Shown piece by piece: positions 1 to 64,000 of a stretch of DNA of 64,000 nucleotides. The DNA lies in assembly GCF_024723825.1 (NCBI RefSeq), contig NZ_JANQBQ010000001.1, forward strand, positions 434,001 through 498,000. The letters run 5' to 3'. Origin of the DNA: Romboutsia lituseburensis (GTDB lineage Bacteria > Bacillota > Clostridia > Peptostreptococcales > Peptostreptococcaceae). Made by a program: the position numbers and the translations under genes. The notes beneath the pieces were generated by a model. It saw only the letters and a list, made by a program, of their open reading frames with translations. It searched no databases and was not told the DNA's origin. Every line of letters begins with the position of its first letter. Positions within the stretch are counted from its first letter, which is position 1.

Positions 1-963
1 GTAACTTCATTAATATCTAGTATAGGTGCTAGTAAAAATGCTAGAAGAGCAGCAACAATGCACTTAATATTTAATATTATAGGAACTATGGTATTTATGC
101 TGTTATTAACTAAGCCAATAACTATGATGGTAACACATTTAGACCCAACAGATGTAAGTAGACAAATAGCGAATTCACATACGTTATTTAATATAATAAA
201 TGTTATTATATTACTTCCATTCTCTAAGTTCATAGTAAAACTTACTATGAAGCTTGTACCTGAGAGAGAAGATGAAATTGAAGATAGAAAAACAGTTAAG
301 TATATAGATGAAAGAATGATGGAAACTCCATCAATCGCACTATCAAATACTGTTAAAGAAACTTTAAGAATGGGTGACAAGGCTAAAAAAGCTTTAATTA
401 ACTCAATGGAAGGTTTATTTGAAGGCTCAAATTCGAAGGTTAAAAAAGCATTTGAAGAAGAATCAAAAGTTAACTTATTACAAAAGACTATATTAAATTA
501 CTTATTGAAATTATCTAAAACTTCTTTAAGTAATGAGTCTAGAGAAACTGTTGATGAGCTATTCAATACAGTAAATGATATAGAAAGAATCGGTGATCAT
601 GCTGAAAATATAGCAGAATTAGCCGAAATTATATTAGAAAAAGACTTAAATTTATCTAAAGAAGGTAAAGATGAGTTAGTTCAAATGTACAATAAAGTTG
701 TAGATGCATATTCTGCTGCATTAGAATCTATGGAAAATAATGATATAGACTTAGCTTGCAAGGTAATAAAGATGGAAGAGCAAGTTGATGTTATGGAAAA
801 AGTATGTCGTGAAAATCATATGAGAAGATTAAGTGAAAACTTATGTACTATAGATAATGGAGTTGTGTATTTAGATATAATATCTAATTTAGAAAGAATT
901 TCTGACCACTCTGTAAATATAGCACAGCAGGTTATAAAGTCTAGGAATAAAAATATAGCATAA
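1..963 (+). CDS. Na/Pi cotransporter family protein, 3' part
   Basis: The frame is open from the first base of the window, so the gene begins upstream and only its C-terminal part is seen. The first residues read through a serine- and alanine-rich re-entrant segment (SSIGASKNARRAA) into a transmembrane helix, then another hydrophobic helix around residues 65-80. From about residue 105 to the end there is a helical PhoU-like domain in two halves, each with the recurring RIGDHAENIAE / RISDHSVNIAQ signature. This is the architecture of NptA/YjbB-type sodium-phosphate symporters with a fused PhoU-like domain. It probably imports or exports phosphate across the cytoplasmic membrane. A hairpin terminator follows directly, so it ends its transcription unit. 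Confidence 0.88.
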   Translation, partial: VTSLISSIGASKNARRAATMHLIFNIIGTMVFMLLLTKPITMMVTHLDPTDVSRQIANSHTLFNIINVIILLPFSKFIVKLTMKLVPEREDEIEDRKTVKYIDERMMETPSIALSNTVKETLRMGDKAKKALINSMEGLFEGSNSKVKKAFEEESKVNLLQKTILNYLLKLSKTSLSNESRETVDELFNTVNDIERIGDHAENIAELAEIILEKDLNLSKEGKDELVQMYNKVVDAYSAALESMENNDIDLACKVIKMEEQVDVMEKVCRENHMRRLSENLCTIDNGVVYLDIISNLERISDHSVNIAQQVIKSRNKNIA

Positions 964-969
964 TATATA

Positions 970-1012
970 TACAGTATCTATGGTAAGCTAACTATTAGGT
1001 ACTGTATTTTTT
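970..1012 (+). terminator. terminator of the Na/Pi cotransporter gene
   Basis: An ACAGTATCTA / TAGGTACTGT stem with one mismatch is followed by a run of T, seven bases after the stop codon. Confidence 0.6.
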
Positions 1013-1105
1013 ATATAAAAGTTATATTTTAAATTAAACATTTAAAATAAGGATAAACTAACTATAAGAATTTTTTACGAAAAGATAGAAAGAAGGTAAA
1101 TATAT

Positions 1106-1513
1106 TTGAAAAATTTAACCAAAGAATTTAAACAATTTGCAATTAAAGGAAATGTCATTGATTTGGCAATAGGGGTTGTTGTAGGAGGAGCTTTCTCAAA
1201 AATAGTTACATCTTTAGTAAATGATTTAATTATGCCATTTGTAGGTATATTAACAGGAGGTATAAATTTCTCAGAATACAAAGTAGTATTGAGAGAAGGA
1301 GTAGGTAATACACCTCCTATAACTTTAAATATAGGTAGTTTTGTACAGGCTACTGTAGATTTTTTTATAATAGCATTTGCAATATTTATGTTTATTAGAA
1401 TAATAAATAAATTAAGGATAAAAAAAGTAGAGGAAGCTGTCACGGTTGAAGAAAAAACTTCAGAAGAAGTACTGCTACTTAGAGATATAAAAGAGCTATT
1501 GCAAAGCAAATAA
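1106..1513 (+). CDS. mscL: large-conductance mechanosensitive channel MscL
   Basis: The product is 135 residues, the usual MscL length. The N-terminus carries the conserved FKQFAIKGNVIDLAIGVVVGGAFSKIVTSLV amphipathic helix and pore-lining first transmembrane segment. A second hydrophobic segment lies at about residues 77-98, and the C-terminal helix has charged residues and ends in LLRDIKELLQ. MscL forms a homopentameric pore that releases solutes on hypo-osmotic shock. The start is a TTG preceded by AGAAGG at a proper distance; no ATG gives the conserved N-terminus. It is transcribed alone and shares a bidirectional terminator with the convergent ytaF. Confidence 0.95.
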   Translation: MKNLTKEFKQFAIKGNVIDLAIGVVVGGAFSKIVTSLVNDLIMPFVGILTGGINFSEYKVVLREGVGNTPPITLNIGSFVQATVDFFIIAFAIFMFIRIINKLRIKKVEEAVTVEEKTSEEVLLLRDIKELLQSK

Positions 1514-1530
1514 GTTAATAAATTTAAAGC

Positions 1531-1569
1531 TAAAAAAGGTACCTTTAAAATAAAGGGTACCTTTTTTAG
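1531..1569. terminator. bidirectional terminator between mscL and ytaF
   Basis: The inverted repeat AAAAAAGGTACC / GGTACCTTTTTT has A and T runs on both sides and lies between two convergent genes. Confidence 0.8.
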
Positions 1570-1584
1570 TTTTAAACATGTAAT

Positions 1585-2214
1585 TTAAAATTTAAAGTAT
1601 CTCATAAGGGCTAATAATATAAGAATAGCTCCGGACAGCCAAGAAAGATTCACATCTACTTTTTCAACAAACTTGCTACCCATATAAGAACCTATTATTA
1701 AAGAAGAAATTCCAACTATTAATGAAAGTAAAATAACCTCTAAGTAACGAACACTTCCTAAGCTACTACCAAAGCCAACGGCGAGACTATCAAGTGAAAG
1801 TGCTACAGCTAAATAAAAAGCTTCTTTACCAGTTAATATTTTTGATTTATCATAATCCGCTTTAGTTTCATTTGCATAAATTTCAAGAACGAATTTAAAA
1901 TCAAAAACTTTAAAGGTTAAAGGAACTTCTGAATTTGAAAATTTGTGTATATATGTTTTAAAAAATGATTCAAATAATCTGTATGTCCCAAGTACCATTA
2001 ATAATGAAAAGCTAATTAAAGATGCTACATTAGGAGACAGAAAATCCTTTAATATAGATCCTAAAAAAAGAGAGATAGCTAAAAAAGAAGTACATACCCC
2101 ATTTATGATTAAAGCAGAAGAAAATGGAATTTTTATCTTGTCAGTTCCATAAGCAATACTAGCTACAAATGTATCAATAGATAGAGATAAAACTAGAAGA
2201 AAAGATTGTAGCAT
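1585..2214 (-). CDS. ytaF: sporulation membrane protein YtaF (MntP-like fold)
   Basis: This 209-residue integral membrane protein has about six hydrophobic segments. Two internally related halves each carry the LSLSIDTFVASIAYG / VALSLDSLAVGFGS motif with a membrane Asp, typical of the MntP/YtaF manganese-exporter fold. In Bacillus, YtaF is named for its role around sporulation; the transported ion, if any, is not known. A divergent or unrelated protein with the same fold is possible, but the duplicated Asp motif and length fit YtaF well. The start has an AGGGGTG ribosome binding site. It is a single gene converging on mscL. Confidence 0.85.
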   Translation of the reverse strand: MLQSFLLVLSLSIDTFVASIAYGTDKIKIPFSSALIINGVCTSFLAISLFLGSILKDFLSPNVASLISFSLLMVLGTYRLFESFFKTYIHKFSNSEVPLTFKVFDFKFVLEIYANETKADYDKSKILTGKEAFYLAVALSLDSLAVGFGSSLGSVRYLEVILLSLIVGISSLIIGSYMGSKFVEKVDVNLSWLSGAILILLALMRYFKF

Positions 2215-2280
2215 GATGACACCCCCTAATTTGAAAACTACTACTATAGTATTATAGATGCTTATTTTTTGTACCTAGAA

Positions 2281-2305
2281 ACAATTAAATAATTTATTTA
2301 ATTGT
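2281..2305. repeat. 25-bp near-perfect palindrome between divergent ytaF and the L,D-transpeptidase gene
   Basis: ACAATTAAATAA and TTATTTAATTGT are separated by one base. It lies in the shared upstream region of two divergent genes, so an operator is as likely as a terminator. Confidence 0.4.
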
Positions 2306-2418
2306 TTTTCTTAAATACATAGATAAATATTTTACTTAAATATTTAGTCAGAATTGTTCATTTTATTTTAAGTATACTCATAAATAAAAATATATATATT
2401 TCGGTGAGGTGATGGCTT

Positions 2419-2895
2419 ATGGAATCTAATGGTGTTAGATTAAATAAGAATACTAATTTAGATTATACTAATTTTAATAAAGACATGTCTGATTTTGCAA
2501 ATAAAAATAATATAAATAGCAAAACTGATTATTTAATAATAACATCTACAAAAAATAAATATACATATATATTTGAAAAAAACAAAGAAGCATGGGATAT
2601 GTTATATAAATGGAGCTGTACCGTTGGAAAGAATTCTACACCAACGATAAGTGGAGTATTTTTTGTAGGTATAAAGTATCCTGCAATTGGAGATGAAAAT
2701 AGCTCTGTCAAGTATGCAACTAATATAACTGATGAGTATTATTATCATTCTATCATATATAATGAAACAGGACTTAGCATAAAAGATGATAGGTTGGGTG
2801 TTGCTATAAGTCATGGATGCATAAGGCTAGCAACAAGTAGTGCGAAATGGATTTATGAAAATGTTCGTGAAGAAAGTACTATAATAATCTACTAA
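2419..2895 (+). CDS. YkuD-type L,D-transpeptidase without signal peptide
   Basis: The 158-residue protein holds a single L,D-transpeptidase catalytic domain from about residue 38 to the end. The signature is near residue 128: SHGCIRLA with the nucleophilic Cys and upstream His, as in the family consensus HxX14-17-[S/T]HGChN. Such enzymes make 3-3 peptidoglycan cross-links. The N-terminus is polar and asparagine-rich with no signal peptide or membrane segment. An in-frame TGA nine bases upstream of the ATG rules out a longer form, and GGTGAGGTG is a good ribosome binding site for this ATG. Bacillus YkuD also lacks a classical signal and is spore-associated, so a role in spore wall is possible but is inference. 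Confidence 0.82.
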   Translation: MESNGVRLNKNTNLDYTNFNKDMSDFANKNNINSKTDYLIITSTKNKYTYIFEKNKEAWDMLYKWSCTVGKNSTPTISGVFFVGIKYPAIGDENSSVKYATNITDEYYYHSIIYNETGLSIKDDRLGVAISHGCIRLATSSAKWIYENVREESTIIIY

Positions 2896-2902
2896 CTATT
2901 TT

Positions 2903-2937
2903 AAAAAGGTATAAACTATTAAGTTTATACCTTTTTT
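2903..2937 (+). terminator. terminator of the L,D-transpeptidase gene
   Basis: A perfect 15-bp stem (AAAAAGGTATAAACT with its complement) and five-base loop end in a T run. Confidence 0.85.
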
Positions 2938-3048
2938 ATAATAAATTAAATAAAAATATAAAAGGTTAAATAATAAAATTATTTAATATGAAAAATAAAT
3001 CAAATGTCCATAGACGTTATTTACATAAAAATTTTTCGTTACATAAAG

Positions 3049-3064
3049 TTTAACATATGTTAAA
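3049..3064. promoter_or_regulatory. perfect palindrome TTTAACATATGTTAAA upstream of permease
   Basis: This 16-bp exact dyad lies about 125 bp upstream of the putative permease promoter. It is a candidate operator; the binding protein is unknown. Confidence 0.35.
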
Positions 3065-3173
3065 AAAAATTAATTTTGTTAAAATTACGTTTATTTTAGT
3101 GAAAAATATAAATTATTTTGTTGAACAATTAGGTGTTTAGTAAAAATATGACGTATTGCGCCGTTAAAAAAAG

Positions 3174-3202
3174 TTACTTTTTTGCCATAATGTTACTATA
3201 AT
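3174..3202 (+). promoter_or_regulatory. putative sigma-A promoter of the permease gene
   Basis: TTACTT, 17-bp spacer, TATAAT. The -10 is consensus and the -35 weak. It predicts a leader of about 80 nt. Confidence 0.45.
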
Positions 3203-3287
3203 AACTTTAAGAATATATTTAAAAGTAAAAAAATTCACACAAAACTAAATATATTTTAAATTTAAACCTAGAAGGGGAGTAGTAAGT

Positions 3288-4688
3288 ATGAAAATGGATT
3301 TTTTTAGAAAGAAGACAGTTGCAGATTTCAAAGAAACTTCTGAAAATAGCGGTCTTAAAAAAAATCTAAGAGCATTTGATTTAGCTTTATTAGGAATTGG
3401 ATCTGTTGTAGGAACTGGTGTATTTGTAGCCACAGGACAAGGAGCAATGATGGCTGGACCGGCAGTTATAATATCATTTATAATAGCAGCTGTAACAAGT
3501 GCTCTATGTGCACTAACCTATGCGGAACTTTCAACAATGTTTCCAGTATCAGGAAGTACCTATTCTTATTCATATGTAGCATTTGGAGAAATTGTTGCTT
3601 GGATTATAGGATGGAATTTAATGTTAACTTATTTAGTATCAGGAGCTGCAGTTGCATCGGGATGGTCTGGAACTTTAGTAGGTATGTTAAATGCTTATGG
3701 GATTGTTTTACCAGAAGCACTTACAAAATCAATTTTAGCAGGTGGATTTATTGACTTACCAGCAGTATTAATAACTTGTTTTATAACTTGGTTACTTTAT
3801 GTAGGGGTATCTGAAAGTGCAAAAGTAAACAATATTATTGTTGGAATTAAGGTTTTCGTTATTTTACTGTTTATATTCCTAGGGCTTACTCATATTAAAC
3901 CTCAAAACTATATACCATTTTCACCATATGGAATGGGTGGAATAATGTCAGCGACAGCAGTAATATTTTTTGCATATATAGGATTTGACGCAGTATCAAC
4001 AGCAGCGGAAGAAACTAAGAACCCTAAAAGAGATGTACCAATAGGTTTATTAATTTGTTTAATTACAGTAGTTATTTTATATATAGGGGTAGCATTAGCT
4101 CTTACTGGTATGATACCTTTTAAATCTATAAATGTAATGAATGCTATACCTGATGCATTATCTCAAATTGGTATAAATTGGGGATCTACTCTTGTAGCAA
4201 CAGGTGCAGTTATAGGTATGATATCTACTTTATTAGTTACATTATATGGTCAAGTAAGAATATTTATGGCTATGTCAAGAGATGGGTTACTTCCTAAAGC
4301 ATTTGCATCTATAAATAAAAAGCATGGTACACCTGCAACTTGTACGTTAATAACAGGAATAGTAACTTGTATAATAGCAGGATTTTTCCCTCTAACTGTA
4401 ATTATAGACTTATGTAATATAGGAACATTATTTGCTTTCATAGCTGTATCAGCAGGTATAATAGTTTTAAGGAAAACGATGCCAAACGTAGAGAGGAAAT
4501 TTAGATGCCCATGGGTACCTATTATTCCTTTATTTGCAATAGGTTTCTGTTTATATATAACACTTAGTATACCTTTAGTTACTTGGATAAGATTTGTAGT
4601 GTGGATTTTGGTTGGAGTTACGGTTTATTTCTTATATGGAGCTAAGCATAGTAGGTTGAACAAAAATAATGCCCATGTTGAAGAATAG
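3288..4688 (+). CDS. APC-superfamily amino-acid permease
   Basis: This 466-residue protein has about twelve hydrophobic segments. The N-terminal LRAFDLALLGIGSVVGTGVFVATGQGA contains the helix-1 GxG unwound substrate-binding motif of the APC (amino acid-polyamine-organocation) superfamily. FFAYIGFDAVSTAAEETKNPKRDVPIGL is the highly conserved helix-6/loop signature of the YfnA/CAT branch. The 466-residue length and this signature fit a cationic or branched amino-acid transporter; the substrate cannot be told from sequence. The ATG has a GAAGGGGAG ribosome binding site 8 nt upstream. It is a single gene with its own promoter and terminator, which would suit an amino-acid fermenting anaerobe. Confidence 0.9.
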   Translation: MKMDFFRKKTVADFKETSENSGLKKNLRAFDLALLGIGSVVGTGVFVATGQGAMMAGPAVIISFIIAAVTSALCALTYAELSTMFPVSGSTYSYSYVAFGEIVAWIIGWNLMLTYLVSGAAVASGWSGTLVGMLNAYGIVLPEALTKSILAGGFIDLPAVLITCFITWLLYVGVSESAKVNNIIVGIKVFVILLFIFLGLTHIKPQNYIPFSPYGMGGIMSATAVIFFAYIGFDAVSTAAEETKNPKRDVPIGLLICLITVVILYIGVALALTGMIPFKSINVMNAIPDALSQIGINWGSTLVATGAVIGMISTLLVTLYGQVRIFMAMSRDGLLPKAFASINKKHGTPATCTLITGIVTCIIAGFFPLTVIIDLCNIGTLFAFIAVSAGIIVLRKTMPNVERKFRCPWVPIIPLFAIGFCLYITLSIPLVTWIRFVVWILVGVTVYFLYGAKHSRLNKNNAHVEE

Positions 4689-4726
4689 ATAATAGATATT
4701 TCATTTATATAAAGAAATATTAAAAT

Positions 4727-4780
4727 AGGAACATAGTATAGCGGTATATAGTATTCAATATATCACTATACTGTGTTCCT
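4727..4780 (+). terminator. terminator of the permease gene
   Basis: A long imperfect stem, AGGAACATAGTATAG with its near complement ending TGTGTTCCT, is followed by TTTATTTATT. Confidence 0.7.
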
Positions 4781-4787
4781 TTATTTA

Positions 4788-4934
4788 TTAATAAATATAT
4801 TCATATTCTTCTACTTCAATAAGACCTTTGCTATCTAAAAACTGTTCTTCAAAATTTAATATAACTTCTATTAGCTCATGTGAAATACTTAATCCTTTTT
4901 TTCTACATTTATTATACAGATATAACTGATCCAT
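4788..4934 (-). CDS. Spo0E-like small protein (48 aa), possibly degenerate
   Basis: A 48-residue frame reads MDQLYLYNKCRKKGLSISHELIEVILNFEEQ and then an acidic tail. Spacing and pattern resemble the Spo0E-type aspartyl-phosphatase hairpin: two short helices, with a consensus SQELDxxI in the second. Here the motif is SHELIEVI, lacking the catalytic-region Asp of the usual SxxLD. Family members dephosphorylate Spo0A-P and delay sporulation. The ribosome binding site is weak (AAGAAG, rather far), so this may be a decaying copy. It could also be a chance frame; the helical pattern and the sporulating host are the only support. Confidence 0.4.
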   Translation of the reverse strand: MDQLYLYNKCRKKGLSISHELIEVILNFEEQFLDSKGLIEVEEYEYIY

Positions 4935-5106
4935 TCATATATGAGACTTCTTTTATTTATACATTATTACGTAACATATATATTATAATTATTATTTTAT
5001 CAATTAAATTTAATTTTTATTATGTATAAATAGAAGCATTTGGAGCATGTTGGAATATACTAGCAAATTTTGATGAAATTAGTTTATATAAATTTTTTAG
5101 ATATTA

Positions 5107-5135
5107 TTGACAATTGATGAATATAGGTATATATT
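5107..5135 (+). promoter_or_regulatory. sigma-A promoter of clpB
   Basis: The consensus TTGACA is followed by a 17-bp spacer and TATATT. The predicted start lies just before the CIRCE operator. Confidence 0.8.
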
Positions 5136-5150
5136 TTAATTAATAAATTA

Positions 5151-5177
5151 TTAGCACTCGATATAATAGAGTGCTAA
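5151..5177 (+). promoter_or_regulatory. CIRCE operator (HrcA site) of clpB
   Basis: TTAGCACTC, nine bases, GAGTGCTAA: an exact match to the HrcA-binding CIRCE inverted repeat. It sits immediately downstream of the promoter -10, so HrcA bound here would block transcription until heat shock. Confidence 0.96.
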
Positions 5178-5240
5178 TAATTAAGGGATAGAATAAAATT
5201 AATTAATATATATAAAATAATGTAATGGAGGGATTTTAGA

Positions 5241-7835
5241 ATGGATATAGAAAAAATGACAGTAAGAGTACAAAAAAGCTTAAATGATGCTTATAGTATA
5301 GCCGTAAAAAATCATAATCAACAAGTAGATGTAATTCATCTTTTAAGCGCTCTCGTAAATCAAGAAGATGGACTTATACCAAATATACTTGAAAAAATGA
5401 ATGTATCTGTACCATCTTTAAATAATAGTATAAATATAGAACTTAATAAACTACCGCAAATACATGGAGAAGGTATAAGCTCACAAGGAGTAACAGCTAC
5501 TAGAAAAATCAATGAAATACTAATAAAAGCAGAAGAAATCTCAAAGGAATTTAAAGATTCCTATATAAGTGTAGAACATGTTATGCTTGCAATAATAGAA
5601 ATGGAATCTAATACTAGTTTAGGGAAAATATTAAGACAATACAATATAAATAAGAATGATTTCTTAAATGTATTATCAAGTGTTAGAGGAAGTCAAAGAG
5701 TTGAATCTCAAGATCCAGAAGGAACATATGAAGTATTAGCTCGTTTTGGAACTAATTTAGTTGAATTAGCAAAAAAGAATAAATTAGATCCAGTAATAGG
5801 AAGAGATGAAGAAATACGAAGAGTCGTAAGAATCCTATCAAGAAGAACTAAAAACAATCCAGTTCTTATTGGAGAGCCTGGTGTTGGTAAAACTGCGATA
5901 GTTGAAGGACTAGCAGAAAGAATAGTTAGAGGAGATGTACCAGAAGGACTAAAAGACAAAATAATATTTTCACTAGATATGGGATCTTTAATTGCAGGAG
6001 CTAAATATAGAGGTGAATTTGAAGAGAGATTAAAAGCAGTACTAAAAGAAGTCCAAGCGTCAGAAGGAAAAATAATATTATTTATAGATGAAATACACAC
6101 TATAGTTGGTGCAGGAAAAACTGATGGTGCTATGGATGCAGGTAACCTAATAAAACCATTACTTGCAAGAGGAGAATTAAATTGTATAGGTGCAACTACA
6201 TTTGATGAGTATAGACAGTATATAGAAAAAGATAAAGCGCTTGAAAGACGTTTCCAACCTGTTATAGCAGAAGAACCTAGCGTAAGTGATACAGTTTCAA
6301 TACTTAGAGGTCTTAAAGAAAGATTTGAAATACATCATGGTATTAGAATACATGATAGCGCAATAGTTGCAGCAGCTAAACTTTCTGATAGATATATACA
6401 AGATAGATTTTTACCAGACAAAGCTATCGATTTGATAGATGAAGCTGGAGCTATGATCAGAAGTGAAATTGACTCTCTTCCGACGGAATTAGATACAGTT
6501 AGAAGGAAATTATTTACACTTGAAACAGAAAGAGAAGCTTTATTAAAAGAAAATGACGAAAAAAGTAAACAAAGACTTGAAAAACTAGGAAAAGAGTTAG
6601 CAGAATTAAAATCTAAGAATGATGAAATGACTGCTAAATATGAAAAAGAAAAAAGTCAAATATTAGAGATAAGAAACCTAAAAGCACAGCTAGATGAAGC
6701 TAAAGGTAACGTAGAAAAATATGAAAGAGAATATGACTTTAATAAAGCGGCGGAAGTGAAGTATGGTATAATACCAAAGCTTGAAGAACAAATAAAAGAT
6801 CATGAATTAAAAATTAAAGAAAGTTACGAAAACGCATTATTAAAAGAAGAAGTTACAGAAAATGAAATATCAGAAATTGTAGCTAAATGGACTGGAATAC
6901 CTGTTACTAAGCTTGTTGAAGGAGAAAGAGAAAAATTATTAAAATTAGAGGATGAGCTTCATAAAAGGGTAATAGGTCAAGATGAAGCAGTAACAGCTGT
7001 GAGTAACGCTGTTATACGTGCTCGTGCAGGGCTTAAAGATGAAAATAAACCAATCGGGTCATTTATATTCTTAGGACCTACAGGAGTAGGTAAAACTGAG
7101 CTTGCTAAAACTTTAGCTAACAATTTATTTGACAGCGAAGAAAATATTATAAGAATAGATATGTCAGAATACATGGAAAAACATGCAGTTTCTAGACTTA
7201 TAGGACCTCCTCCGGGATATGTAGGATATGAAGAAGGAGGACAATTAACAGAGGCAGTAAGAAGACATCCTTATTCAGTAATACTATTTGATGAGATAGA
7301 GAAAGCTCATGAAGATGTGTTTAATATATTTTTGCAAATATTAGATGATGGAAGACTTACTGATAATAAAGGCAAAACAGTAGATTTTAAAAATACACTT
7401 ATAATAATGACTTCAAATATAGGTAGCTCATATTTATTAGAATTTGGAGAAGATATAACTAATGAATCAAAACAATTAGTAATGGATGAAATGAAGAGAA
7501 GATTTAAGCCAGAATTCTTAAATAGAGTTGATGATATAATAATGTTTAAACCATTAAATAAAGAAGGTATTAAGCAAATAATAGATATATTTATGAAATC
7601 TTTAAGAAATAGACTACATGATAAAAATATAAATATTGAAGTAAAAGAAAATGCAAAAGATATAATGGTTAGTGAAGGATATGATCCAATATACGGAGCA
7701 AGACCACTAAAAAGATATATTAGTAACACTTTAGAAACTATTATTGCTAAAAAAATTATAGCTGGAGAAATATACAACGGATGTACTATTTTAATAGATG
7801 GTGAAAATGATAAGATCAAAGTATCTGTAAAATAG
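5241..7835 (+). CDS. clpB: ATP-dependent disaggregase ClpB
   Basis: The 864-residue protein has the full ClpB order. An N-terminal double Clp-N domain covers about 1-150. NBD1 has Walker A GEPGVGKT near 210 and Walker B ILFIDEIHT near 278. A coiled-coil M-domain covers about 400-525, which separates ClpB from ClpC/ClpA. NBD2 has Walker A GPTGVGKT near 612 and Walker B ILFDEIEKAH, followed by a C-terminal D2-small domain. With DnaK it threads and rescues aggregated proteins. The ATG has a GGAGGG ribosome binding site. The promoter carries a perfect CIRCE, so HrcA repression is expected. It is a single-gene unit with a strong terminator. Confidence 0.97.
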   Translation: MDIEKMTVRVQKSLNDAYSIAVKNHNQQVDVIHLLSALVNQEDGLIPNILEKMNVSVPSLNNSINIELNKLPQIHGEGISSQGVTATRKINEILIKAEEISKEFKDSYISVEHVMLAIIEMESNTSLGKILRQYNINKNDFLNVLSSVRGSQRVESQDPEGTYEVLARFGTNLVELAKKNKLDPVIGRDEEIRRVVRILSRRTKNNPVLIGEPGVGKTAIVEGLAERIVRGDVPEGLKDKIIFSLDMGSLIAGAKYRGEFEERLKAVLKEVQASEGKIILFIDEIHTIVGAGKTDGAMDAGNLIKPLLARGELNCIGATTFDEYRQYIEKDKALERRFQPVIAEEPSVSDTVSILRGLKERFEIHHGIRIHDSAIVAAAKLSDRYIQDRFLPDKAIDLIDEAGAMIRSEIDSLPTELDTVRRKLFTLETEREALLKENDEKSKQRLEKLGKELAELKSKNDEMTAKYEKEKSQILEIRNLKAQLDEAKGNVEKYEREYDFNKAAEVKYGIIPKLEEQIKDHELKIKESYENALLKEEVTENEISEIVAKWTGIPVTKLVEGEREKLLKLEDELHKRVIGQDEAVTAVSNAVIRARAGLKDENKPIGSFIFLGPTGVGKTELAKTLANNLFDSEENIIRIDMSEYMEKHAVSRLIGPPPGYVGYEEGGQLTEAVRRHPYSVILFDEIEKAHEDVFNIFLQILDDGRLTDNKGKTVDFKNTLIIMTSNIGSSYLLEFGEDITNESKQLVMDEMKRRFKPEFLNRVDDIIMFKPLNKEGIKQIIDIFMKSLRNRLHDKNINIEVKENAKDIMVSEGYDPIYGARPLKRYISNTLETIIAKKIIAGEIYNGCTILIDGENDKIKVSVK

Positions 7836-7852
7836 TAATAAAATACATTTCA

Positions 7853-7920
7853 ACAAAAGGAAATATCTAATACTAAAGAATTTTAATAATTTAGTATAGT
7901 AGATATTTCCTTTTTTGTTA
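7853..7920 (+). terminator. terminator of clpB
   Basis: A very long hairpin, AAAGGAAATATCTA with its complement TAGATATTTCCTTTT, has an inner ACTAAA/TTTAGT stem and a T run. Confidence 0.85.
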
Positions 7921-8035
7921 AGTAACTTATATTGTATAAAAGATTTATAACAAATAATGCATATAAGTATCTAAATTAAATTTACTAAACTGTAAATAAT
8001 ATATATTATAAAAATTATAATTAAGGAGACTTAAG

Positions 8036-9034
8036 ATGAGTAAATATAGTGAAGATCAATTAACAGAAAGAATTATCTTAATGCTAAAGAAAAAGTTAAT
8101 AAAACAATATTCTAAAGGCAACACAAAAAGGGATGCCCATGCTAAATGTATAGGACTTTTAAAAGCATATTTTATAGTTGATAAAAATTTACCAGATGAA
8201 TATAAGGTGGGTATATTTAATGAATACAAAACTTATCCAGCTATTATTCGCGTATCAAATTCTAATCCTAAAATTAAAAGTGATAAATATAAAGATTTTA
8301 GAGGATTTTCCATTAAAGTTTTAAATGTAAATGGTAACAAATGCACTAAGGATGAAAAATATACTCAAGATTTTTTGTTTATAAATAATGAAATTATGCC
8401 AATAGGAACATTGAAACTTTTTCATGATGTTATTTATTACACAACAAAATTAAATCCTATAATGCTTGGTGCAAAATTCCTTTTTAATGGAAACTTCAAA
8501 GCTATTATTAATAGTCTAAAGAATATGAAACATGAGACTAGCCCTTTAAATGTAAAATATTACAGCACTACTCCATATATGTTTGGGGATAAAAAGGTTA
8601 AATATGCTTTAATTCCAAAATCAGTATACAAAAGTACATTACCTAGAAAATTTACACCAAATTATTTGACATATAATATGCAACAACATCTTAAAGCTAA
8701 TGAAGCAGTATTTGATTTTATGATTCAAATACAAACTAATGATAAGGAAATGCCTATAAATGATGCATCAGTTAAATGGGATGAAAAAAAAGCTCCGTTT
8801 ATTAAATTAGGTCAGATAAAAATTCCTGCACAGGTTTTTAGAACTAAACAAAGATATGACTTGGCAGAAATATTATCTTTTTCTCCAGGACATAGCTTAT
8901 TAGATCATAGACCTATTGGAGATATAAATATAGCTAGAATTAAGATATATAAAGAAATGTCAAAATTCAGACATAATAGAAATAAAAAAGATTTATTTGA
9001 GCCAAATGAATACTACTTTAACAGCTTTGATTAA
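8036..9034 (+). CDS. catalase-family heme protein
   Basis: The 332-residue protein is shorter than classical catalases (about 480). It keeps a recognisable core: RDAHAKCIGLLKAYF, with the His of the distal heme pocket; a β-barrel segment YPAIIRVSNSNPK with DFRGFSIKVLNV; then QDFLFINNE. Near the C-terminus, FSPGHSLLDHRPIGDINIARIKIY resembles the end of the catalase-related (y4iL/SrpA-like) branch. Members bind heme but often have low catalase and higher peroxidase activity. Its exact substrate cannot be told. The ATG has AAGGAG. It stands alone between clpB and a cell-wall hydrolase. A peroxide-protection role in this anaerobe is inference. Confidence 0.75.
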   Translation: MSKYSEDQLTERIILMLKKKLIKQYSKGNTKRDAHAKCIGLLKAYFIVDKNLPDEYKVGIFNEYKTYPAIIRVSNSNPKIKSDKYKDFRGFSIKVLNVNGNKCTKDEKYTQDFLFINNEIMPIGTLKLFHDVIYYTTKLNPIMLGAKFLFNGNFKAIINSLKNMKHETSPLNVKYYSTTPYMFGDKKVKYALIPKSVYKSTLPRKFTPNYLTYNMQQHLKANEAVFDFMIQIQTNDKEMPINDASVKWDEKKAPFIKLGQIKIPAQVFRTKQRYDLAEILSFSPGHSLLDHRPIGDINIARIKIYKEMSKFRHNRNKKDLFEPNEYYFNSFD

Positions 9035-9099
9035 ACATAATAAAAAAATATTTTAAGTATTAAATTCTTTATCATACCTTAAATTAATTAATTACAAAA

Positions 9100-9138
9100 G
9101 GTAACAAAAATGTAACATATTTGTAATTAATTTGTAAC
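9100..9138 (+). promoter_or_regulatory. array of WalR-like boxes upstream of the NlpC/P60 gene
   Basis: GGTAAC, TGTAAC, TGTAAT and TGTAAC repeat every 11 bp with five-base gaps. This matches the Firmicute WalR (YycF) consensus TGTWAH-N5-TGTWAH, and a further GTTTAC continues the phase into the -35. Confidence 0.7.
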
Positions 9139-9144
9139 TTTTTG

Positions 9145-9173
9145 TTTACAAAGGAAAATTTATATAGTAGTAT
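9145..9173 (+). promoter_or_regulatory. sigma-A-like promoter of the NlpC/P60 gene
   Basis: TTTACA, 17-bp spacer, TAGTAT, directly downstream of the WalR-like boxes, giving a leader of about 60 nt. Confidence 0.55.
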
Positions 9174-9240
9174 GAGTATAGAGATTAAGTGTCGAAAAAT
9201 CACTAATCTCTAAAAATTTATAATATTAAGGAGGAATGGT

Positions 9241-10368
9241 ATGTTAAAGAAGAACATAGTTATGTCTATAGGGCTAAGTACTGTAGCACTTACTATGGGG
9301 GCTACAAACGCTTATGCAAATGAAAGTGGAATAGTAACTACAGATGTATTGAATGTAAGGAGTGCACCAGGTACTTCTAATTCAGTAATAGGTAAATTAT
9401 ATAGAGGGAATACAGTTGATATATTAGATTCATCAAATGGGTGGTATAAAGTTAAGCTATCAAATGGAAAAATAGGATGGTCTAGTAGTGATTATATAAA
9501 AATAGGTGGTTCTGAAGGTGGTTCAGGAGAAGAATCAGTATCAGGATATGGAACAGTTACAACATCTGCATTAAATGTAAGAAGTGGAGCTGGAACTAGC
9601 TATTCTATAGTAGGAAAGCTATATAAAAATAATAGTGTAGAATTAGTAGCAAAGTCGAATGGATGGTATAAAGTAAAATTATCAAATGGAAAAATAGGAT
9701 GGGCTAGCGCTGATTATATAAGATTAGGTGGATCTGGTGGTGGTTCAGGAGAAGAATCAGTATCAGGATATGGAACAGTTACAACATCTGCATTAAATGT
9801 AAGAAGTGGAGCTGGAACTAGTTATTCTATAGTAGGAAAGCTATATAAAAATAATAGTGTAGAATTAATAGCAAAATCAAATGGATGGTATAAAGTAAAA
9901 CTGTCTAGTGGAAAAATAGGATGGGCTAGTGCTGATTATATATCTCTAGGAGGAAACCCAGGTGGTGGAGATGAAACTGAAAAACCATCAATTAATACTA
10001 GAGAAGCTGTAGTTAATTTAGCTAAACAGCAATTAGGAAAGCCATATGTATGGGGGGCTGAAGGTCCAAACTCATTTGATTGCTCAGGATTAACTTATTA
10101 TGTATATAAAAATGCAGCTGGTGTTAATCTACCTAGAACTTCAAAAGAGCAATCTGGATATGGTACTACTGTTAGTAGATCAAATCTTCAACCAGGAGAT
10201 TTAATTTTCTCAAGCACAGATGGAAGTGGAAGTGTTAGTCACGTAGGTATATACATAGGGAATGGTGAAATGATACATGCACCTAAGCCAGGAGATGTTG
10301 TACAAAGAACAAGTATAAATAATTCGTACTGGAATAGTGCTTATTTATGGGCTAAAAGAATAGTATAA
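9241..10368 (+). CDS. secreted peptidoglycan hydrolase with three SH3 domains and NlpC/P60
   Basis: The 375-residue protein begins with a signal peptide cut after about residue 26 (ANA/YANES). Three bacterial SH3 domains follow (about 30-92, 103-164, 177-239), each with the TTxxLNVRSGxGTSxSxIGKL pattern. A C-terminal NlpC/P60 peptidase covers about 252-375, with catalytic Cys in FDCSGLTYY, His in SHVGIYIG and a third polar residue in MIHAPKPG. It is expected to cut D-Glu-(m)DAP bonds in cell wall. SH3 copies two and three are nearly identical in DNA over about 222 bp, indicating recent duplication. The array of WalR-like boxes upstream suggests control by the cell-wall two-component system. 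Confidence 0.92.
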   Translation: MLKKNIVMSIGLSTVALTMGATNAYANESGIVTTDVLNVRSAPGTSNSVIGKLYRGNTVDILDSSNGWYKVKLSNGKIGWSSSDYIKIGGSEGGSGEESVSGYGTVTTSALNVRSGAGTSYSIVGKLYKNNSVELVAKSNGWYKVKLSNGKIGWASADYIRLGGSGGGSGEESVSGYGTVTTSALNVRSGAGTSYSIVGKLYKNNSVELIAKSNGWYKVKLSSGKIGWASADYISLGGNPGGGDETEKPSINTREAVVNLAKQQLGKPYVWGAEGPNSFDCSGLTYYVYKNAAGVNLPRTSKEQSGYGTTVSRSNLQPGDLIFSSTDGSGSVSHVGIYIGNGEMIHAPKPGDVVQRTSINNSYWNSAYLWAKRIV

Positions 10369-10393
10369 TAAATAATTATAACTATAAAAGTAC

Positions 10394-10430
10394 AAAAGGA
10401 GCAATCTCAATATAGAGATTTGCTCCTTTT
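10394..10430. terminator. bidirectional terminator between the NlpC/P60 and Crp-family genes
   Basis: The stem AAAAGGAGCAATCTC with near-perfect complement GAGATTTGCTCCTTTT lies between convergent genes. Confidence 0.8.
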
Positions 10431-10431
10431 A

Positions 10432-11112
10432 TTATTTTACTAAACTAGATATAGATTGGAGTTTTTCAAAATCTAATATAGTGATTTTTCCTCTTTGAGA
10501 AGTTATCATATCTTTATTTTTAAAATCAGTAAGCATTCTACTAACAACTTCTCTACTAGTTCCAAGCTCTTGCGCAATTTTTTCTTGAGTTAGATAAATA
10601 AATTTACTATTATTAGTTTTTTCAGAAATTAAAAGTAAGTATTTAGCAATTCTAACATCAATTCTTTCAAAGGCAATTTCTTCTAGAACACCTAAGACAT
10701 CATTAAATTTACTATAAAGATTTTTGAATATATACTTTTGAAAATCTAATGTATTATAAACAAATTCATTGAATATATTGCTGGGAATAAAAATAATTGT
10801 AGATTGTTCTAAAACTTCTGCAAATGCAGGGTAAGAATCTTCACTAAGCATACAAGACATAGATAAATAACATGTATCGCCTGCATTTAATTTATACAGT
10901 GTAGCTTCTCTTCCTTTATCTGAAAGCTTATAAACTCTAATGGAACCTTTAATTATCAATGAAAAACCTAAACAAGAAGCTCCTTCATGAATTAAAGTGT
11001 ACCCTTCATTAAAATCTTTTACAATTAAAGAGTTTTTTATTATATTTTGAGATTTTTCATCTAATCTGTCTAGAAATGGATATAACTCAATTAATTCACT
11101 CCAAACACTCAT
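10432..11112 (-). CDS. Crp/Fnr-family transcriptional regulator
   Basis: The 226-residue protein has a cyclic-nucleotide-like β-barrel at about 20-125 (GYTLIHEGASCLGFSLIIKGSIRVY, LNAGDTCYLS). A long dimer helix follows, then a Crp-type winged helix at about 150-215 (LTQEKIAQELGTSREVVSRMLTDF). The pocket lacks an obvious cAMP-binding RS pair, and no N-terminal Fe-S cysteine cluster like Fnr is present, so the ligand is unknown. It lies 35 bp downstream of the CDF transporter gene in the same direction, so the two are probably one operon. Its AGGAGG ribosome binding site is strong. Confidence 0.88.
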   Translation of the reverse strand: MSVWSELIELYPFLDRLDEKSQNIIKNSLIVKDFNEGYTLIHEGASCLGFSLIIKGSIRVYKLSDKGREATLYKLNAGDTCYLSMSCMLSEDSYPAFAEVLEQSTIIFIPSNIFNEFVYNTLDFQKYIFKNLYSKFNDVLGVLEEIAFERIDVRIAKYLLLISEKTNNSKFIYLTQEKIAQELGTSREVVSRMLTDFKNKDMITSQRGKITILDFEKLQSISSLVK

Positions 11113-11147
11113 AAAGATCCTCCTATAAATATATACTAGTTATATTT

Positions 11148-12317
11148 TTAGTGATATTCTCGATCAACAGTAATAATACAGTTATATTGAGGATGAATAG
11201 ATTTTATTTCATTATTAATATAATCTATTAGGTCATCATCACTAACCTTATTTTCATGAAATACGACAATGTCAAAAACTAAGTTTTTCTTATCTCTGTC
11301 TCCTACAACTCTAAAATCATGCATAGATTTTATATTAGAATTAGAATCAATAATATTTTGGATTTCTTCTCTAGCTTCTGATACCTCTGTGGTTTCAATA
11401 CATACAGGATCCATATGAATAATCAAATGAATTTTTAACTCTTTAGAAATTTCTCTTTCAGCTTTATCAATAATATCATGAATAGTCATAATATTTATAT
11501 TAGACGGAATTTCAGCATGAAGAGATGCTATACATCTTCCTACTCCATAATTATGTACAATTAAGTCATGCACACCACTAATATGTTCATAAGATAAGAC
11601 ACGTTCATTAATACTTTTAACGAGGTCTTCGTCAGGAGCTTCTCCGAGCAATGGACTTATTGTTTCTTTCACTAAAGTAAATCCTGCATATAATATAGCA
11701 AGAGAAACAAGTACACCAATATAACCATCAAGAGGAAGTGACGTAAATTTAGCAGCTAAAAATGATAAAACAACGCAAGAAGAAGTAAATACATCTCCTA
11801 AAGCATCAACAGAGGCTGCCTTAAGTGCCGATGAGTTTATTTTATTTCCTATATATTTATTAAAATTACTCAGCCAAAGTTTAGCTAGTATAGAAACAAA
11901 TAAAAGGATAAAAGGTATTAGTTGAAATTTTACTGGAATAGGATTTAATATTCTTTCAATTGATGATTTTATAAACTGTATTCCAACCAACATAACCATA
12001 AAAGCTACAACTAAAGCTGATATATACTCTAACCTACCATGTCCAAAAGGATGCTCCTTATCTGGTGGTATACTTGCAAGTTTAAATCCTACAATAGTTA
12101 TTATAGATGATGCCATATCAGAAAAGTTGTTAAATGCATCTGCTGTAACCGCTATACTAGAGGTTATTATACCTACTGAAATCTTTACAATAAATAATAG
12201 TAAATTAGTAACTATACCTACAGAACCAGCTAAATATCCATACTTATTTCTAACCTCTTCATTTTGAATATTTTCATTATTTTTAATAAAAAATTTAATT
12301 AATAAATTAGAAAACAT
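11148..12317 (-). CDS. cation diffusion facilitator (CDF) metal transporter
   Basis: The 389-residue protein has six predicted membrane helices in the first 215 residues and a cytoplasmic dimerisation domain after that. Metal-site features of the family are present: DAFNNFSD in helix 2, HPFGHGRLEY after helix 2 and VDALGD in helix 5. An extra C-terminal stretch of about 80 residues (roughly 300-385) looks like a second ferredoxin-like domain, seen in the MamM/YdfM-like long members. CDF proteins export Zn, Mn, Fe or similar ions by proton exchange; the metal cannot be decided here. It probably forms an operon with the downstream Crp-type regulator. AAGGAG precedes the ATG. Confidence 0.9.
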   Translation of the reverse strand: MFSNLLIKFFIKNNENIQNEEVRNKYGYLAGSVGIVTNLLLFIVKISVGIITSSIAVTADAFNNFSDMASSIITIVGFKLASIPPDKEHPFGHGRLEYISALVVAFMVMLVGIQFIKSSIERILNPIPVKFQLIPFILLFVSILAKLWLSNFNKYIGNKINSSALKAASVDALGDVFTSSCVVLSFLAAKFTSLPLDGYIGVLVSLAILYAGFTLVKETISPLLGEAPDEDLVKSINERVLSYEHISGVHDLIVHNYGVGRCIASLHAEIPSNINIMTIHDIIDKAEREISKELKIHLIIHMDPVCIETTEVSEAREEIQNIIDSNSNIKSMHDFRVVGDRDKKNLVFDIVVFHENKVSDDDLIDYINNEIKSIHPQYNCIITVDREYH

Positions 12318-12458
12318 AAATTCTCTCCTTTCTGAAATTAATGACTAAAATTATCAACTTATATCAATAGTCTTAACAAATAACTATTATATCATTTAAT
12401 TAATGTAAATGGAAAAAATAACCTTATTGAAAATTAAAAACTTAACAATTTAAAATTA

Positions 12459-12489
12459 TTGACTCTTTTGTTACGCAAGAGTTTATAAT
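12459..12489 (+). promoter_or_regulatory. MerR-type promoter of the MATE gene
   Basis: TTGACT and TATAAT are separated by 19 bp rather than 17. The dyad ACTCTT-N9-AAGAGT sits between them. Over-long spacers with a central dyad are diagnostic of MerR-family activated promoters. Confidence 0.75.
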
Positions 12490-12525
12490 TTTTAAAGGAA
12501 TAATATTAAGAAGAGGTGAATTCGT

Positions 12526-13845
12526 ATGGTTAGTGAATTTTTAAAGTACGCTGTACCATCTGCGTTTGCTATGTTAGTATCAGCACTTTATACAATAGTT
12601 GATGGTATATTTGTTGGACAAGGTGTAGGAGATAATGCTCTTGCAGCTGTTAACATAGTTTTACCATTTACAGTAATGCTAGTTGGTATAGCGAATATGA
12701 TGGCCGTTGGTGGTGGAGCATTGGTTTCTAAGAATATTGGTGCTAAGAATATAGAAAAGGCCGTAAATATTTTTAGACAAGTATGTAAGTTTTTGTTATT
12801 ATTATCGATAATAATAAGTATTGTATGTGTATTATTTACAGATGGAATAGTAAAAGTTCTAGGATCGACAAATACACTTCATAACTTATCAGTAGACTAT
12901 TTAAGATACTATGCTTTATTCTGTATACCTAACTTAGTTGGTATAGTTTTAAATAGTTTTGTAAGAAATGATAATAGACCTAAGCTTGCAATGATATCGA
13001 CTATAGCTGGAGCTATAACAAATGTAATACTTGATTATGTATTTATATTTAAATTTGGTTTAGGAATAAAAGGAGCAGCAATAGCAACAGGTCTTGGACA
13101 AATAGTGACAGTTGCAATGTTATTACCTCATTTCTTAAAGCAAAAAGGTTACTTATCTTTTGGTAGAGTAAATTTAGAACTTGAGACTATAAATAGCTTA
13201 TTAAAAATAGGATTCCCATCATTTTTATCTCAAATAAGTTTTTCATTTATAGTTTTAATACACAATGTAGTTTTAGTAAAAGTTATGGGCGAAATTGGTG
13301 TAGCTTCATATAGTATAATAAATTATATAGGAACTAACATTTATATGGTATTATTTGGTTTAACATTAGGAGCGCAGCCACTTATAAGTTATAATTTTGG
13401 TAAAAAAGACATTGATAAAGTTTTAGGGTTTTATAAAATAAACAGTATTGCATCTATAATAACAACTGGATTTTTCGTTTCAGTTTGCTATTTGTTTGGA
13501 AGAGGTTTAATCTCAATATTTACAAATGATCCTAAGGTTTTAGAAATAGCATACTTTGGTGTTAGACTTACAAGTTTAAGTTATTTCTTTGTAGGTTTAA
13601 ATATAGGAACTATAGTTTATTATCAAGCTATAGAAATGCCTAAGTTATCTACAATAATCTGTTTATTTAGATCTGTAATATTCTTACCTATATCTTTAAT
13701 TGTACTTTCAAAGATATTTGGTGCAAATGGAATATGGGCAGGAACATTACTTTCAGAATGTTTAACATTTGTAGCAATAAATATAATATCGAATATAAAT
13801 ACTTCTACTAACAAGTCTATAGAGCATGTTTATGAAGTAGCATAA
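12526..13845 (+). CDS. MATE-family multidrug efflux transporter
   Basis: The 439-residue protein has twelve hydrophobic segments in two related halves. The N-terminal VPSAFAMLVSALYTIVDGIFVGQGVGDNALAAVNIVLP is the typical helix-1/2 MatE signature, and the second half repeats it with GAQPLISYNFGKKD. It resembles the MepA/CdeA-like bacterial branch, which exports cationic drugs using a sodium or proton gradient. The ATG has AGAGGTGA upstream. Its promoter has the 19-bp spacer and dyad of MerR control, and a MerR gene follows 150 bp downstream in the same direction. The substrate is unknown. Confidence 0.92.
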   Translation: MVSEFLKYAVPSAFAMLVSALYTIVDGIFVGQGVGDNALAAVNIVLPFTVMLVGIANMMAVGGGALVSKNIGAKNIEKAVNIFRQVCKFLLLLSIIISIVCVLFTDGIVKVLGSTNTLHNLSVDYLRYYALFCIPNLVGIVLNSFVRNDNRPKLAMISTIAGAITNVILDYVFIFKFGLGIKGAAIATGLGQIVTVAMLLPHFLKQKGYLSFGRVNLELETINSLLKIGFPSFLSQISFSFIVLIHNVVLVKVMGEIGVASYSIINYIGTNIYMVLFGLTLGAQPLISYNFGKKDIDKVLGFYKINSIASIITTGFFVSVCYLFGRGLISIFTNDPKVLEIAYFGVRLTSLSYFFVGLNIGTIVYYQAIEMPKLSTIICLFRSVIFLPISLIVLSKIFGANGIWAGTLLSECLTFVAINIISNINTSTNKSIEHVYEVA

Positions 13846-13870
13846 AAATAGGAAAATATAGTATATTATA

Positions 13871-13896
13871 AAAAAGGAGTTTTTAAACTCCTTTTT
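13871..13896 (+). terminator. terminator of the MATE gene
   Basis: AAAAAGGAGTTT / AAACTCCTTTTT hairpin with T run, separating MATE from the MerR gene. Confidence 0.8.
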
Positions 13897-13995
13897 TTAT
13901 TTGGATAAATGTAATAATATTATAAATATGTTTAATATAAGTTATTGTTTTTTGTATAATATTATGTATTGTTAAAATTATATAGAGGTGATTAC

Positions 13996-14817
13996 ATGGA
14001 AAAATATTTTTCAATAGGAGAAATGGCAAAACTTAATAACGTATCTATTGAAACATTAAGGCATTATGATAGACAAGATCTTTTAAAACCGGATTATATA
14101 AATGAAAAAACGGGATATAGGTATTATTCTATGAAAAGCTTTATAAAAATGGATATAATAAAAAAATGTAGGGCAATAGGAATACCATTAGATGAAATAA
14201 AGGAAGTTATGAACGACTATGATTCTTTAGAATCTATTTTGAATACTTTCAATAACCAAAAAGAGATAATAAATAAAAAACTCTATGAATTAAATTCTAT
14301 AAAAAATAGTATAGAAAATCTGGAAAATGATATAATAGACTCTTTAAATAAAGGTATGAAAACTGTGTTTACAAAACACAATGAAATAAGAAATTTAATA
14401 AAATATGATTATTCCGGAAGATACAATGAAGAGTTTGAAATGAATTTAAGAAAAACTCTTTTAGAAGTAGAAAAAATTTACGACAACTTTAATTATAAAA
14501 TAGTATTTGCTACATCTTATGATGATTTAATGAATCAAGATAAATTAACTTATATAAAGACAATGATAAAGTTAGATAATATTTTAAATACAGATAAAGA
14601 CATAATAACTTTGCCTGAAGGAGACTACTTAACTTTGTATTTTGATGATACTTTCTATGATACTAAAAAATATTATGACATAATGAAAGAGTATATAAAA
14701 GTAAACAGTATAAAAACAAAAGGCGATTTCCATGAAGTATCTATAATGACAAGAGCTAATAGTTATGGTGAAATTAAATCTTTAGCTCAAATAGAAATAT
14801 TAATAGATAAAGGATAA
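13996..14817 (+). CDS. MerR-family transcriptional regulator (multidrug-type)
   Basis: The 273-residue protein starts at the ATG preceded by AGAGGTGA. An upstream TTG would add nine residues without a ribosome binding site. Residues 1-70 form the MerR winged helix (YFSIGEMAKLNNVSIETLRHYDRQDLLKPDYINEKTGYRYY). A coiled-coil dimer helix covers about 80-120. The C-terminal domain of about 150 residues looks like a GyrI-type effector-binding fold, as in BmrR. Such proteins bind hydrophobic cations and untwist over-long promoters. The dyad in the MATE promoter just upstream is the likely target; direct autoregulation is not evident. Confidence 0.88.
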   Translation: MEKYFSIGEMAKLNNVSIETLRHYDRQDLLKPDYINEKTGYRYYSMKSFIKMDIIKKCRAIGIPLDEIKEVMNDYDSLESILNTFNNQKEIINKKLYELNSIKNSIENLENDIIDSLNKGMKTVFTKHNEIRNLIKYDYSGRYNEEFEMNLRKTLLEVEKIYDNFNYKIVFATSYDDLMNQDKLTYIKTMIKLDNILNTDKDIITLPEGDYLTLYFDDTFYDTKKYYDIMKEYIKVNSIKTKGDFHEVSIMTRANSYGEIKSLAQIEILIDKG

Positions 14818-14919
14818 ATTTGCTATAAAATTTTATTAATCTTTTTAATAGTACGTCTTTATGGTATAATAAAAATTTGATAAACGTTTAAAATAATTAC
14901 AATTTAGGAGGACATAATA

Positions 14920-15561
14920 GTGGCAAATACTTTTTACATAGTAAGACATGGACAAACTAATTGGAATATCTTAGGTAAAACTCAAGGACATGGAAATTCA
15001 GATTTAACTAAAAAAGGAGAAGAACAAGCTTTAGAACTTGCAGAAGCTATGCTAACTTATCCAATAGATTACATATACAGTAGTGATTTAGGAAGAGCTA
15101 TTCAAACAGCTGAGATAGTTGGTAAAAAAATAGGAGTAGAAGTAAAGCAAACTCCAGCACTTAGAGAAATGGGATTTGGATCATGGGAAGGTCTATTAAT
15201 CGAAGAAATAAAGAAAGACCATTTAGAAACTTATACTACATGGAGAAATGAGCCACATCTAGTAAACATAGAAGGTGGAGAAACTCTTCATATAATAAAA
15301 GAAAGAGTAGATAATTTTATAAAGGAAATAAATGAAAAATACGATAATAAACATATATTACTTGTAAGTCATTCTGTAACAGTTAGAGTTATGTTGTTAT
15401 CTTTCTTAAACTCAGGAATGGAAAATATCTATAGAATAAAGCAAGATAATACAGCTTTAAATATGGTTGAATTCAGAGATTATGGTCCTGTAGTATTAAA
15501 AATGAATGATACAAGTCATATAAAAAATAATGAGAAAATAAATAACTCAGCATTGGAATAG
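14920..15561 (+). CDS. histidine phosphatase (phosphoglycerate mutase-like)
   Basis: The 213-residue protein starts at GTG behind AGGAGG. It carries the catalytic RHGQTNWN at residues 9-16, the second Arg in SSDLGRAIQTAE, Glu in LREMGFGSWEG, and the second His in LLVSHSVTVR. This is the CobC/PhoE-like branch of the phosphoglycerate-mutase superfamily. Substrates range over sugar phosphates and α-ribazole phosphate and cannot be assigned here. It is the first gene of a co-directional run with BaiN-like, aroH, cmk, plsC and ispH, 10 bp upstream of the flavoprotein gene, so the two are very likely co-transcribed. Confidence 0.88.
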   Translation: MANTFYIVRHGQTNWNILGKTQGHGNSDLTKKGEEQALELAEAMLTYPIDYIYSSDLGRAIQTAEIVGKKIGVEVKQTPALREMGFGSWEGLLIEEIKKDHLETYTTWRNEPHLVNIEGGETLHIIKERVDNFIKEINEKYDNKHILLVSHSVTVRVMLLSFLNSGMENIYRIKQDNTALNMVEFRDYGPVVLKMNDTSHIKNNEKINNSALE

Positions 15562-15571
15562 GAGTAAATTT

Positions 15572-16786
15572 ATGGCTAAAGTAATCGTAGTTGGAGCAGG
15601 GTCATCAGGAATGATGGCAGCTATTTCAGCTTCAAAAAATAATCATGATGTTATATTGGTAGATCGTAATGAAGAGTTAGGTAAAAAATTAAAAGTTACT
15701 GGAGGCGGAAGATGCAATATTACTAATAATAGAGATATTGAAGATTTCTTTGAAAAAGTAGTAACTAACAAAAAATTTTTATATAGTAGCTTTTATACCT
15801 TTACAAATATGGATTTATTATCTTACTTAGAACAAAATGGTTTAGAATATAAAGTAGAGGATTTTAATGATCATAAAGTTTATACAAAATCAGATAAATC
15901 GGAAGAAGTAATAGACATGTTAAGAGATGACTTAACTAAAAATAAAGTAAATATACTTTTAAATAAAAAGGTAGTAGACATTATAGTAGAAAATGATTCT
16001 GTAATAGGAGTAAAAATAGAAGATGGAGAGAAACTACTAGCAGATAAAGTTATAATATCTACTGGTGGGAAAAGCTACCCTCATACAGGTTCAGATGGTA
16101 TGATGTATGAAATACTTAGAAAATATAACCATACTATAACTAAAATTTATCCAGCTCTTACTCCTATTACAGTAAAAGAAGGATGGATTAAAAACTTACA
16201 AGGTATTTCTATGCAAAATGTAGAAATTTCTTGTAAAATAAAAAAGAAAAAGATAACTATAATTGGTGATATGTTATTTGCTCATTTTGGTTTAACTGGT
16301 CCAGCTGTATTAAAGTTTTCATCTCATATAAACAAATATATAGATGAAAATGAATTAGAATTAAATATAGATTTTTTACCAAATATCAGCGTGGATGAAA
16401 TATCTAATACTATAAGAGAAAACCCAAATAAAAATGTTTTAAATAACTTGAAAGGAATATTACCACAAAACTTCTTAAAGGAAGTATTTTCTATATTAGA
16501 ATTGACAGATAAAAAAGCAAATGAATTAACTAAATCTGACGAAAATAAAATAATAGAAAGTATAAAAAATATGAAGTTAACATGTAATGGAAGTAAAGGA
16601 ATAAAAACTTCTCAGGTAACATGTGGTGGTGTTTCTGTTAAAGAGATAAATTCATCAAATATGGAATCAAAAATTATAAACAATCTATTCTTTACGGGGG
16701 AAGTAATAGATATAGATGCAGAAACTGGTGGATATAATCTACAAATAGCTTTCTCAACGGGGTATCTTGCTGGAATAAGCGTGTAG
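15572..16786 (+). CDS. BaiN/HI0933-family FAD-dependent oxidoreductase
   Basis: The 404-residue protein has an N-terminal FAD-binding Rossmann motif (GAGSSGMMAAISASKN) followed by GKKLKVTGGGRCNITN. The C-terminal closing motif GEVIDIDAETGGYNLQIAFSTGYLAG is the second flavin contact. Both define the HI0933/YhiN family. A member in gut Clostridia (BaiN) reduces bile-acid intermediates, but most relatives have unknown substrates, so only the family should be trusted. The ATG is 10 bp after the phosphatase stop and aroH begins 8 bp after this stop, consistent with one operon. Confidence 0.88.
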   Translation: MAKVIVVGAGSSGMMAAISASKNNHDVILVDRNEELGKKLKVTGGGRCNITNNRDIEDFFEKVVTNKKFLYSSFYTFTNMDLLSYLEQNGLEYKVEDFNDHKVYTKSDKSEEVIDMLRDDLTKNKVNILLNKKVVDIIVENDSVIGVKIEDGEKLLADKVIISTGGKSYPHTGSDGMMYEILRKYNHTITKIYPALTPITVKEGWIKNLQGISMQNVEISCKIKKKKITIIGDMLFAHFGLTGPAVLKFSSHINKYIDENELELNIDFLPNISVDEISNTIRENPNKNVLNNLKGILPQNFLKEVFSILELTDKKANELTKSDENKIIESIKNMKLTCNGSKGIKTSQVTCGGVSVKEINSSNMESKIINNLFFTGEVIDIDAETGGYNLQIAFSTGYLAGISV

Positions 16787-16794
16787 GTGATAAT

Positions 16795-17169
16795 ATGAAT
16801 GTATTAGCAATAAGAGGTGCTACAACTGTAACATCTAATAATAAACAAGAAATTTTAGATGAAAGTGCAAAGTTAATTCAAACTATAATAATTGAAAATT
16901 TACTTGATGTAGAAGACATAATAAGTATGTGCTTTACTATGACAAGTGATTTAGATAAGGTATATCCTTCTGTGGCAGTAAGAGAAATCTTAAATATTTG
17001 TGAGGTTCCTATGCTAAACTTTGAGGAAAAATATATAGAAGGCAGTTTAAGAATGTGCATAAGAGTCATGATGTATGTAAATACTGAAAAAACAAAAAAG
17101 GATATAAGACATATATATCTAAATAGCGCTAAAAATTTAAGGGCAGATATAACAAAAGATGAATTATAA
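16795..17169 (+). CDS. aroH: chorismate mutase, AroH type
   Basis: The 124-residue protein matches the monofunctional AroH fold. Arg in AIRGATTV, the NKQEI segment, the central CFTMTSDLDKVYPSVAVRE and the Arg-bearing RMCIRVMMYV line the trimer-interface active site. It converts chorismate to prephenate in phenylalanine and tyrosine synthesis. Length matches the roughly 120-residue family. Its start is 8 bp after the BaiN-like stop, with AGGTGATA as ribosome binding site, so it is translated within the same operon. No other aromatic pathway gene is nearby. Confidence 0.93.
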   Translation: MNVLAIRGATTVTSNNKQEILDESAKLIQTIIIENLLDVEDIISMCFTMTSDLDKVYPSVAVREILNICEVPMLNFEEKYIEGSLRMCIRVMMYVNTEKTKKDIRHIYLNSAKNLRADITKDEL

Positions 17170-17235
17170 ATAAGAAAAGCCTTATTTTTAGAAAGTAATA
17201 TTTAAAAATTTAATAGTTAATTAGGAGAATAACAT

Positions 17236-17886
17236 ATGAAAAATTTAGTAATAGCAGTTGATGGACCAGCAGGTGCGGGCAAAAGTACCATAGCTAAAAT
17301 AATAGCAGAAAAACTAAATATAAATTATATAGATACAGGTGCAATGTATAGAGCGGTAACATACAAGTGCCTTCAAAATAAAATTGATATAAATAATGAA
17401 AATGAAGTTATAAAAATAGCTAAAGATATACAAATTGAATTTAAAGATAACAATATATATATAGATGGAAACTTGTTACAAGAAGAAATAAGAACAATGA
17501 AAGTGAGCAACAATGTATCTAATGTAGCTAAAATAAAAGATGTTAGATATTTAATGGTTGATGTTCAAAGGGAAATAGGTGAAAAAAACTCTGTTATACT
17601 AGATGGTAGAGATATAGGGTCTTATGTTTTTCCTAAAGCAGATTATAAATTTTTCTTAGTGGCAACACCTGAAGAAAGAGGTAATAGAAGGTATAAAGAA
17701 CTTGTAAATAAAGGATATGAAGTTAAACTTGACGAAATAATAAATGATATAATAAAAAGAGATGAAATAGACTCAAATAGAGAATTTGCTCCTTTAGTTA
17801 AGGCTGAGGATGCTATAGAGATAGATACTACAGGTAAAGATATAAATGAAGTTGTAGAATCTGTATTGTCTAAAATAAATTTATAA
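17236..17886 (+). CDS. cmk: cytidylate kinase
   Basis: The 216-residue protein begins IAVDGPAGAGKSTIAKIIAEKL, the P-loop of (d)CMP kinase. YIDTGAMYRAVT, LDGRDIGSYVFPKADYKFFLVA and the lid region RGNRRYKEL follow, all as in bacterial Cmk. It phosphorylates CMP and dCMP for nucleotide recycling. Length fits the short bacterial form. TAGGAGAA precedes the ATG. It is followed by an unusual perfect 20-bp hairpin before plsC. Confidence 0.96.
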   Translation: MKNLVIAVDGPAGAGKSTIAKIIAEKLNINYIDTGAMYRAVTYKCLQNKIDINNENEVIKIAKDIQIEFKDNNIYIDGNLLQEEIRTMKVSNNVSNVAKIKDVRYLMVDVQREIGEKNSVILDGRDIGSYVFPKADYKFFLVATPEERGNRRYKELVNKGYEVKLDEIINDIIKRDEIDSNREFAPLVKAEDAIEIDTTGKDINEVVESVLSKINL

Positions 17887-17891
17887 ATTAA

Positions 17892-17941
17892 ATTACAATT
17901 ATTAAAGTACCTTTAAAATGAGGTACTTTAATAATTGTAAT
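17892..17941 (+). repeat. perfect 20-bp inverted repeat between cmk and plsC
   Basis: ATTACAATTATTAAAGTACC and its exact complement flank a 10-nt loop. No T run follows, so classical termination is not implied. Confidence 0.8.
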
Positions 17942-17964
17942 GTTTAAATTGAAGGGAGATAAGT

Positions 17965-18561
17965 GTGAATTTTTATAAGTTTGTAACAAGTGTATTAAGA
18001 TGCTTTTCTAATGTATTTTACAAATACAAAGTAATTGGAGAAGAAAACATTCCAGATGAAGGAAATATCATAATAGCAGCTAATCATAAATCTAATCTAG
18101 ATCCAATATTTTTAGCCTCTGCTATAAGAAATAGAGAGGTAGCAGCAATAGCTAAAAAGGAATTATTTAAAATAAAACCTTTAGGATTTATTTTAAATAA
18201 GTTAAATGTTATTCCTATAAATAGAGAAAAGCCTGATGTGTCTACGATAAAAAATATTTTAAGATCTATAAAAGATGGGTATGTATTAGGTATATTCCCT
18301 GAAGGGACTAGAATTAAAGAGCCAGGATTTGGACAAGCAAAAGCGGGACTATCAGTTTTTGCAATAAAAGGAAAAGCTCAAGTGGTACCAATATCTATTA
18401 TAAGTAACTATAAACTTTTTAATAGAGTTACAATATATATAGACAAACCTATATCTTTTGAAGAATACTACAAACAAAAGCTTACAACAGAAGAGAATGA
18501 AAGATTGGCTCAAAATGTATTAGAAGTTATAAAAGAGAATTATTATATACATTCTAAATAA
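17965..18561 (+). CDS. plsC: 1-acyl-sn-glycerol-3-phosphate acyltransferase
   Basis: The 198-residue protein has the acyltransferase motifs in order: NHKSNLD (HX4D catalytic pair) near residue 37, then FPEGTR near 110 (glycerol-phosphate binding), then a VPISI segment. This is a short PlsC of the type found in clostridia. It acylates lysophosphatidic acid to phosphatidic acid at the membrane. The start is GTG behind AAGGGAG. It lies between cmk and ispH as is common in clostridial genomes. The supply of acyl groups would come from the acc operon product malonyl-CoA at 35 kb. Confidence 0.92.
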   Translation: MNFYKFVTSVLRCFSNVFYKYKVIGEENIPDEGNIIIAANHKSNLDPIFLASAIRNREVAAIAKKELFKIKPLGFILNKLNVIPINREKPDVSTIKNILRSIKDGYVLGIFPEGTRIKEPGFGQAKAGLSVFAIKGKAQVVPISIISNYKLFNRVTIYIDKPISFEEYYKQKLTTEENERLAQNVLEVIKENYYIHSK

Positions 18562-18617
18562 ATACATAAATTACACAAAAATCTATAATTTAAATAAAAA
18601 CTATAGGGAGATAACAA

Positions 18618-19457
18618 ATGAATGTAAAAATAGCTAAAGAAGCAGGGTTTTGTTTTGGAGTAAAAAGAGCTATGAAAATGGCTTGGAATAAATTGGAATC
18701 TAATGAGGATGGTATTTATGCTTTAGGTCCTCTTATTCATAATAAACAGGCTGTAAGCAAGTATGAAGAAAAAGGCCTAGTAACGGTAGATAATATTTCA
18801 AGCATTCCAGAACAAAATAATATGATAATAAGATCTCACGGAGTAGGAGAAGAAGTATATATAAATGCAGATAAAAAACAAATAACTATAGTTGATACTA
18901 CATGTCCGTTTGTTAAAAAAATACATAAAATAGTTAAAGAGTATAGTAAAAAGGGATATGAAATAATAGTTATAGGAGATAGTAAACATCCTGAAGTAAT
19001 AGGTATAAATGGATGGTGTAATAATAACTCAATTATAGTAAAAACTATAGAAGATTTAAAAAGCACTAATTTAGATAAATCTAAAAAGTATTGTGTAGTA
19101 GCTCAAACAACAATTAATTCAGAGCTATACCTAAAAATAGTAGATGAAATTTCTAAAAGAACTAATGATGTAATATTTAATAATACAATATGCTCAGCAA
19201 CAAAAGTAAGACAACAAGCAGCTAGAGAGCTATCAAAAGAAGTAGATTGTATGATTGTTATAGGCGGAACACATAGCTCAAATACTCAGAAACTAGTTAA
19301 TATATGTCAAGAGTTTGTAAGTACATTTGCAATAGAGACTAAAAATGATTTGGATTCAAGTGCTTTAAAAAAATATAATACAATTGGTGTAACAGCAGGA
19401 GCTTCTACTCCAGACTGGATAATAGATGATGTAATTGAGTTTATAAAATCAATATAA
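18618..19457 (+). CDS. ispH: 4-hydroxy-3-methylbut-2-enyl diphosphate reductase
   Basis: The 279-residue protein has the three conserved cysteines that hold the 4Fe-4S cluster: AGFCFGVKRA near residue 12, TTCPFVKKIH near 96 and NTICSATKVRQ near 193. RSHGV, the TGDSKHPEV-like loop and GVTAGASTPDW are also typical. It makes IPP and DMAPP in the last step of the MEP isoprenoid pathway. Some clostridia fuse ispH to a ribosomal S1 domain; here the protein ends right after the IspH domain. AGGGAG precedes the ATG, and a strong terminator follows. Confidence 0.96.
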   Translation: MNVKIAKEAGFCFGVKRAMKMAWNKLESNEDGIYALGPLIHNKQAVSKYEEKGLVTVDNISSIPEQNNMIIRSHGVGEEVYINADKKQITIVDTTCPFVKKIHKIVKEYSKKGYEIIVIGDSKHPEVIGINGWCNNNSIIVKTIEDLKSTNLDKSKKYCVVAQTTINSELYLKIVDEISKRTNDVIFNNTICSATKVRQQAARELSKEVDCMIVIGGTHSSNTQKLVNICQEFVSTFAIETKNDLDSSALKKYNTIGVTAGASTPDWIIDDVIEFIKSI

Positions 19458-19460
19458 ATA

Positions 19461-19497
19461 AAAAAGTATGTGTATTTAATAAATATACATACTTTTT
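19461..19497 (+). terminator. terminator of ispH
   Basis: AAAAAGTATGTGTATTT / AAATATACATACTTTTT hairpin with T run. Confidence 0.85.
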
Positions 19498-19648
19498 TTA
19501 TACATCAGTTTAATATAATTTATAGAGTACTATTTTAATAGTTATATATTAATAGAAATTTGTAATAAAAAAATAATTGTGTTTTAAACTATAAATATCG
19601 GGTATTAATATAACATGTTAAAAAATTACCAATATGGAGGGATAATAA

Positions 19649-20980
19649 ATGAAAGTTATAGTTATAGGATGTACACATGCAGGTACTGCTGCAGTTATTA
19701 ATATAAAAGATAAATATCCAGAAAGTGAAGTTGTTATATATGAAAAAAATGATAATGTATCATTTTTATCTTGTGGAATAGCACTAAATGTTGCAAATGT
19801 AGTAAAAGATACTCAAAAGTTATTTTATAATTCACCAGAAAACTTACAAACATTAGGTATAAAAACTAATATGCAACATGAGGTTTTAGATATAAATTTT
19901 GAAAATAAAAGTATAATAGTTAAAAATTTATTAACAAGCGAAACGTTTGAAGACAGTTATGATAAACTTGTTTTAACGTTAGGTTCTTGGCCAATAGTTC
20001 CAAATTTTGAAGGTGGAAATCTTGAAAATATAGTTTTATGTAAAAATTATGATCATGCTAAAACAATAACAAGTAAATGTAGTGATGCTAAGAATGTAGT
20101 TATAATAGGTGCTGGATATATTGGTGTAGAGCTTGCAGAAGCATTTGAAATACAAGGAAAAAATACTACTTTAATAGATGCAGAAGATAGAATAATGGCT
20201 AAATATCTAGATAAAGAGTTTACAGACATTGCAGAAAAGGAATTTAAAGATAAAGGTGTTAATTTAGTATTAGGTCAAAAAGTTCAAAAGTTTGAAGGAA
20301 TTGATTCAAAAGTAAGTAAAGTAGTAACAGATAAGGGTGAATTTGAAGCAGATTTAGTGATATTATGTATAGGATTTGCTCCTAGCACAAAATTAATACA
20401 AGGAAAACTAGATACACTGCCAAATGGAGCTATAATAATAGATGAATATATGCAAACTAGTGAAAAAGATGTATTTGCTGCTGGAGATTGTTGTGTTGTT
20501 AAATTTAATCCAGCAAACGATACAAGATATATACCATTAGCAACAAATGCGGTTAGAATGGGTACTCTTATAGGTAAAAACTTAGTTAAACCTACTCTTA
20601 AATATATGGGAACTCAAGGAACATCAGGTATAAAAATATATAACCAATGTATCGCATCTACAGGTATGACAGAAGAAGTTGCAAAAAATACAACAAATTT
20701 AAATATAGATTCAGTAACAGCTACAGATAATTATAGACCTGAATTCATGCCAACATATGAAGAAGCTACTTTAAAATTAGTGTTTGATAAAGATAGTAGA
20801 AAAGTATTAGGTGGTCAAATAGTATCTAAAATAGACTTAACTCAGTTTGCCAACACTTTATCAGTAGTTATTCAAAATGAAATGACTATTGAAGAATTAG
20901 CAATGACTGATTTCTTCTTCCAACCACATTTTAATAAACCTTGGAGTTTATTAAACATAGCTGCTTTAAAAGCACTATAA
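19649..20980 (+). CDS. NADH oxidase / CoA-disulfide reductase family flavoprotein
   Basis: The 443-residue protein has an FAD motif near the N-terminus (GCTHAGTAAV), a single redox cysteine at residue 42 (FLSCGIAL), an NAD motif GAGYIGVELAEAF near 154, and the second FAD contact DVFAAGDCC near 285. A C-terminal dimer domain completes the Nox fold. The Cys42-only active site is typical of water-forming NADH oxidase and CoA-disulfide reductases. In an anaerobe it would remove oxygen and regenerate NAD. Distinguishing Nox from CoADR needs biochemistry. ATGGAGGG precedes the ATG. It is a single gene. Confidence 0.9.
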   Translation: MKVIVIGCTHAGTAAVINIKDKYPESEVVIYEKNDNVSFLSCGIALNVANVVKDTQKLFYNSPENLQTLGIKTNMQHEVLDINFENKSIIVKNLLTSETFEDSYDKLVLTLGSWPIVPNFEGGNLENIVLCKNYDHAKTITSKCSDAKNVVIIGAGYIGVELAEAFEIQGKNTTLIDAEDRIMAKYLDKEFTDIAEKEFKDKGVNLVLGQKVQKFEGIDSKVSKVVTDKGEFEADLVILCIGFAPSTKLIQGKLDTLPNGAIIIDEYMQTSEKDVFAAGDCCVVKFNPANDTRYIPLATNAVRMGTLIGKNLVKPTLKYMGTQGTSGIKIYNQCIASTGMTEEVAKNTTNLNIDSVTATDNYRPEFMPTYEEATLKLVFDKDSRKVLGGQIVSKIDLTQFANTLSVVIQNEMTIEELAMTDFFFQPHFNKPWSLLNIAALKAL

Positions 20981-21060
20981 ATGTGAGTCAAAAAAGCAAG
21001 ATATTAAGATATACTATAAAAAATAAAATAAATAATTGAAAATGAGATATAATATAAATA

Positions 21061-21091
21061 AAAAGACATGGGTTTAGAATTCATGTCTTTT
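21061..21091 (+). terminator. terminator-like hairpin after the NADH oxidase gene
   Basis: AAAAGACATG / CATGTCTTTT stem with T-rich tail, 80 bp after the stop. Confidence 0.7.
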
Positions 21092-21151
21092 TATTTTAAG
21101 ATTAAATTAAAAGTACTAAAAATAGATGAAAGGATTTATAACTAAAAATTA

Positions 21152-22006
21152 ATGGAAAATATAACTTTAAAAAAAATAAGACGAAAAGCAAGAAGTATTA
21201 ATAGAACACTAGTTTATAGCTATATAAGAGATTTTAATATAAAAGGGAAAAAAATAAGGTATGGAGAAAATAGAAAGCAATACTATAAATTATATCAACC
21301 ATCTATTGATTTAAATCAAATTAAATCTACTATATTTTTTATCCATGGTGGTGGATGGTGGCATGGTAGTCCATCATTATATAGCAGCGTAGGTAAATAT
21401 TTTTATAAAATGGGATATACAACTGTATTGGCTGGATATAGATTAGTTCCTGCATATAGATATCCAACACAAATAGAAGATGTATTTTTAGCTTTAAGTA
21501 ATTTTATAAAAATTAATCCAAATGTAAATAATATAATTGTAGCTGGATACTCTGCAGGAGGAGAACTAGCAGCTCATATTGTATTTGACCATGAAAGACA
21601 AGTAAAGTATGGGATTAATCCATCAATATTAAAAGGATTTATTTCAATATCAGGCGTATTAGACTTTTTCAAGTGTAGTTCTACATACTCTAAAATTCTT
21701 ATAAGAAACTATGTATATAAAGGTAAGGTAGATAAAGCTAATCCTATCAATTTAATTAATAATAAAGAAGTTGATATACCTATTATGTGTATACATGGTG
21801 ATAGTGACTCACTTATAGATGTAAATACTTCTATTTCTTTTATAGATAAAATACAAAATTTAGATGAAAATACTATATTAAAAATAATAAAAAAAGCAGA
21901 ACATGAAGATACCATAGAACTTGTAAGAGGTGAAGGTAATAAATACTCTAAGTATATTTTAGATTTTATAAAAGAAGTAGAGAACTTGAAAGAAGTTGAA
22001 AGATAA
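21152..22006 (+). CDS. alpha/beta hydrolase (esterase/lipase-like)
   Basis: The 284-residue protein has the oxyanion-hole motif HGGGWWHGS near residue 66 and the nucleophile elbow AGYSAGGE near 131. Asp lies in IHGDSDSLIDV and His in KKAEHEDTIE. This matches the hormone-sensitive-lipase-like branch (HGGG). The substrate is probably a short acyl ester; it is not assignable. The ribosome binding site AAAGGA lies rather far (about 17 nt) from the ATG, but an in-frame TAA just upstream excludes a longer protein. It lies 27 bp upstream of an acyltransferase gene, probably co-transcribed. Confidence 0.85.
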   Translation: MENITLKKIRRKARSINRTLVYSYIRDFNIKGKKIRYGENRKQYYKLYQPSIDLNQIKSTIFFIHGGGWWHGSPSLYSSVGKYFYKMGYTTVLAGYRLVPAYRYPTQIEDVFLALSNFIKINPNVNNIIVAGYSAGGELAAHIVFDHERQVKYGINPSILKGFISISGVLDFFKCSSTYSKILIRNYVYKGKVDKANPINLINNKEVDIPIMCIHGDSDSLIDVNTSISFIDKIQNLDENTILKIIKKAEHEDTIELVRGEGNKYSKYILDFIKEVENLKEVER

Positions 22007-22033
22007 TGCGAATGATTAAAATGAGGTGCACAG

Positions 22034-23008
22034 ATGGAAGATGTAAAAAATAATTACTTTATAGATAATATTAAATTTATATTAATATTTTTAGTTGTCT
22101 TTGGACATTTAATAGAGAGATATATAAATACAAATACTACACTAATGGGAGTTTATATGTTTATATACATCTTTCATATGCCTTTATTTATATTTATATC
22201 AGGCTTTCTTTCAAAAAACATTAATAAAAGTAAAAAGGTATATTTAAAAACACTCTTAATTCCATATATAGTACTTAATGTAATTTGGTATACTCTAGCT
22301 TATATTTATACTGGGCAAAATAGTTTTCCATTATTATATCCTGGTTGGACTTTATGGTTTTTACTTAGCTTATTTTTTTGGAGGATATCTCTTAAATATT
22401 TAGTTAAAATTAAATATATATTACCTATAAGCTTTGCATTAGGATTAGTAGTTGGGCTTATTTCGAATGGATCCATATTATCTTTTTCTAGAACTATAGT
22501 GTTTTTACCATTTTTCTTGCTTGGATATTATACAGATATGAAAAAACTAAAAAAAGTAGATGATAAGGTAAATATATGGATTGCTATTTTAGGATTGACT
22601 ATATTTGTTGCTATAGCATTGTTTATAGCAGAAAATAAAATCGTAGATTATAAGTTTTTATATGGTTCTTATTCTTATACTGAGCTAGGTTTAAGTATCT
22701 GGCAAGGCATATTTTATAGAATAATTCTTTATCTAAGTAGTATTACTTTAAGTATATTTGTATGTGCTATAACTCCAAATAAGAAAACATTCTATTCTGA
22801 AATGGGAAAATCTACAATGTATGTGTATGCATTTCATATTTACGTAATTATTTTGATTTTTTATTTTATACCAACTTGGGATAAACATATATTAACTAAT
22901 TGGGTAATTATAATAAGTCCTTTATTTATAACATATATATTATCACTAAAAATTTTTGGGAAGATTTATAATGGTTTATTTAAACCTATTTTGAAATTAA
23001 TAAAGTAA
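22034..23008 (+). CDS. acyltransferase 3 family membrane protein
   Basis: The 324-residue protein has about ten hydrophobic segments. It opens with the family signature FIDNIKFILIFLVVFGHLIERY, containing the active-site His. IFHMPLFIFISGFLSKN, the WTLWFLLSLFFWR segment and AFHIYVIILIFYF follow. Members O-acetylate or acylate surface sugars. The target cannot be told; no polysaccharide locus is nearby. TGAGGTG precedes the ATG, 27 bp after the hydrolase stop, so the two form a probable operon. A GC-containing hairpin follows. Confidence 0.86.
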   Translation: MEDVKNNYFIDNIKFILIFLVVFGHLIERYINTNTTLMGVYMFIYIFHMPLFIFISGFLSKNINKSKKVYLKTLLIPYIVLNVIWYTLAYIYTGQNSFPLLYPGWTLWFLLSLFFWRISLKYLVKIKYILPISFALGLVVGLISNGSILSFSRTIVFLPFFLLGYYTDMKKLKKVDDKVNIWIAILGLTIFVAIALFIAENKIVDYKFLYGSYSYTELGLSIWQGIFYRIILYLSSITLSIFVCAITPNKKTFYSEMGKSTMYVYAFHIYVIILIFYFIPTWDKHILTNWVIIISPLFITYILSLKIFGKIYNGLFKPILKLIK

Positions 23009-23013
23009 ATAAA

Positions 23014-23045
23014 AAGGGTGTATCAAATAAAAGTGGTATGCCCTT
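23014..23045 (+). terminator. terminator-like hairpin of the acyltransferase gene
   Basis: AAGGGTGTATCA with its G-U-containing complement TGGTATGCCCTT; the tail is only moderately T-rich. Confidence 0.5.
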
Positions 23046-23082
23046 ATCTATTTTGCAAAAGATATATCACTTGCTCTTATAG

Positions 23083-23187
23083 TATAAATCTTTAACTGCG
23101 CAATGTGGAAGTAGCTTTTCATGTGTTATGTCTATAGATCAAATGAATAAATTTACAGGTGTTTCTTCATTAGATAAAAACAAATAG
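23083..23187 (+). pseudogene. remnant of an unrecognised gene (3' end only)
   Basis: A 34-codon frame without a proper start reads KSLTAQCGSSFSCVMSIDQM and ends DKNK followed by TAG. A strong terminator hairpin lies at once after the stop, as at a real gene end. There is a stop 5' to it and no ribosome binding site. I do not recognise the family. A chance frame remains possible. Confidence 0.3.
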
Positions 23188-23226
23188 CTTAAAATATAAG
23201 TATTTTTTATATTTTAAGCTATTTTT
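23182..23226 (+). terminator. strong terminator after the gene remnant
   Basis: AAATAGCTTAAAATATAA with its perfect complement; seven-base loop; T run. Confidence 0.8.
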
Positions 23227-23299
23227 AGTTGATGAAGAGTACACTTTTATATTATATCGATTTTATTTTTAATATTAAGTCTGAATAATAGCAAAACTT

Positions 23300-23503
23300 T
23301 TAATCAAGTTTTCGAATAGAGATGACAGAATTTAAAGGAATATAAAGATTGTAATTTTTATTAGAAGCTTTTTCTATATGTTCTCTATTTAAAACTATTT
23401 CAGCAGGAGTTACTTTGATAATTGTTCCGTATAGCTTTTGTTGAGATAAATAAGTATAGATTTCTACATATTGATGTAAAAATTTTAAAGCATATTCATA
23501 CAT
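23300..23503 (-). CDS. 67-aa small protein, DUF2642/Sm-like fold suspected
   Basis: A 67-residue protein with a short N-terminal helix, then a β-rich part: QKLYGTIIKVTPAEIVLNRE and NYNLYIPLNSVISIRKL. This alternation resembles the small Sm-like β-barrel of the DUF2642/YuzF group found in spore formers. I am not certain of the family. TATAGGAG precedes the ATG, so it is a real gene. It stands alone with the neighbouring Nudix gene divergent. Confidence 0.55.
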   Translation of the reverse strand: MYEYALKFLHQYVEIYTYLSQQKLYGTIIKVTPAEIVLNREHIEKASNKNYNLYIPLNSVISIRKLD

Positions 23504-23708
23504 ATTATCAACTCCTATATAAGATTTTAAAATCTTACTATAATATATGTTAAGTTATAAAAAAATGTGAATATAACAAGTATTAAATCATATACTTAAA
23601 TAATTTATATACTATTAAAGCTACAACTAATTAATTGATTAAACAGCATAAATAAATTAATTGTGGTAAAATAAGTATAAAATTAAAAATATAAAGGGGA
23701 TGACTATA

Positions 23709-24272
23709 TTGAGTTGGATTAATAGTATAAAAGAATACAAGCCATTTAATGAACAAGAATATAAAGATAAAGAGATTATATTAAAGAGTATAGATATTTT
23801 TGATGAGATACTTACACGCAATAATGAAATAGCCCATTTGACTTCGTCTACATTTGTAGTTAATAAAACTCGTGATAAAGTGCTTATGGTACATCATAAT
23901 ATTTATAATACCTGGTCATGGATGGGTGGACATAATGATGGAGATAGTGATTTTTTTAATGTTGCGATGAAAGAACTTGAAGAAGAGACAGGGGTTAAAA
24001 ATGCTACTATAATAGGGGATGGTATATTTTCATTAGATGTTTTAGATGTAAAAAGTCATATTAAAAATGGTAAATATGTAGCACCTCATTTGCACTTATC
24101 TATTGCATATTTAATGGAAGCTGATGAAAATGAATCTTTAAGTATTAAAGAAGATGAAAATAGTGGAGTAATGTGGATACCGATAAATAAATTAAATGAG
24201 TATGTAAAAAATGAACCTCATATGCTAAAGCTATACAATAAGTTCATAGAAAAAGCTAATATATATAAATAA
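23709..24272 (+). CDS. Nudix hydrolase
   Basis: The 187-residue protein has the Nudix fold. Its box reads GHNDGDSDFFNVAMKELEEETGV, keeping the core ELxEETGV metal ligands. The first Glu of the consensus GX5E is Ser and the Arg is Lys, so substrate or activity may differ from MutT. Relatives hydrolyse nucleoside diphosphate-linked compounds. The start is chosen as TTG at 23709, nine nt after AAAGGGG. The ATG at 23700 overlaps that ribosome binding site and would be poorly placed. The gene is 58 bp upstream of the CorA gene in the same direction. Confidence 0.85.
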   Translation: MSWINSIKEYKPFNEQEYKDKEIILKSIDIFDEILTRNNEIAHLTSSTFVVNKTRDKVLMVHHNIYNTWSWMGGHNDGDSDFFNVAMKELEEETGVKNATIIGDGIFSLDVLDVKSHIKNGKYVAPHLHLSIAYLMEADENESLSIKEDENSGVMWIPINKLNEYVKNEPHMLKLYNKFIEKANIYK

Positions 24273-24330
24273 TACATAAATTCATGTATTATCATCTTGA
24301 TTTTGACTAATAATAAATCAAGGTGATAAA

Positions 24331-25290
24331 ATGCATATTTTAAATTTAGAAACTAGAGAAAAAAAAGATAAATTTGAAAAAAGCTTTTATAATGAAAATG
24401 ATTCATACCTAATTTTAAGTTCTGTCGATGAATTAAAGCTTCTAAAGGATATTTTAAAAATAGATGAAATTACATTTAAAGATTGTCTTAAATTTGATGA
24501 AAATATAAAGCTTGATTTATTTGAAAAATATGATTTTTTAAGTGTTAACACTTTTGAAATTGTAGACAATAAAGCTGAAATAGAAGAAGTAAATATCTAT
24601 CTATCAGATAACTTTATACTAGTTGTTTGTAGCGAAAATCACTTTATATATGAGTTTGTTAAAAATATGATCTTAAATAATATAAAGATGGAAGATACAC
24701 CTAGCATAGTAAGTCTTTTTAAAATTAATTATTTAATAGTTAAAAATATAATAATACATGAATTTGAGAGCCTTGAAAAGGTAGAAGACATGATTCTTAA
24801 GTTAGAGGATGAAATTCTAGAAGGTGCTATAGACGATCATGTATCAAAGATAAATTATATAAGAGGAATAACTAGAACTGTTGTAAAAAATACAAGACCG
24901 CTTTTATATATAGGTGATAGAATCTTAAAAGAAAACATAAGGTATTTAAAATATTCAGATGTTAAAAAATATAATTTAGACAACTTACAAGGTATTGATT
25001 TCGGAATAGATAAATTATATAGTTTTGCATTATCTACAAGAGAGTTAGCTGATAAGTTATTAGATATCTATTCTTCTCAAGTTGCAGAAAAAACAAATGT
25101 ATTAATTACAAAACTTACAGTTCTTACAGGAATAGCAGCTCCCCTTACTATTATAACAGGTATTTATGGAATGAACTTTAAGGTTATGCCAGAGCTTGAA
25201 TGGACTTTTGGATATCCTTTAACCATTTTCATAATGTTAATTATAGTTATTGTTGGGATAGTAATATTTAAATTGAAAAAATTGCTTTGA
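24331..25290 (+). CDS. CorA-family divalent cation transporter
   Basis: The 319-residue protein has a large cytoplasmic N-terminal domain and two C-terminal membrane helices. The signature YGMNF (GMN) lies just after the first helix, near residue 279. The GMN loop faces the pore entrance in the pentamer and selects Mg2+ (Co2+, Ni2+). The loop continues KVMPELEW, as in the clostridial branch. AAGGTG precedes the ATG. It may be read with the Nudix gene upstream. A terminator follows. Confidence 0.92.
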   Translation: MHILNLETREKKDKFEKSFYNENDSYLILSSVDELKLLKDILKIDEITFKDCLKFDENIKLDLFEKYDFLSVNTFEIVDNKAEIEEVNIYLSDNFILVVCSENHFIYEFVKNMILNNIKMEDTPSIVSLFKINYLIVKNIIIHEFESLEKVEDMILKLEDEILEGAIDDHVSKINYIRGITRTVVKNTRPLLYIGDRILKENIRYLKYSDVKKYNLDNLQGIDFGIDKLYSFALSTRELADKLLDIYSSQVAEKTNVLITKLTVLTGIAAPLTIITGIYGMNFKVMPELEWTFGYPLTIFIMLIIVIVGIVIFKLKKLL

Positions 25291-25622
25291 TTTTTTATAA
25301 AAAGCACCCTTAATAATTAATTATAGGTGCTTTTTATGTATCTAAAAAAAGTAATTCAAATTATATAAATTTTAAAAATGACTTAATTATTTTAAGTCAC
25401 GCCATTGGATAAAATCGCATTTTGCTTTATAAAATAAATTAAAATACTAAATAAATTTATTTTATAAAAAATCAAAAACTAAAAATGTATACAAATAATA
25501 CTATTTTATATATAAAAACTTTATAAAAGTAACCAATTAGTGTAAAATTACAATTATAAAAATAAATTTAATGTTATATTCTAACTTATCGGAAGCTAGA
25601 ACATATGTTAATAGGAGGAATA
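25291..25622 (+). other. 332-bp region between the corA-type gene and alaX
   Basis: It holds the CorA terminator and AT-rich sequence. I looked for a T-box and saw none of its conserved bases. No gene was found. Confidence 0.6.
25299..25335 (+). terminator. terminator of the CorA-family gene
   Basis: AAAAAGCACC / GGTGCTTTTT stem with T run. Confidence 0.75.
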
Positions 25623-26822
25623 ATGGAAAAATTATATTATAAAGATCAGTACATAAAAGAATTTACTGCAGAAATAGAAGAAATATTAGAGATAGATAAT
25701 AAGTTTCACATACTTCTTGATAAAACAGCATTCTTCCCAGGAGGGGGAGGTCAATTCTGCGATTTAGGTAAAATAGATGTACATGATGTCATAGATACTT
25801 ATGAAAAGGATGGGAAAGTTTATCATATTGTAGAAAAAAAACCTATAAAGATACATAAAGTAAAATGTTTTATAGATTGGTACCGTAGAGAAGATGGTAT
25901 GCACCAGCACTTTGCACAGCATGTACTTTCAGGATGTTTTTACACATTGTTTAAGAAAAATACTGTTGGTTTCCATTTAGGAAAAGAAGTAAGCACGGTA
26001 GACATAGAAACAATTCTTTCATCTGAAGAAATAAAAGAAGCTGAAGAATATGCAAATAAAATCATTGGTGAAAATATCCTTTTAGAAACTCTTACCCCTT
26101 CTAAAAAAGAGTTGAAAAAGATTTGGATAAGGAGAGACTTACCAGACACTGCAGAAGAAATTAGAATTGTAAAAATCGGTGATTTAGATAGTAATGCTTG
26201 TTGTGGTGTTCATCCAAAGTCTACTTTAGATCTTCGAATGATAAAAATAAAGAAATGGGAGAAGAGTAGAGGAGCAACTAGAATAGAATTTTTAGCAGGT
26301 CAGAGAGCGGTTGATTATTCAGCAAAAAGAGATTTATGTTTAAATGATATATGTAAGTATTTACGTTGTGGAGAAGAAGAAGCTATTAAAGGAATAAAAA
26401 ATTTACATGAAAGATTAGAAATTGCCTTAGGAGAGAATAAAAAGTTAGAAGAAGCTGTATCTAATTATGAAATAAAAGAAATGTTAGCAAATAGCGAAAA
26501 GGTCCAAAATTTAAATATAGTTAAAAAAGTTTATGATAATCAAAATTCAAAATATGCACTAAAAGTAGCTAATAAAATAGTAGAGTTTGAAAATTCTATC
26601 GCACTAATAGGAATTAAAAGTGAGGATAGGGTTAATCTTATATTTGCTTGCAATGAAAATCTGTCTAAGATAAATATGAACAATGTATTGAAAGATGCTA
26701 TGACTCTTGTTGATGGTAGAGGAGGAGGAAGTCCGACTCTAGCACAAGGAGGAGGAAAAAATAACGGTAATTTAGAAGTTGCTATAGATTATGCAATAAA
26801 GAAGATAGAAAAATCTATGTAA
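25623..26822 (+). CDS. alanyl-tRNA editing protein AlaX-like (AlaX-II with DHHA1)
   Basis: The 399-residue protein starts at the ATG behind AGGAGGAA. An ORF starting 18 bp earlier overlaps that site. Residues 1-90 form an AlaRS-type editing β-barrel. HQHFAQHVLSG near residue 92 is the HxxxH metal pair, and CCGVHP near 198 supplies Cys and His, together the editing-site zinc ligands. The last 140 residues are a DHHA1 domain with GRGGGSPTLAQGGGKN. Such free-standing proteins deacylate Ser- or Gly-tRNA(Ala). The long form with DHHA1 fits AlaX-II. It is a single gene with a moderate terminator. Confidence 0.9.
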   Translation: MEKLYYKDQYIKEFTAEIEEILEIDNKFHILLDKTAFFPGGGGQFCDLGKIDVHDVIDTYEKDGKVYHIVEKKPIKIHKVKCFIDWYRREDGMHQHFAQHVLSGCFYTLFKKNTVGFHLGKEVSTVDIETILSSEEIKEAEEYANKIIGENILLETLTPSKKELKKIWIRRDLPDTAEEIRIVKIGDLDSNACCGVHPKSTLDLRMIKIKKWEKSRGATRIEFLAGQRAVDYSAKRDLCLNDICKYLRCGEEEAIKGIKNLHERLEIALGENKKLEEAVSNYEIKEMLANSEKVQNLNIVKKVYDNQNSKYALKVANKIVEFENSIALIGIKSEDRVNLIFACNENLSKINMNNVLKDAMTLVDGRGGGSPTLAQGGGKNNGNLEVAIDYAIKKIEKSM

Positions 26823-26840
26823 TAATATGATAATTTGATT

Positions 26841-26874
26841 AAATAGGTAGCAGATAGTATCTTGCTGCCTATTT
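26841..26874 (+). terminator. terminator of the AlaX-like gene
   Basis: AAATAGGTAGCA / TGCTGCCTATTT stem with one wobble pair, short T-rich tail. Confidence 0.65.
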
Positions 26875-26937
26875 AATTATTCAAAATAATAATCTAAATA
26901 GAAATTAACTTATTTAATAGAAACGCTGGAGGAAAAT

Positions 26938-27768
26938 ATGTTTATAGAAACAAATGATAATTTAAAACTATATGTTAAAAAATCTGGAAAAGGCATACCT
27001 TGTATTTTTATACATGGAGGACCAGGAGCATGGAGCAAAGACTTTGAAATTTTCTGTGGAAAACAATTAGAAAAAGATTTTGAAATGATTTATTTAGATC
27101 AAAGAGGATGTGGAAGATCAGAAGGTTATGAAAATACAGATTACTCCATAAATAAAATAGTAGAGGATATTGAATTAATAAGAAAAAAGCTCGATATAAA
27201 AAAGTGGGTATTATTAGCTCATTCTTTTGGAGGAATAATAGCCACTAGCTATGTAAATAAATATCAAGAAAATGTATGTGGATTAATTTTAGCAAATTGC
27301 GCTCTCAATTTTAATCAGAGTCTAGAAAGCCAAATAAATAAAGGCTGTGAACTATTGAATATTACAAGAAAAGAAAATGAAATAAGTTTAAGAGAAGAGT
27401 GGAAACAAATAGCCTACAATTTAGTCAAAGAAGATAAGTATTACATATTACAATATAAAGATTATAATAACTACATTAAAATGAATAGTATAGATGATGA
27501 AATCATAAATATAAACATGTCTAATCAATCATTTAATAATAAAAGTTATTTTTTAGATTATTGTAAGCTTAGTGAAAAAATTAATACTCCGACATTAATA
27601 ATAACAGGTAGTGAAGATTATGCAATAGGAGTAAGACATTTCGAAAATTTTAAATTTCAAGATAAAATAATTAAAACAATTAATGGAAAGCATACTCCAT
27701 ATCTAGAAGATACATCTGAATTTATAAAAGCAATTGAAGAGTATGCATTTTCTATTAGAAATAGATAA
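26938..27768 (+). CDS. alpha/beta hydrolase, proline iminopeptidase-like
   Basis: The 276-residue protein has HGGPGAWSKDF near residue 24, YLDQRGCGRSEG near 52 and the nucleophile elbow AHSFGGIIA near 89. ITGSEDYAIG (acid) and KHTPYLE (His) follow. The HGGPG motif is typical of proline iminopeptidases and related peptidases and hydrolases of the S33 family. The enzyme is probably cytosolic and may cut N-terminal proline from peptides, which would suit peptide fermentation, but this is not proven. TGGAGGAAAATATG is a good start. It is a single gene. Confidence 0.85.
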   Translation: MFIETNDNLKLYVKKSGKGIPCIFIHGGPGAWSKDFEIFCGKQLEKDFEMIYLDQRGCGRSEGYENTDYSINKIVEDIELIRKKLDIKKWVLLAHSFGGIIATSYVNKYQENVCGLILANCALNFNQSLESQINKGCELLNITRKENEISLREEWKQIAYNLVKEDKYYILQYKDYNNYIKMNSIDDEIININMSNQSFNNKSYFLDYCKLSEKINTPTLIITGSEDYAIGVRHFENFKFQDKIIKTINGKHTPYLEDTSEFIKAIEEYAFSIRNR

Positions 27769-27901
27769 AATATAAGTAAAGTTTACATAATGATATTAAA
27801 ATCAACTAGAAAAATATTATTTAGTGGATTTTTCATTTAAAGACTCTAAAATCGATTTTAAGCAAAATAAAACTTTTTGCAACTTATTATATTAAAATAA
27901 A

Positions 27902-27940
27902 AAACAAACCTTTTACAATCTAATGCAAAAGGTTTGTTTT
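27902..27940. terminator. bidirectional terminator after the integrase gene
   Basis: AAACAAACCTTTT / AAAAGGTTTGTTTT stem with flanking A and T runs, just beyond the integrase stop. Confidence 0.8.
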
Positions 27941-27951
27941 CTTACTAATGA

Positions 27952-29067
27952 TTAACCTAATCTAAATAATGATTCCGAAATTTTATCGCTTGCTTCTGAA
28001 TCCATTTCTTTAAGTGCATGAGCATATATATTAAGTGTTGTATTAATATTAGAATGTCCAACTCTTTCTGATATAACTTTTATTGGAACTTTTGAGTTTA
28101 TAAGTAACGTAACATGAGAATGTCTAAGATCATGAAATCTTATATGTTCTAAATTATGTTCTAATAAAAACCTACTAAATTTTTTACTAATTACATCTTG
28201 AGCTATAGGGTGTTCATTCTTATCAAAAAAAAGTAAATTTAATTTATTCTTAGCTTCTCTTTTTAATTTTAATTCAAGTTGTGATTTTTTATGATTTTTT
28301 AACATAATCATAATTTCACTGGGTGCAGAAATAGTTCTTTCAGATGTTTCAGTTTTGGGATTTTTTAAAATAACTTGTCCGTTATCTCTAACTGTAATCT
28401 TATCTATTGTTATAGTGTTTTCGCTAAAGTTTATATTATCCCATGTTAAACCTAATATTTCAGAAATTCTTAGCCCTAGCCCACTAGCTAAGTGAATATA
28501 TAATTCTAGGTGTGTTCCTTTTGAAATCTCCAATAACTTAATTAAATCGTCTCTATTATATATATTATTTTTAAACTTTTTTATCCTAGGTACATCTATA
28601 CAATCAACTACATTTTCTCTTATTATTCTTAATCTATAAGCTTTTTTTAGTGCTAAATTTAATATGTTTATATGTACTTTTATAGTTTGAGGAGTGAGTA
28701 TTCCGACTAAATCATCTACGTAGTCTTGAACATGAACAGGCCTTAACTCATTCAATCTGTAATGACCTAGCATAGGAATTAGGTACTTTTTACAAATGCG
28801 TAAGTAACAATTATAAGTAGTTATAGATAAATTCACCTTATGCTTTTCTAAAAAATCAATCAAAAATTTTTCTAGATTCATTGAATCTGGGGAAGCTAAT
28901 TTATCGTTATAAATGCTATCTCGAAGTTCACTTAGCTTCTTAGAAGCATCTCTTTTTTTCTCAAATGACCCCATATTTTTTTGCTTATTTTTACCGGTAG
29001 TACTATCCTTATATTCTAAATAAACTATGTAATTTTTACTTCTTTTTCTTATAAATGCAAAACTCAT
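27952..29067 (-). CDS. phage-type tyrosine recombinase (integrase)
   Basis: The 371-residue protein has an N-terminal Arm-binding-like region (KRSKNYIVYLEYKDSTTGKNKQKNMGSF), a SAM-like core-binding domain at about 65-160, and a catalytic domain. The latter has R in GLGLRISEILGLTWDN, H and R in FHDLRHSHVTLL, H in VGHSNINTTLNIYAH and the nucleophilic Tyr in that same stretch, so all active-site residues appear present. It is a Tn916/phage-type integrase. No excisionase, replication gene or capsid genes are next to it, and flanking genes are ordinary chromosome. It is therefore the last gene of a decayed element or a lone integrase. Confidence 0.9.
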   Translation of the reverse strand: MSFAFIRKRSKNYIVYLEYKDSTTGKNKQKNMGSFEKKRDASKKLSELRDSIYNDKLASPDSMNLEKFLIDFLEKHKVNLSITTYNCYLRICKKYLIPMLGHYRLNELRPVHVQDYVDDLVGILTPQTIKVHINILNLALKKAYRLRIIRENVVDCIDVPRIKKFKNNIYNRDDLIKLLEISKGTHLELYIHLASGLGLRISEILGLTWDNINFSENTITIDKITVRDNGQVILKNPKTETSERTISAPSEIMIMLKNHKKSQLELKLKREAKNKLNLLFFDKNEHPIAQDVISKKFSRFLLEHNLEHIRFHDLRHSHVTLLINSKVPIKVISERVGHSNINTTLNIYAHALKEMDSEASDKISESLFRLG

Positions 29068-29310
29068 TTTCCCCTCCTTAAAATAACAATTATTAACTAA
29101 TTATAACATAAAAACAAAATAAAAAACATTTTAAATTCTGACATATAACTGACATAATATATAAAAAATAGCATAAAACTGTTGAAATTACTTATTTTAT
29201 GAAAAATGGCATAAAAGTATATATTTTATGTTTAATAAGAACAGTTATTATATTAGTTTCATAAATTGTATTAAAGATACTTATATAATTTTTTGAAAGG
29301 GATATAAAAT

Positions 29311-29901
29311 ATGCACAACTCTAACAATTTTAAAATGAAAACTTTAGAGACTTCAAGGTGCATTTTAAGACCTATTTCTTTAGAAGATGCACCTTACTTA
29401 TTTGATTATTATCAAAACGATATTGTAGTAAAGTACTTACCATTTAAGCCACATAAAACAATATCAGATACGAAAAAATTCATAAAATTATTCTTCTTAA
29501 AAAATTACAAAGAAGGTAAGATAGGTCATTATGCAATAGTTTTAAAAGAAGAAAATATAGTAGTGGGTAATGTAGGATTTAACAATATATCACCATCATC
29601 TAAAGAGGGAGAGATGGGTATTTGTATAAATCCATATTATTGGGGGCATAATCTTTCAACTGAATTAGCTAAAGAAATGATTAGATATGGATTTGAAGAT
29701 TTAGGGTTACAAAAAATTTTTGCAATAACTTTTGAAGATAACAAATATTCTCAAAAACCGTTAGAAATTTTAGGATTCAATTATACAAAAACATTTAATA
29801 AAAAATTATATTCTAAAAACAAATATGTTAAATGTCATAGGTATGAAATGTTAAGAAGTAGTTATATAAAAAATAAACTTAAACTAAATAAAAAGGGATG
29901 A
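29311..29901 (+). CDS. GNAT-family N-acetyltransferase (RimJ/RimL-like)
   Basis: The 196-residue protein has the RimJ-like opening LETSRCILRPISLEDAPYLFDYYQND and the acetyl-CoA fold IGHYAIVLKEENIVVGNVGFN. The later motif is GEMGICINPYYWGHNLSTELAKEMIRYGFEDLGLQKIFAITF. The target may be an antibiotic, a ribosomal protein or a metabolite. The AAGGGA ribosome binding site and ATG are clear. The stop codon is followed six bases later by the LRR gene's likely TTG start, so the two are co-transcribed. The gene lies downstream of the integrase but in opposite orientation. Confidence 0.87.
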   Translation: MHNSNNFKMKTLETSRCILRPISLEDAPYLFDYYQNDIVVKYLPFKPHKTISDTKKFIKLFFLKNYKEGKIGHYAIVLKEENIVVGNVGFNNISPSSKEGEMGICINPYYWGHNLSTELAKEMIRYGFEDLGLQKIFAITFEDNKYSQKPLEILGFNYTKTFNKKLYSKNKYVKCHRYEMLRSSYIKNKLKLNKKG

Positions 29902-29906
29902 TCATC

Positions 29907-30980
29907 TTGTCAATAGATATAAATAATAATTGGATAGATAGCCATTTAAGATTTGTCCTAGCAAATTCGCAAAATAAAGATATTGAAGAAATCACAAAGG
30001 ACTATTTAGTTACACTTAGAGAATTAGATTTATCCGATTGTTCGATAGAAAACTTAGAGGGTATTCAATACGCTACAAATTTAAATAGTTTAAATTTAAG
30101 TAAAAATGAAATAGTAGATGCTACACTTCTTTCTTACTTATCTAGACTTACGAACTTAGAGCTTTCAGAAAACAGAATAGAAGATGTATCTTTTTTAATT
30201 AACTTAAAAAAATTAAAAAGCATTGGATTAGATGGAAACAACATATCCTTTATTGATAATTTGAAAAGTCTAAAAAACTTATCACTAATAAATATTTCAA
30301 ATAATAAAATAAAAGATCTTTCCTTTATAGAAACTATACACTCTAAAAATGTAAAAGTTATAGCTACAGAGCAATGTGTTATTTTACAGCCTATTCATAT
30401 TAAGTACGGGGAAAATTTTTTATTCAAGAGTCCTATTTTTTGGAATAAAGAAACTATAGTTTTATTAGATAACATTCAATTGGATGGAAAATATACTTCT
30501 TTAAAGACAAATAAAAGACCTTCTTTATTATATTCAATATCTAAGATACTAGTTGAAAATATCTCCTCAGATTGCATTCTTAAAGCTGATTTTTATCATG
30601 AAGTGCCTTTTTTAAAGTCTGGAATTTTAAGTGGGATCTTATTACAACCTATAAAAGTAAATTTGCCTAGCCAAAATTTAGGAATTTACCAAAACAGTGA
30701 AGGTGTTATTTATGGGAAACTGCAGGTAAGAAGCTTAAATCAAGAAGAAAAGTATAAGTTTAAAAACAAATTAATTACACTTATAAATAGTGATGGAGAT
30801 AAAGTATCTTGTTTAACTGATTTAAATGGATCATATAAATTCAACAATCTAAAAAATGGAAGATATACAATACTATTTCCTTTCTTAAACACTCATAAAT
30901 ATATAACTCCTTCTTTATATGTATGCAATTTAAAGGAAGGAGAAATTTTAGAAGTGAATGCAGTAACTGAGAAAAAATAA
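29907..30980 (+). CDS. leucine-rich-repeat protein with C-terminal β-sandwich
   Basis: The 357-residue protein has leucine-rich repeats from about residue 35 to 150 (LRELDLSDCSIENLEGIQ, LNSLNLSKNEI, LTNLELSENRIEDVSFL, LSLINISNNKIKDLSF). The tail, with SDGDKVSCLTDLNGSYKFNNLKNGRY, resembles a carboxypeptidase-regulatory/Cna-B β-sandwich. There is no signal peptide, so it is probably cytosolic. Function is unknown. The start is taken as TTG at 29907, nine nt from AAAAGGG. The overlapping ATG at 29898 lies inside the ribosome binding site. The gene runs on from the GNAT gene. Confidence 0.75.
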   Translation: MSIDINNNWIDSHLRFVLANSQNKDIEEITKDYLVTLRELDLSDCSIENLEGIQYATNLNSLNLSKNEIVDATLLSYLSRLTNLELSENRIEDVSFLINLKKLKSIGLDGNNISFIDNLKSLKNLSLINISNNKIKDLSFIETIHSKNVKVIATEQCVILQPIHIKYGENFLFKSPIFWNKETIVLLDNIQLDGKYTSLKTNKRPSLLYSISKILVENISSDCILKADFYHEVPFLKSGILSGILLQPIKVNLPSQNLGIYQNSEGVIYGKLQVRSLNQEEKYKFKNKLITLINSDGDKVSCLTDLNGSYKFNNLKNGRYTILFPFLNTHKYITPSLYVCNLKEGEILEVNAVTEKK

Positions 30981-31002
30981 AAGCGGCTCAAAAGCCGCTT
31001 TT
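30979..31002. terminator. bidirectional terminator between LRR and YitT genes
   Basis: AAAAGCGGCT / AGCCGCTTTT GC-rich stem between convergent genes. Confidence 0.9.
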
Positions 31003-31862
31003 TAATTTTCAAGTTTTTTGAAACCTTCTCCTAAAACTTCATGAACATTACTTACAATTATAAATGCAGATGGATCTGCTGTTTTAACAAGCTTTTTCAA
31101 ATAAACTTCCTGGTTCTTTGATACTACAACTAGAAGAACTTGCTTTTCTTCATTTGTATAACCACCTCTACCATCTAGTACCGTAAGTCCTCTATCTAGC
31201 TCTCTAGTTATGACGCTTTTTATATCGTCAGAATGATTTGATATTATAAAGAATGCTTTTGAATAATCGAACCCTTCCATTATAGCATCAGCTACTTTTA
31301 CAACCACGTACAATGCTATAGCAGAATAAAGTGCTATTTCAATATTTTGACTAGCTATTCCTGAAGATATAACTACAAATGCATCTAAGCAAATCATAAA
31401 TTTTGTAGGCTTTATACCAGGGAATTTTTTACTTAATATTAAAGCGATTAAATCTGTACCTCCTGTAGATGCATCAACCCTAAACATAATGCCAATACCA
31501 ATACCTAATAATATTGCGCCAGATATAGATGACAATAATAAATCATTAGTAGCCCCTAAATCAGCTAGTGGAGAAGTAACATTTACTATTAGTGAAAATA
31601 AAACAGTTCCAACTAAAGTTTTCACTGAATTTTTACTACCTAATATTTTAAATGCAAATATAACTAATGGAATTCCTATTAATAACATTATCGCTGAAAC
31701 CGATATCCCAGTGGCTTTATTTAAAACAACAGATAAACCACTAAGTCCTCCGGGAGCAATAGTATGAGGTTTTAAAAACGTATTTATACCAACTGCCATT
31801 GATATACAACCTATAATCAAACCTAAAAATTCAATTAGACCCGTAACCCTTTCTTTTTTCAT
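31002..31862 (-). CDS. YitT-family membrane protein
   Basis: The 286-residue protein has about five hydrophobic segments in the first 200 residues and a C-terminal ferredoxin-like domain. PHTIAPGGLSGLSVVLNKATGIS near residue 32 and RVDASTGGTDLIALIL near 128 are duplicated half-signatures of the DUF161 membrane domain. The tail LTVLDGRGGYTNEEKQVLLVVVSKNQEVYLKKLV is the DUF2179 domain. The substrate is unknown. AGGAGG precedes the ATG. The gene is convergent with the LRR gene and shares its terminator. Confidence 0.88.
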   Translation of the reverse strand: MKKERVTGLIEFLGLIIGCISMAVGINTFLKPHTIAPGGLSGLSVVLNKATGISVSAIMLLIGIPLVIFAFKILGSKNSVKTLVGTVLFSLIVNVTSPLADLGATNDLLLSSISGAILLGIGIGIMFRVDASTGGTDLIALILSKKFPGIKPTKFMICLDAFVVISSGIASQNIEIALYSAIALYVVVKVADAIMEGFDYSKAFFIISNHSDDIKSVITRELDRGLTVLDGRGGYTNEEKQVLLVVVSKNQEVYLKKLVKTADPSAFIIVSNVHEVLGEGFKKLEN

Positions 31863-32180
31863 TAAAATTCCTCCTAAGATGCCTAGATTATTTACATTAA
31901 TATATTATATCAACAAAATATTGCACAATCAAACATTATTAGATAAATTTCACCTAAATAAACATATTGTTTATTAATATATAATTTGGGTATATTAATA
32001 ATAACAAAAACTAATTTTTACCATATTATGGACAAAAATGTTACTGAAAAGATCATTTTATGTTAAAAAAATTTACTTTTTGGAAAAAAATTATATAAAT
32101 GGTAAAAATCGATTGATTATATACCTAATAAAAGTATATAATATATATGAATTTAAGAAAATTTGAAAGGAAATGATGAT
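31863..32180 (+). other. 318-bp region between yitT-type gene and the selenoprotein gene
   Basis: Nothing is seen but AT-rich sequence, the divergent gene's ribosome binding site and a probable promoter of the selenoprotein gene at its 3' end. Confidence 0.55.
32113..32142 (+). promoter_or_regulatory. putative promoter of the HesB-like selenoprotein gene
   Basis: TTGATT, 18-bp spacer, TATAAT; 38 bp upstream of the ATG. Confidence 0.5.
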
Positions 32181-32501
32181 ATGAAGGTTACTTTACCAGA
32201 AACAGCGGTTAAAACGTTAACAGACATCTTAAAAGATAACCAAGATAGACCTAATAATATAAGAGTTTATTTTGCAGGTGTTGGCTGAGGCGGTCCATCA
32301 TTTGGAATTGCTCTGGATGAGCAAAAGGCTGACGATTTAGAATATGATGTAGAAGGACTACACTTTATAATGAGTAGTGATGATTTTAATAAATATGGAA
32401 ACATAGTTATAGAAGACACTGGCTACGGATTTAGAGTAGCTCCTGAAAACATGCAAGATGAAGGTGGATGTGGCGGAGGATGCTCTGGCTGTGGTCACTA
32501 A
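32181..32501 (+). CDS. HesB/IscA-like selenoprotein (Sec36)
   Basis: The frame is one long coding region of 106 residues interrupted by a single in-frame TGA at 32286-32288. Read as selenocysteine, it gives AGVGUGGPSFGIALDE at residues 32-47. Sec36 occupies the first conserved Cys of IscA/HesB-type Fe-S carriers. The C-terminal GGCGGGCSGCGH supplies the other cysteines. A bacterial SECIS hairpin begins 19 nt after the UGA. AAAGGA lies before the ATG and a strong terminator follows. HesB-like selenoproteins are known from Clostridia; no selA/B/C/D is in this window. Reading the TGA as a stop would leave two short meaningless pieces. Its probable role is Fe-S or electron handling, by family only. 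Confidence 0.9.
32308..32324 (+). promoter_or_regulatory. bacterial SECIS element
   Basis: TTGCTC-TGGAT-GAGCAA hairpin, 19 nt after the UGA. A guanine is the second base of the apical loop, as SelB needs. Confidence 0.8.
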
Positions 32502-32504
32502 AAT

Positions 32505-32548
32505 AAAAAAGAGTATTAGCTTGAAAGCTAATACTCTTTATTTTTTTT
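32505..32548 (+). terminator. terminator of the selenoprotein gene
   Basis: AAGAGTATTAGC / GCTAATACTCTT stem, loop TTGAAA, long T run. Confidence 0.9.
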
Positions 32549-32634
32549 TAGTATTAATGTATTATAAAAGGATAGTGCATTATTATAAAATAAATAAAGC
32601 ATTAATATAGAATATAATTAATAAGGAGCTAGAC

Positions 32635-33273
32635 ATGAGAAGAAGAAAAGTAAAAGGTGCAGATCAAAAACTTTTAAGTTACACAGATTATGTACTTAGA
32701 GATGACATAAATGAGTTAAAAGGTAAATGGAATGAAAAGTTTAAAAATAATAATCCTATATATGTAGAGTTTGGTACAGGTCGTGGAAAATTTATAACAA
32801 CTTTAGCTAAGCAAAACCCAGATGTAAATTATATTGCTTTTGAAATAAAAGAAGAAGTATTAATAAAGGCTGTTGAAAAAGCAGATGAATTAAAGTTAGA
32901 TAATATATTATTTGCTTGGGCAGATGTTAGCAATGTACTTGATTACTTTGAAGAGGGAGAATTATCAAGAATTTATGTTAATTTCTGTGATCCTTGGCCT
33001 AAGAAAAGATGGGCTAAAAGAAGATTAACTCATTCTAACTTCTTAAATAAATATAAGTTATTATTAAATAAAGATGGTGAGGTTCACTTTAAAACAGATA
33101 ATGAAAAATTGTTTGAATTTAGTTTAAATGAAATATCTGGTAATGATTGGACTCTTAAGAACATATCTTTAAACTTGGCTGAAAGTGATTTTGAAAATAT
33201 TACAACAGAATATGAAGATAAATTTATGTCATATGGTATGAAAATTTTTAGATGTGAAGCTAGAAAAAGATAA
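32635..33273 (+). CDS. trmB: tRNA (guanine-N7-)-methyltransferase
   Basis: The 212-residue protein begins RRRKVKGADQKL and has the SAM site YVEFGTGRGKFIT near residue 43. The family-specific NFCDPWPKKRWAKRRLTH near 120 and HFKTDNEKLFEFSLNE near 152 follow. It methylates G46 of tRNA to m7G. AAGGAG precedes the ATG. Length equals that of Bacillus TrmB. It follows the selenoprotein gene after its terminator and is transcribed alone. Confidence 0.96.
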   Translation: MRRRKVKGADQKLLSYTDYVLRDDINELKGKWNEKFKNNNPIYVEFGTGRGKFITTLAKQNPDVNYIAFEIKEEVLIKAVEKADELKLDNILFAWADVSNVLDYFEEGELSRIYVNFCDPWPKKRWAKRRLTHSNFLNKYKLLLNKDGEVHFKTDNEKLFEFSLNEISGNDWTLKNISLNLAESDFENITTEYEDKFMSYGMKIFRCEARKR

Positions 33274-33285
33274 ACATTTATAAGC

Positions 33286-33318
33286 AAAAAGAAAGATTAA
33301 ATATTTAATCTTTCTTTT
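33286..33318. terminator. bidirectional terminator after trmB
   Basis: AAAAAGAAAGATTAAAT with its complement lies between convergent genes. Confidence 0.85.
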
Positions 33319-33327
33319 TTTATGTAT

Positions 33328-33603
33328 TTAAAATATACCATTTTTTTGACTTATAGCATATAATCCAAATATAACTATTAATGAATATATACCGTATAAA
33401 GCAATTTTAATAGTTTCCATTGTAATTCCGAAGAATTCTAAATTGGTACTGTCAGGAAGAACAGCTAATACAGCAGCTATTCCTATAAGTAAAGGATTTA
33501 TAACTATTTGTTTATCAGTTCTTAATACCATAATCTTTCCAATCCATACAACAGAAAGTATTAAAAATAATATCTTTACAATAAATTCTATATTTTCTAA
33601 CAT
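33328..33603 (-). CDS. small membrane protein (91 aa), unknown
   Basis: The 91-residue protein has three hydrophobic segments (about 5-22, 33-50 and 62-84) with short charged loops. I do not recognise it. The start is the ATG 7 nt after AAGGGGAG; a TTG two codons earlier is less well spaced. Convergent with trmB. Probably a single-gene unit. Confidence 0.65.
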   Translation of the reverse strand: MLENIEFIVKILFLILSVVWIGKIMVLRTDKQIVINPLLIGIAAVLAVLPDSTNLEFFGITMETIKIALYGIYSLIVIFGLYAISQKNGIF

Positions 33604-33850
33604 AGTCAAACTCCCCTTAACTCAGTGGATTTATTAGTAGTATTTCCATAATAAGCATGTTTAATCAATTAGTACTAATCATACCTTTATATTTTATGTA
33701 TATTTCTACTAAAAACATACATAAAATAGATTATAATACTTTTTTATATAAAAATAAATATAAAATTGATAATAATCTAGTTAAATGTATATTAAGAATT
33801 ATTAATGATTAAAATATAAAATAGGATATTTGAAAGGAGGAAAATTAAAA

Positions 33851-34054
33851 ATGTGCCTATATAGCTATAATAATAAGTTTCAAACAAATACTATTTTAAA
33901 CGATGAGGAATATGAACTGCTTAGCAAAATATATAAATGTATAGAAGAAAATGACAATGAAAATGCTCAAAAACTAACACAACAGCTAATATCAATTCAA
34001 ACATCTAAAGAAAATATAGAAACACTTCAAGATGCAATGAATTCATTAAAATAG
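33851..34054 (+). CDS. small cytosolic protein (67 aa), unknown
   Basis: The 67-residue protein reads MCLYSYNNKFQTNT and continues into helical segments rich in Glu, Asn and Gln. Not recognised. An excellent AGGAGG precedes this ATG, and the strong terminator after the stop shows a real gene. No membrane segment or metal motif. It lies in front of another unknown gene in the same direction. Confidence 0.65.
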   Translation: MCLYSYNNKFQTNTILNDEEYELLSKIYKCIEENDNENAQKLTQQLISIQTSKENIETLQDAMNSLK

Positions 34055-34104
34055 CCATAAAAGAGGGTTTCAATTTTAAATATGAAACCTTTTTTTATGG
34101 CTAT
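34050..34104 (+). terminator. terminator of the 67-aa protein gene
   Basis: AATAGCCATAAAA pairs with TTTTATGGCTATT, enclosing GGTTTCA/TGAAACC and a T run. Confidence 0.8.
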
Positions 34105-34206
34105 TTATTTAATGTATAAAAGTATTTTTAATTTTCTTCTAGGTTTGTAAATATTTGAGAGTAGACTTGCATATTAATTTTATATATGCATTTAGGGAGT
34201 GATAAT

Positions 34207-34899
34207 ATGAACTTACGGTTTACAAATTGGTATACACAAGCTTTAGGAGGTACATTAGGTATTGCTGCTTGTTTATATTCATATTTAAATGGAGACATGA
34301 TTATATATAGCAATATAAATACATACTTTGATACATTAGGATTTGGATCATTACTTTCTAGTTATTTACTACTTCCACTTTGTATAATTACATTATTACT
34401 AGCGGTAATTAGGTCCTATGCATCAAATAAAGAAGTTTTTAATGTTCCATTAGAAAATATTAATATAGTAATTATAATATCTACAGTTATAATTGGTTTT
34501 ATGGGTGCCAAAATATATTTCTGTATTCCTGCTATTTTTATTTTATTTAATTTATTAACATATTCTAAAATGAGCAAATATTATAATAAAGAAGAGTGTA
34601 ATATAAAGGAAAAGAAAATTAAAACTTTTAATTATGACTCAAAAAAACATAAAACTAATAAATTAATAATTAAAAAACAAGATACTGTAGTGTTTGATGC
34701 AGTTCAATTAGATAAAAATACACTAATTGATGAAAAAATAGTTTCTAATAATCAAAATGATTCTAATCCATTAAAAACTAAAATAGAAATGGCTAAGGAA
34801 CTTTTAGAAAAAAATGCACAAAAGCAGTTTATAATGGAACTTACAGGTTTAACATCTGAAGAGCTATATGATGTAGAAGAAGAATTAAAAAAGAGTTAA
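34207..34899 (+). CDS. membrane protein with charged C-terminal tail, unknown
   Basis: The 230-residue protein has four membrane segments in its first 125 residues, beginning FTNWYTQALGGTLGIAACLY. A soluble lysine-rich tail follows, ending in a helical KMAKELLEKNAQ-like and LTGLTSEELYDVEEELKKS stretch. The end resembles the short C-terminal helical motif of Spo0A/ParB-like adaptor tails but is not diagnostic. The family is not recognised. The start is the ATG after GGGAGTGA; an upstream ATG seven codons earlier lacks a site. It is followed by a terminator and then the acc operon. Confidence 0.65.
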   Translation: MNLRFTNWYTQALGGTLGIAACLYSYLNGDMIIYSNINTYFDTLGFGSLLSSYLLLPLCIITLLLAVIRSYASNKEVFNVPLENINIVIIISTVIIGFMGAKIYFCIPAIFILFNLLTYSKMSKYYNKEECNIKEKKIKTFNYDSKKHKTNKLIIKKQDTVVFDAVQLDKNTLIDEKIVSNNQNDSNPLKTKIEMAKELLEKNAQKQFIMELTGLTSEELYDVEEELKKS

Positions 34900-34911
34900 T
34901 TTAACTTAAGT

Positions 34912-34941
34912 AAAGCGCTGATTTATTATCAGTGCTTTTTT
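34912..34941 (+). terminator. terminator before the acc operon
   Basis: AAAGCGCTGA / TCAGTGCTTT stem (one G-U pair) with T run. Confidence 0.8.
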
Positions 34942-34972
34942 ATGATTAAAAGTTAATAAATATCAAAATATA

Positions 34973-35000
34973 TTTACAAAGGTAATTTTTGTGATATAAT
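34973..35000 (+). promoter_or_regulatory. sigma-A promoter of accBCDA
   Basis: TTTACA, 16-bp spacer, TATAAT. Confidence 0.65.
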
Positions 35001-35001
35001 A

Positions 35002-35018
35002 TTAGTACCAGGTAATAA
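35002..35018 (+). promoter_or_regulatory. FapR-like operator of accBCDA
   Basis: TTAGTACCAGGTAATAA is a dyad with one mismatched position. It agrees with the Firmicute FapR box (TTAGTACC-N-GGTACTAA) and starts two bases after the -10, where FapR would block the polymerase. Confidence 0.75.
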
Positions 35019-35040
35019 TACGAGGGGGTAATTTGAAAGT

Positions 35041-35514
35041 ATGAAAATTAATGAAATTAAAGAATTATTAAATGTTATAGATAAAACTAATTTAGAATTT
35101 GTGAAAATAGAGAGCAGTGACTTAAAACTAGAAGTGTCTAAATCTAGTAATAGAATTGTTAATAATGATTTAAGAGATAGTAAGCATGATTTAAGCGAAA
35201 ATGCAAACTGTGAAGAAGTTGTTAGTGACATATGCGAAGAAGCTATTGAAGAAACAATCGAAGATAATATAAATATACATGTTGTATCTGCACCATTAAT
35301 GGGAACATTTTACTCATCTCCAAATCCTGATGAAGGAAACTTTGTTAAAGTAGGAGATATCATTAAAGCAGGTGATACATTATGTATTTTAGAAGCAATG
35401 AAGCTTATGAATGAAATAAATAGTAATGTTAGTGGTGAAGTCATTGAAATATTAGTAGAAAATGAAGAACTAGTAGAATATGGTCAGCCTATGTTTAAAA
35501 TTAAAGCACTATAG
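35041..35514 (+). CDS. accB: acetyl-CoA carboxylase biotin carboxyl carrier protein
   Basis: The 157-residue protein has a short N-terminal helical region, an acidic linker and a C-terminal biotinyl domain with the attachment motif EAMKLMN (Lys near 120). VSAPLMGTFYSSPNPDEGNFVKVGD, with the thumb region, is typical of AccB rather than of a lone biotinyl domain. It carries CO2 between AccC and AccDA for malonyl-CoA. GAGGGGG precedes the ATG. It is first gene of accBCDA. Confidence 0.95.
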   Translation: MKINEIKELLNVIDKTNLEFVKIESSDLKLEVSKSSNRIVNNDLRDSKHDLSENANCEEVVSDICEEAIEETIEDNINIHVVSAPLMGTFYSSPNPDEGNFVKVGDIIKAGDTLCILEAMKLMNEINSNVSGEVIEILVENEELVEYGQPMFKIKAL

Positions 35515-35531
35515 GTAGGAGGTATTAGAAA

Positions 35532-36896
35532 ATGATAAAAAAGATACTAGTGGCTAATAGAGGCGATATAGCAGTTAGAATAATAAGAACTTGCAAAGAG
35601 CTAAACATTAAAACGGTAGCCATATACTCTGATGTAGATAAAGAATGTTTACATAGATACTTAGCAGATGAATCTATATGCGTAGGACCTAATAATATAA
35701 GTAAAAGCTATAATAACATTGATAATATAATTTATTTAGCTCTTAAACTAGAATGTGATGCTATACATCCAGGTTTTGGATTCTTATCTGAGAATATTGA
35801 GTTTGCACAAAAGTGTGAAGAAAACAATATCATTTTAATTGGACCTAAAAAAGAACAAATGGCTATAATGGGTGATAAATCACAAGCTCGTGAAACAATG
35901 ATGAAATTAAATATTCCAGTTGTTCCTGGTTCAGAAGGTATTTTAGAAAGCAAAGAACAAGCTTTAATTCTTGCTAATAAAATTGGATACCCTGTAATTA
36001 TAAAAGCATCAAATGGTGGTGGGGGAAAAGGTATGAGAATAGTTACTTGTGACAAAGAACTTTTCTCTAACTTTGACATGGCAAGTTCAGAGGCTTTATC
36101 TGCATTTGGTAGTAGTGCTTTATATATGGAAAAATTTATAGAAAATCCTAGACATATAGAAGTTCAAGTATTCGGTGATAACTTCTCAAATGCTATTCAC
36201 CTTGGTGGTAGGGATTGCTCTATGCAAAGAAGAAACCAAAAAGTTTTAGAGGAGTCTTTGACTGACTACTTAAACTCACAAGAAAAAATCAAATTATACA
36301 AGACTGCAGTTGACATAGTCAAAGGTATTGGATATTTAGGTGCAGGTACAATAGAGTTTATAGTAGATAAAGATAAGAATTTTTATTTTATTGAAATGAA
36401 CACTAGAATTCAGGTTGAGCATCCTGTTACAGAAATGATTACAGGTGTAGACCTTATAAAACTTCAAATTTTAATTGCAAGCAATAAAAAAATACCTTTT
36501 ACTCAAGATGAGATTAAATTCAATGGTCATGCAATAGAGTGTAGGATAAATGCAGAAAACCCATACAATGATTTTAAACCATGTCCAGGTAAAATAACAT
36601 CTATAAATATACCAGGCGGATTTGGTGTTAGATTCGATACGTTTATATATTCTGGATACACAATTCCACCTATATATGATTCAATGATAGGGAAGCTTAT
36701 TTGTTGGGCAGAGGATAGACAACAGTGTATAAATAAAATGAATAGAGCTTTAGAGGAAATCATTATAGACGGTATAGATACTAATATAGAATTTCAAAAA
36801 ATGCTTATAAATAGTGATATATTTATGAAAGATTGTCATTATACAAAATTTATAGAAAATGATTTTATTGCTGAAATTGCTATAGCTACAGAGTAA
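35532..36896 (+). CDS. accC: biotin carboxylase
   Basis: The 454-residue protein follows AccC throughout: KILVANRGDIAVRIIRTCKELNIKTVAIYSD, GFGFLSEN, the glycine-rich ATP loop KASNGGGGKGMRIV, IEMNTRIQVEHPVTEMITGVDL with catalytic residues, and a C-terminal AENPYNDFKPCPG. It charges biotin on AccB with bicarbonate and ATP. Length is the family standard. TAGGAGG gives a strong start, 17 bp after accB. Confidence 0.97.
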   Translation: MIKKILVANRGDIAVRIIRTCKELNIKTVAIYSDVDKECLHRYLADESICVGPNNISKSYNNIDNIIYLALKLECDAIHPGFGFLSENIEFAQKCEENNIILIGPKKEQMAIMGDKSQARETMMKLNIPVVPGSEGILESKEQALILANKIGYPVIIKASNGGGGKGMRIVTCDKELFSNFDMASSEALSAFGSSALYMEKFIENPRHIEVQVFGDNFSNAIHLGGRDCSMQRRNQKVLEESLTDYLNSQEKIKLYKTAVDIVKGIGYLGAGTIEFIVDKDKNFYFIEMNTRIQVEHPVTEMITGVDLIKLQILIASNKKIPFTQDEIKFNGHAIECRINAENPYNDFKPCPGKITSINIPGGFGVRFDTFIYSGYTIPPIYDSMIGKLICWAEDRQQCINKMNRALEEIIIDGIDTNIEFQKMLINSDIFMKDCHYTKFIENDFIAEIAIATE

Positions 36897-36928
36897 TCAA
36901 AAATGTAGCATTAAAGGAGTAGATAGTT

Positions 36929-37804
36929 ATGATAAAAAAATTTTTATCTTCCAACGAATCGTCTATAAAAAAAATTACTAAAGATAACAAATACGTAACA
37001 GTAACTTTAAATAACAAATTTAAAGAAAACAGTGTAGATGATAGATTTTGGATTTATTGCAAGGGTTGTAAAGATCATGTATTTAAAAAAGATATAGAAG
37101 AGAATTTAAATGTATGTCCTAAGTGTAATACACATTATAAATTAAAAGCAAGGGATAGAGTAGATTTATTAATAGATAAAGATAGCTTTAAAGAGTTTGA
37201 ATTTGATTTATCAATACAAGACCCTTTAAAATTCCCTGATTATATAGAGAAGATAAATTCATATAAAGAAAAAACTAATGAAGAAGAAGGCATAATCTGT
37301 GGATTAGGAACAATAAATAATATAAGAACTGTTTTGTGCGTAATGAACCCAGACTTTATGATGGGAAGCATGGGAAGTATAGTAGGAGATAAAATAACAT
37401 ATTCAATTGAATATGCTGCTGATAATAACTTACCTATAATAATTTGTACTGCTTCAGGTGGGGCTAGGATGCAAGAGGGAATGATTTCTTTAATGCAAAT
37501 GGCCAAAACATCTCAAGCCTTAAGTAAGTTAGAGGATAAGAATTTACCATATATAACTATACTTACAGATCCAACTACAGGTGGTGTTACAGCAAGTTTT
37601 GCTATGCTTGGAGACATTATTTTATCAGAACCTAATACTTTAATAGGTTTTGCAGGTCCAAGGGTAATTGAACAGACTATTAATCAAAAATTACCAAAAG
37701 GCTTTCAAACAGCAGAGTTCTTATTAGAGCACGGATTTATAGATATTATTGTAAATAGAAAAAACATGAAAGAAATGATATTTAATATATTATCTCTTCA
37801 TTAA
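36929..37804 (+). CDS. accD: acetyl-CoA carboxylase carboxyltransferase subunit beta
   Basis: The 291-residue protein has the AccD zinc finger (CKGCKDHVFKKDIEENLNVCPKCN, four Cys) near residues 41-66. The crotonase-type carboxyltransferase core has IICTASGGARMQEGMISLMQMAKTSQA and TTGGVTASFAMLGDI. The two form α2β2 with AccA. AAGGAG precedes the ATG, 32 bp after accC. A hairpin with only a short T tract lies after the stop, before accA. Confidence 0.96.
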   Translation: MIKKFLSSNESSIKKITKDNKYVTVTLNNKFKENSVDDRFWIYCKGCKDHVFKKDIEENLNVCPKCNTHYKLKARDRVDLLIDKDSFKEFEFDLSIQDPLKFPDYIEKINSYKEKTNEEEGIICGLGTINNIRTVLCVMNPDFMMGSMGSIVGDKITYSIEYAADNNLPIIICTASGGARMQEGMISLMQMAKTSQALSKLEDKNLPYITILTDPTTGGVTASFAMLGDIILSEPNTLIGFAGPRVIEQTINQKLPKGFQTAEFLLEHGFIDIIVNRKNMKEMIFNILSLH

Positions 37805-37826
37805 GATACCCATAATTAAATAAATT

Positions 37827-37868
37827 AAATCAACGAATAAATGATAAAGATTTATTCGTTGATTTTGT
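37827..37868 (+). repeat. 15-bp perfect hairpin between accD and accA
   Basis: AAATCAACGAATAAA with exact complement and 9-nt loop; four T follow. It could attenuate accA or process the mRNA. Confidence 0.65.
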
Positions 37869-37885
37869 ATATAGGAGGAAGTTAA

Positions 37886-38836
37886 TTGCTTATGCTTATT
37901 AACGATATAAAAAATCAAATACAAAATCTTGAAGATGATATAAAGAAGCTAAAATTAATCTCAACATCAAATGATATCGACTTAAGTGATAAAATCAATC
38001 ATTTAGAACAAAAACTTAAAGAGCTTCAAAATAAAGCATGCACAAAAACGCCATATGAAAAGGTGTGCATAAGTAGAGATATAAAAAGACCAACAACAAA
38101 TGATTATATACAAAGAATTTGTTCTACTTTCATAGAACTTCATGGAGATAGACTCTATAAAGACGATCCTTCGATAATAGGGGGTATCGGAAAAATTGAT
38201 AATTTTAACGTTACAATCATAGGACACCAAAAAGGAAATGATGTACATGAAAATATAAAAAGAAATTTTGGGATGCCTCATCCAGAAGGTTATAGAAAAG
38301 CACTTAGACTTATGAAACAAGCAGAGAAGTTTAAAAGACCTATAATAACTTTTATAGATACACCTGGTGCTTTTTGTGGTTTAGAAGCAGAACAGCGTGG
38401 TCAAGGTGAAGCAATTGCTAAAAATTTACTAGAAATGAGCAAACTTTCTGTACCTATTCTCTGCTTTGTTATAGGAGAAGGGGGAAGTGGAGGAGCACTT
38501 GGAATTGGAGTAGGCAATGAAATTTGTATGCTAGAACACTCAGTTTATTCTGTAATTTCTCCAGAAGGGCTATCTAGTATACTTTTTAAAGATCCATCAA
38601 AATCTAAAGAAGCTAGTGAAGTCATGAAATTAACAAGTCATGATTTAAAAAACCTTAAAATTATTGATAAAATAATAAAAGAACCTTTTAATGGAGCACA
38701 AGAAGATGTTGATTTGATCTCTAAAAAAATTAAAAACTTTATTGTAGACAGACTTAGTTACTATGAAACTCTTAGTGAAGCTGAAATAATTTCTCAAAGA
38801 TACAACAAATTCAGAGAAATTGGAAGATGTTTGTAA
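37886..38836 (+). CDS. accA: acetyl-CoA carboxylase carboxyltransferase subunit alpha
   Basis: The 316-residue protein has an N-terminal helical hairpin (LEDDIKKLK, DKINHLEQKLKEL) and then the AccA core: RDIKRPTTNDYIQRIC, ELHGDRLYKDDPSIIGGIG, TFIDTPGAFCGLEAEQRGQGEAIA and GEGGSGGALGIGVGN. It transfers CO2 to acetyl-CoA with AccD. The TTG at 37886 lies seven nt after AGGAGG and is preferred to the ATG two codons later. Last gene of the operon. Confidence 0.95.
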   Translation: MLMLINDIKNQIQNLEDDIKKLKLISTSNDIDLSDKINHLEQKLKELQNKACTKTPYEKVCISRDIKRPTTNDYIQRICSTFIELHGDRLYKDDPSIIGGIGKIDNFNVTIIGHQKGNDVHENIKRNFGMPHPEGYRKALRLMKQAEKFKRPIITFIDTPGAFCGLEAEQRGQGEAIAKNLLEMSKLSVPILCFVIGEGGSGGALGIGVGNEICMLEHSVYSVISPEGLSSILFKDPSKSKEASEVMKLTSHDLKNLKIIDKIIKEPFNGAQEDVDLISKKIKNFIVDRLSYYETLSEAEIISQRYNKFREIGRCL

Positions 38837-38957
38837 AAAAAATAAAGGTTTTTTTTGGTATATATAGAAATATAATTTAAATATATATATTGAGTTGGTA
38901 CTTTTTTTAAAGAATTAGTCTATATATGATATGGTTCAAACAAGGGAGGTTGTTGAA

Positions 38958-39218
38958 ATGGAAGTTTTAAAAGTTTCATCAAAATCTAATCCAAATTCTG
39001 TAGCAGGAGCTTTAGCTGGAGTACTAAGAGAAAAGGGAAGTGCTGAAATACAAGCTATTGGCGCAGGAGCTCTTAATCAAGCTATTAAATCTGTAGCTAT
39101 AGCTAGGGGATTTGTAGCACCTAGCGGAATGGATTTAGTTTGTATTCCTGCGTTTACAGATATTTACATTGATGGAGATCAAAAAACAGCAATAAAATTA
39201 ATAGTAGAACCTAGATAA
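38958..39218 (+). CDS. spoVS: stage V sporulation protein S
   Basis: The 86-residue protein reads MEVLKVSSKSNPNSVAGALAG and later AIGAGALNQAIKSVAIARGF, the strongly conserved SpoVS (Alba-like) sequence. In Bacillus it is needed for late sporulation and affects septation. The start is the ATG after GGGAGG; an ORF beginning 27 bp earlier adds residues not in the family. Single gene with terminator. Confidence 0.96.
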   Translation: MEVLKVSSKSNPNSVAGALAGVLREKGSAEIQAIGAGALNQAIKSVAIARGFVAPSGMDLVCIPAFTDIYIDGDQKTAIKLIVEPR

Positions 39219-39243
39219 AACATAAATTATAAAATCATAATAA

Positions 39244-39285
39244 AAAAAGCTATTTGTAAGAAATTTTCTTATAAATAGCTTTTTA
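39244..39285 (+). terminator. terminator of spoVS
   Basis: AAAAAGCTATTTGTAAGAAA with complement TTTCTTATAAATAGCTTTTT and T run. Confidence 0.85.
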
Positions 39286-39394
39286 TTTTTACAAATTTTG
39301 TTTTAATTTTAAGTAGAATAATTTTTAAAATAAAAGGTTAATTTAATATAGATTTTAAATATTATATATATTAAATAAGGAGGATCATTATATT

Positions 39395-39580
39395 ATGCAA
39401 TTAAGAAGAGCTGCAGAAATAGTAAATTCTAAAGAAAATGATAATACAGTAGTTTATTACCAAAATAAGCCAGTAACTATAGTTACAGTTGATAATAATA
39501 TAGGAACTGCATATGTAAAATCAGTTGATGAAAATAATAGATTTGAAGTGAATTTAGAAGATTTAAGCGAAAATCATTAA
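39395..39580 (+). CDS. H-type small acid-soluble spore protein
   Basis: The 61-residue protein begins MQLRRAAEIVNSKENDNTVVYYQNKPVTI and continues VDNNIGTAYVKSVDE, matching SspH in length and pattern (R-A-EIV near the start, then a Y-basic V repeat). SspH proteins are made in the forespore. A weak sigma-G-like promoter (GAATA, 18 bp, TAATTTA at 39316-39345) may lie upstream. AAGGAGG precedes the ATG. It lies just downstream of spoVS. Confidence 0.8.
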   Translation: MQLRRAAEIVNSKENDNTVVYYQNKPVTIVTVDNNIGTAYVKSVDENNRFEVNLEDLSENH

Positions 39581-39720
39581 TTAAAGATTAAATTTTAAGT
39601 ATAAGGCAAATAAAATTTTAAATATAATATTATTATAAGTTGATTTATTTTTATTAACTTAATAACTTAAACAGATACTTTAAATTAACTTAGCAAGATA
39701 ATTATAATGTTAAAATCATA

Positions 39721-39736
39721 AATCTGCATGCAGATT
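39721..39736. repeat. palindrome copy 1, AATCTGCATGCAGATT
   Basis: Perfect 16-bp dyad. Confidence 0.85.
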
Positions 39737-39756
39737 ACAAAAAATAATACAAAACA

Positions 39757-39772
39757 AATTTGCATGCAGATT
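39757..39772. repeat. palindrome copy 2, AATTTGCATGCAGATT
   Basis: One base differs from copies 1 and 3. It starts 36 bp after copy 1. Confidence 0.8.
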
Positions 39773-39935
39773 ATATAAATATCAAGAGTAGTTATAAAAA
39801 CATACAATATATTGAAATTTTGATAATAAATAACTAGTCTTTAAATGTATATTTAGGGAATAGTTATTTAAATAAAAATAACTATTATTTAATTTCTAAA
39901 TTTTTACTTATAATTACTCATTTCTAAAATTAATA

Positions 39936-39951
39936 AATCTGCATGCAGATT
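39936..39951. repeat. palindrome copy 3, AATCTGCATGCAGATT
   Basis: Perfect dyad, extendable by one pair to 18 bp. It starts 179 bp after copy 2. Confidence 0.85.
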
Positions 39952-40233
39952 TACTCCTCTTTTTGTTAATTCTTATTTTAAAATAAAATTTTAAATATCA
40001 ACACTATAAAAAATTTTTGTTTTGATATTTAATTTAATATGATTAACTATGTTATCTGTAATTAATATTAACATATTCTAAATATCCGTTCTTAGTTTAC
40101 TTATTTTCCTAATACTCATTATTATGATTAATTTACTTAGATTCAATTTTTATCATTTTATACATTGGTTTAATATATAAATATTTAAATATTATCTTAG
40201 ACTCTATTTACACTAATCTTTATTAAGCTTCTT

Positions 40234-40263
40234 TATATAGATTTTTACACTAAAATCTATATA
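40234..40263 (+). repeat. 12-bp perfect hairpin upstream of the recombinase gene
   Basis: TATATAGATTTT / AAAATCTATATA with 6-nt loop. Confidence 0.55.
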
Positions 40264-40350
40264 TCTTCTTATTTTTAAGGAATAGTTGAAAACAAAAAAA
40301 TCTTATGTTATTTTATATTTATAAAAGATAAAATTTGGAGGTAACCTTTT

Positions 40351-41535
40351 GTGAGTAATTCTAAAGCTTTAAAAATACATAATAAGTCAGACAAACCAGA
40401 CAATATTGTAATTCGAGATAATAACGTAATAGAAAGATGTATATCAATCGAAAATAGCCTTCCTAAATTTATGAAGGATTATTTTATTTATTTAAAAGGA
40501 TCAGTTGCCGTGTCTACTCGTTTAGCATATTTAGTAGATATTCAATTTTTTTGTTCTTATTTAGTTGAGATGCAAGAACTAACAAGTGCAAAAGATATCA
40601 AGGATATTAGTTTAAATGAGTTTAATAAAATAAAAGCTAGAGACGTTAATTTATTTTTAGGGGATTATTGTACAAGATACTATAAACAAACTAGTAAGAA
40701 TACGTTGATTTTTGAAAATAACAATAGAGCTTTAGCTAGAAAAAAATCATCTATCTCTACTCTATTTAAATTCATGTATAGGAACGAACAACTAGATAAT
40801 AATATTACTGATGGTTTTAATCCAATAAAGCTTCCTAAGCCTCAACCAGACGCTATAAAGCGACTTGAAATAGATGAAGTTGCTAAGATGTTAGATTCCG
40901 TTGAAAATGGTGATGGCCTTACAGAAAAAGAAAAAGTTTATTGGAAAAAGACTAAACTTAGAGATAAGGCCATTTTAGCGCTATTTGTTACATATGGTCT
41001 TAGATTAAATGAGCTTCGAGAATTGAATATCTCTTCTTTTAATTTTTCTAGAGGTGAATTTAAAATTTATCGAAAAAGAGGTAAAGAAGTTTTAATGCCT
41101 ATAAACCATACTTGTGAGTTAGTTGTTAAGGACTATATTTATAATGAAAGACCTCAAAGTGAACTATTAAATGATGAGTATAAGGATGCTCTATTTTTAT
41201 CATTACAAAATAAAAGATTAACAGCAAAAGCCATTAGACAGTTGGTAAAAAAATATACATCTATCTCAATGGATACATCTAGAGATAATGGATATAGTCC
41301 TCATAAATTAAGAGCAACTGCGGCAACCTCTCTGATTCAAAATGGTTTTTCAATTTATGACGTTCAAAACTTATTAGATCACGATAATGTAACCACTACT
41401 CAATTATACGCTGCTCATAAAAAGCATGTTAAACGTGATATTGTAAATAACTTTGAGTGGATTGATGATGAAAGTGATTTAGATAGTGTCGATTTACTAG
41501 ATGAAGATATAATTAATTTATCAAAAGATAAATAG
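40351..41535 (+). CDS. tyrosine recombinase (XerC/D-like) upstream of lexA
   Basis: The 394-residue protein has a SAM-like N-terminal domain (about 35-160) and a catalytic domain. The latter has R in TYGLRLNELRELN, H and R in SPHKLRATAATSL, a further H in LLDHDNVTTTQLY and nucleophile Tyr, so the active site is intact though the usual HxLRH motif reads HKLRA. The N-terminus has an extra 30 residues and the C-terminus an acidic tail (DDESDLDSVDLLDEDI). The chromosomal setting beside lexA suggests a housekeeping recombinase rather than a phage integrase. GTG start with GGAGG. No dif-like site was recognised. Confidence 0.85.
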   Translation: MSNSKALKIHNKSDKPDNIVIRDNNVIERCISIENSLPKFMKDYFIYLKGSVAVSTRLAYLVDIQFFCSYLVEMQELTSAKDIKDISLNEFNKIKARDVNLFLGDYCTRYYKQTSKNTLIFENNNRALARKKSSISTLFKFMYRNEQLDNNITDGFNPIKLPKPQPDAIKRLEIDEVAKMLDSVENGDGLTEKEKVYWKKTKLRDKAILALFVTYGLRLNELRELNISSFNFSRGEFKIYRKRGKEVLMPINHTCELVVKDYIYNERPQSELLNDEYKDALFLSLQNKRLTAKAIRQLVKKYTSISMDTSRDNGYSPHKLRATAATSLIQNGFSIYDVQNLLDHDNVTTTQLYAAHKKHVKRDIVNNFEWIDDESDLDSVDLLDEDIINLSKDK

Positions 41536-41615
41536 TATGTATTGTAAAAATAGGAATAGAATGAACAGAATTTGTAAATTTTAATTGATAATAAAAATAA
41601 ATTTCCTGATTTTAG

Positions 41616-41627
41616 GAACGAATGTTT
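41616..41627 (+). promoter_or_regulatory. LexA box of lexA
   Basis: GAACGAATGTTT fits the Firmicute LexA consensus GAACRNRYGTTY and overlaps the -35. Confidence 0.75.
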
Positions 41628-41654
41628 GTAGAAATAGAATCATTGTGCTACAAT
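41626..41654 (+). promoter_or_regulatory. lexA promoter
   Basis: TTGTAG, 17-bp spacer, TACAAT. Confidence 0.6.
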
Positions 41655-41693
41655 ATAAATATAAAATGACAGAAATAAGAAAGGAGAGGTTTT

Positions 41694-42326
41694 ATGTATT
41701 TCGACTTAAGTAGTAAGCAAATATTGATCCTGGAGTTTATAAAAGAACAAATCGCGTTAAAAGGATATCCGCCATCAGTAAGAGAGACTTGCTTAGCTGT
41801 AGGCTTAAAGTCTACATCTACAGTACATTCTCATTTAAATAAATTAGAAAAACTTGGATACATAAGAAGAGATCCAACTAAACCTAGAGCTATAGAGGTT
41901 TTAGATCAAAATAAGTATCAACCAGATTATGGACATATACCTGAAATTTTACAACTTCCATTAGTTGGTCAAATAACAGCAGGTGCTCCTATTTTAGCTA
42001 AACAAAATATCGAAGAATACATTTCTCTACCAGCGAACTTAGTAAAAGGAACAAATAACTTTGTTTTAAAAGTTAAAGGTGATAGTATGGTAAATGCAGG
42101 TATATTAAATGGTGACTATGTTATAGTAGATAAAAAGCATTCAGCTTCTAACTCTGAAATAGTAGCTGCACTTATACATAAAGAATACGCTACTGTTAAA
42201 AGATTTGAAAAAGATGGAGATGTTATAACTTTAAAACCAGAAAATGATTTTATGGAACCGATAGTTCTTACATCAAAAGATGTTGAAATTATAGGAATTG
42301 TAACAGGCGTATTTAGAGTATTATAA
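41694..42326 (+). CDS. lexA: SOS repressor LexA
   Basis: The 210-residue protein has an N-terminal winged helix (YPPSVRETCLAVGLKSTSTVHSHLNKLEKLGYIRRDP) and a C-terminal S24 peptidase domain. The cleavage site is Ala-Gly in QITAGAPIL, with Ser in KGDSM and Lys in ATVKRF for self-cleavage. RecA-stimulated cleavage opens the SOS regulon. AAAGGAGAG precedes the ATG. The promoter carries a LexA box, so it is autoregulated. Confidence 0.97.
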   Translation: MYFDLSSKQILILEFIKEQIALKGYPPSVRETCLAVGLKSTSTVHSHLNKLEKLGYIRRDPTKPRAIEVLDQNKYQPDYGHIPEILQLPLVGQITAGAPILAKQNIEEYISLPANLVKGTNNFVLKVKGDSMVNAGILNGDYVIVDKKHSASNSEIVAALIHKEYATVKRFEKDGDVITLKPENDFMEPIVLTSKDVEIIGIVTGVFRVL

Positions 42327-42327
42327 T

Positions 42328-42378
42328 AAAAAAGAGTAATTAGCAAATTTAATATGTTTTGCTAATTACTCTTTTTTA
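42328..42378. terminator. bidirectional terminator after lexA
   Basis: AAAAGAGTAATTAGCAAA with near complement, between convergent genes. Confidence 0.85.
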
Positions 42379-42386
42379 TTTGTAAG

Positions 42387-42575
42387 CTATAAAATCAAAC
42401 CTAAAACTAAAGCAGATACACCTGCAAATATAAAAGTAGTTCCATTTTTCTTTAATTTATCTAACTCTTCTTTTTTAGTTTTATTTAGATTTTTAGCGTT
42501 TTTAAAAGCATATATAGAGTATGTATTTAAGATAAGACCTAGTACAATAAATAATACACCTAATATTTTTAACAT
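42387..42575 (-). CDS. small two-helix membrane protein (62 aa), unknown
   Basis: The 62-residue protein has two hydrophobic segments (about 1-24 and 44-62) joined by a lysine-rich loop (KNLNKTKKEELDKLKK). Not recognised. GGGGAG precedes the ATG, a good start. It lies 21 bp downstream of deoD on the same strand, so co-transcription is likely. Confidence 0.65.
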   Translation of the reverse strand: MLKILGVLFIVLGLILNTYSIYAFKNAKNLNKTKKEELDKLKKNGTTFIFAGVSALVLGLIL

Positions 42576-42596
42576 ACGTATCTCCCCTATTTTTTA

Positions 42597-43307
42597 CTAT
42601 GCTAACTCTAATGCGATTTCCATCATTTTAGTAAATGCTACTTGTCTATCATGAGCAGAACATTCTTCTCCAGTAAAAGGACAATCTGATATTGTAAGTA
42701 TAGCAAGAGCATTTACGCCAGCTCTAGCTGCATTCATATAAAGTCCAGCTGCTTCCATTTCTACACAAAGAACACCCATTTTTTTCCATTTAGCTAAATT
42801 ATCTAAGCCTGCATCAGAGTAAAACACATCATTTGAAAGTATATTACCTACAGTTACATGAGTTCCCTGCTCTTTTGCTTTTTTAATAGCTTTTTGCATT
42901 AATTCATAACTAGCAATAGGAGCATAAGTTCCTGGTAAATCGTATTGAGCAGCATATCTTGAATCTGTGCAAGCTCCCATTCCTATAACAACATCATGTG
43001 GTTTTAAGTTTTCATTTATAGCACCTGCTGATCCTATTCTAACTAAATTCTTAACTCCATAAAAATGTATTAATTCATAAGAATAAATTCCGATAGAAGG
43101 TATTCCCATTCCACTTCCTTGAACAGATATTTTTTTACCTTTATAATAACCTGTATATCCAAACATACCTCTTACAGTATTATATTGGACTACATCCTCT
43201 AGATAAGTTTCAGCTATGAATTTAGCTCTTAGGGGATCTCCTGGAAGTAATACCGTTTCTGCGATATCTCCTAATTTTGCATTATTATGTGGTGTTGGTG
43301 TACTCAT
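42597..43307 (-). CDS. deoD: purine nucleoside phosphorylase, DeoD type
   Basis: The 236-residue protein has [15 protein letters not shown] near residue 21, the [12 protein letters not shown] and [14 protein letters not shown] segments, and [11 protein letters not shown] near 178 that binds the ribose. Asp in [11 protein letters not shown] is the base-contact residue. It is the hexameric trimer-of-dimers PNP that splits purine nucleosides with phosphate. AGGAGG precedes the ATG. The only purine-salvage gene in the window. Confidence 0.96.
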
Positions 43308-43537
43308 TATAATTCCTCCTCAACTTTTATGTATAAGACATATGTAAATTAAAATCTTAATAAATTTTTAACCCTTTAATTCATTTTTTATGTCTATAGT
43401 AGTATACTATAAATAAGGAGATATTTTCTAGACATAAAATTCAAATCTACTATCGTTTATTAGTATATTTAACCATTCTATTAAAATTAATTCAAAGTAA
43501 TGTATTATAATCTATATAATATTTTGGGGGTGTTTTT

Positions 43538-44011
43538 ATTAGGAACAATGCACGAAATAATCAGTTAATAGCATTTTTAATACTTGTACCTATGCTAATA
43601 TTTACATTCTGTGTGACAGTAAAATCTGAGGGATTTGGACCTATTGAAGATGCTGAACAAGTAGTTCGTGAGTATTTTTTATTTAAAAATGATAAAAATG
43701 TAGATAAACTATCTAATCTACTTGTTACAAATGATAGTTTATCCTCTATAGAAAAACAATTAAAGTATTTAGATAAAACTTCATTAATATATATAAAAGA
43801 AGAAACCAACGAAAGCATCTTAAATGCTTATCTTAAGAACAATGAATTAATTAATCCACAAAATTTAAAAGTTTATAAAGTTAATTATGAAATTTCATAT
43901 AATGATCGTTCACCTATCCATTACAAAAATGGGATGTATGAATCTTGGTTTTTTGTAGTTCGTAAAAATAATCATTCAAGATGGCTAATTGATATTAATG
44001 ATGTTCAATAA
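43538..44011 (+). CDS. membrane-anchored protein, unknown; likely ATT start
   Basis: Read from the ATT at 43538 the protein has 157 residues: a basic-polar head (RNNARNNQ), a single hydrophobic segment (LIAFLILVPMLIFTFCVTV) and a soluble domain (DAEQVVREYFLFKN to WLIDINDVQ). That is a typical signal-anchor. GGGGGTG lies five bases before the ATT. The first ATG, at 43592, lies inside the hydrophobic segment and has no ribosome binding site. The soluble part resembles small NTF2-like or DUF4829-type domains but I am not sure. Convergent with the ZorB-like gene. Confidence 0.6.
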   Translation: MRNNARNNQLIAFLILVPMLIFTFCVTVKSEGFGPIEDAEQVVREYFLFKNDKNVDKLSNLLVTNDSLSSIEKQLKYLDKTSLIYIKEETNESILNAYLKNNELINPQNLKVYKVNYEISYNDRSPIHYKNGMYESWFFVVRKNNHSRWLIDINDVQ

Positions 44012-44025
44012 TTATACGATAAATT

Positions 44026-44067
44026 AAAAGAGTAACCCTTATTGAATTATTAAGAGCTACTCTTTTT
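44026..44067. terminator. bidirectional terminator between the signal-anchor gene and the ZorB-like gene
   Basis: AAAAGAGTA / TACTCTTTT outer stem with inner CTTATT/AATTAAG. Confidence 0.7.
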
Positions 44068-44069
44068 TA

Positions 44070-44696
44070 TTACTTATCCAAACTTATTTCATACTTTATT
44101 TCAACTCTTCGTGAAGAATCTCTATCTATACTTCCATCTTTATTCTTAATTAATTCAGCTTCAGATCTTCCAATTGCTTCAATATCTTTTAAAACCCTTT
44201 CTTTATATTTATAGTCTCCTATTTCATCTCCAACAATAAACTGAGCTACACTAAATGCTCTTTTTTGAGAAAGGTCCAAATTATATAAATAGCTTCCTAC
44301 ATCGTCTGTATGACCTTTGACTACTATTTTAGATATATTTTCACCGTAATCTTTATAAATAGCTTCTACGTACTTAGGAATGAATATTTTAAGCATTTCT
44401 TTAGCTTCTGGTTTTAACTCAGAGCTATCTACATCAAACATAGTTTTCTCACCGAAAGTCACTAAGCCTGTAGTTTCATCTACGGTAACAGGTAAGCCAC
44501 TTTCTTTTAGAGTTTCTTTAACAGAAGTATCTACTTCTTTAGCAAGATCTTTTTCTACAGAACCGGTAATAGACTCAACGCTAAATAACATGAGCATTAC
44601 AACCATTAATACAGTTGAAATCATATCTGTAAAAGTAGGCCAAAAACTACTTTTCTCAAATTCTCGGTTAATAGTTCGTCTGTACTTATTTATCAT
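44070..44696 (-). CDS. ZorB/MotB-like OmpA-domain motor subunit
   Basis: The 208-residue protein has a short basic head, one membrane helix with an N-terminal Asp (FWPTFTDMISTVLMVVMLMLF, Asp24), a linker and an OmpA-like peptidoglycan-binding domain at about 95-205 (VVKGHTDDVGSYLYNLDLSQKRAFSVAQFI, IGRSEAE, RRVEIKY). This is the MotB/ZorB plan: ion-coupling Asp plus wall anchor. The start is ATG 44696 behind GGAG; it overlaps the stop of the ZorA-like gene by 11 bases, implying translational coupling. No flagellar or chemotaxis gene is near. Confidence 0.82.
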   Translation of the reverse strand: MINKYRRTINREFEKSSFWPTFTDMISTVLMVVMLMLFSVESITGSVEKDLAKEVDTSVKETLKESGLPVTVDETTGLVTFGEKTMFDVDSSELKPEAKEMLKIFIPKYVEAIYKDYGENISKIVVKGHTDDVGSYLYNLDLSQKRAFSVAQFIVGDEIGDYKYKERVLKDIEAIGRSEAELIKNKDGSIDRDSSRRVEIKYEISLDK

Positions 44697-46089
44697 GTTT
44701 ATCATCTCCAAGTAAATAATTTGATGACTTGTTTTCTAGTCTATTATTTTGTTTGGATTCTACTCTCTTTCTTAAATAAGGATTTGTTCTTTTTCTACTT
44801 CTAACTAATTCATTTGGTTGATATGAATTTTTTTTGATAGAATCAATGCCGTAATCATCTATATCGTAAATTTCATCTTCAGATCTTTTATGGTTATCAT
44901 CTTGCATAGATGCCATTGTAACAGCTTCTTTATAAATATCTATATAATCAAATATCATATTTAGCTTTTGCTCTATATCTTGAGTAGAGATTGCTATAAC
45001 AGAAGCTAAGTGTTTTACAGTCTCATCTAAGTTTATTTGTTCATTATTTAAATTTGATTGAGTATCTGTTATTTGTTTTTCATGATTAACTAACTTTTGT
45101 AATAAATCTTGAGCAGTCCTTTCATACAATGCAAATGTAGATGATAGATTTCTTATGTATTCTTTTATTTTAAATTGATTTTCAGTAGACTCAAATATAT
45201 TTTTAGATGTCTGTTTTATATCTATTAAAATTTCTTTATTTATGTCTTCTTGATTATCATACTTATCAAATAGCTTATTAAATTTTATGTTCATTATATT
45301 CATTTGCTTATCTAATTTTCGAACACTTTGATCAAAAGTTTTTATAGAGTCTTGCGAACCTAATAGTAAGTTTTTAAGAGCTTCTATTCCATCCATAAAC
45401 TCATCATTGAATTCATGTAAATCCTTAGCTATTTGATCAAATTTTTCGATAGATTCAATAGACTTGCTAATTTGTTTTATTGTATTTTTTACATCTTCAA
45501 TTTTAGAATCTATTGTTTGCGACTTTTCATGAGTTATTTCAGATGTAAGTAAATTTTCACATTTTAACATTAATTGAACTAATGCTTGCTCACAGTCATT
45601 ATAGTTTAATAAAATATTTATAATTATAGAGCATATAATACCACAAATACTAGTAATAAAAGCTGTTTGCATAGAACTAATAGTTGCTGGCAATGAATTT
45701 ATTATATCATTAGTATTTATAGTAAGTAACATTAAAGACAATCCTACAAATGTTCCTAGCACACCTAACAATATACAAGTTGATGATGAATTTTTAATAG
45801 ATTTAATTTTTTCTAATATAGGTCTATTTTTAAATCTAAAACCTGTGCAGATTTCTTCAATAAATGTAGTTATGTTTATTTCAGCATAAGAATTTTCAAT
45901 TAAGTATAAATTGTATTTAGTTCTTATATTGTTATATATAAGACTCCTCTTATAATCATCATCTAGCTTCCTCAAATCGTCATTAATATAATTGTATAAT
46001 TTTTTATTTGCGATTATATTTAATATTGAATATGTAATTGTAATAATTAAAAATACTATTGTTATTATGTTTATAAAAAAGCTTTCCAA
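44686..46089 (-). CDS. ZorA/MotA/ExbB-like motor subunit with long coiled-coil tail
   Basis: The 467-residue protein has three membrane segments: about 5-27, 104-125 (LLGVLGTFVGLSLMLLTI, the conserved MotA/TolQ GTFxGL helix) and 143-166. The region from 170 to about 385 is almost wholly helical and rich in Lys, Glu, Asp and Ile, i.e. a long coiled coil. A disordered basic tail follows. ZorA of the Zorya defence system has the same order: motor domain then long cytoplasmic tail. With its ZorB-like partner it would form a 5:2 ion-driven motor. ZorC, ZorD or ZorE are absent here. The function is unknown; TolQR-like alternatives exist. Confidence 0.78.
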   Translation of the reverse strand: MESFFINIITIVFLIITITYSILNIIANKKLYNYINDDLRKLDDDYKRSLIYNNIRTKYNLYLIENSYAEINITTFIEEICTGFRFKNRPILEKIKSIKNSSSTCILLGVLGTFVGLSLMLLTINTNDIINSLPATISSMQTAFITSICGIICSIIINILLNYNDCEQALVQLMLKCENLLTSEITHEKSQTIDSKIEDVKNTIKQISKSIESIEKFDQIAKDLHEFNDEFMDGIEALKNLLLGSQDSIKTFDQSVRKLDKQMNIMNIKFNKLFDKYDNQEDINKEILIDIKQTSKNIFESTENQFKIKEYIRNLSSTFALYERTAQDLLQKLVNHEKQITDTQSNLNNEQINLDETVKHLASVIAISTQDIEQKLNMIFDYIDIYKEAVTMASMQDDNHKRSEDEIYDIDDYGIDSIKKNSYQPNELVRSRKRTNPYLRKRVESKQNNRLENKSSNYLLGDDKHDK

Positions 46090-46491
46090 ATTACTCTCCT
46101 CCCCTAACCTTATAAAGGTTATTTATTTTCTATAGTTAATTTATATGTACGTGCACTAACTATAATACAAAAAATAAAAAAGTAGCCTGAAATTTCAAGC
46201 TACTTTAAAACTATTATACCAGCCTACACTTAAAATGGAATTATTGGTTTTATCTATATATTTCTAGATAACTTTTGTCTCAGAAGTTATTGTAGAGGGT
46301 ATTTAATAGTGTTAATAAATATTATGATTTTAGTATTAAAAAGGTTACTAAAAAAATAACTATATAATAAAATTGTAATTCTACGGCTTAATTATACAAA
46401 ATTCGTGAATGTACGTATATTTTCATGGTAGTTAAAAATATAAACCTCGATATTTTTGGCATTTAATCGAATTATATATTTCTATACAAAG
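46090..46491 (+). other. 402-bp region upstream of the ZorA-like gene
   Basis: It holds one strong hairpin terminator (reading leftward) at 46179-46206 and AT-rich sequence. Short minus-strand frames lack ribosome binding sites. No effector gene for the motor pair is present. Confidence 0.6.
46179..46206 (-). terminator. minus-strand terminator upstream of the motor pair
   Basis: AAAGTAGC.TGAAA / TTTCA.GCTACTTT stem; on the minus strand it runs into T-rich sequence. Confidence 0.65.
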
Positions 46492-46905
46492 TTAAAAGTT
46501 CGATAATCCGTTCCATTCAATGCTCTTATGGTTCTGTTTTTCTTCATCAAAAACATAAATATATCTAGAATTAAATGTTCTTCCAAATAATTCCCATTGA
46601 ATTGGATTTACTTTATCTATAAATGATTTAAGATCATCTACATCTTCTCTAGACACTAAAAGACCGCAACACTCTCTTAAACTGTTATATCCTTTTATAT
46701 TTTTTTTACATGACTTTCCTATAATTATATTACCAAAAATATTGCTAAAGTTTTTTTCATTATCAAACATTCCTGTATATAATTTTACATATTCTAAATC
46801 ATCTATTATTTCACAACTACTATTATATTTTTCCTTTTCTATATAGATCTGTTTAGGATTCCAGTATTTTTCAAAATTTTTTAAAAGAATTTCATTATAA
46901 TACAT
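46492..46905 (-). CDS. unknown protein, 137 aa
   Basis: The 137-residue soluble protein begins MYYNEILLKNFEKYWNPKQIYIEKE and has a central cysteine cluster (SCKKNIKGYNSLRECCGLLVSREDV, three Cys). It ends in IEWNGLSNF. I do not recognise a family. AGAGGTGG precedes the ATG, so it is a real gene. Divergent from the Cys-rich coat-like gene. It is 290 bp upstream of a minus-strand terminator, and the ZorA-like gene follows that terminator, so the two are probably separate units. Confidence 0.6.
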   Translation of the reverse strand: MYYNEILLKNFEKYWNPKQIYIEKEKYNSSCEIIDDLEYVKLYTGMFDNEKNFSNIFGNIIIGKSCKKNIKGYNSLRECCGLLVSREDVDDLKSFIDKVNPIQWELFGRTFNSRYIYVFDEEKQNHKSIEWNGLSNF

Positions 46906-47015
46906 AATTTACCACCTCTTTATGTATTATTGTACACATATAGATTTATATTCATAGTATTGTTTACATTTAACAATATTTATTTATTAAATGTAAAAAT
47001 TTGCTTATTTTGATA

Positions 47016-47042
47016 ACATCTTGTCGTCTAAATCATAGTATA
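47016..47042 (+). promoter_or_regulatory. sigma-K-like promoter of the Cys-rich protein gene
   Basis: AC, 16-bp spacer, CATAGTATA; matches mother-cell sigma-K form AC-N16-CATANNNTA. Confidence 0.5.
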
Positions 47043-47087
47043 TATGGAGGGTAACTTCAAATAAAAATATTTCAGGAGTGATTTTTA

Positions 47088-47519
47088 ATGAGAAGAAATT
47101 GTAAATCTAGTTGTAATAATAAATGTGGATGTCAGAAAGAAAAAAAAGTCAACTGTAGCTGTGTAAAACCATCTATAAACTATGAAAAATGTGAAAATCT
47201 TGCTGAAAAATCAAGAGAGCTTTACGATCAAGCTCTTTGTTGCAATAAAAAAATAGAAAAATTTACTATATTAGCAGCTCAAGCAGAATGTAGAGCTAAG
47301 CAATTAGAGGAAGAAGCTAAAGCAGCTTGGTGTGAATTTAACCAATTAAAACAACAAGCTAATAATGCAGCTGTTAAAGCAGAAGAACTAATGAACCAAT
47401 CTTGTCATCTTTTACAAAAAGCTCAAGATTGCTATAGCCAAATAAATAATAATTGTAATGATAGCAATTCTAATAATAATGGGGGTAGTTGTAATTGTAA
47501 CTGTAACTGCGGCCGTTAA
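47088..47519 (+). CDS. cysteine-rich coiled-coil protein, candidate spore coat/exosporium
   Basis: The 143-residue protein is remarkable in composition. An N-terminal Cys/Lys-rich head (RRNCKSSCNNKCGCQKEKK, NCSCV) is followed by an Ala/Glu/Lys-rich helix at about 45-115 with several further Cys and a heptad-like pattern. A tail is Asn/Ser-rich and ends in a CNCNCNCGR-type run. It has no signal peptide. Cys-rich, self-crosslinking proteins without signal are typical of clostridial exosporium and coat (CdeC and CdeM of C. difficile). The sigma-K-like promoter upstream fits. Family identity is not established. Confidence 0.65.
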   Translation: MRRNCKSSCNNKCGCQKEKKVNCSCVKPSINYEKCENLAEKSRELYDQALCCNKKIEKFTILAAQAECRAKQLEEEAKAAWCEFNQLKQQANNAAVKAEELMNQSCHLLQKAQDCYSQINNNCNDSNSNNNGGSCNCNCNCGR

Positions 47520-47522
47520 AAT

Positions 47523-47564
47523 AAAAATCAAAGCTCTTATTTAATATAAGAGCTTTGATTTTTA
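47523..47564 (+). terminator. terminator of the Cys-rich gene
   Basis: AAAAATCAAAGCTCTTAT with complement ATAAGAGCTTTGATTTTT and T run. Confidence 0.9.
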
Positions 47565-47644
47565 TTTTATTATCATATTTGTATAAAGCATTTCATAAAT
47601 TTAACTAAATGCTTGTTTAAAAATTTTAGTTAGTTGGTGATAAA

Positions 47645-48844
47645 TTGAGATTATTAAGAAACTATAAAAAACCTGTAAAGTTAGAAGTTCTGACCAGTAT
47701 TTTTTTAATTTTATCTACTATATGTGCTTTATTTATGTACAATAGTCCTTCAAAAAGTACTTATGAGTATATTTTTGAAGAAATTTATATTACTAAAAAC
47801 TTTTCATTACATATGTTTATAAATGATTTTTTAATGGCAATATTTTTTTTAGTTGCAGGACTTGAGATAAAACATGAAATACTTCATGGAAACTTATCCT
47901 CGTTTAAAAAAGCTTCTTTCCCTGTTATAGCATCATTAGGTGGTGTTATCGTTCCCGCTATAATATTTATAGCTTTTAATAAGAATACACCTTTTATTAG
48001 TGGATTTTGTATTCCCATATCAACAGACATAGCATTTGCAGTTGGTATTTTTCTTATATTTTCAAAAAAGCTAAATCCTTCATTAAAAATATTTTTATTA
48101 TCACTCGCTGTTGTTGATGATTTAATGTCTATACTTGCTATTGGTATTGTTTATTCTATAGACATAAATTTAAAATTTTTAATAATTGCTTTTATTATAC
48201 TAATTACTCTTATAATTTCTAATAAAGTATTAAATATTAAAAGTATTTTTTATTATTTAATAGCTGGCTTATGTATGTGGTACTTTGTGTATTTAAGCGG
48301 AGTACACTGTACTATAAGTGGTGTTTTACTTGCTATTGCGATACCATCTGACAATAACTCAGGTAAAAGTACCCTTGAGAAGTTACAAAGAATTCTAGTT
48401 CCTATAAATAGTTTGATTATTATTCCGCTATTTGCTTTTGCAAACACAGGAATTTCATTTATTTATAATATTGATATATCATCTGCAAATTCCTTAGTAT
48501 ATGGTATAGTATTAGGTTTGTGTATAGGAAAACCTCTAGGCATTATGCTCTTTAGCTTTATAGGATGCTCTTTAAAAATAACTGAAAAACCATCGAATAT
48601 AAGTTGGACGGCTGTATTTTTAGTATCACTGATTGCAGGTATAGGATTTACAATGTCTATATTTGTATCAGAAATTGCATTCATACATAATTTAACTTTA
48701 GTTAACATCGCTAAGATGTCTATATTATTTTCTGCATGCATATCTATAATATCTAGTATTATTGCAATACTTATAGTAGATTTTAAATTAAAATTAAAAA
48801 TGAAAAATCATTCTGCTATTGTAAACAAATACTATATATCATAA
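47645..48844 (+). CDS. nhaA: Na+/H+ antiporter NhaA
   Basis: The 399-residue protein has twelve hydrophobic segments and the NhaA signatures. FFLVAGLEIKHEILHGNL near residue 75 is in the N-terminal interface. STDIAFAVGIF near 130 and LAVVDDLMSILAIGIVY, with the adjacent Asp pair that binds Na/H, follow. GIGFTMSIFVSEIAF near 335 is the assembly helix. It exports sodium in exchange for protons under alkaline or salt stress. TTG start after GGTGA. It is a single gene with a long terminator. Confidence 0.94.
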   Translation: MRLLRNYKKPVKLEVLTSIFLILSTICALFMYNSPSKSTYEYIFEEIYITKNFSLHMFINDFLMAIFFLVAGLEIKHEILHGNLSSFKKASFPVIASLGGVIVPAIIFIAFNKNTPFISGFCIPISTDIAFAVGIFLIFSKKLNPSLKIFLLSLAVVDDLMSILAIGIVYSIDINLKFLIIAFIILITLIISNKVLNIKSIFYYLIAGLCMWYFVYLSGVHCTISGVLLAIAIPSDNNSGKSTLEKLQRILVPINSLIIIPLFAFANTGISFIYNIDISSANSLVYGIVLGLCIGKPLGIMLFSFIGCSLKITEKPSNISWTAVFLVSLIAGIGFTMSIFVSEIAFIHNLTLVNIAKMSILFSACISIISSIIAILIVDFKLKLKMKNHSAIVNKYYIS

Positions 48845-48858
48845 CTACATAATAATTA

Positions 48859-48912
48859 ATATAAAAAGTATTAAAAACAGCTTTAATAAGCTACTTTTAA
48901 TACTTTTTATAT
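48859..48912 (+). terminator. terminator of nhaA
   Basis: ATATAAAAAGTATTAAAA with its complement TTTTAATACTTTTTATAT; inner AGCTTTAATAAGCT. Confidence 0.8.
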
Positions 48913-49023
48913 TGTATAATGATTTATTATACTACATAAAACCTTGATTAAGATATATAACTATAATATACTTAAATGTATTATTTAAAATATATTAAGA
49001 GTAAAATAAGTAAGGAGATAAAC

Positions 49024-49722
49024 ATGAGATTAAATAACTATATTAGCTCTACAGGAATGTGCTCTAGGAGAGAGGCTGATAAGTTAATTCAGCAAAGAAA
49101 AGTTTTAATAAATGGTAAGATAGCTCAAATTGGACAAGCTGTTGAACCTAACGATGTTGTAAAGGTAAATGGAAGAAAAATAACACCTAAAAAACAACAT
49201 GTTTACATAGCATTAAATAAACCTGTTGGAATTACCTGTACAACTGAAAGACATATAAAAGATAATATAATTGATTATATAAATTACCCAGAACGTATAT
49301 TTCCAGTTGGTAGATTAGATAAACCATCAGAAGGATTAATAATATTAACTAGTGATGGAACTATAGTTAACAAAATACTAAGATCAGAAAATAACCATGA
49401 AAAAGAATATGTAGTTACTGTTGATAGAAATATAACTGATAAGTTTATAACTGATATGCAAAATGGTGTACGTATTTTTAATCCTGTAAATAATAAATAT
49501 GTTATAACTAATAAATGTAAAGTAACTAAGGTAAATAATAAGACATTTAAAATCATATTATCTCAAGGTCTAAATAGACAAATTCGTAGAATGTGTGAAG
49601 TATTTGGATACAATGTTACAAAACTTCAAAGAATAAGAATAATGAATTTAACAGTTAAAGGAATAGCTCCTGGAAAATGGAGAAAGTTAACTGATAAAGA
49701 AATTCAATCTTTAATAAAATAA
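49024..49722 (+). CDS. 23S rRNA pseudouridine synthase RluF-like
   Basis: The 232-residue protein has an N-terminal S4 domain ([32 protein letters not shown]), then the RsuA/RluB-type catalytic domain: NKPVGITCT and [20 protein letters not shown] with catalytic Asp. [25 protein letters not shown] lies near 185. KP after GRLD fits the RluF branch (U2604 of 23S rRNA) better than RsuA or RluB. The start is the ATG after AAGGAGA; earlier ATG lacks a site. It is convergent with the ECF gene. Confidence 0.88.
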
Positions 49723-49772
49723 TTAAGTAAAAAAAGAAGTGTTCATTTAAAACACTTCTTTTTTACTTAATT
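49721..49772. terminator. bidirectional terminator between rluF-like and ECF genes
   Basis: A stem of about 22 bp (AAGTAAAAAAAGAAGTGTT with complement); it overlaps the ancestral stop codon of the ECF gene. Confidence 0.8.
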
Positions 49773-50397
49773 ATTTATATAATTCTTTTTAGAATTACTA
49801 TTCATATAAATAGCTTTATATGCTCTATCAAATCCATTTATAGCAGGTTTAAATACCCATAGGCCTATAATGAAATTCGATATAGCATGTATTATATCAA
49901 ACGAAATTCCATTTAGCCAATATGTTATGGCATATGATGTATTATATCAAACGAAATTCCATTTAGCCAATATGTTATGGCATATGATGTATTATATCAA
50001 ACGAAATTCCATTTAGCCAATATGTTATGGCATATGTTTTATCAATTGGTAAATAAACAATAACAAATAAAAATCCAAAACATATACCAAATAAACCTAA
50101 GATTAAAGCCGCTCTAAATTCATTTGTTATAAATCCTTTTAGTAAACTACAAGCTATAGCAAAAGCTCCCCAGACTCCGAAATATCCAATAGATGCTGGG
50201 TTAATTCCCCAGATCAGCATATTTAATACAGAAAATACAGTAGTTACATAGATAGTCTTTTTAGCTCCTAATTTTATAGCAAACACTAGTATTAAAAGAC
50301 TAACAATTTCTATATTAGGCAAGAAGCTTAGAATTGCTTGTGATGCTTTAAGCAGTGCAGCTAATAAGCCAACTAACACAATATCTTTAGTAGTCAT
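49767..50397 (-). pseudogene. ECF transporter S component, frameshifted by tandem repeats
   Basis: The first 144 codons (counted from an ATG at 50409; ATG 50397 with GGGTGA upstream is preferred) encode a typical ECF S component: MTTKDIVLVGLLAALLKASQ, five or six hydrophobic segments and ALILGLFGICFGF. After IDKTYAITYWLNGISFDII the frame meets a second and third copy of the 50-bp unit and stops at HHMP. Removing two copies (100 bp) restores an unbroken 176-residue protein ending in KKNYINN. The S component would bind a vitamin or metal for the shared EcfAA'T module; no EcfA or T is near. The gene may be off, or phase-variable. Confidence 0.85.
49891..50040. repeat. three perfect 50-bp tandem repeats inside the ECF gene
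   Basis: Units start at 49891, 49941 and 49991 (each begins ATTATATCAAACGAAATTCC). Copies 1 and 2 are identical and copy 3 differs only in its last four bases. Fifty is not a multiple of three, so each added copy shifts the frame. Confidence 0.97.
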
Positions 50398-50454
50398 ACA
50401 TTCACCCATTCACCTCAAAATATTTATACGGTAATTATAACATATTTTTAAAAC

Positions 50455-50769
50455 TTAAACATATATAAGCATAGATATAAGAGCTATAAAGGATAGCAAG
50501 ATCCTACTTACATTAAACTTATTTTTATATAAGAATAGACTTAATAAAGTTAGAACTATCAATGTTATACAAATAAGTCTTTCTTTTATGTAATTAGAAG
50601 GTATCGCTGTTGTATTTATAAATAAACCTATCAATATAACAAAAACTATAATTATAAACATTGAGTTTCTCTTTACAAATTTGCCTTCTTTATAATTTAA
50701 TAAAAATACTATTATAAATGTAAGTAATAAAAAGATAATAGTAGAAAGACCTATAAGAAATATTGCCAT
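50455..50769 (-). CDS. small membrane protein (104 aa), unknown
   Basis: The 104-residue protein has three hydrophobic segments (about 3-24, 36-54 and 65-103) with short basic loops (NYKEGKFVKRN). Not recognised. AGGAGAAGGAG precedes the ATG. It is 58 bp upstream of the ECF gene on the same strand, so it may be co-transcribed with it. Confidence 0.65.
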   Translation of the reverse strand: MAIFLIGLSTIIFLLLTFIIVFLLNYKEGKFVKRNSMFIIIVFVILIGLFINTTAIPSNYIKERLICITLIVLTLLSLFLYKNKFNVSRILLSFIALISMLIYV

Positions 50770-50951
50770 ATTACTCCTTCTCCTTTCAAATTTATAATTA
50801 ATTATATAGTGAATTAATTACAATAATAGTATCTCACATTTTACTATAATTTACATGTAAAAAACAATACTTTGAAGTGTTATAATAATCTTGCAATATA
50901 CAAAGGGGAAATTTTGTATAACGTAAATATAATTTTGGGGGATCTAGTGTA

Positions 50952-51347
50952 ATGAAAGGTATTTCAGAAAAAGAAAAATTCGTATGCCCTAAGTGTAACA
51001 GCACAAACTTTGATTTAATTACTTCTTCTACTAATTTTGCATATGAATATTGCACAAAGTGTAAATTTAATTTAAAGGAAGCAAAAAAACAAGTTGAGCT
51101 TGACTTAATATTCAAGTATCTAACTGATTACTTAAAAAATAATCAGTATAAAAATTTGAACATTGAACTTATAAAAAATAGTGATTCTCTTGAACTAGTT
51201 ATAAATGGGATTTCTATATTAAATCATAATTTTACATATGAAATATCAAATAAAGATATATACTTCATTGAAAATACGGTGTTTGAGTTAGTAGAAGATA
51301 TTACTAAAGATTTAAATATTGAAAGTAATATAATAATTTGTGCATAA
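50952..51347 (+). CDS. zinc-ribbon protein, unknown
   Basis: The 131-residue protein has an N-terminal zinc ribbon, FVCPKCNSTNFDLI and YCTKCKFNL (two CxxC pairs), followed by a mixed α/β domain with no known motif. The family is not recognised. GGGGGATC lies about 11 nt before the ATG. It is a single gene followed by a terminator. Confidence 0.65.
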   Translation: MKGISEKEKFVCPKCNSTNFDLITSSTNFAYEYCTKCKFNLKEAKKQVELDLIFKYLTDYLKNNQYKNLNIELIKNSDSLELVINGISILNHNFTYEISNKDIYFIENTVFELVEDITKDLNIESNIIICA

Positions 51348-51357
51348 AAAATATTAG

Positions 51358-51398
51358 AAAAAACAAAAGCTCTACTAATAAGAGTTTTTGTTTTTTTA
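51358..51398 (+). terminator. terminator of the zinc-ribbon gene
   Basis: AAAACAAAAGCTCT / AGAGTTTTTGTTTT stem with T run. Confidence 0.8.
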
Positions 51399-51479
51399 TT
51401 TTTTGACTCTTTAAAAATATGGAAATTTGCAATATAATGATTGTATTCGATTAATACATATGAAAGGAATTTAACATAT

Positions 51480-52220
51480 ATGAGTAATAAAACAGTACTA
51501 ATAACAGGTGCTTCTAGGGGGATTGGTAGAGCCACTGCTAGATTATTTGCACAAAATAATTATAATGTTTTGATAAACTATAATAAATCAGAAAAAGAGG
51601 CATATTCTCTTCTTAAAGAATTAAAAGATAATGGATATAGTGCAGATATTTACAAGGCTGATGTATCTAACCCTTTTGAAGTGAATTTAATGGTAAAACA
51701 TTGCATAGGTACATTCGGTAAAATAGATGTTCTTATAAATAATGCTGGAATAGCTACAGCTAGATTATTTACAGATATAACATATGAAGAATGGAATGAG
51801 ATGATAAACACTAATTTAAATAGTGTGTTTTATACAACACAAGCTTCTCTTAAATATATGATTAGTGAGCACGCTGGAAAGATAATTAATATATCTTCTA
51901 TATGGGGAATGGTTGGAGGATCTTTAGAAGTTCATTACTCTACTTCTAAAGCTGCTATAATAGGAATGTCTAAAGCTCTAGCAAAGGAACTAGGTCCATC
52001 TAATATTCAAGTTAATTGTATCGCTCCAGGAGCAATTCAAACTGATATGTTAAAAAATGTTAGTGAAGAAGTTCTAGAGGGCTTAAAAGAAGAAACTCCT
52101 TTAATGAGATTAGGAACACCAGAAGATATTGCTAATTGTGCGCTATTTTTAGCTAGTGATAATGCAAGTTTTATAACTGGGCAAGTTATAAGCCCTAATG
52201 GCGGATTTGTAATAGTTTAA
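51480..52220 (+). CDS. short-chain dehydrogenase/reductase (FabG-like)
   Basis: The 246-residue protein has the SDR motifs: TVLITGASRGIGRATARLF (NADP-binding), NNAG near 87, catalytic Ser in NISSIWGMVGG, and YSTSKAAIIG with Tyr and Lys. NGGFVIV ends it. The EF-P 5-aminopentanone reductase (YmfI) of Firmicutes and 3-oxoacyl-ACP reductases share this form; the fatty-acid genes are not adjacent, so YmfI-like is a fair guess only. The start is the ATG after AAAGGA; an ORF start 39 bp earlier lies at a weaker site. It is a single gene. Confidence 0.82.
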   Translation: MSNKTVLITGASRGIGRATARLFAQNNYNVLINYNKSEKEAYSLLKELKDNGYSADIYKADVSNPFEVNLMVKHCIGTFGKIDVLINNAGIATARLFTDITYEEWNEMINTNLNSVFYTTQASLKYMISEHAGKIINISSIWGMVGGSLEVHYSTSKAAIIGMSKALAKELGPSNIQVNCIAPGAIQTDMLKNVSEEVLEGLKEETPLMRLGTPEDIANCALFLASDNASFITGQVISPNGGFVIV

Positions 52221-52241
52221 AATTTGTACAAAAAATATTAG

Positions 52242-52275
52242 AAGCTCTGATTTTAATAATTCAGAGCTTTATTTT
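52242..52275. terminator. bidirectional terminator after the SDR gene
   Basis: AAGCTCTGA / TCAGAGCTT between convergent genes. Confidence 0.8.
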
Positions 52276-53392
52276 ACATTGAGTATACATCTGAAAACTC
52301 AACATTACATTTTTCAATTCTTAAATGTTCATTATCCATATCAAATTTTTCAATACTATTTTCTTGTATTACTTTTATTGGAATCTCAAATATGAATTCT
52401 GAACCTTCCCCAAGTTCGCTATTTACATAAATCTCTCCATCATGCATATTAACTAAAGATTTTACTAGTGATAAGCCAATACCACTACCTTCAGATTTAA
52501 CTCTATATTTACGGTCATCTTGTACATATCTTTCAAAGATATATGGTAATTTTTCTTGGCTTATTCCGCTTCCATTGTCTTTTATAGACACACGAACTTT
52601 TGATGGGAAAGTGTTTATTAAAACATTAATTTCTCCACCATTATCTGTATACTTGATCGAGTTTGATAATAAATTAAGTACTATTCTTTCAATTTTATCT
52701 GGATCACAAGCAACTGTTAATTCTTCACAATCGGTATCAAATACTAAATTTATTCCTTTTGTTTCCATATAGCTAGATACAGAAAGAGTAATCTCTTCTA
52801 TTATATTTATTATATTATGATTTCCTAATTGCAATTGATAGTACCCTGTTTCTATTCTAGTCATATCTATAATATTATTTGCTAGTCTTAACAATCTATA
52901 TGAGTTTTGCTTTATACACTTTGTATGCCTATTTATATCTGTACCATTTACTGAATTTATATTACCTTTAGCAACGTTTTTTTCTATTAACTGAATTGTA
53001 CCTAAAATTAAATTTAATGGTGTTTTGAATTCGTGAGATATATTTCCAAAAAATTCATTTCTCATTTCTTCTTTATCTGTATTATTACAATTACAAATTA
53101 TAATAAAAGCATCCTTATTTTCAAAAATAGATTTTTTTATATTTCCATTAAATAAAACTTTATCTTTTGCATTATTATAAAAGTATAAATCTATATTATG
53201 TAGAGACTTATTTTCATTCAACTGTTCTATAATAAAATTAAAATCTTTATCCACTAAAATTGAATTTAGGTCTCTAAGTTCATCAAGTGTATATTTTAGC
53301 TTGTTTAATAAGGATGTATTTGCAAACATTATACATCCGTTTTCATCAACAACCAATACATAATCGGTTATTGTATTTAAAATATCTATCAT
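52274..53392 (-). CDS. PAS-domain sensor histidine kinase
   Basis: The 372-residue protein has a PAS-like N-terminal domain (DYVLVVDENGCIMFANTSLLNKLKYT), a dimerisation domain with phospho-His in FGNISHEFKTPLNLI, and a HATPase domain: N box NLLSNSIKYTDNGG, G1 DNGSGISQ, F box YIFERY, G2 GSGIGLSLVKS. No membrane segment is seen, so it is a cytosolic kinase. There is no response-regulator gene beside it (orphan). The start is ATG eight nt after GGGGAG, not the GTG three codons earlier. In clostridia orphan kinases of this form can feed Spo0A; this is inference. Confidence 0.87.
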   Translation of the reverse strand: MIDILNTITDYVLVVDENGCIMFANTSLLNKLKYTLDELRDLNSILVDKDFNFIIEQLNENKSLHNIDLYFYNNAKDKVLFNGNIKKSIFENKDAFIIICNCNNTDKEEMRNEFFGNISHEFKTPLNLILGTIQLIEKNVAKGNINSVNGTDINRHTKCIKQNSYRLLRLANNIIDMTRIETGYYQLQLGNHNIINIIEEITLSVSSYMETKGINLVFDTDCEELTVACDPDKIERIVLNLLSNSIKYTDNGGEINVLINTFPSKVRVSIKDNGSGISQEKLPYIFERYVQDDRKYRVKSEGSGIGLSLVKSLVNMHDGEIYVNSELGEGSEFIFEIPIKVIQENSIEKFDMDNEHLRIEKCNVEFSDVYSM

Positions 53393-53640
53393 TAGTAGCA
53401 CTCCCCCTAAAAACTTTCCCCTAATTCTATCTAGCTATATACATTATAGCATGTTATTTAACAAAATGTGAATTATTCTCTAAAAAATGTTAATAAATGA
53501 TTTATTACTGTTGATAAGTTGTTGTTTTTTGTTAACAACATCCAACAATTAGCTCAAACTGAATTAAAATTATTTTGAGTAAATTTTCATTTTATGGTAA
53601 TATTAATAATTGAAAATGATAGAAAGATATAGGTGATTAT

Positions 53641-54015
53641 ATGGACTTATTACAATTTACAAATCCAAATTTATTTAAAAGTATTTCATTAGATCAAGAA
53701 ACATTAATATTGGTTAGTAAAGATTCTAAATATACTTTTCATATAAACTTTAAAGATGAAATAAAAGGTGTAGATTTTTATGAACTGGCTTTAGCAACTG
53801 AAAATTCATCTGGATACATAAACAAATCTGGTACAGTAAAGGTAATACAAAAATTTGTACTAGATGTTTTAAATGATAAAGTTAAAAATGTAGAAGATGA
53901 AGATACTAAAGAAAATAAACCTTATAAATCAAATACTAATAAAAAAATAGCTAAAAAATCTGTTAACAATAACGATAATAAAAATAAATTTTATAAAAAC
54001 TTAAAGAAGCGTTAA
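53641..54015 (+). CDS. unknown protein, lysine-rich tail, 124 aa
   Basis: The 124-residue protein begins MDLLQFTNPNLFKSISLDQE, has a β-rich first half (LILVSKDSKYTFHINFK) and a disordered tail rich in Lys, Asn and Asp from about residue 88 (ENKPYKSNTNKKIAKKS). Not recognised. TAGGTGATT precedes the ATG. It is divergent from the kinase gene. Confidence 0.6.
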   Translation: MDLLQFTNPNLFKSISLDQETLILVSKDSKYTFHINFKDEIKGVDFYELALATENSSGYINKSGTVKVIQKFVLDVLNDKVKNVEDEDTKENKPYKSNTNKKIAKKSVNNNDNKNKFYKNLKKR

Positions 54016-54023
54016 AGATTATT

Positions 54024-54069
54024 ACACAACATGAAAAACTTAAAACACAAGTTTATGTTGTGTATTTTT
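54024..54069. terminator. bidirectional terminator before the DUF134 gene
   Basis: ACACAACAT / ATGTTGTGT with inner ACTT/AAGT. Confidence 0.75.
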
Positions 54070-54458
54070 TATTTACAAAATCCAGCTTCTTTATTGGTCA
54101 TTATCTTATTAGAATTACAAAGAGGGCAAGCTATTTTATTATTTAAATAGTTCACTGTGTATATCTCTCCACACACAGCACATCTAAACTTGCAAATAGT
54201 AGTTATTTTTTTTTCAGGCAAATATTCATCTATTATAATAGGTATATTTTCTATAATTGATGTTGCCATTTTTTTTCTAGCGCTTAATACTAAGTTACTA
54301 AATTCATCAGTTGAGACTTTAAGCTTTCTAGCACATTTTTTGTTTTTTAAATTATCTATATCAATAAGTTTTATAGCTTCTATTTCAATAGGCGTCATCC
54401 TGATACTTTTTTCTGAAGGTTTATTTATATCTTGATTATTAATGTGATTGATATTCAT
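54069..54458 (-). CDS. DUF134-type helix-turn-helix protein with zinc ribbon
   Basis: The 129-residue protein has RMTPIEIEAIKLIDIDNLKNKKCARKLKVSTDEFSNLVLSARKKM in its first half, the sigma-4-like HTH of DUF134 family proteins. A C-terminal four-cysteine zinc ribbon (FRCAVCGEIYTVN, IACPLCNSNK) follows. It probably binds DNA and regulates nearby or redox-related genes; targets are unknown. AAGGAGG precedes the ATG. It lies 75 bp upstream of the glucosaminidase stop region on the same strand with different expression likely. Confidence 0.82.
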   Translation of the reverse strand: MNINHINNQDINKPSEKSIRMTPIEIEAIKLIDIDNLKNKKCARKLKVSTDEFSNLVLSARKKMATSIIENIPIIIDEYLPEKKITTICKFRCAVCGEIYTVNYLNNKIACPLCNSNKIMTNKEAGFCK

Positions 54459-54533
54459 ATTTTACCCTCCTTAAAAAGTTATAAAACAATTAATGATATA
54501 TACTATGCTTATTAAAGATAAATGTTAAATTTC

Positions 54534-55259
54534 TTATTGAAGATATAAGTTTTTATATGTTTTTAAAAAACCATGAGCTAGTTTATCTACTTTGCCATCC
54601 CAATTCTTACCTTTACCTTCATCTGGGCAATAATTTATTTGCACATCATCAACCGCAACACCTAAGTAATAGGGTCCACCTTTAGATAAATAGTTTTTTG
54701 ATAAATGCCTGGCAGTTTGTACTACAGATTCATACTGACTTGAAAATAAATGTCCTTCTGAATCATCACTATAAACTTCATAACCAGTTAAATTATTATC
54801 TTCTACTGCCCTTCTTGATGTAGCAAATCCACTTTCTAAAGCTACAATTGCAGCCATTGTAAATGCATTTACACCATATTTCTTCTCAGCATCAACAATT
54901 GCTCCTGACAAATGAGCCATAGTAGATGCACCTGTATAATTCATAAAAACATTATTTAGCTCTTTTTCAGTAATACCACTTACTAATGTCATATCATCTC
55001 TACTATAGTTTACGTTTTGTTTTCTTAAATTTTCTTTTTCTTCTAATAGAATGTTCTCTCTTTGAGAATTAGCAACATTTATACTAGTACTACTTTTAAC
55101 AATAGTCTGTTCAACTACAGTATTTTTGCTATAATAATCAAAGTCTATTGAGCATAAATTTGAATTATTATATGCTGAACTACTTCTAGATGAAGAATTA
55201 AATCCTAGCATTAAAGAAGTCAAACATATTAAGCTAATAACTTTTTTACTCAGTTTCAT
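54534..55259 (-). CDS. secreted glucosaminidase (GH73-like)
   Basis: The 241-residue protein starts at the ATG eight nt after AAGGAGAC. An ORF start 33 bp earlier has no site. It has a signal peptide (KKVISLICLTSLMLGFNSSS), a linker to residue ~95, and a glucosaminidase domain from about 105 to the end. Catalytic Glu is in VALESGFATSRRA, followed by the NNLTGYEVYSD and QTARHLSKNY segments. It cuts N-acetylglucosamine in peptidoglycan. No WalR-like box was seen upstream, unlike the NlpC/P60 gene. It is a single gene. Confidence 0.88.
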   Translation of the reverse strand: MKLSKKVISLICLTSLMLGFNSSSRSSSAYNNSNLCSIDFDYYSKNTVVEQTIVKSSTSINVANSQRENILLEEKENLRKQNVNYSRDDMTLVSGITEKELNNVFMNYTGASTMAHLSGAIVDAEKKYGVNAFTMAAIVALESGFATSRRAVEDNNLTGYEVYSDDSEGHLFSSQYESVVQTARHLSKNYLSKGGPYYLGVAVDDVQINYCPDEGKGKNWDGKVDKLAHGFLKTYKNLYLQ

Positions 55260-55510
55260 ATTATTTGTCTCCTTGCTTTTATATAAATTCACCTCTTGGA
55301 TAGTTATATATAGTTCAATATATGACTAAAATATCCTTTATGTAAATTTATATTGCATTTTATCTAGTTTTTATATTTTTTTGCATTTTAAAAATTTTTT
55401 CGACTAGTTTTTGTATAAGTTTTAAGTGTTTATTGTAATATTATATTTATTAAAGTATTTTATTTTTGTCGTAATAGATAAATAATTCTTGTACAATTTT
55501 TATATTAAAT

Positions 55511-55554
55511 AAAATACCTACACTAATGTATAAATTATAATGTAGGTATTTTTT
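55511..55554. terminator. bidirectional terminator after the Ca-ATPase gene
   Basis: AAAATACCTACA / TGTAGGTATTTT stem with T runs; it overlaps the ATPase stop region. Confidence 0.85.
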
Positions 55555-55555
55555 A

Positions 55556-58294
55556 TTAATTTTTAAATTTTTTATATTGTTCTTTTGCTATTCTAAGTAC
55601 AAATTTTACAACTTCATTTAGTACAAGTACTGTAGATGCTAGAATTACTATCTTGAACCACATAATATGATTTAGTGATACAGAATTAAAGAATCCTTTA
55701 AATACTTGTGTGAATAATATTTGTGCTATAGATGTTATAAGTATAACTTGCAGTGCTAATTTATTTTTAAAGAAGTTTGGTATAGTACTATTTAATCCAA
55801 ATTCTCTACAGTTTAAAGCATTAAATAGAGCACAAAATGCAAATAATGAGAACACAACAGTTGGCTGTTCACTTGGTGTGGCTTTTAATATGTTAAATAG
55901 ATATTGTCCATACACAATGGCTATTATTAAAAATGCGTTTATAAATATATTTACGGCCATACTTCTTGCAATTATTCCAGACTTTCTATTTATAGGCTTT
56001 CTATTTAAAACATAGTCTCTTACAGGTTCTAAACCTAATGCTAAAGCTGGAGGTCCATCCATTATTATATTGACCCATAATAGCTGAATAGTCGTAAAGG
56101 GCATTTCTTTACCCATAAGCTGAGAAATAACAGCTATTGCAAATGCAACAATATTTACTGTAAGCTGAAATTGTATAAATCTTTGGAAATTTTCATATAT
56201 ACCTCTCCCCCATTTTATACCATCAACTATTGTACTAAAGCTATCATCAGTTAATATTATATCTGCTGCATTTTTAGAAACTTCAGTCCCTGATATCCCC
56301 ATAGCAATGCCTACATCAGCTTTATTAAGGGCAGGAGCATCATTTATACCATCACCTGTAACAGCAACAACTTCTCCATTTTTTTGAAGAGCTTGTACTA
56401 TTCTCATTTTAGTATCAGGTTTTGAACGTGCTACTATTGATATGTCATTTATCTCTTCCATTAAATCTTTATCGCTCAAAGCATCTATATACGTAGCTTC
56501 TACAGCTTTTTTACCATTTTTTAATAATCCTATTTCTTCTCCTATTGCTTTTGCAGTATTTATGTTATCTCCTGTTAACATTTTTACAGAAACACCAGCA
56601 TTTTTTGCAATATTAATAGACTCTTTTACTCCATCTCTAAGTGGATCTATTATTCCTACAAAACCTCCGAAAACTAAAGCGTCTCCTCTATCTAAACTAA
56701 CCTCGGATGTAAAGGCCGCTTCTATATAAGATCTGCTTACTTCTTTATATGCAAATCCTAATGTTCTCATTGATTTTGTTTGTAGTTTTTTTATTTCAGC
56801 TATCATATTCTCTCTAAGGCTATTTGTCATAGGTACTACCTTTGAACCTTTTTGCATATACATGCATTCTTTTAGAAGAACTTCTGGCGCACCTTTACAA
56901 AGAATAACTCCTTGATTGTCCTTCACTATAGTAGAAGTCATACGTTTTTTCTCTGAACTAAAAGGTATTTGAAAAGCTATCATTGTATTTTGTCTCATAC
57001 CTTGATAATCTTTTTCTTTGTGATATAAAAGTAATGCACATTCTGTTGCACTTCCTATATATTTGAATGAATTATCTTCTTTTTCTATATCTGCAGTTGA
57101 ATTTATTATACAGTTTTCTTCAAAGTAACTATTACTTTTGTAGTTTGAACTATCTACATAATTACCATCTATATATGCAACTTCAACTTTCATTTTGTTT
57201 TGTGTTAGTGTACCTGTTTTATCAGAGCAAATTACTGAAACAGCACCTATAGTCTCACAAGCTTCTTTCTTAGTGACAAGAGCGTTTATTTTAGCCATTT
57301 TTTGCATTGTAATAGCTAAAGTAACATTTATCATAGTTGGTAATCCCTCTGGAACAGTTGCAACTATTAAAGCTATACATACCATATAAATATCTTTTGT
57401 TGGTTCTAAGGATTGTAAAAAAGGTATAAACCCAGATGTATTTATTTGTATTTGACCTTTTAGCTGCATTTCCATTATCATGTAAAGACAAAGCAGTGTA
57501 GCTACTAAACCAGATATAGATGCTATTTTTGCACCTAATTTTCCTAATTTTATCTGAAGAGGTGTTTGTACATTATCTTCACCTAAATTTTGTGCAATTT
57601 TACCCATTTCAGTATTATCGCCTATAGAAGTAACAACCATGACCCCTCTACCGTATGCTACCAAAGTTCCTCCAAATACCATATTTATTTGTTTAGCAGG
57701 TATTGTATCTTGTTCCATTATTTCTGTCTTTCCATAAATAACGTCCATATCTATAGTAGCATTTGCATCTTTTAATACATCCGCAGATTCTCCTGTTAAC
57801 ATATCTTCTCTTAGTTTTAAGTCATGAGATTCTAATAGTCTTCCATCCGCTGGGACCATATCACCAGTTTCTATATGTACTATATCTCCAGGAACTAAGT
57901 CATTTTTAGATATTTGAATTATTCTACCATTTCTAATAACTTTAACTTCTATATTCTCAGTCATTTTAGATAAGGCTTGAGCAGCTTTTTTAGATTTACC
58001 TTCTGTTATTATTCCTATCGAAATTCCTAATAAAATAGCTATAATTATGCCTATTGAATCATGTATTTCACCAACAAATGAACTAAGAACGGCAGCACCT
58101 AATAATATAAGTATCATAGGCTCCATTAGGCTTTCACTCAGCTCGTCCCAAAATGTAGGTCCATCTTTTACTGTAAACTCATTTTTACCATATCTCTTTT
58201 TTCTCTCTTCTATATCTACATCATCTAAACCATGTTTTGAGTTTACTTTCAGGTAACTTAATGTTTCTGATATAGATTTGTTGTAGTATCTCAT
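55556..58294 (-). CDS. P2A-type calcium-translocating P-type ATPase
   Basis: The 912-residue protein has the full SERCA/PMR1 order. An N-terminal cation-ATPase domain comes first (YYNKSISETLSYLKVNSKHGL). The actuator has TGES, the phosphorylation site is CSDKTGTLTQNKM, and the nucleotide domain has KGAPEVLL. TGDGINDAPAL forms the hinge, and membrane helix 4 has VPEGLP, the calcium-binding PEGL motif. The C-terminus has three or four further helices. It pumps Ca2+ (or Mn2+) out of the cell. The start is ATG 58294, nine nt after AAGGGG. The ATG at 58303 lies within the site. Confidence 0.94.
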   Translation of the reverse strand: MRYYNKSISETLSYLKVNSKHGLDDVDIEERKKRYGKNEFTVKDGPTFWDELSESLMEPMILILLGAAVLSSFVGEIHDSIGIIIAILLGISIGIITEGKSKKAAQALSKMTENIEVKVIRNGRIIQISKNDLVPGDIVHIETGDMVPADGRLLESHDLKLREDMLTGESADVLKDANATIDMDVIYGKTEIMEQDTIPAKQINMVFGGTLVAYGRGVMVVTSIGDNTEMGKIAQNLGEDNVQTPLQIKLGKLGAKIASISGLVATLLCLYMIMEMQLKGQIQINTSGFIPFLQSLEPTKDIYMVCIALIVATVPEGLPTMINVTLAITMQKMAKINALVTKKEACETIGAVSVICSDKTGTLTQNKMKVEVAYIDGNYVDSSNYKSNSYFEENCIINSTADIEKEDNSFKYIGSATECALLLYHKEKDYQGMRQNTMIAFQIPFSSEKKRMTSTIVKDNQGVILCKGAPEVLLKECMYMQKGSKVVPMTNSLRENMIAEIKKLQTKSMRTLGFAYKEVSRSYIEAAFTSEVSLDRGDALVFGGFVGIIDPLRDGVKESINIAKNAGVSVKMLTGDNINTAKAIGEEIGLLKNGKKAVEATYIDALSDKDLMEEINDISIVARSKPDTKMRIVQALQKNGEVVAVTGDGINDAPALNKADVGIAMGISGTEVSKNAADIILTDDSFSTIVDGIKWGRGIYENFQRFIQFQLTVNIVAFAIAVISQLMGKEMPFTTIQLLWVNIIMDGPPALALGLEPVRDYVLNRKPINRKSGIIARSMAVNIFINAFLIIAIVYGQYLFNILKATPSEQPTVVFSLFAFCALFNALNCREFGLNSTIPNFFKNKLALQVILITSIAQILFTQVFKGFFNSVSLNHIMWFKIVILASTVLVLNEVVKFVLRIAKEQYKKFKN

Positions 58295-58403
58295 ATAATT
58301 CATCCCCTTGGTTCTTTATTTACTTTAAGAAATTATATGAGCCTGTCCTTAGAATTATTCCATCAAATCTCTTTTTAACATAATCTTTACTTTAAAATGA
58401 CAA

Positions 58404-58451
58404 TAAAAAAATGATGTAATAAAGCCATTATGCTTTTTACATCACATTTTT
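58404..58451 (-). terminator. hairpin between the ATPase and Gfo/Idh genes
   Basis: AAAAAATGATGTAATAAAGC with near complement; on either strand it has T-rich tails and could end the oxidoreductase unit. Confidence 0.7.
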
Positions 58452-58507
58452 AAGCAACGGACGAAGTCGTTGGCGACATGAAGTGTAGCGCCCACACAGT
58501 GGCTTAA
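58450..58507. other. GC-rich multi-hairpin element, unknown
   Basis: A GC-rich island in an AT-rich intergenic region. Outer TTAAGC/GCTTAA closes three hairpins: AACG(g)AC-GAA-GTCGTT, GGCGACA-TGAAG-TGTAGCGCC (two-base bulge) and CAC-ACA-GTG. A tail AGCGAAGCGAA and T run follows. It has the look of a compact four-way-junction RNA or a transposon end, and it is not a tRNA. Confidence 0.6.
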
Positions 58508-58528
58508 GCGAAGCGAATTTTTTATATC

Positions 58529-59803
58529 TTATAATTCATTTATATCTTCTTTGATATTATTATAAAAATCAGATAAGTTAATTACTTTATGACTTATTCT
58601 AGAATATTCTGCTGCAAAAGCCATCACATGGCTTTGTACTGAATTTGTAGCAGTTGTTTTTAACTCTCCATCATTAGAACTTATAGAACTTATAAAATCT
58701 TTAATAAGGGAATAGTCGCCTCCACCATGGCCACTTTGATTTATCTTTGGACTAATTATAGTATGAGTATTAGTACCGAATTTATGAATATCTATTATAT
58801 TTTGTGTAAAATTACCTCCAACTTCTCCATGGCTAAACATTAGCTTTATAGTTCTACTACATTCCTCTGTAAAAGCAGATAAATTAAAAGTGGCAGTAAC
58901 TTTATTTTTAAATTCGATTATACTTACCATGTGGTCTACAACATTATTATCACATTTATACACACATCTTCCGTATGGACCATTTTGTAGTGCTTTTTTT
59001 AAATTATACTTTGTAGGGTTAGGATGAACTGAATTCAACGATCTAACTATTTTATCTTCTTGTAGATAAATTTTAATTGCAGAGTAAGGACATGTATTTC
59101 GTAGATCACATTTTACACAGCGATCTTTCATATTGTGTTTAAATGAAGCACTTGTTAAATGACTTAAATTTCCAAATGAAGATATATATTCACCTGGACT
59201 ATCAACTAACCATAAAAGTATATCTAAATCATGACAGCTCTTTGCTAAAATTAAAGGACTAGTTTTGATACTATTTCTCCAGTTACCTCTAGTATAACTA
59301 TGAGCAAAGTGCCAATATCCTATATTTTCATTATGTTGTATGCTTATTAGATCTCCTAAATCTTTGCTTTCAATAATCTTTTTTAGCTCGTTAAAAAATG
59401 GTGTGTATCTTAGTACATGACATACCATGAATACTTGATTATTATATTTTTTTGACAGTTCCCCTAATTTTATAACTTCATTTAAATTATTAGACATAGG
59501 TTTTTCTAACAACACATGATATCCTTTTTCTAAAGCTAATTTAGCAGGTTCAAAATGTGAGTCATCATTGTTAGCTATTATTATAGCATCTGCAATCTTA
59601 TTATTTGCCAATAAGTCTTGCCAAGAGTTAAATATATTTTTTGAATCTAGATTATATTTATTTTTAAAAAGATCCCTTTTTTCATCAATAGGTTCTGCTA
59701 TGGCAACAATTTTTCCTAGTTCTGGGTTATCCAATAAATAAGGTGCATAAGCATACATTCCTCTAGACCCAGCACCTATTACAGCTATTTTTACTTTTTT
59801 CAT
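58529..59803 (-). CDS. Gfo/Idh/MocA-family oxidoreductase
   Basis: The 424-residue protein has an N-terminal NAD(P) Rossmann site (VKIAVIGAGSRGMYAYAPYL) and the conserved EKPMSNNLNE near residue 99. A C-terminal α/β domain holds a four-Cys insert (RCVKCDLRNTCPYSAIK). This insert is seen in the MviM-like subset that acts on sugars and glycosides. The substrate (sugar or inositol type) is not known. AGGAGAG precedes the ATG. It is a single gene with a hairpin both sides. Confidence 0.86.
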   Translation of the reverse strand: MKKVKIAVIGAGSRGMYAYAPYLLDNPELGKIVAIAEPIDEKRDLFKNKYNLDSKNIFNSWQDLLANNKIADAIIIANNDDSHFEPAKLALEKGYHVLLEKPMSNNLNEVIKLGELSKKYNNQVFMVCHVLRYTPFFNELKKIIESKDLGDLISIQHNENIGYWHFAHSYTRGNWRNSIKTSPLILAKSCHDLDILLWLVDSPGEYISSFGNLSHLTSASFKHNMKDRCVKCDLRNTCPYSAIKIYLQEDKIVRSLNSVHPNPTKYNLKKALQNGPYGRCVYKCDNNVVDHMVSIIEFKNKVTATFNLSAFTEECSRTIKLMFSHGEVGGNFTQNIIDIHKFGTNTHTIISPKINQSGHGGGDYSLIKDFISSISSNDGELKTTATNSVQSHVMAFAAEYSRISHKVINLSDFYNNIKEDINEL

Positions 59804-59906
59804 ATAATCTCTCCTGTATTAAGAATATTAATGTATTACTTTATATAAATAGTATCTAAGTTAAAAAAATATTCGTATTGCAACAGTAAAAGATAAGAAA
59901 ACGTAA

Positions 59907-59948
59907 AAAAGCCATAAATTAAGTTTATACAACTTAATTTATGGCTTT
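59907..59948. terminator. bidirectional-looking terminator after the YdcF gene
   Basis: AAAGCCATAAATTAAGTT with its exact complement and five-base loop. Confidence 0.85.
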
Positions 59949-59959
59949 AGTTAATATAT

Positions 59960-60739
59960 CTAATAAATTAATATAGTTTTTAAAAGAGCAAAAAATTCAC
60001 GTGTATAATATACAGGAATAAATGCTAACTTAGATTTGCTAGAATAAAACGTAACATTTGTATATTCATTTCTTTTAGCTAATACAGAGCTTCTTAAACT
60101 ATGAAAATCCGTTGTAACTACCTTTATTTGAAGATCTTTTATGGAAGAGGAGCTATGTTTTTCAATTTTAGCTCTAGAATATTTAAAGTTCTCAAATGTA
60201 TTAGTTGATTTATCCTCTAAGATGATTCTAGAAGGATTTATGTTTTTGTCTATAAGATAATCTTTCATAGCTTGAGCCTCAGATGTTTTTTCATCCGAGC
60301 CTTTACCTCCAGATACAACTATAAAACAATCATCTTTAGTTCTATCTAAATACTCTATTGCTGAATTTAATCTAGATCTCAATGTAAGGCTTGGCCCATT
60401 TTTTTTGACTGCAGCACCTAGTACAATCAAATAATCACACTGATTAGTTATGTCACTTTTAGGATATAGAATCATTAAAGCTTCTCCTATTATAAAAATT
60501 GCTACAATAATAATTATTATTAACTTTATTATTATATTTTCAAGATAGTTTTTCTTTGTCTTATTTTTTATAAATCCATATAAAATAAAACAAATTCCAA
60601 GGCATAAGAAGAATTCATCAAATGCTAGCCCTCCAAATGCAATATTTATATAAGAATAATAAATAATAGAAATTAACCCTATTATAAAGTAAATATAACT
60701 ATTTTTTAATATAGGCATATGTTTTTTAATTGTTATCAC
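59960..60739 (-). CDS. YdcF/SanA-family protein (DUF218)
   Basis: The 259-residue protein has an N-terminal membrane part of about four hydrophobic segments, then the DUF218 domain: YLIVLGAAVKKNGPSLTLRSRLNSAIEYLDR, FIVVSGGKGSDEKTSEAQAMKDYLI, LEDKSTNTFENFKYS and VVTTDFHSLRSSVLAKR. SanA and ElyC relatives act in envelope maintenance; the biochemical role is unknown. Start is uncertain: the GTG at 60739 overlaps AGGGGTG, ATG at 60718 lies 19 nt away, and ATT at 60730 has a good distance. Confidence 0.85.
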   Translation of the reverse strand: MITIKKHMPILKNSYIYFIIGLISIIYYSYINIAFGGLAFDEFFLCLGICFILYGFIKNKTKKNYLENIIIKLIIIIIVAIFIIGEALMILYPKSDITNQCDYLIVLGAAVKKNGPSLTLRSRLNSAIEYLDRTKDDCFIVVSGGKGSDEKTSEAQAMKDYLIDKNINPSRIILEDKSTNTFENFKYSRAKIEKHSSSSIKDLQIKVVTTDFHSLRSSVLAKRNEYTNVTFYSSKSKLAFIPVYYTREFFALLKTILIY

Positions 60740-60780
60740 CCCTAAGAAATTATATCAATTATGTAAATATATGTAAATAA

Positions 60781-60808
60781 AAATAAAGTAGGATATCCTA
60801 CTTTATTT
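60781..60808. terminator. perfect 28-bp palindromic terminator
   Basis: AAATAAAGTAGGAT with exact complement, T runs both sides; downstream of the U32 gene on the minus strand. Confidence 0.8.
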
Positions 60809-60818
60809 TTATTTTATA

Positions 60819-62060
60819 TTAAAGAGCTCTAATAGTTAATATAGGCTTTCTTAGCATATAATCTTTTTCAACATCTATGTCTAACTTCATTTTTACTATT
60901 TGTCTTGCATGAGGAGCTGATTCTATAGGTTCATTTTTTTCATCATACATTTCTAATATATTAGCTTCCATAGTTTCTTTAAATGGACCAATAATTTCTA
61001 TTTTATCTCCTACATTCATCTTGTTTCTTTGTTCTACTATAACTAAATCAGAATCTTCTTCGTGACCTCTTACAATACCTATAAAGTCATAATTTCTTAT
61101 ATAAGAAGCTGACTCGTAGTTATGGGCAGTATCATCAGGCCTATTGAAATAGAAGCCAGTTGAGTAATCTCTGTGACTACCTTTTTTTAGTTCATCTAAC
61201 CACATCGGGTTAAACTTCCAATTTTCAGGATCTTTATAATATTCATCTAAAGCCATTCTATAAGCCCTAACTGTCGTAGCTACATAGTAAGCAGTTTTCA
61301 TTCTACCTTCTATTTTTAAACTCGTTATTCCACTTTCTATTATTTGAGGGATGTATTCTATCATACATAAATCTTTAGAGTTAAAGAAGAATGAAGAATC
61401 GATACCTTCTACTACTGGCTCGTATTCTCCTAGACTTACTTCATCAAATAAAGTATATTTCCATCTACATGGTTGAGCACAAGCACCTCTATTTGCATCT
61501 CTACCTGTTGTGTAGTTACTTATAACACACTTACCAGAATAAGACATACACATAGCTCCATGAACAAAGGCTTCTATATCCATATCCTCAGCTGCATTGT
61601 CTCTTATTCTTTTTATCTCTTCAAATGATAATTCTCTTGCCATGACAACTCTTTTAGCTCCTTGATTATACCAGAAGTTTGAAGCTAATGAATTTGTCGT
61701 ACTAGCTTGAGTACTTATATGTATTTCCATATTAGGAATAGTTTCTTTTACTACACTAAATACACCCGGATCACTTACTATAACTGCATCTACACCTATT
61801 TGATCTAACTCTAATAAGTATGCTTTTAATTGGTCTAGCTCTTCATTTCTAGGTATTATATTTATAGTTACAAATACTTGTTTACCTCTTTCATGAGCAA
61901 ATTCTAAACCTTCTTTCATATCTTCTATTGTAAAATTTTTAGCTGCAGATCTCATACCAAATATTTCGCCACCTAGGTATACCGCATCTGCACCATAAGT
62001 AAATGCTATTTTTAATCTTTCTAAATCACCTGCTGGTGCTAGTAGTTCTACTTTTTTCAT
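60819..62060 (-). CDS. U32 peptidase-family protein (TrhP/RlhA-like)
   Basis: The 413-residue protein has KVELLAPAGDLERLKIAFTYGADAVYLGG near the N-terminus and the U32 core VHGAMCMSYSGKCVISNYTTGRDANRGACAQPCRWKY at about 165-200, with its four conserved Cys. A C-terminal U32-associated β-barrel follows (VRGHEEDSDLVIVEQRNKMNVGDKIEIIG). Relatives (TrhP) hydroxylate tRNA uridine 34 with prephenate, and RlhA hydroxylates 23S rRNA; peptidase activity is doubtful. The two are not told apart here. AAAGGAGAA precedes the ATG. It is a single gene. Confidence 0.9.
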   Translation of the reverse strand: MKKVELLAPAGDLERLKIAFTYGADAVYLGGEIFGMRSAAKNFTIEDMKEGLEFAHERGKQVFVTINIIPRNEELDQLKAYLLELDQIGVDAVIVSDPGVFSVVKETIPNMEIHISTQASTTNSLASNFWYNQGAKRVVMARELSFEEIKRIRDNAAEDMDIEAFVHGAMCMSYSGKCVISNYTTGRDANRGACAQPCRWKYTLFDEVSLGEYEPVVEGIDSSFFFNSKDLCMIEYIPQIIESGITSLKIEGRMKTAYYVATTVRAYRMALDEYYKDPENWKFNPMWLDELKKGSHRDYSTGFYFNRPDDTAHNYESASYIRNYDFIGIVRGHEEDSDLVIVEQRNKMNVGDKIEIIGPFKETMEANILEMYDEKNEPIESAPHARQIVKMKLDIDVEKDYMLRKPILTIRAL

Positions 62061-62363
62061 ATGTTTCTCCTTTGCTTATATATTAAATTAAATCATAATA
62101 TTTAATGTCACAAATCGTTTTATATAGTTATATTTTACCCAAATACATTATTATAAAACTTGCTTAAATTATTTTAAAAATTATTATAACTAATTTATTA
62201 TACATTATATTGTCGATTTTATAAAGAATTCTATTGTATTAAAATTAAATATTAAAATATATATGAATATAAAAATAAAAAATGGATTCTTGAAAGAACC
62301 CATTTTTACGTATAAGTATTTTTATCAATAAACGAAGTTATTAATTATGATTTAAGTAATCTT
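62061..62363 (+). other. 303-bp region between the U32 gene and proC
   Basis: It holds the proC terminator near its right part and AT-rich sequence. No ORF or operator was noted. Confidence 0.55.
62278..62308 (-). terminator. terminator downstream of proC
   Basis: AAAAATGGATTCTT / AAGAACCCATTTTT near-perfect stem, minus strand. Confidence 0.75.
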
Positions 62364-63170
62364 TTATTTACTCATTTCTTGAGATTTTTTTATACAATTT
62401 TCCATAGCTTTTATAACAGCGTTTCTTAGGCCTTTTTCTTCTAAGGTTTTAACTGCCTCTATAGTAGTTCCTCCAGGAGAGCAAACCATATCTTTAAGCT
62501 CACCTGGATGTTTACCGCTTTCTAAGACCATCTTTGCAGAGCCCATTACAGCTTGTGATGCAAATTTATAAGCTTGAGGTCTAGACATACCAGCACTAAC
62601 TGCAGCATCTGCCATAGCTTCTATAAACATAAATACATATGCTGGAGCAGAACCACTAACACCTATTACAGCATCTATCATATTTTCAGAAACAACCTCG
62701 CTCTTACCGAATGAATCAAATATATTTTTTACAGTATCTAATTCATCATCAGAGATATTTTTATTTTTACAAAGAGCACTCATACCCTCATTAACAAGCG
62801 CTGGTGTATTTGGCATAGTCCTTACTATTTTTTTATCATTTCCTATGATATTTTCAATTGATTCTATTGTCTTTCCAGCTGCTATAGTAACTATTATCTT
62901 ATTATTGTCTATTAAATCTTTTACAGAGTCTAGAACTAAACCATATACATTAGGTTTTACTGCTACAATAACAATGTCTGATTTTTCAACTACATCCCTT
63001 GAATCTGTAGATGTATTTACATTAAATTCAGCATTAACCTTATTTAATGTATCTTGATTTAAATCAGAAACATTTATTTTATTTGATGGTACTAACTTAG
63101 ACTTGACTATTCCACCTATCATAGCTTTAGCCATATTACCTGATCCTATAAATCCTATTGTTTTATTCAT
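62364..63170 (-). CDS. proC: pyrroline-5-carboxylate reductase
   Basis: The 268-residue protein has an N-terminal NAD(P) site (KTIGFIGSGNMAKAMIGGIV) and VAVKPNVYG. IVRTMPNTPALVNEGMSAL and the C-terminal signature GELKDMVCSPGGTTIEAVKTLEE follow. It reduces pyrroline-5-carboxylate to proline. Its gene follows hypD by 32 bp in the same direction, so HypD product goes straight to proline. Length matches the family. AAAGGAG precedes the ATG. Confidence 0.97.
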   Translation of the reverse strand: MNKTIGFIGSGNMAKAMIGGIVKSKLVPSNKINVSDLNQDTLNKVNAEFNVNTSTDSRDVVEKSDIVIVAVKPNVYGLVLDSVKDLIDNNKIIVTIAAGKTIESIENIIGNDKKIVRTMPNTPALVNEGMSALCKNKNISDDELDTVKNIFDSFGKSEVVSENMIDAVIGVSGSAPAYVFMFIEAMADAAVSAGMSRPQAYKFASQAVMGSAKMVLESGKHPGELKDMVCSPGGTTIEAVKTLEEKGLRNAVIKAMENCIKKSQEMSK

Positions 63171-63202
63171 TTACATTTCTCCTTTGATTTCAAATTTATT
63201 TA

Positions 63203-64000
63203 TTAAAATGTTTGCTCAGTTCTTTCTATTATTTCATCTTGCAAAGCTTTACTTAAGTTGTTAAAGTGATCACTATATCCTGCAACTCTTACTATTAAAT
63301 CATTGTATTCTTCAGGAGTTTTTTGAGCTTTAAGTAATATATTCTTATCAAACACATTAAATTGAATATGATGTCCATCCATATTAAAATATGCTCTTAT
63401 TAAGTTAGACATATTTTCTATACCTTCTTCCCCTTTTACTACAGAAGGTGCAAAACGTTGATTTAATAAAGTTCCTCCTGTTTTTAAGTGATCCATTTTA
63501 GAGCAAGATTTAATCACACTAGTAGGTCCATTTATATCGGCTCCTTTTTCTGGAGAAATCCCCTCTGATAATGGCTTACCTCTTAATCTCCCATTTGAGC
63601 TTGCTCCCATAACTTCTCCAAAATAAACGTGACAAGTAGTAGGTAACATGTTTATTCTATAAGTACCACCTATAGGTGATCTTCTTCCTGTTACTTCTTT
63701 ATAAAATGAATTAAATACATCTATCATTAAATCATCGGCATAATCTTCATCATTACCATATTTAGGTGTTTTATTTTTGACTAAATTGTAAATTCTTTCA
63801 TATCCTTCAAAGTTATTTTCAATAGCATTTAACAATTCTTCCATTGTAAACTTCTTATTATCAAATACATTGTATTTAATTGAAGCTAAGCTATCTGTTG
63901 TAGTTCCTATTCCTACACCTTGAATGTACTTAGTGTTATATCTAGCCCCTCCTGCGTTATAATCCTTTGCAGTTTTTATACAATCATCTACAATAACACT
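63203..64000 (-). CDS. hypD: trans-4-hydroxy-L-proline dehydratase, 3' part
   Basis: The frame is open to the window edge, so the start lies beyond position 64000. The 265 residues seen are the C-terminal part of a glycyl-radical enzyme. GARYNTKYIQGVGIGTTTDSLASIKY leads into the pyruvate-formate-lyase-like fold. The glycyl-radical loop reads IVRVAGYSDHFNNL near the end, with the radical Gly in RVAGYSD. The adjacent proC defines it as HypD, which dehydrates 4-hydroxyproline to pyrroline-5-carboxylate. Its activating enzyme HypE is expected beyond this window. Other glycyl-radical dehydratases are less likely given proC. Confidence 0.9.
   Translation of the reverse strand, partial: SVIVDDCIKTAKDYNAGGARYNTKYIQGVGIGTTTDSLASIKYNVFDNKKFTMEELLNAIENNFEGYERIYNLVKNKTPKYGNDEDYADDLMIDVFNSFYKEVTGRRSPIGGTYRINMLPTTCHVYFGEVMGASSNGRLRGKPLSEGISPEKGADINGPTSVIKSCSKMDHLKTGGTLLNQRFAPSVVKGEEGIENMSNLIRAYFNMDGHHIQFNVFDKNILLKAQKTPEEYNDLIVRVAGYSDHFNNLSKALQDEIIERTEQTF

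Follow-up and report, generated by a model that had tools for sequence, protein, structure and literature searches.

The 64,000-nucleotide window of the Romboutsia lituseburensis genome analyzed here almost certainly contains, at positions 32181 to 32501, a gene for a HesB-like protein into which selenocysteine (Sec) is inserted. The insertion itself, at codon 36, is predicted as securely as sequence can make it, and we consider it nearly certain. As the preliminary description had read it, the frame has 106 codons with a single in-frame TGA at codon 36; with TGA translated as Sec (U) it gives MKVTLPETAV...RVYFAGVGUGGPSFGIALDEQ...DEGGCGGGCSGCGH (Table 1). Under translation table 11 no open reading frame of at least 60 amino acids is listed at this locus, so plain gene calling would miss the gene, as had been anticipated. 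The promoter, ribosome binding site and terminator that had been claimed around the gene were all located, and the promoter and terminator are also kept in near orthologues. Because the terminator stands between the two genes, the TrmB-type gene downstream is probably a separate transcript. A phage-integrase-family recombinase gene lies about 3 kb upstream (27952-29067, reverse strand), and similar proteins (cluster c8) turn up close to the HesB-trmB locus in a number of genera. An Rfam scan of the 64-kb window returned zero matches over the gathering score.

Table 1. Features of the HesB-like selenoprotein gene and its neighbors, in window coordinates
Feature	Coordinates	Strand	Remarks
HesB/IscA-like selenoprotein gene	32181..32501	+	106 codons plus TAA
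In-frame TGA, predicted Sec36, at the first ligand Cys position of IscA/HesB	32286..32288	+	Aligned with the Cys codons of Cys homologues and the GCSG Cys of HI1723/IscA-type proteins
Promoter-like TTGATT-18-TATAAT	32113..32142	+	10/12 consensus matches; position kept in near Sec orthologues and some Cys copies
Ribosome binding site GAAAGGA	32165..32171	+	AGGA (32168-32171) 9 nt ahead of ATG; GAAAGGAAATGAT conserved in orthologues
bSECIS hairpin TTGCTC-TGGAT-GAGCAA	32308..32324	+	Apical loop 32314-32318; kept in Sec forms, missing in Cys forms, covarying stem
C-terminal tail GGCGGGCSGCGH	32463..32498	+	Cys 97, 101, 104; disordered in model, pLDDT under 50
Intrinsic terminator, 14-bp stem (32508-32539) plus T-tract	32508..32549	+	Strong; folding z -5.25
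TrmB-type methyltransferase (Methyltransf_4), neighbor	32635..33273	+	Marks the orthologous position in genomes with either the Sec or the Cys form
YitT-family membrane protein, divergent neighbor	31002..31862	-	Often kept on the other flank in relatives

A hairpin with a G in its loop had been described 19 nt downstream of the TGA, and it stands there, with arms at 32308-32313 and 32319-32324, a 6-bp stem and a 5-nt UGGAU loop that starts 25 nt after the UGA and carries G at loop positions 2-3. Published bSECIS rules give a loop of 3-9 nt, a stem of 4-16 bp, a G at loop position 1 or 2 and a spacing of 16-37 nt (PMC13188914), and the hairpin agrees with all of these. The energy quoted for bSECIS is -7.5 kcal/mol (PMC13188914); the bare hairpin (-6.8 kcal/mol) falls just short of this value and the 45-nt region (-11.9 kcal/mol) goes beyond it. 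Compared with shuffled sequences, the folding energy is no better (z -0.7 to -1.1). As this single-sequence measure is not significant, it was set aside in favor of the comparison of relatives, on which the significance of the hairpin rests. In a simple synonymous-codon simulation with rough, hand-set codon weights, 1.7% of draws produced a 6-bp stem at the site and 0.09% produced the exact core. When the whole genome was searched for the exact pattern TGA-N14-26-GCTCTGGATGAGC, the HesB-like gene was the only match, so this core is no marker of the genome's other selenoproteins. The hairpin of selD in the same genome differs from that of the HesB-like gene.

Relatives were found in 64 of the 71 genomes of the family, and R. 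lituseburensis DSM 797 (Peptostreptococcaceae, Clostridia) is 98% identical at this protein. Across 102 Clostridia homologues the codon at the Sec site is TGA in 52, Cys in 49 and Ala in one, and the alignment with the Cys homologues and with the GCSG Cys of HI1723/IscA bears out the proposal that the TGA takes the place of the first IscA/HesB Cys. Close relatives, in which by the preliminary description a true stop or the lack of a conserved hairpin would have told against the Sec reading, keep both the TGA and the hairpin, and neither TAA nor TAG occurs at the Sec codon in the rows compared. In more distant relatives the codon is Cys and the hairpin is gone. The orthologues of the two forms often occupy one locus, directly before a TrmB-type gene and often with a YitT-type gene on the other flank, and are therefore alternative states of one gene. 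In several genomes (G014, G033, G034 and G048-G051) a Sec copy and a Cys copy lie close together.

The hairpin goes with the TGA. Within the family, an exact GCTCTGGATGAGC stands at a fixed distance, 21 nt downstream of the TGA, in 24 of 33 TGA rows and in 0 of 39 Cys/Ala rows. The hairpin core contains the rare Leu codon CTG in 27 of the 33 TGA rows, compared with 2.1% of the Leu codons in the rest of these genes; at the same site in Cys/Ala rows CTG accounts for 0 of 38 Leu codons (Fisher p 1e-14, computed on rows that are related and hence not independent). The core peptide A-L-D-E is largely identical in TGA and Cys/Ala rows, and the constraint thus acts on the codons. Across Clostridia, the 4-bp stem can form in register in 44 of 51 distinct TGA rows versus 2 of 48 others, and a TGGA(T/C) loop is present in 45 of these TGA rows versus one other. 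The stem also covaries: 26 cells changed on both sides, where shuffling gives an expected 7.5, and 91% of cells are paired versus 30-61% for slid partners. The pair variants are UA/GC/AU at the second position, GC/GU/UG/AU/UA at the third and CG/UA at the fourth.

The preliminary description had staked the Sec reading on the sel genes as well. The source genome (3.93 Mb, high completeness) has selD, selA, selB and tRNA-Sec (anticodon tca), grouped at one locus within about 13 kb, and selD itself is Sec-coding, with an in-frame TGA (...TTSGGUAAKIGP). This locus and the HesB-like gene are unlinked and lie in different parts of the genome. Because 67 of the 71 family genomes have a SelA match over the cut-off, co-occurrence with SelA is only weakly informative. 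In three genomes that lack any SelA match (G046, G069 and G070) the HesB-like copies are all of the Cys form, which is consistent with Sec insertion, although three are too few for a test.

Two other readings of the TGA have to be weighed against this evidence. If the TGA were a true stop, the locus would be a pseudogene or encode a truncated peptide of 35 residues; TGA does mean stop under table 11, and in folding energy the hairpin is unremarkable when one sequence is taken by itself. However, the TGA, the hairpin and the downstream coding are kept across many genera, purifying selection acts on the codons after the TGA (between Sec orthologues dN/dS is about 0.06-0.16) and the sel machinery is complete. 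We rejected the true stop as already contradicted by the comparison of relatives and consider it highly improbable. The conserved full-length coding fits any kind of read-through, including one by near-cognate Trp or general suppression that would bypass SelB. Yet TGA alternates with Cys in all rows but one and never with Trp, and the hairpin goes with TGA and is missing with Cys. Read-through of this kind was likewise rejected, and we give it next to no weight. The sel genes and the alternation of TGA plus hairpin with Cys and no hairpin instead support the earlier proposal that Sec is inserted at the UGA.

The two best NCBIfam models for the protein are IscA_HesB_Se (NF038090) and HesB_rel_seleno (TIGR01911). 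With Cys substituted for Sec, it scores below both curated cut-offs (48.9 < 66.35 and 61.9 < 85). Another Sec member with the UxGP motif also misses both (50.5 and 74.1), and one tree groups the below-cut-off UxGP Sec members with L118, a member over the TIGR01911 cut-off. We therefore treated the cut-offs as annotation thresholds and not as a defining trait, and the gene is, with membership taken in the wide sense only, a divergent, tailed branch member of the known HesB-like (TIGR01911/NF038090) selenoproteins. Its U36-G-G-P39 is the UxGP listed as the motif of these selenoproteins (PMC13188914).

Against PF01521 the protein scores 18.6 bits, below the cut-off of 26.3, and no PF01521 member over the cut-off was found in the genome. 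A search of the family profile against the PDB matched HI1723, AQ_1857 and IscA and placed the Sec/Cys column on the GCSG cysteine. The AlphaFold2 model has a confident core (mean pLDDT 86) and a disordered tail, and its best Foldseek matches are IscA, HI1723 and SufA (E 1e-5 to 1s98, TM 0.70-0.75). The predicted fold is thus of the IscA/SufA type, with Sec occupying the position of ligand Cys 1. The tail had been described as Sec-Cys-rich, which is loose: the Cys-rich tail is present, but the Sec lies in the core domain and the tail holds Cys alone. Its motif is CxxxCxxC (C97, C101, C104) and not the CGC of IscA.

The same genome also contains a Cys paralogue at C1:2885606, a second TGA-containing paralogue (L127) and a remote HesB-fold paralogue without the Sec/Cys residue (C1:3424130-3424405; RIVTKRESIFEKGRLDFTFD). 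L127 (C1:842711-843019, reverse strand) reads GITUNGAVFYVTLDE around its TGA, and ACTCTGGATGAG lies in the region after it, with a stem requiring a bulge. The tail of L127 has no C-terminal Cys and ends in ...WKDEYHY, as do its relatives L081, L082, L085 and L086.

We built a tree from 102 rows and 110 columns with the Sec/Cys site masked. It splits (support 99/89) into a tailed branch of 78 rows and a tailless branch of 24. All 78 tailed rows have at least three Cys in the last 18 residues, and their site is Sec or Cys, with one Ala. All 24 tailless rows are Sec forms with at most one tail Cys, present in 21 of them. The tree needs 10-11 Sec/Cys changes, at least 8 of them forced by well supported branches, a count that gives no direction. 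Direction is suggested in individual cases. For instance, a Cys orthologue of genus g10 (L033) is placed among Sec forms and retains a decayed hairpin, GCCCTAGATGAGC, and for these reasons is likely a Sec-to-Cys change. The Sec forms of genus g11 (L055, L056 and L060) keep the TGA with a differing hairpin, TTGGTCTA-GCTT-TAGATCAG, whose loop lies 21 nt after the TGA, and a sequence from another family (L107) has a TCTA-GTTT-TAGA hairpin at the matching place. As the tree places these copies among Cys forms and their hairpin is not the usual one, a Cys-to-Sec change with a newly evolved SECIS may have taken place. A 2006 survey counted two Sec-to-Cys and no Cys-to-Sec events for the HesB-like family (PMC1794560).

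Two further copies were recorded in the course of this comparison. The Ala copy (L054, 3526-3846, in G058; GVGADGP) stands in tandem beside a Sec form and is fast-evolving, with the hairpin missing and the tail still Cys-rich. Genome G051 has two identical Sec copies about 108 kb apart (L048 and L049, at C5:1989667 and C5:2097332).

As to mechanism, the hairpin just past the UGA would recruit SelB and Sec-tRNA-Sec for the insertion of Sec at residue 36, where, judging from the alignment and the predicted fold, Sec would stand in for the first cysteine ligand of A-type iron-sulfur carriers. The selenolate and the cysteines of the flexible CxxxCxxC tail could then bind iron, an Fe-S cluster or another soft metal, which would be handed on in the manner of an A-type carrier. 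The chances that the protein is such an IscA-like metal or Fe-S carrier appear to us evenly balanced. In the genome of this anaerobe no canonical A-type carrier scores above the Pfam cut-off, and the protein may occupy the A-type niche there. Replacement of the IscA CGC by CxxxCxxC counts against carrier function, and no isc or suf linkage was noticed near the gene; the neighbors in relatives were clustered and in part annotated. The HesB-like selenoprotein of M. maripaludis was identified via mutagenesis and 75Se labeling, and its function was called not clear (PMC11097638); nitrogen fixation was not impaired in a disruption mutant (unpublished observation quoted in PMC11097638), which also weighs against the carrier role. 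A more ambitious proposal is that the tailed branch forms a subfamily of its own, whose members bind metal or Fe-S through the selenolate together with a mobile CxxxCxxC tail, that Sec and Cys have switched repeatedly and in both directions in this branch, including Cys-to-Sec with a new hairpin (the GCTT-loop type of g11 and one f45 genome), and that these proteins are the main A-type carrier of these anaerobes. Taken as a whole, it seems to us rather unlikely.

The main rival to a metal carrier is a thiol-selenol redox protein, with Sec36 as the nucleophile and the tail cysteines either resolving a selenenylsulfide or serving as the substrate. Such a role is conceivable, if somewhat doubtful. 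Nearly all forms, the tailless branch included, have a C-terminal Cys beside the Sec, and a redox function is assumed for most uncharacterized prokaryotic selenoproteins (PMC13188914), but the fold is that of IscA and not thioredoxin-like, the motif is UxGP and not UxxC or CxxU, and the Sec sits exactly at the metal-ligand Cys position. The flexible Gly/Cys-rich tail, with its cysteines conserved throughout the tailed branch, could also be a sink, in a protein that binds or delivers selenium or sulfur or binds heavy metals or metalloids. This we think unlikely: the gene is not linked to the sel genes, and genomes that lack a SelA match still carry homologues, of the Cys form only, as would not be expected if the role were specific to selenium.

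Lists published in 2005-2006 already included HesB-like selenoproteins of Clostridia (PMC1242214, PMC1794560), and the gene is thus a sound but largely expected find. Modestly new are the supported split into tailed and tailless branches, the at least eight Sec/Cys exchanges and the finding that no canonical A-type carrier in the genome exceeds the Pfam cut-off. Among the papers found on Romboutsia with selenocysteine, none concerns this protein, judged by title or the start of the abstract. Automatic annotation tends to drop genes of this class; this one has a UGA inside its frame and falls short of both curated models in score. For a specialist, the useful results are the series of Sec/Cys switches and the division into tailed and tailless branches; the closely related Sec and Cys versions, some in tandem in one genome, would permit a direct test of the benefit of selenium to a protein resembling A-type carriers.

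The protein shares with the described HesB-like selenoproteins the UxGP motif, Sec at the first HesB Cys, a bSECIS and an occurrence in anaerobic Clostridia and Deltaproteobacteria (PMC1794560, PMC13188914), and differs in its Gly/Cys-rich CxxxCxxC tail, which the branch of L118-like members lacks. With the A-type carriers IscA, SufA and ErpA (PF01521) it shares the predicted fold and the position of ligand 1, whereas it has Sec for Cys 1 and a CxxxCxxC tail in place of their C...CGC. Cys-form homologues of the Peptostreptococcaceae (for example the L037 group, L023 and L029) are 73-75% identical and have the same locus before the TrmB-type gene and the same kind of tail, but carry a Cys codon for the TGA and are missing the hairpin.
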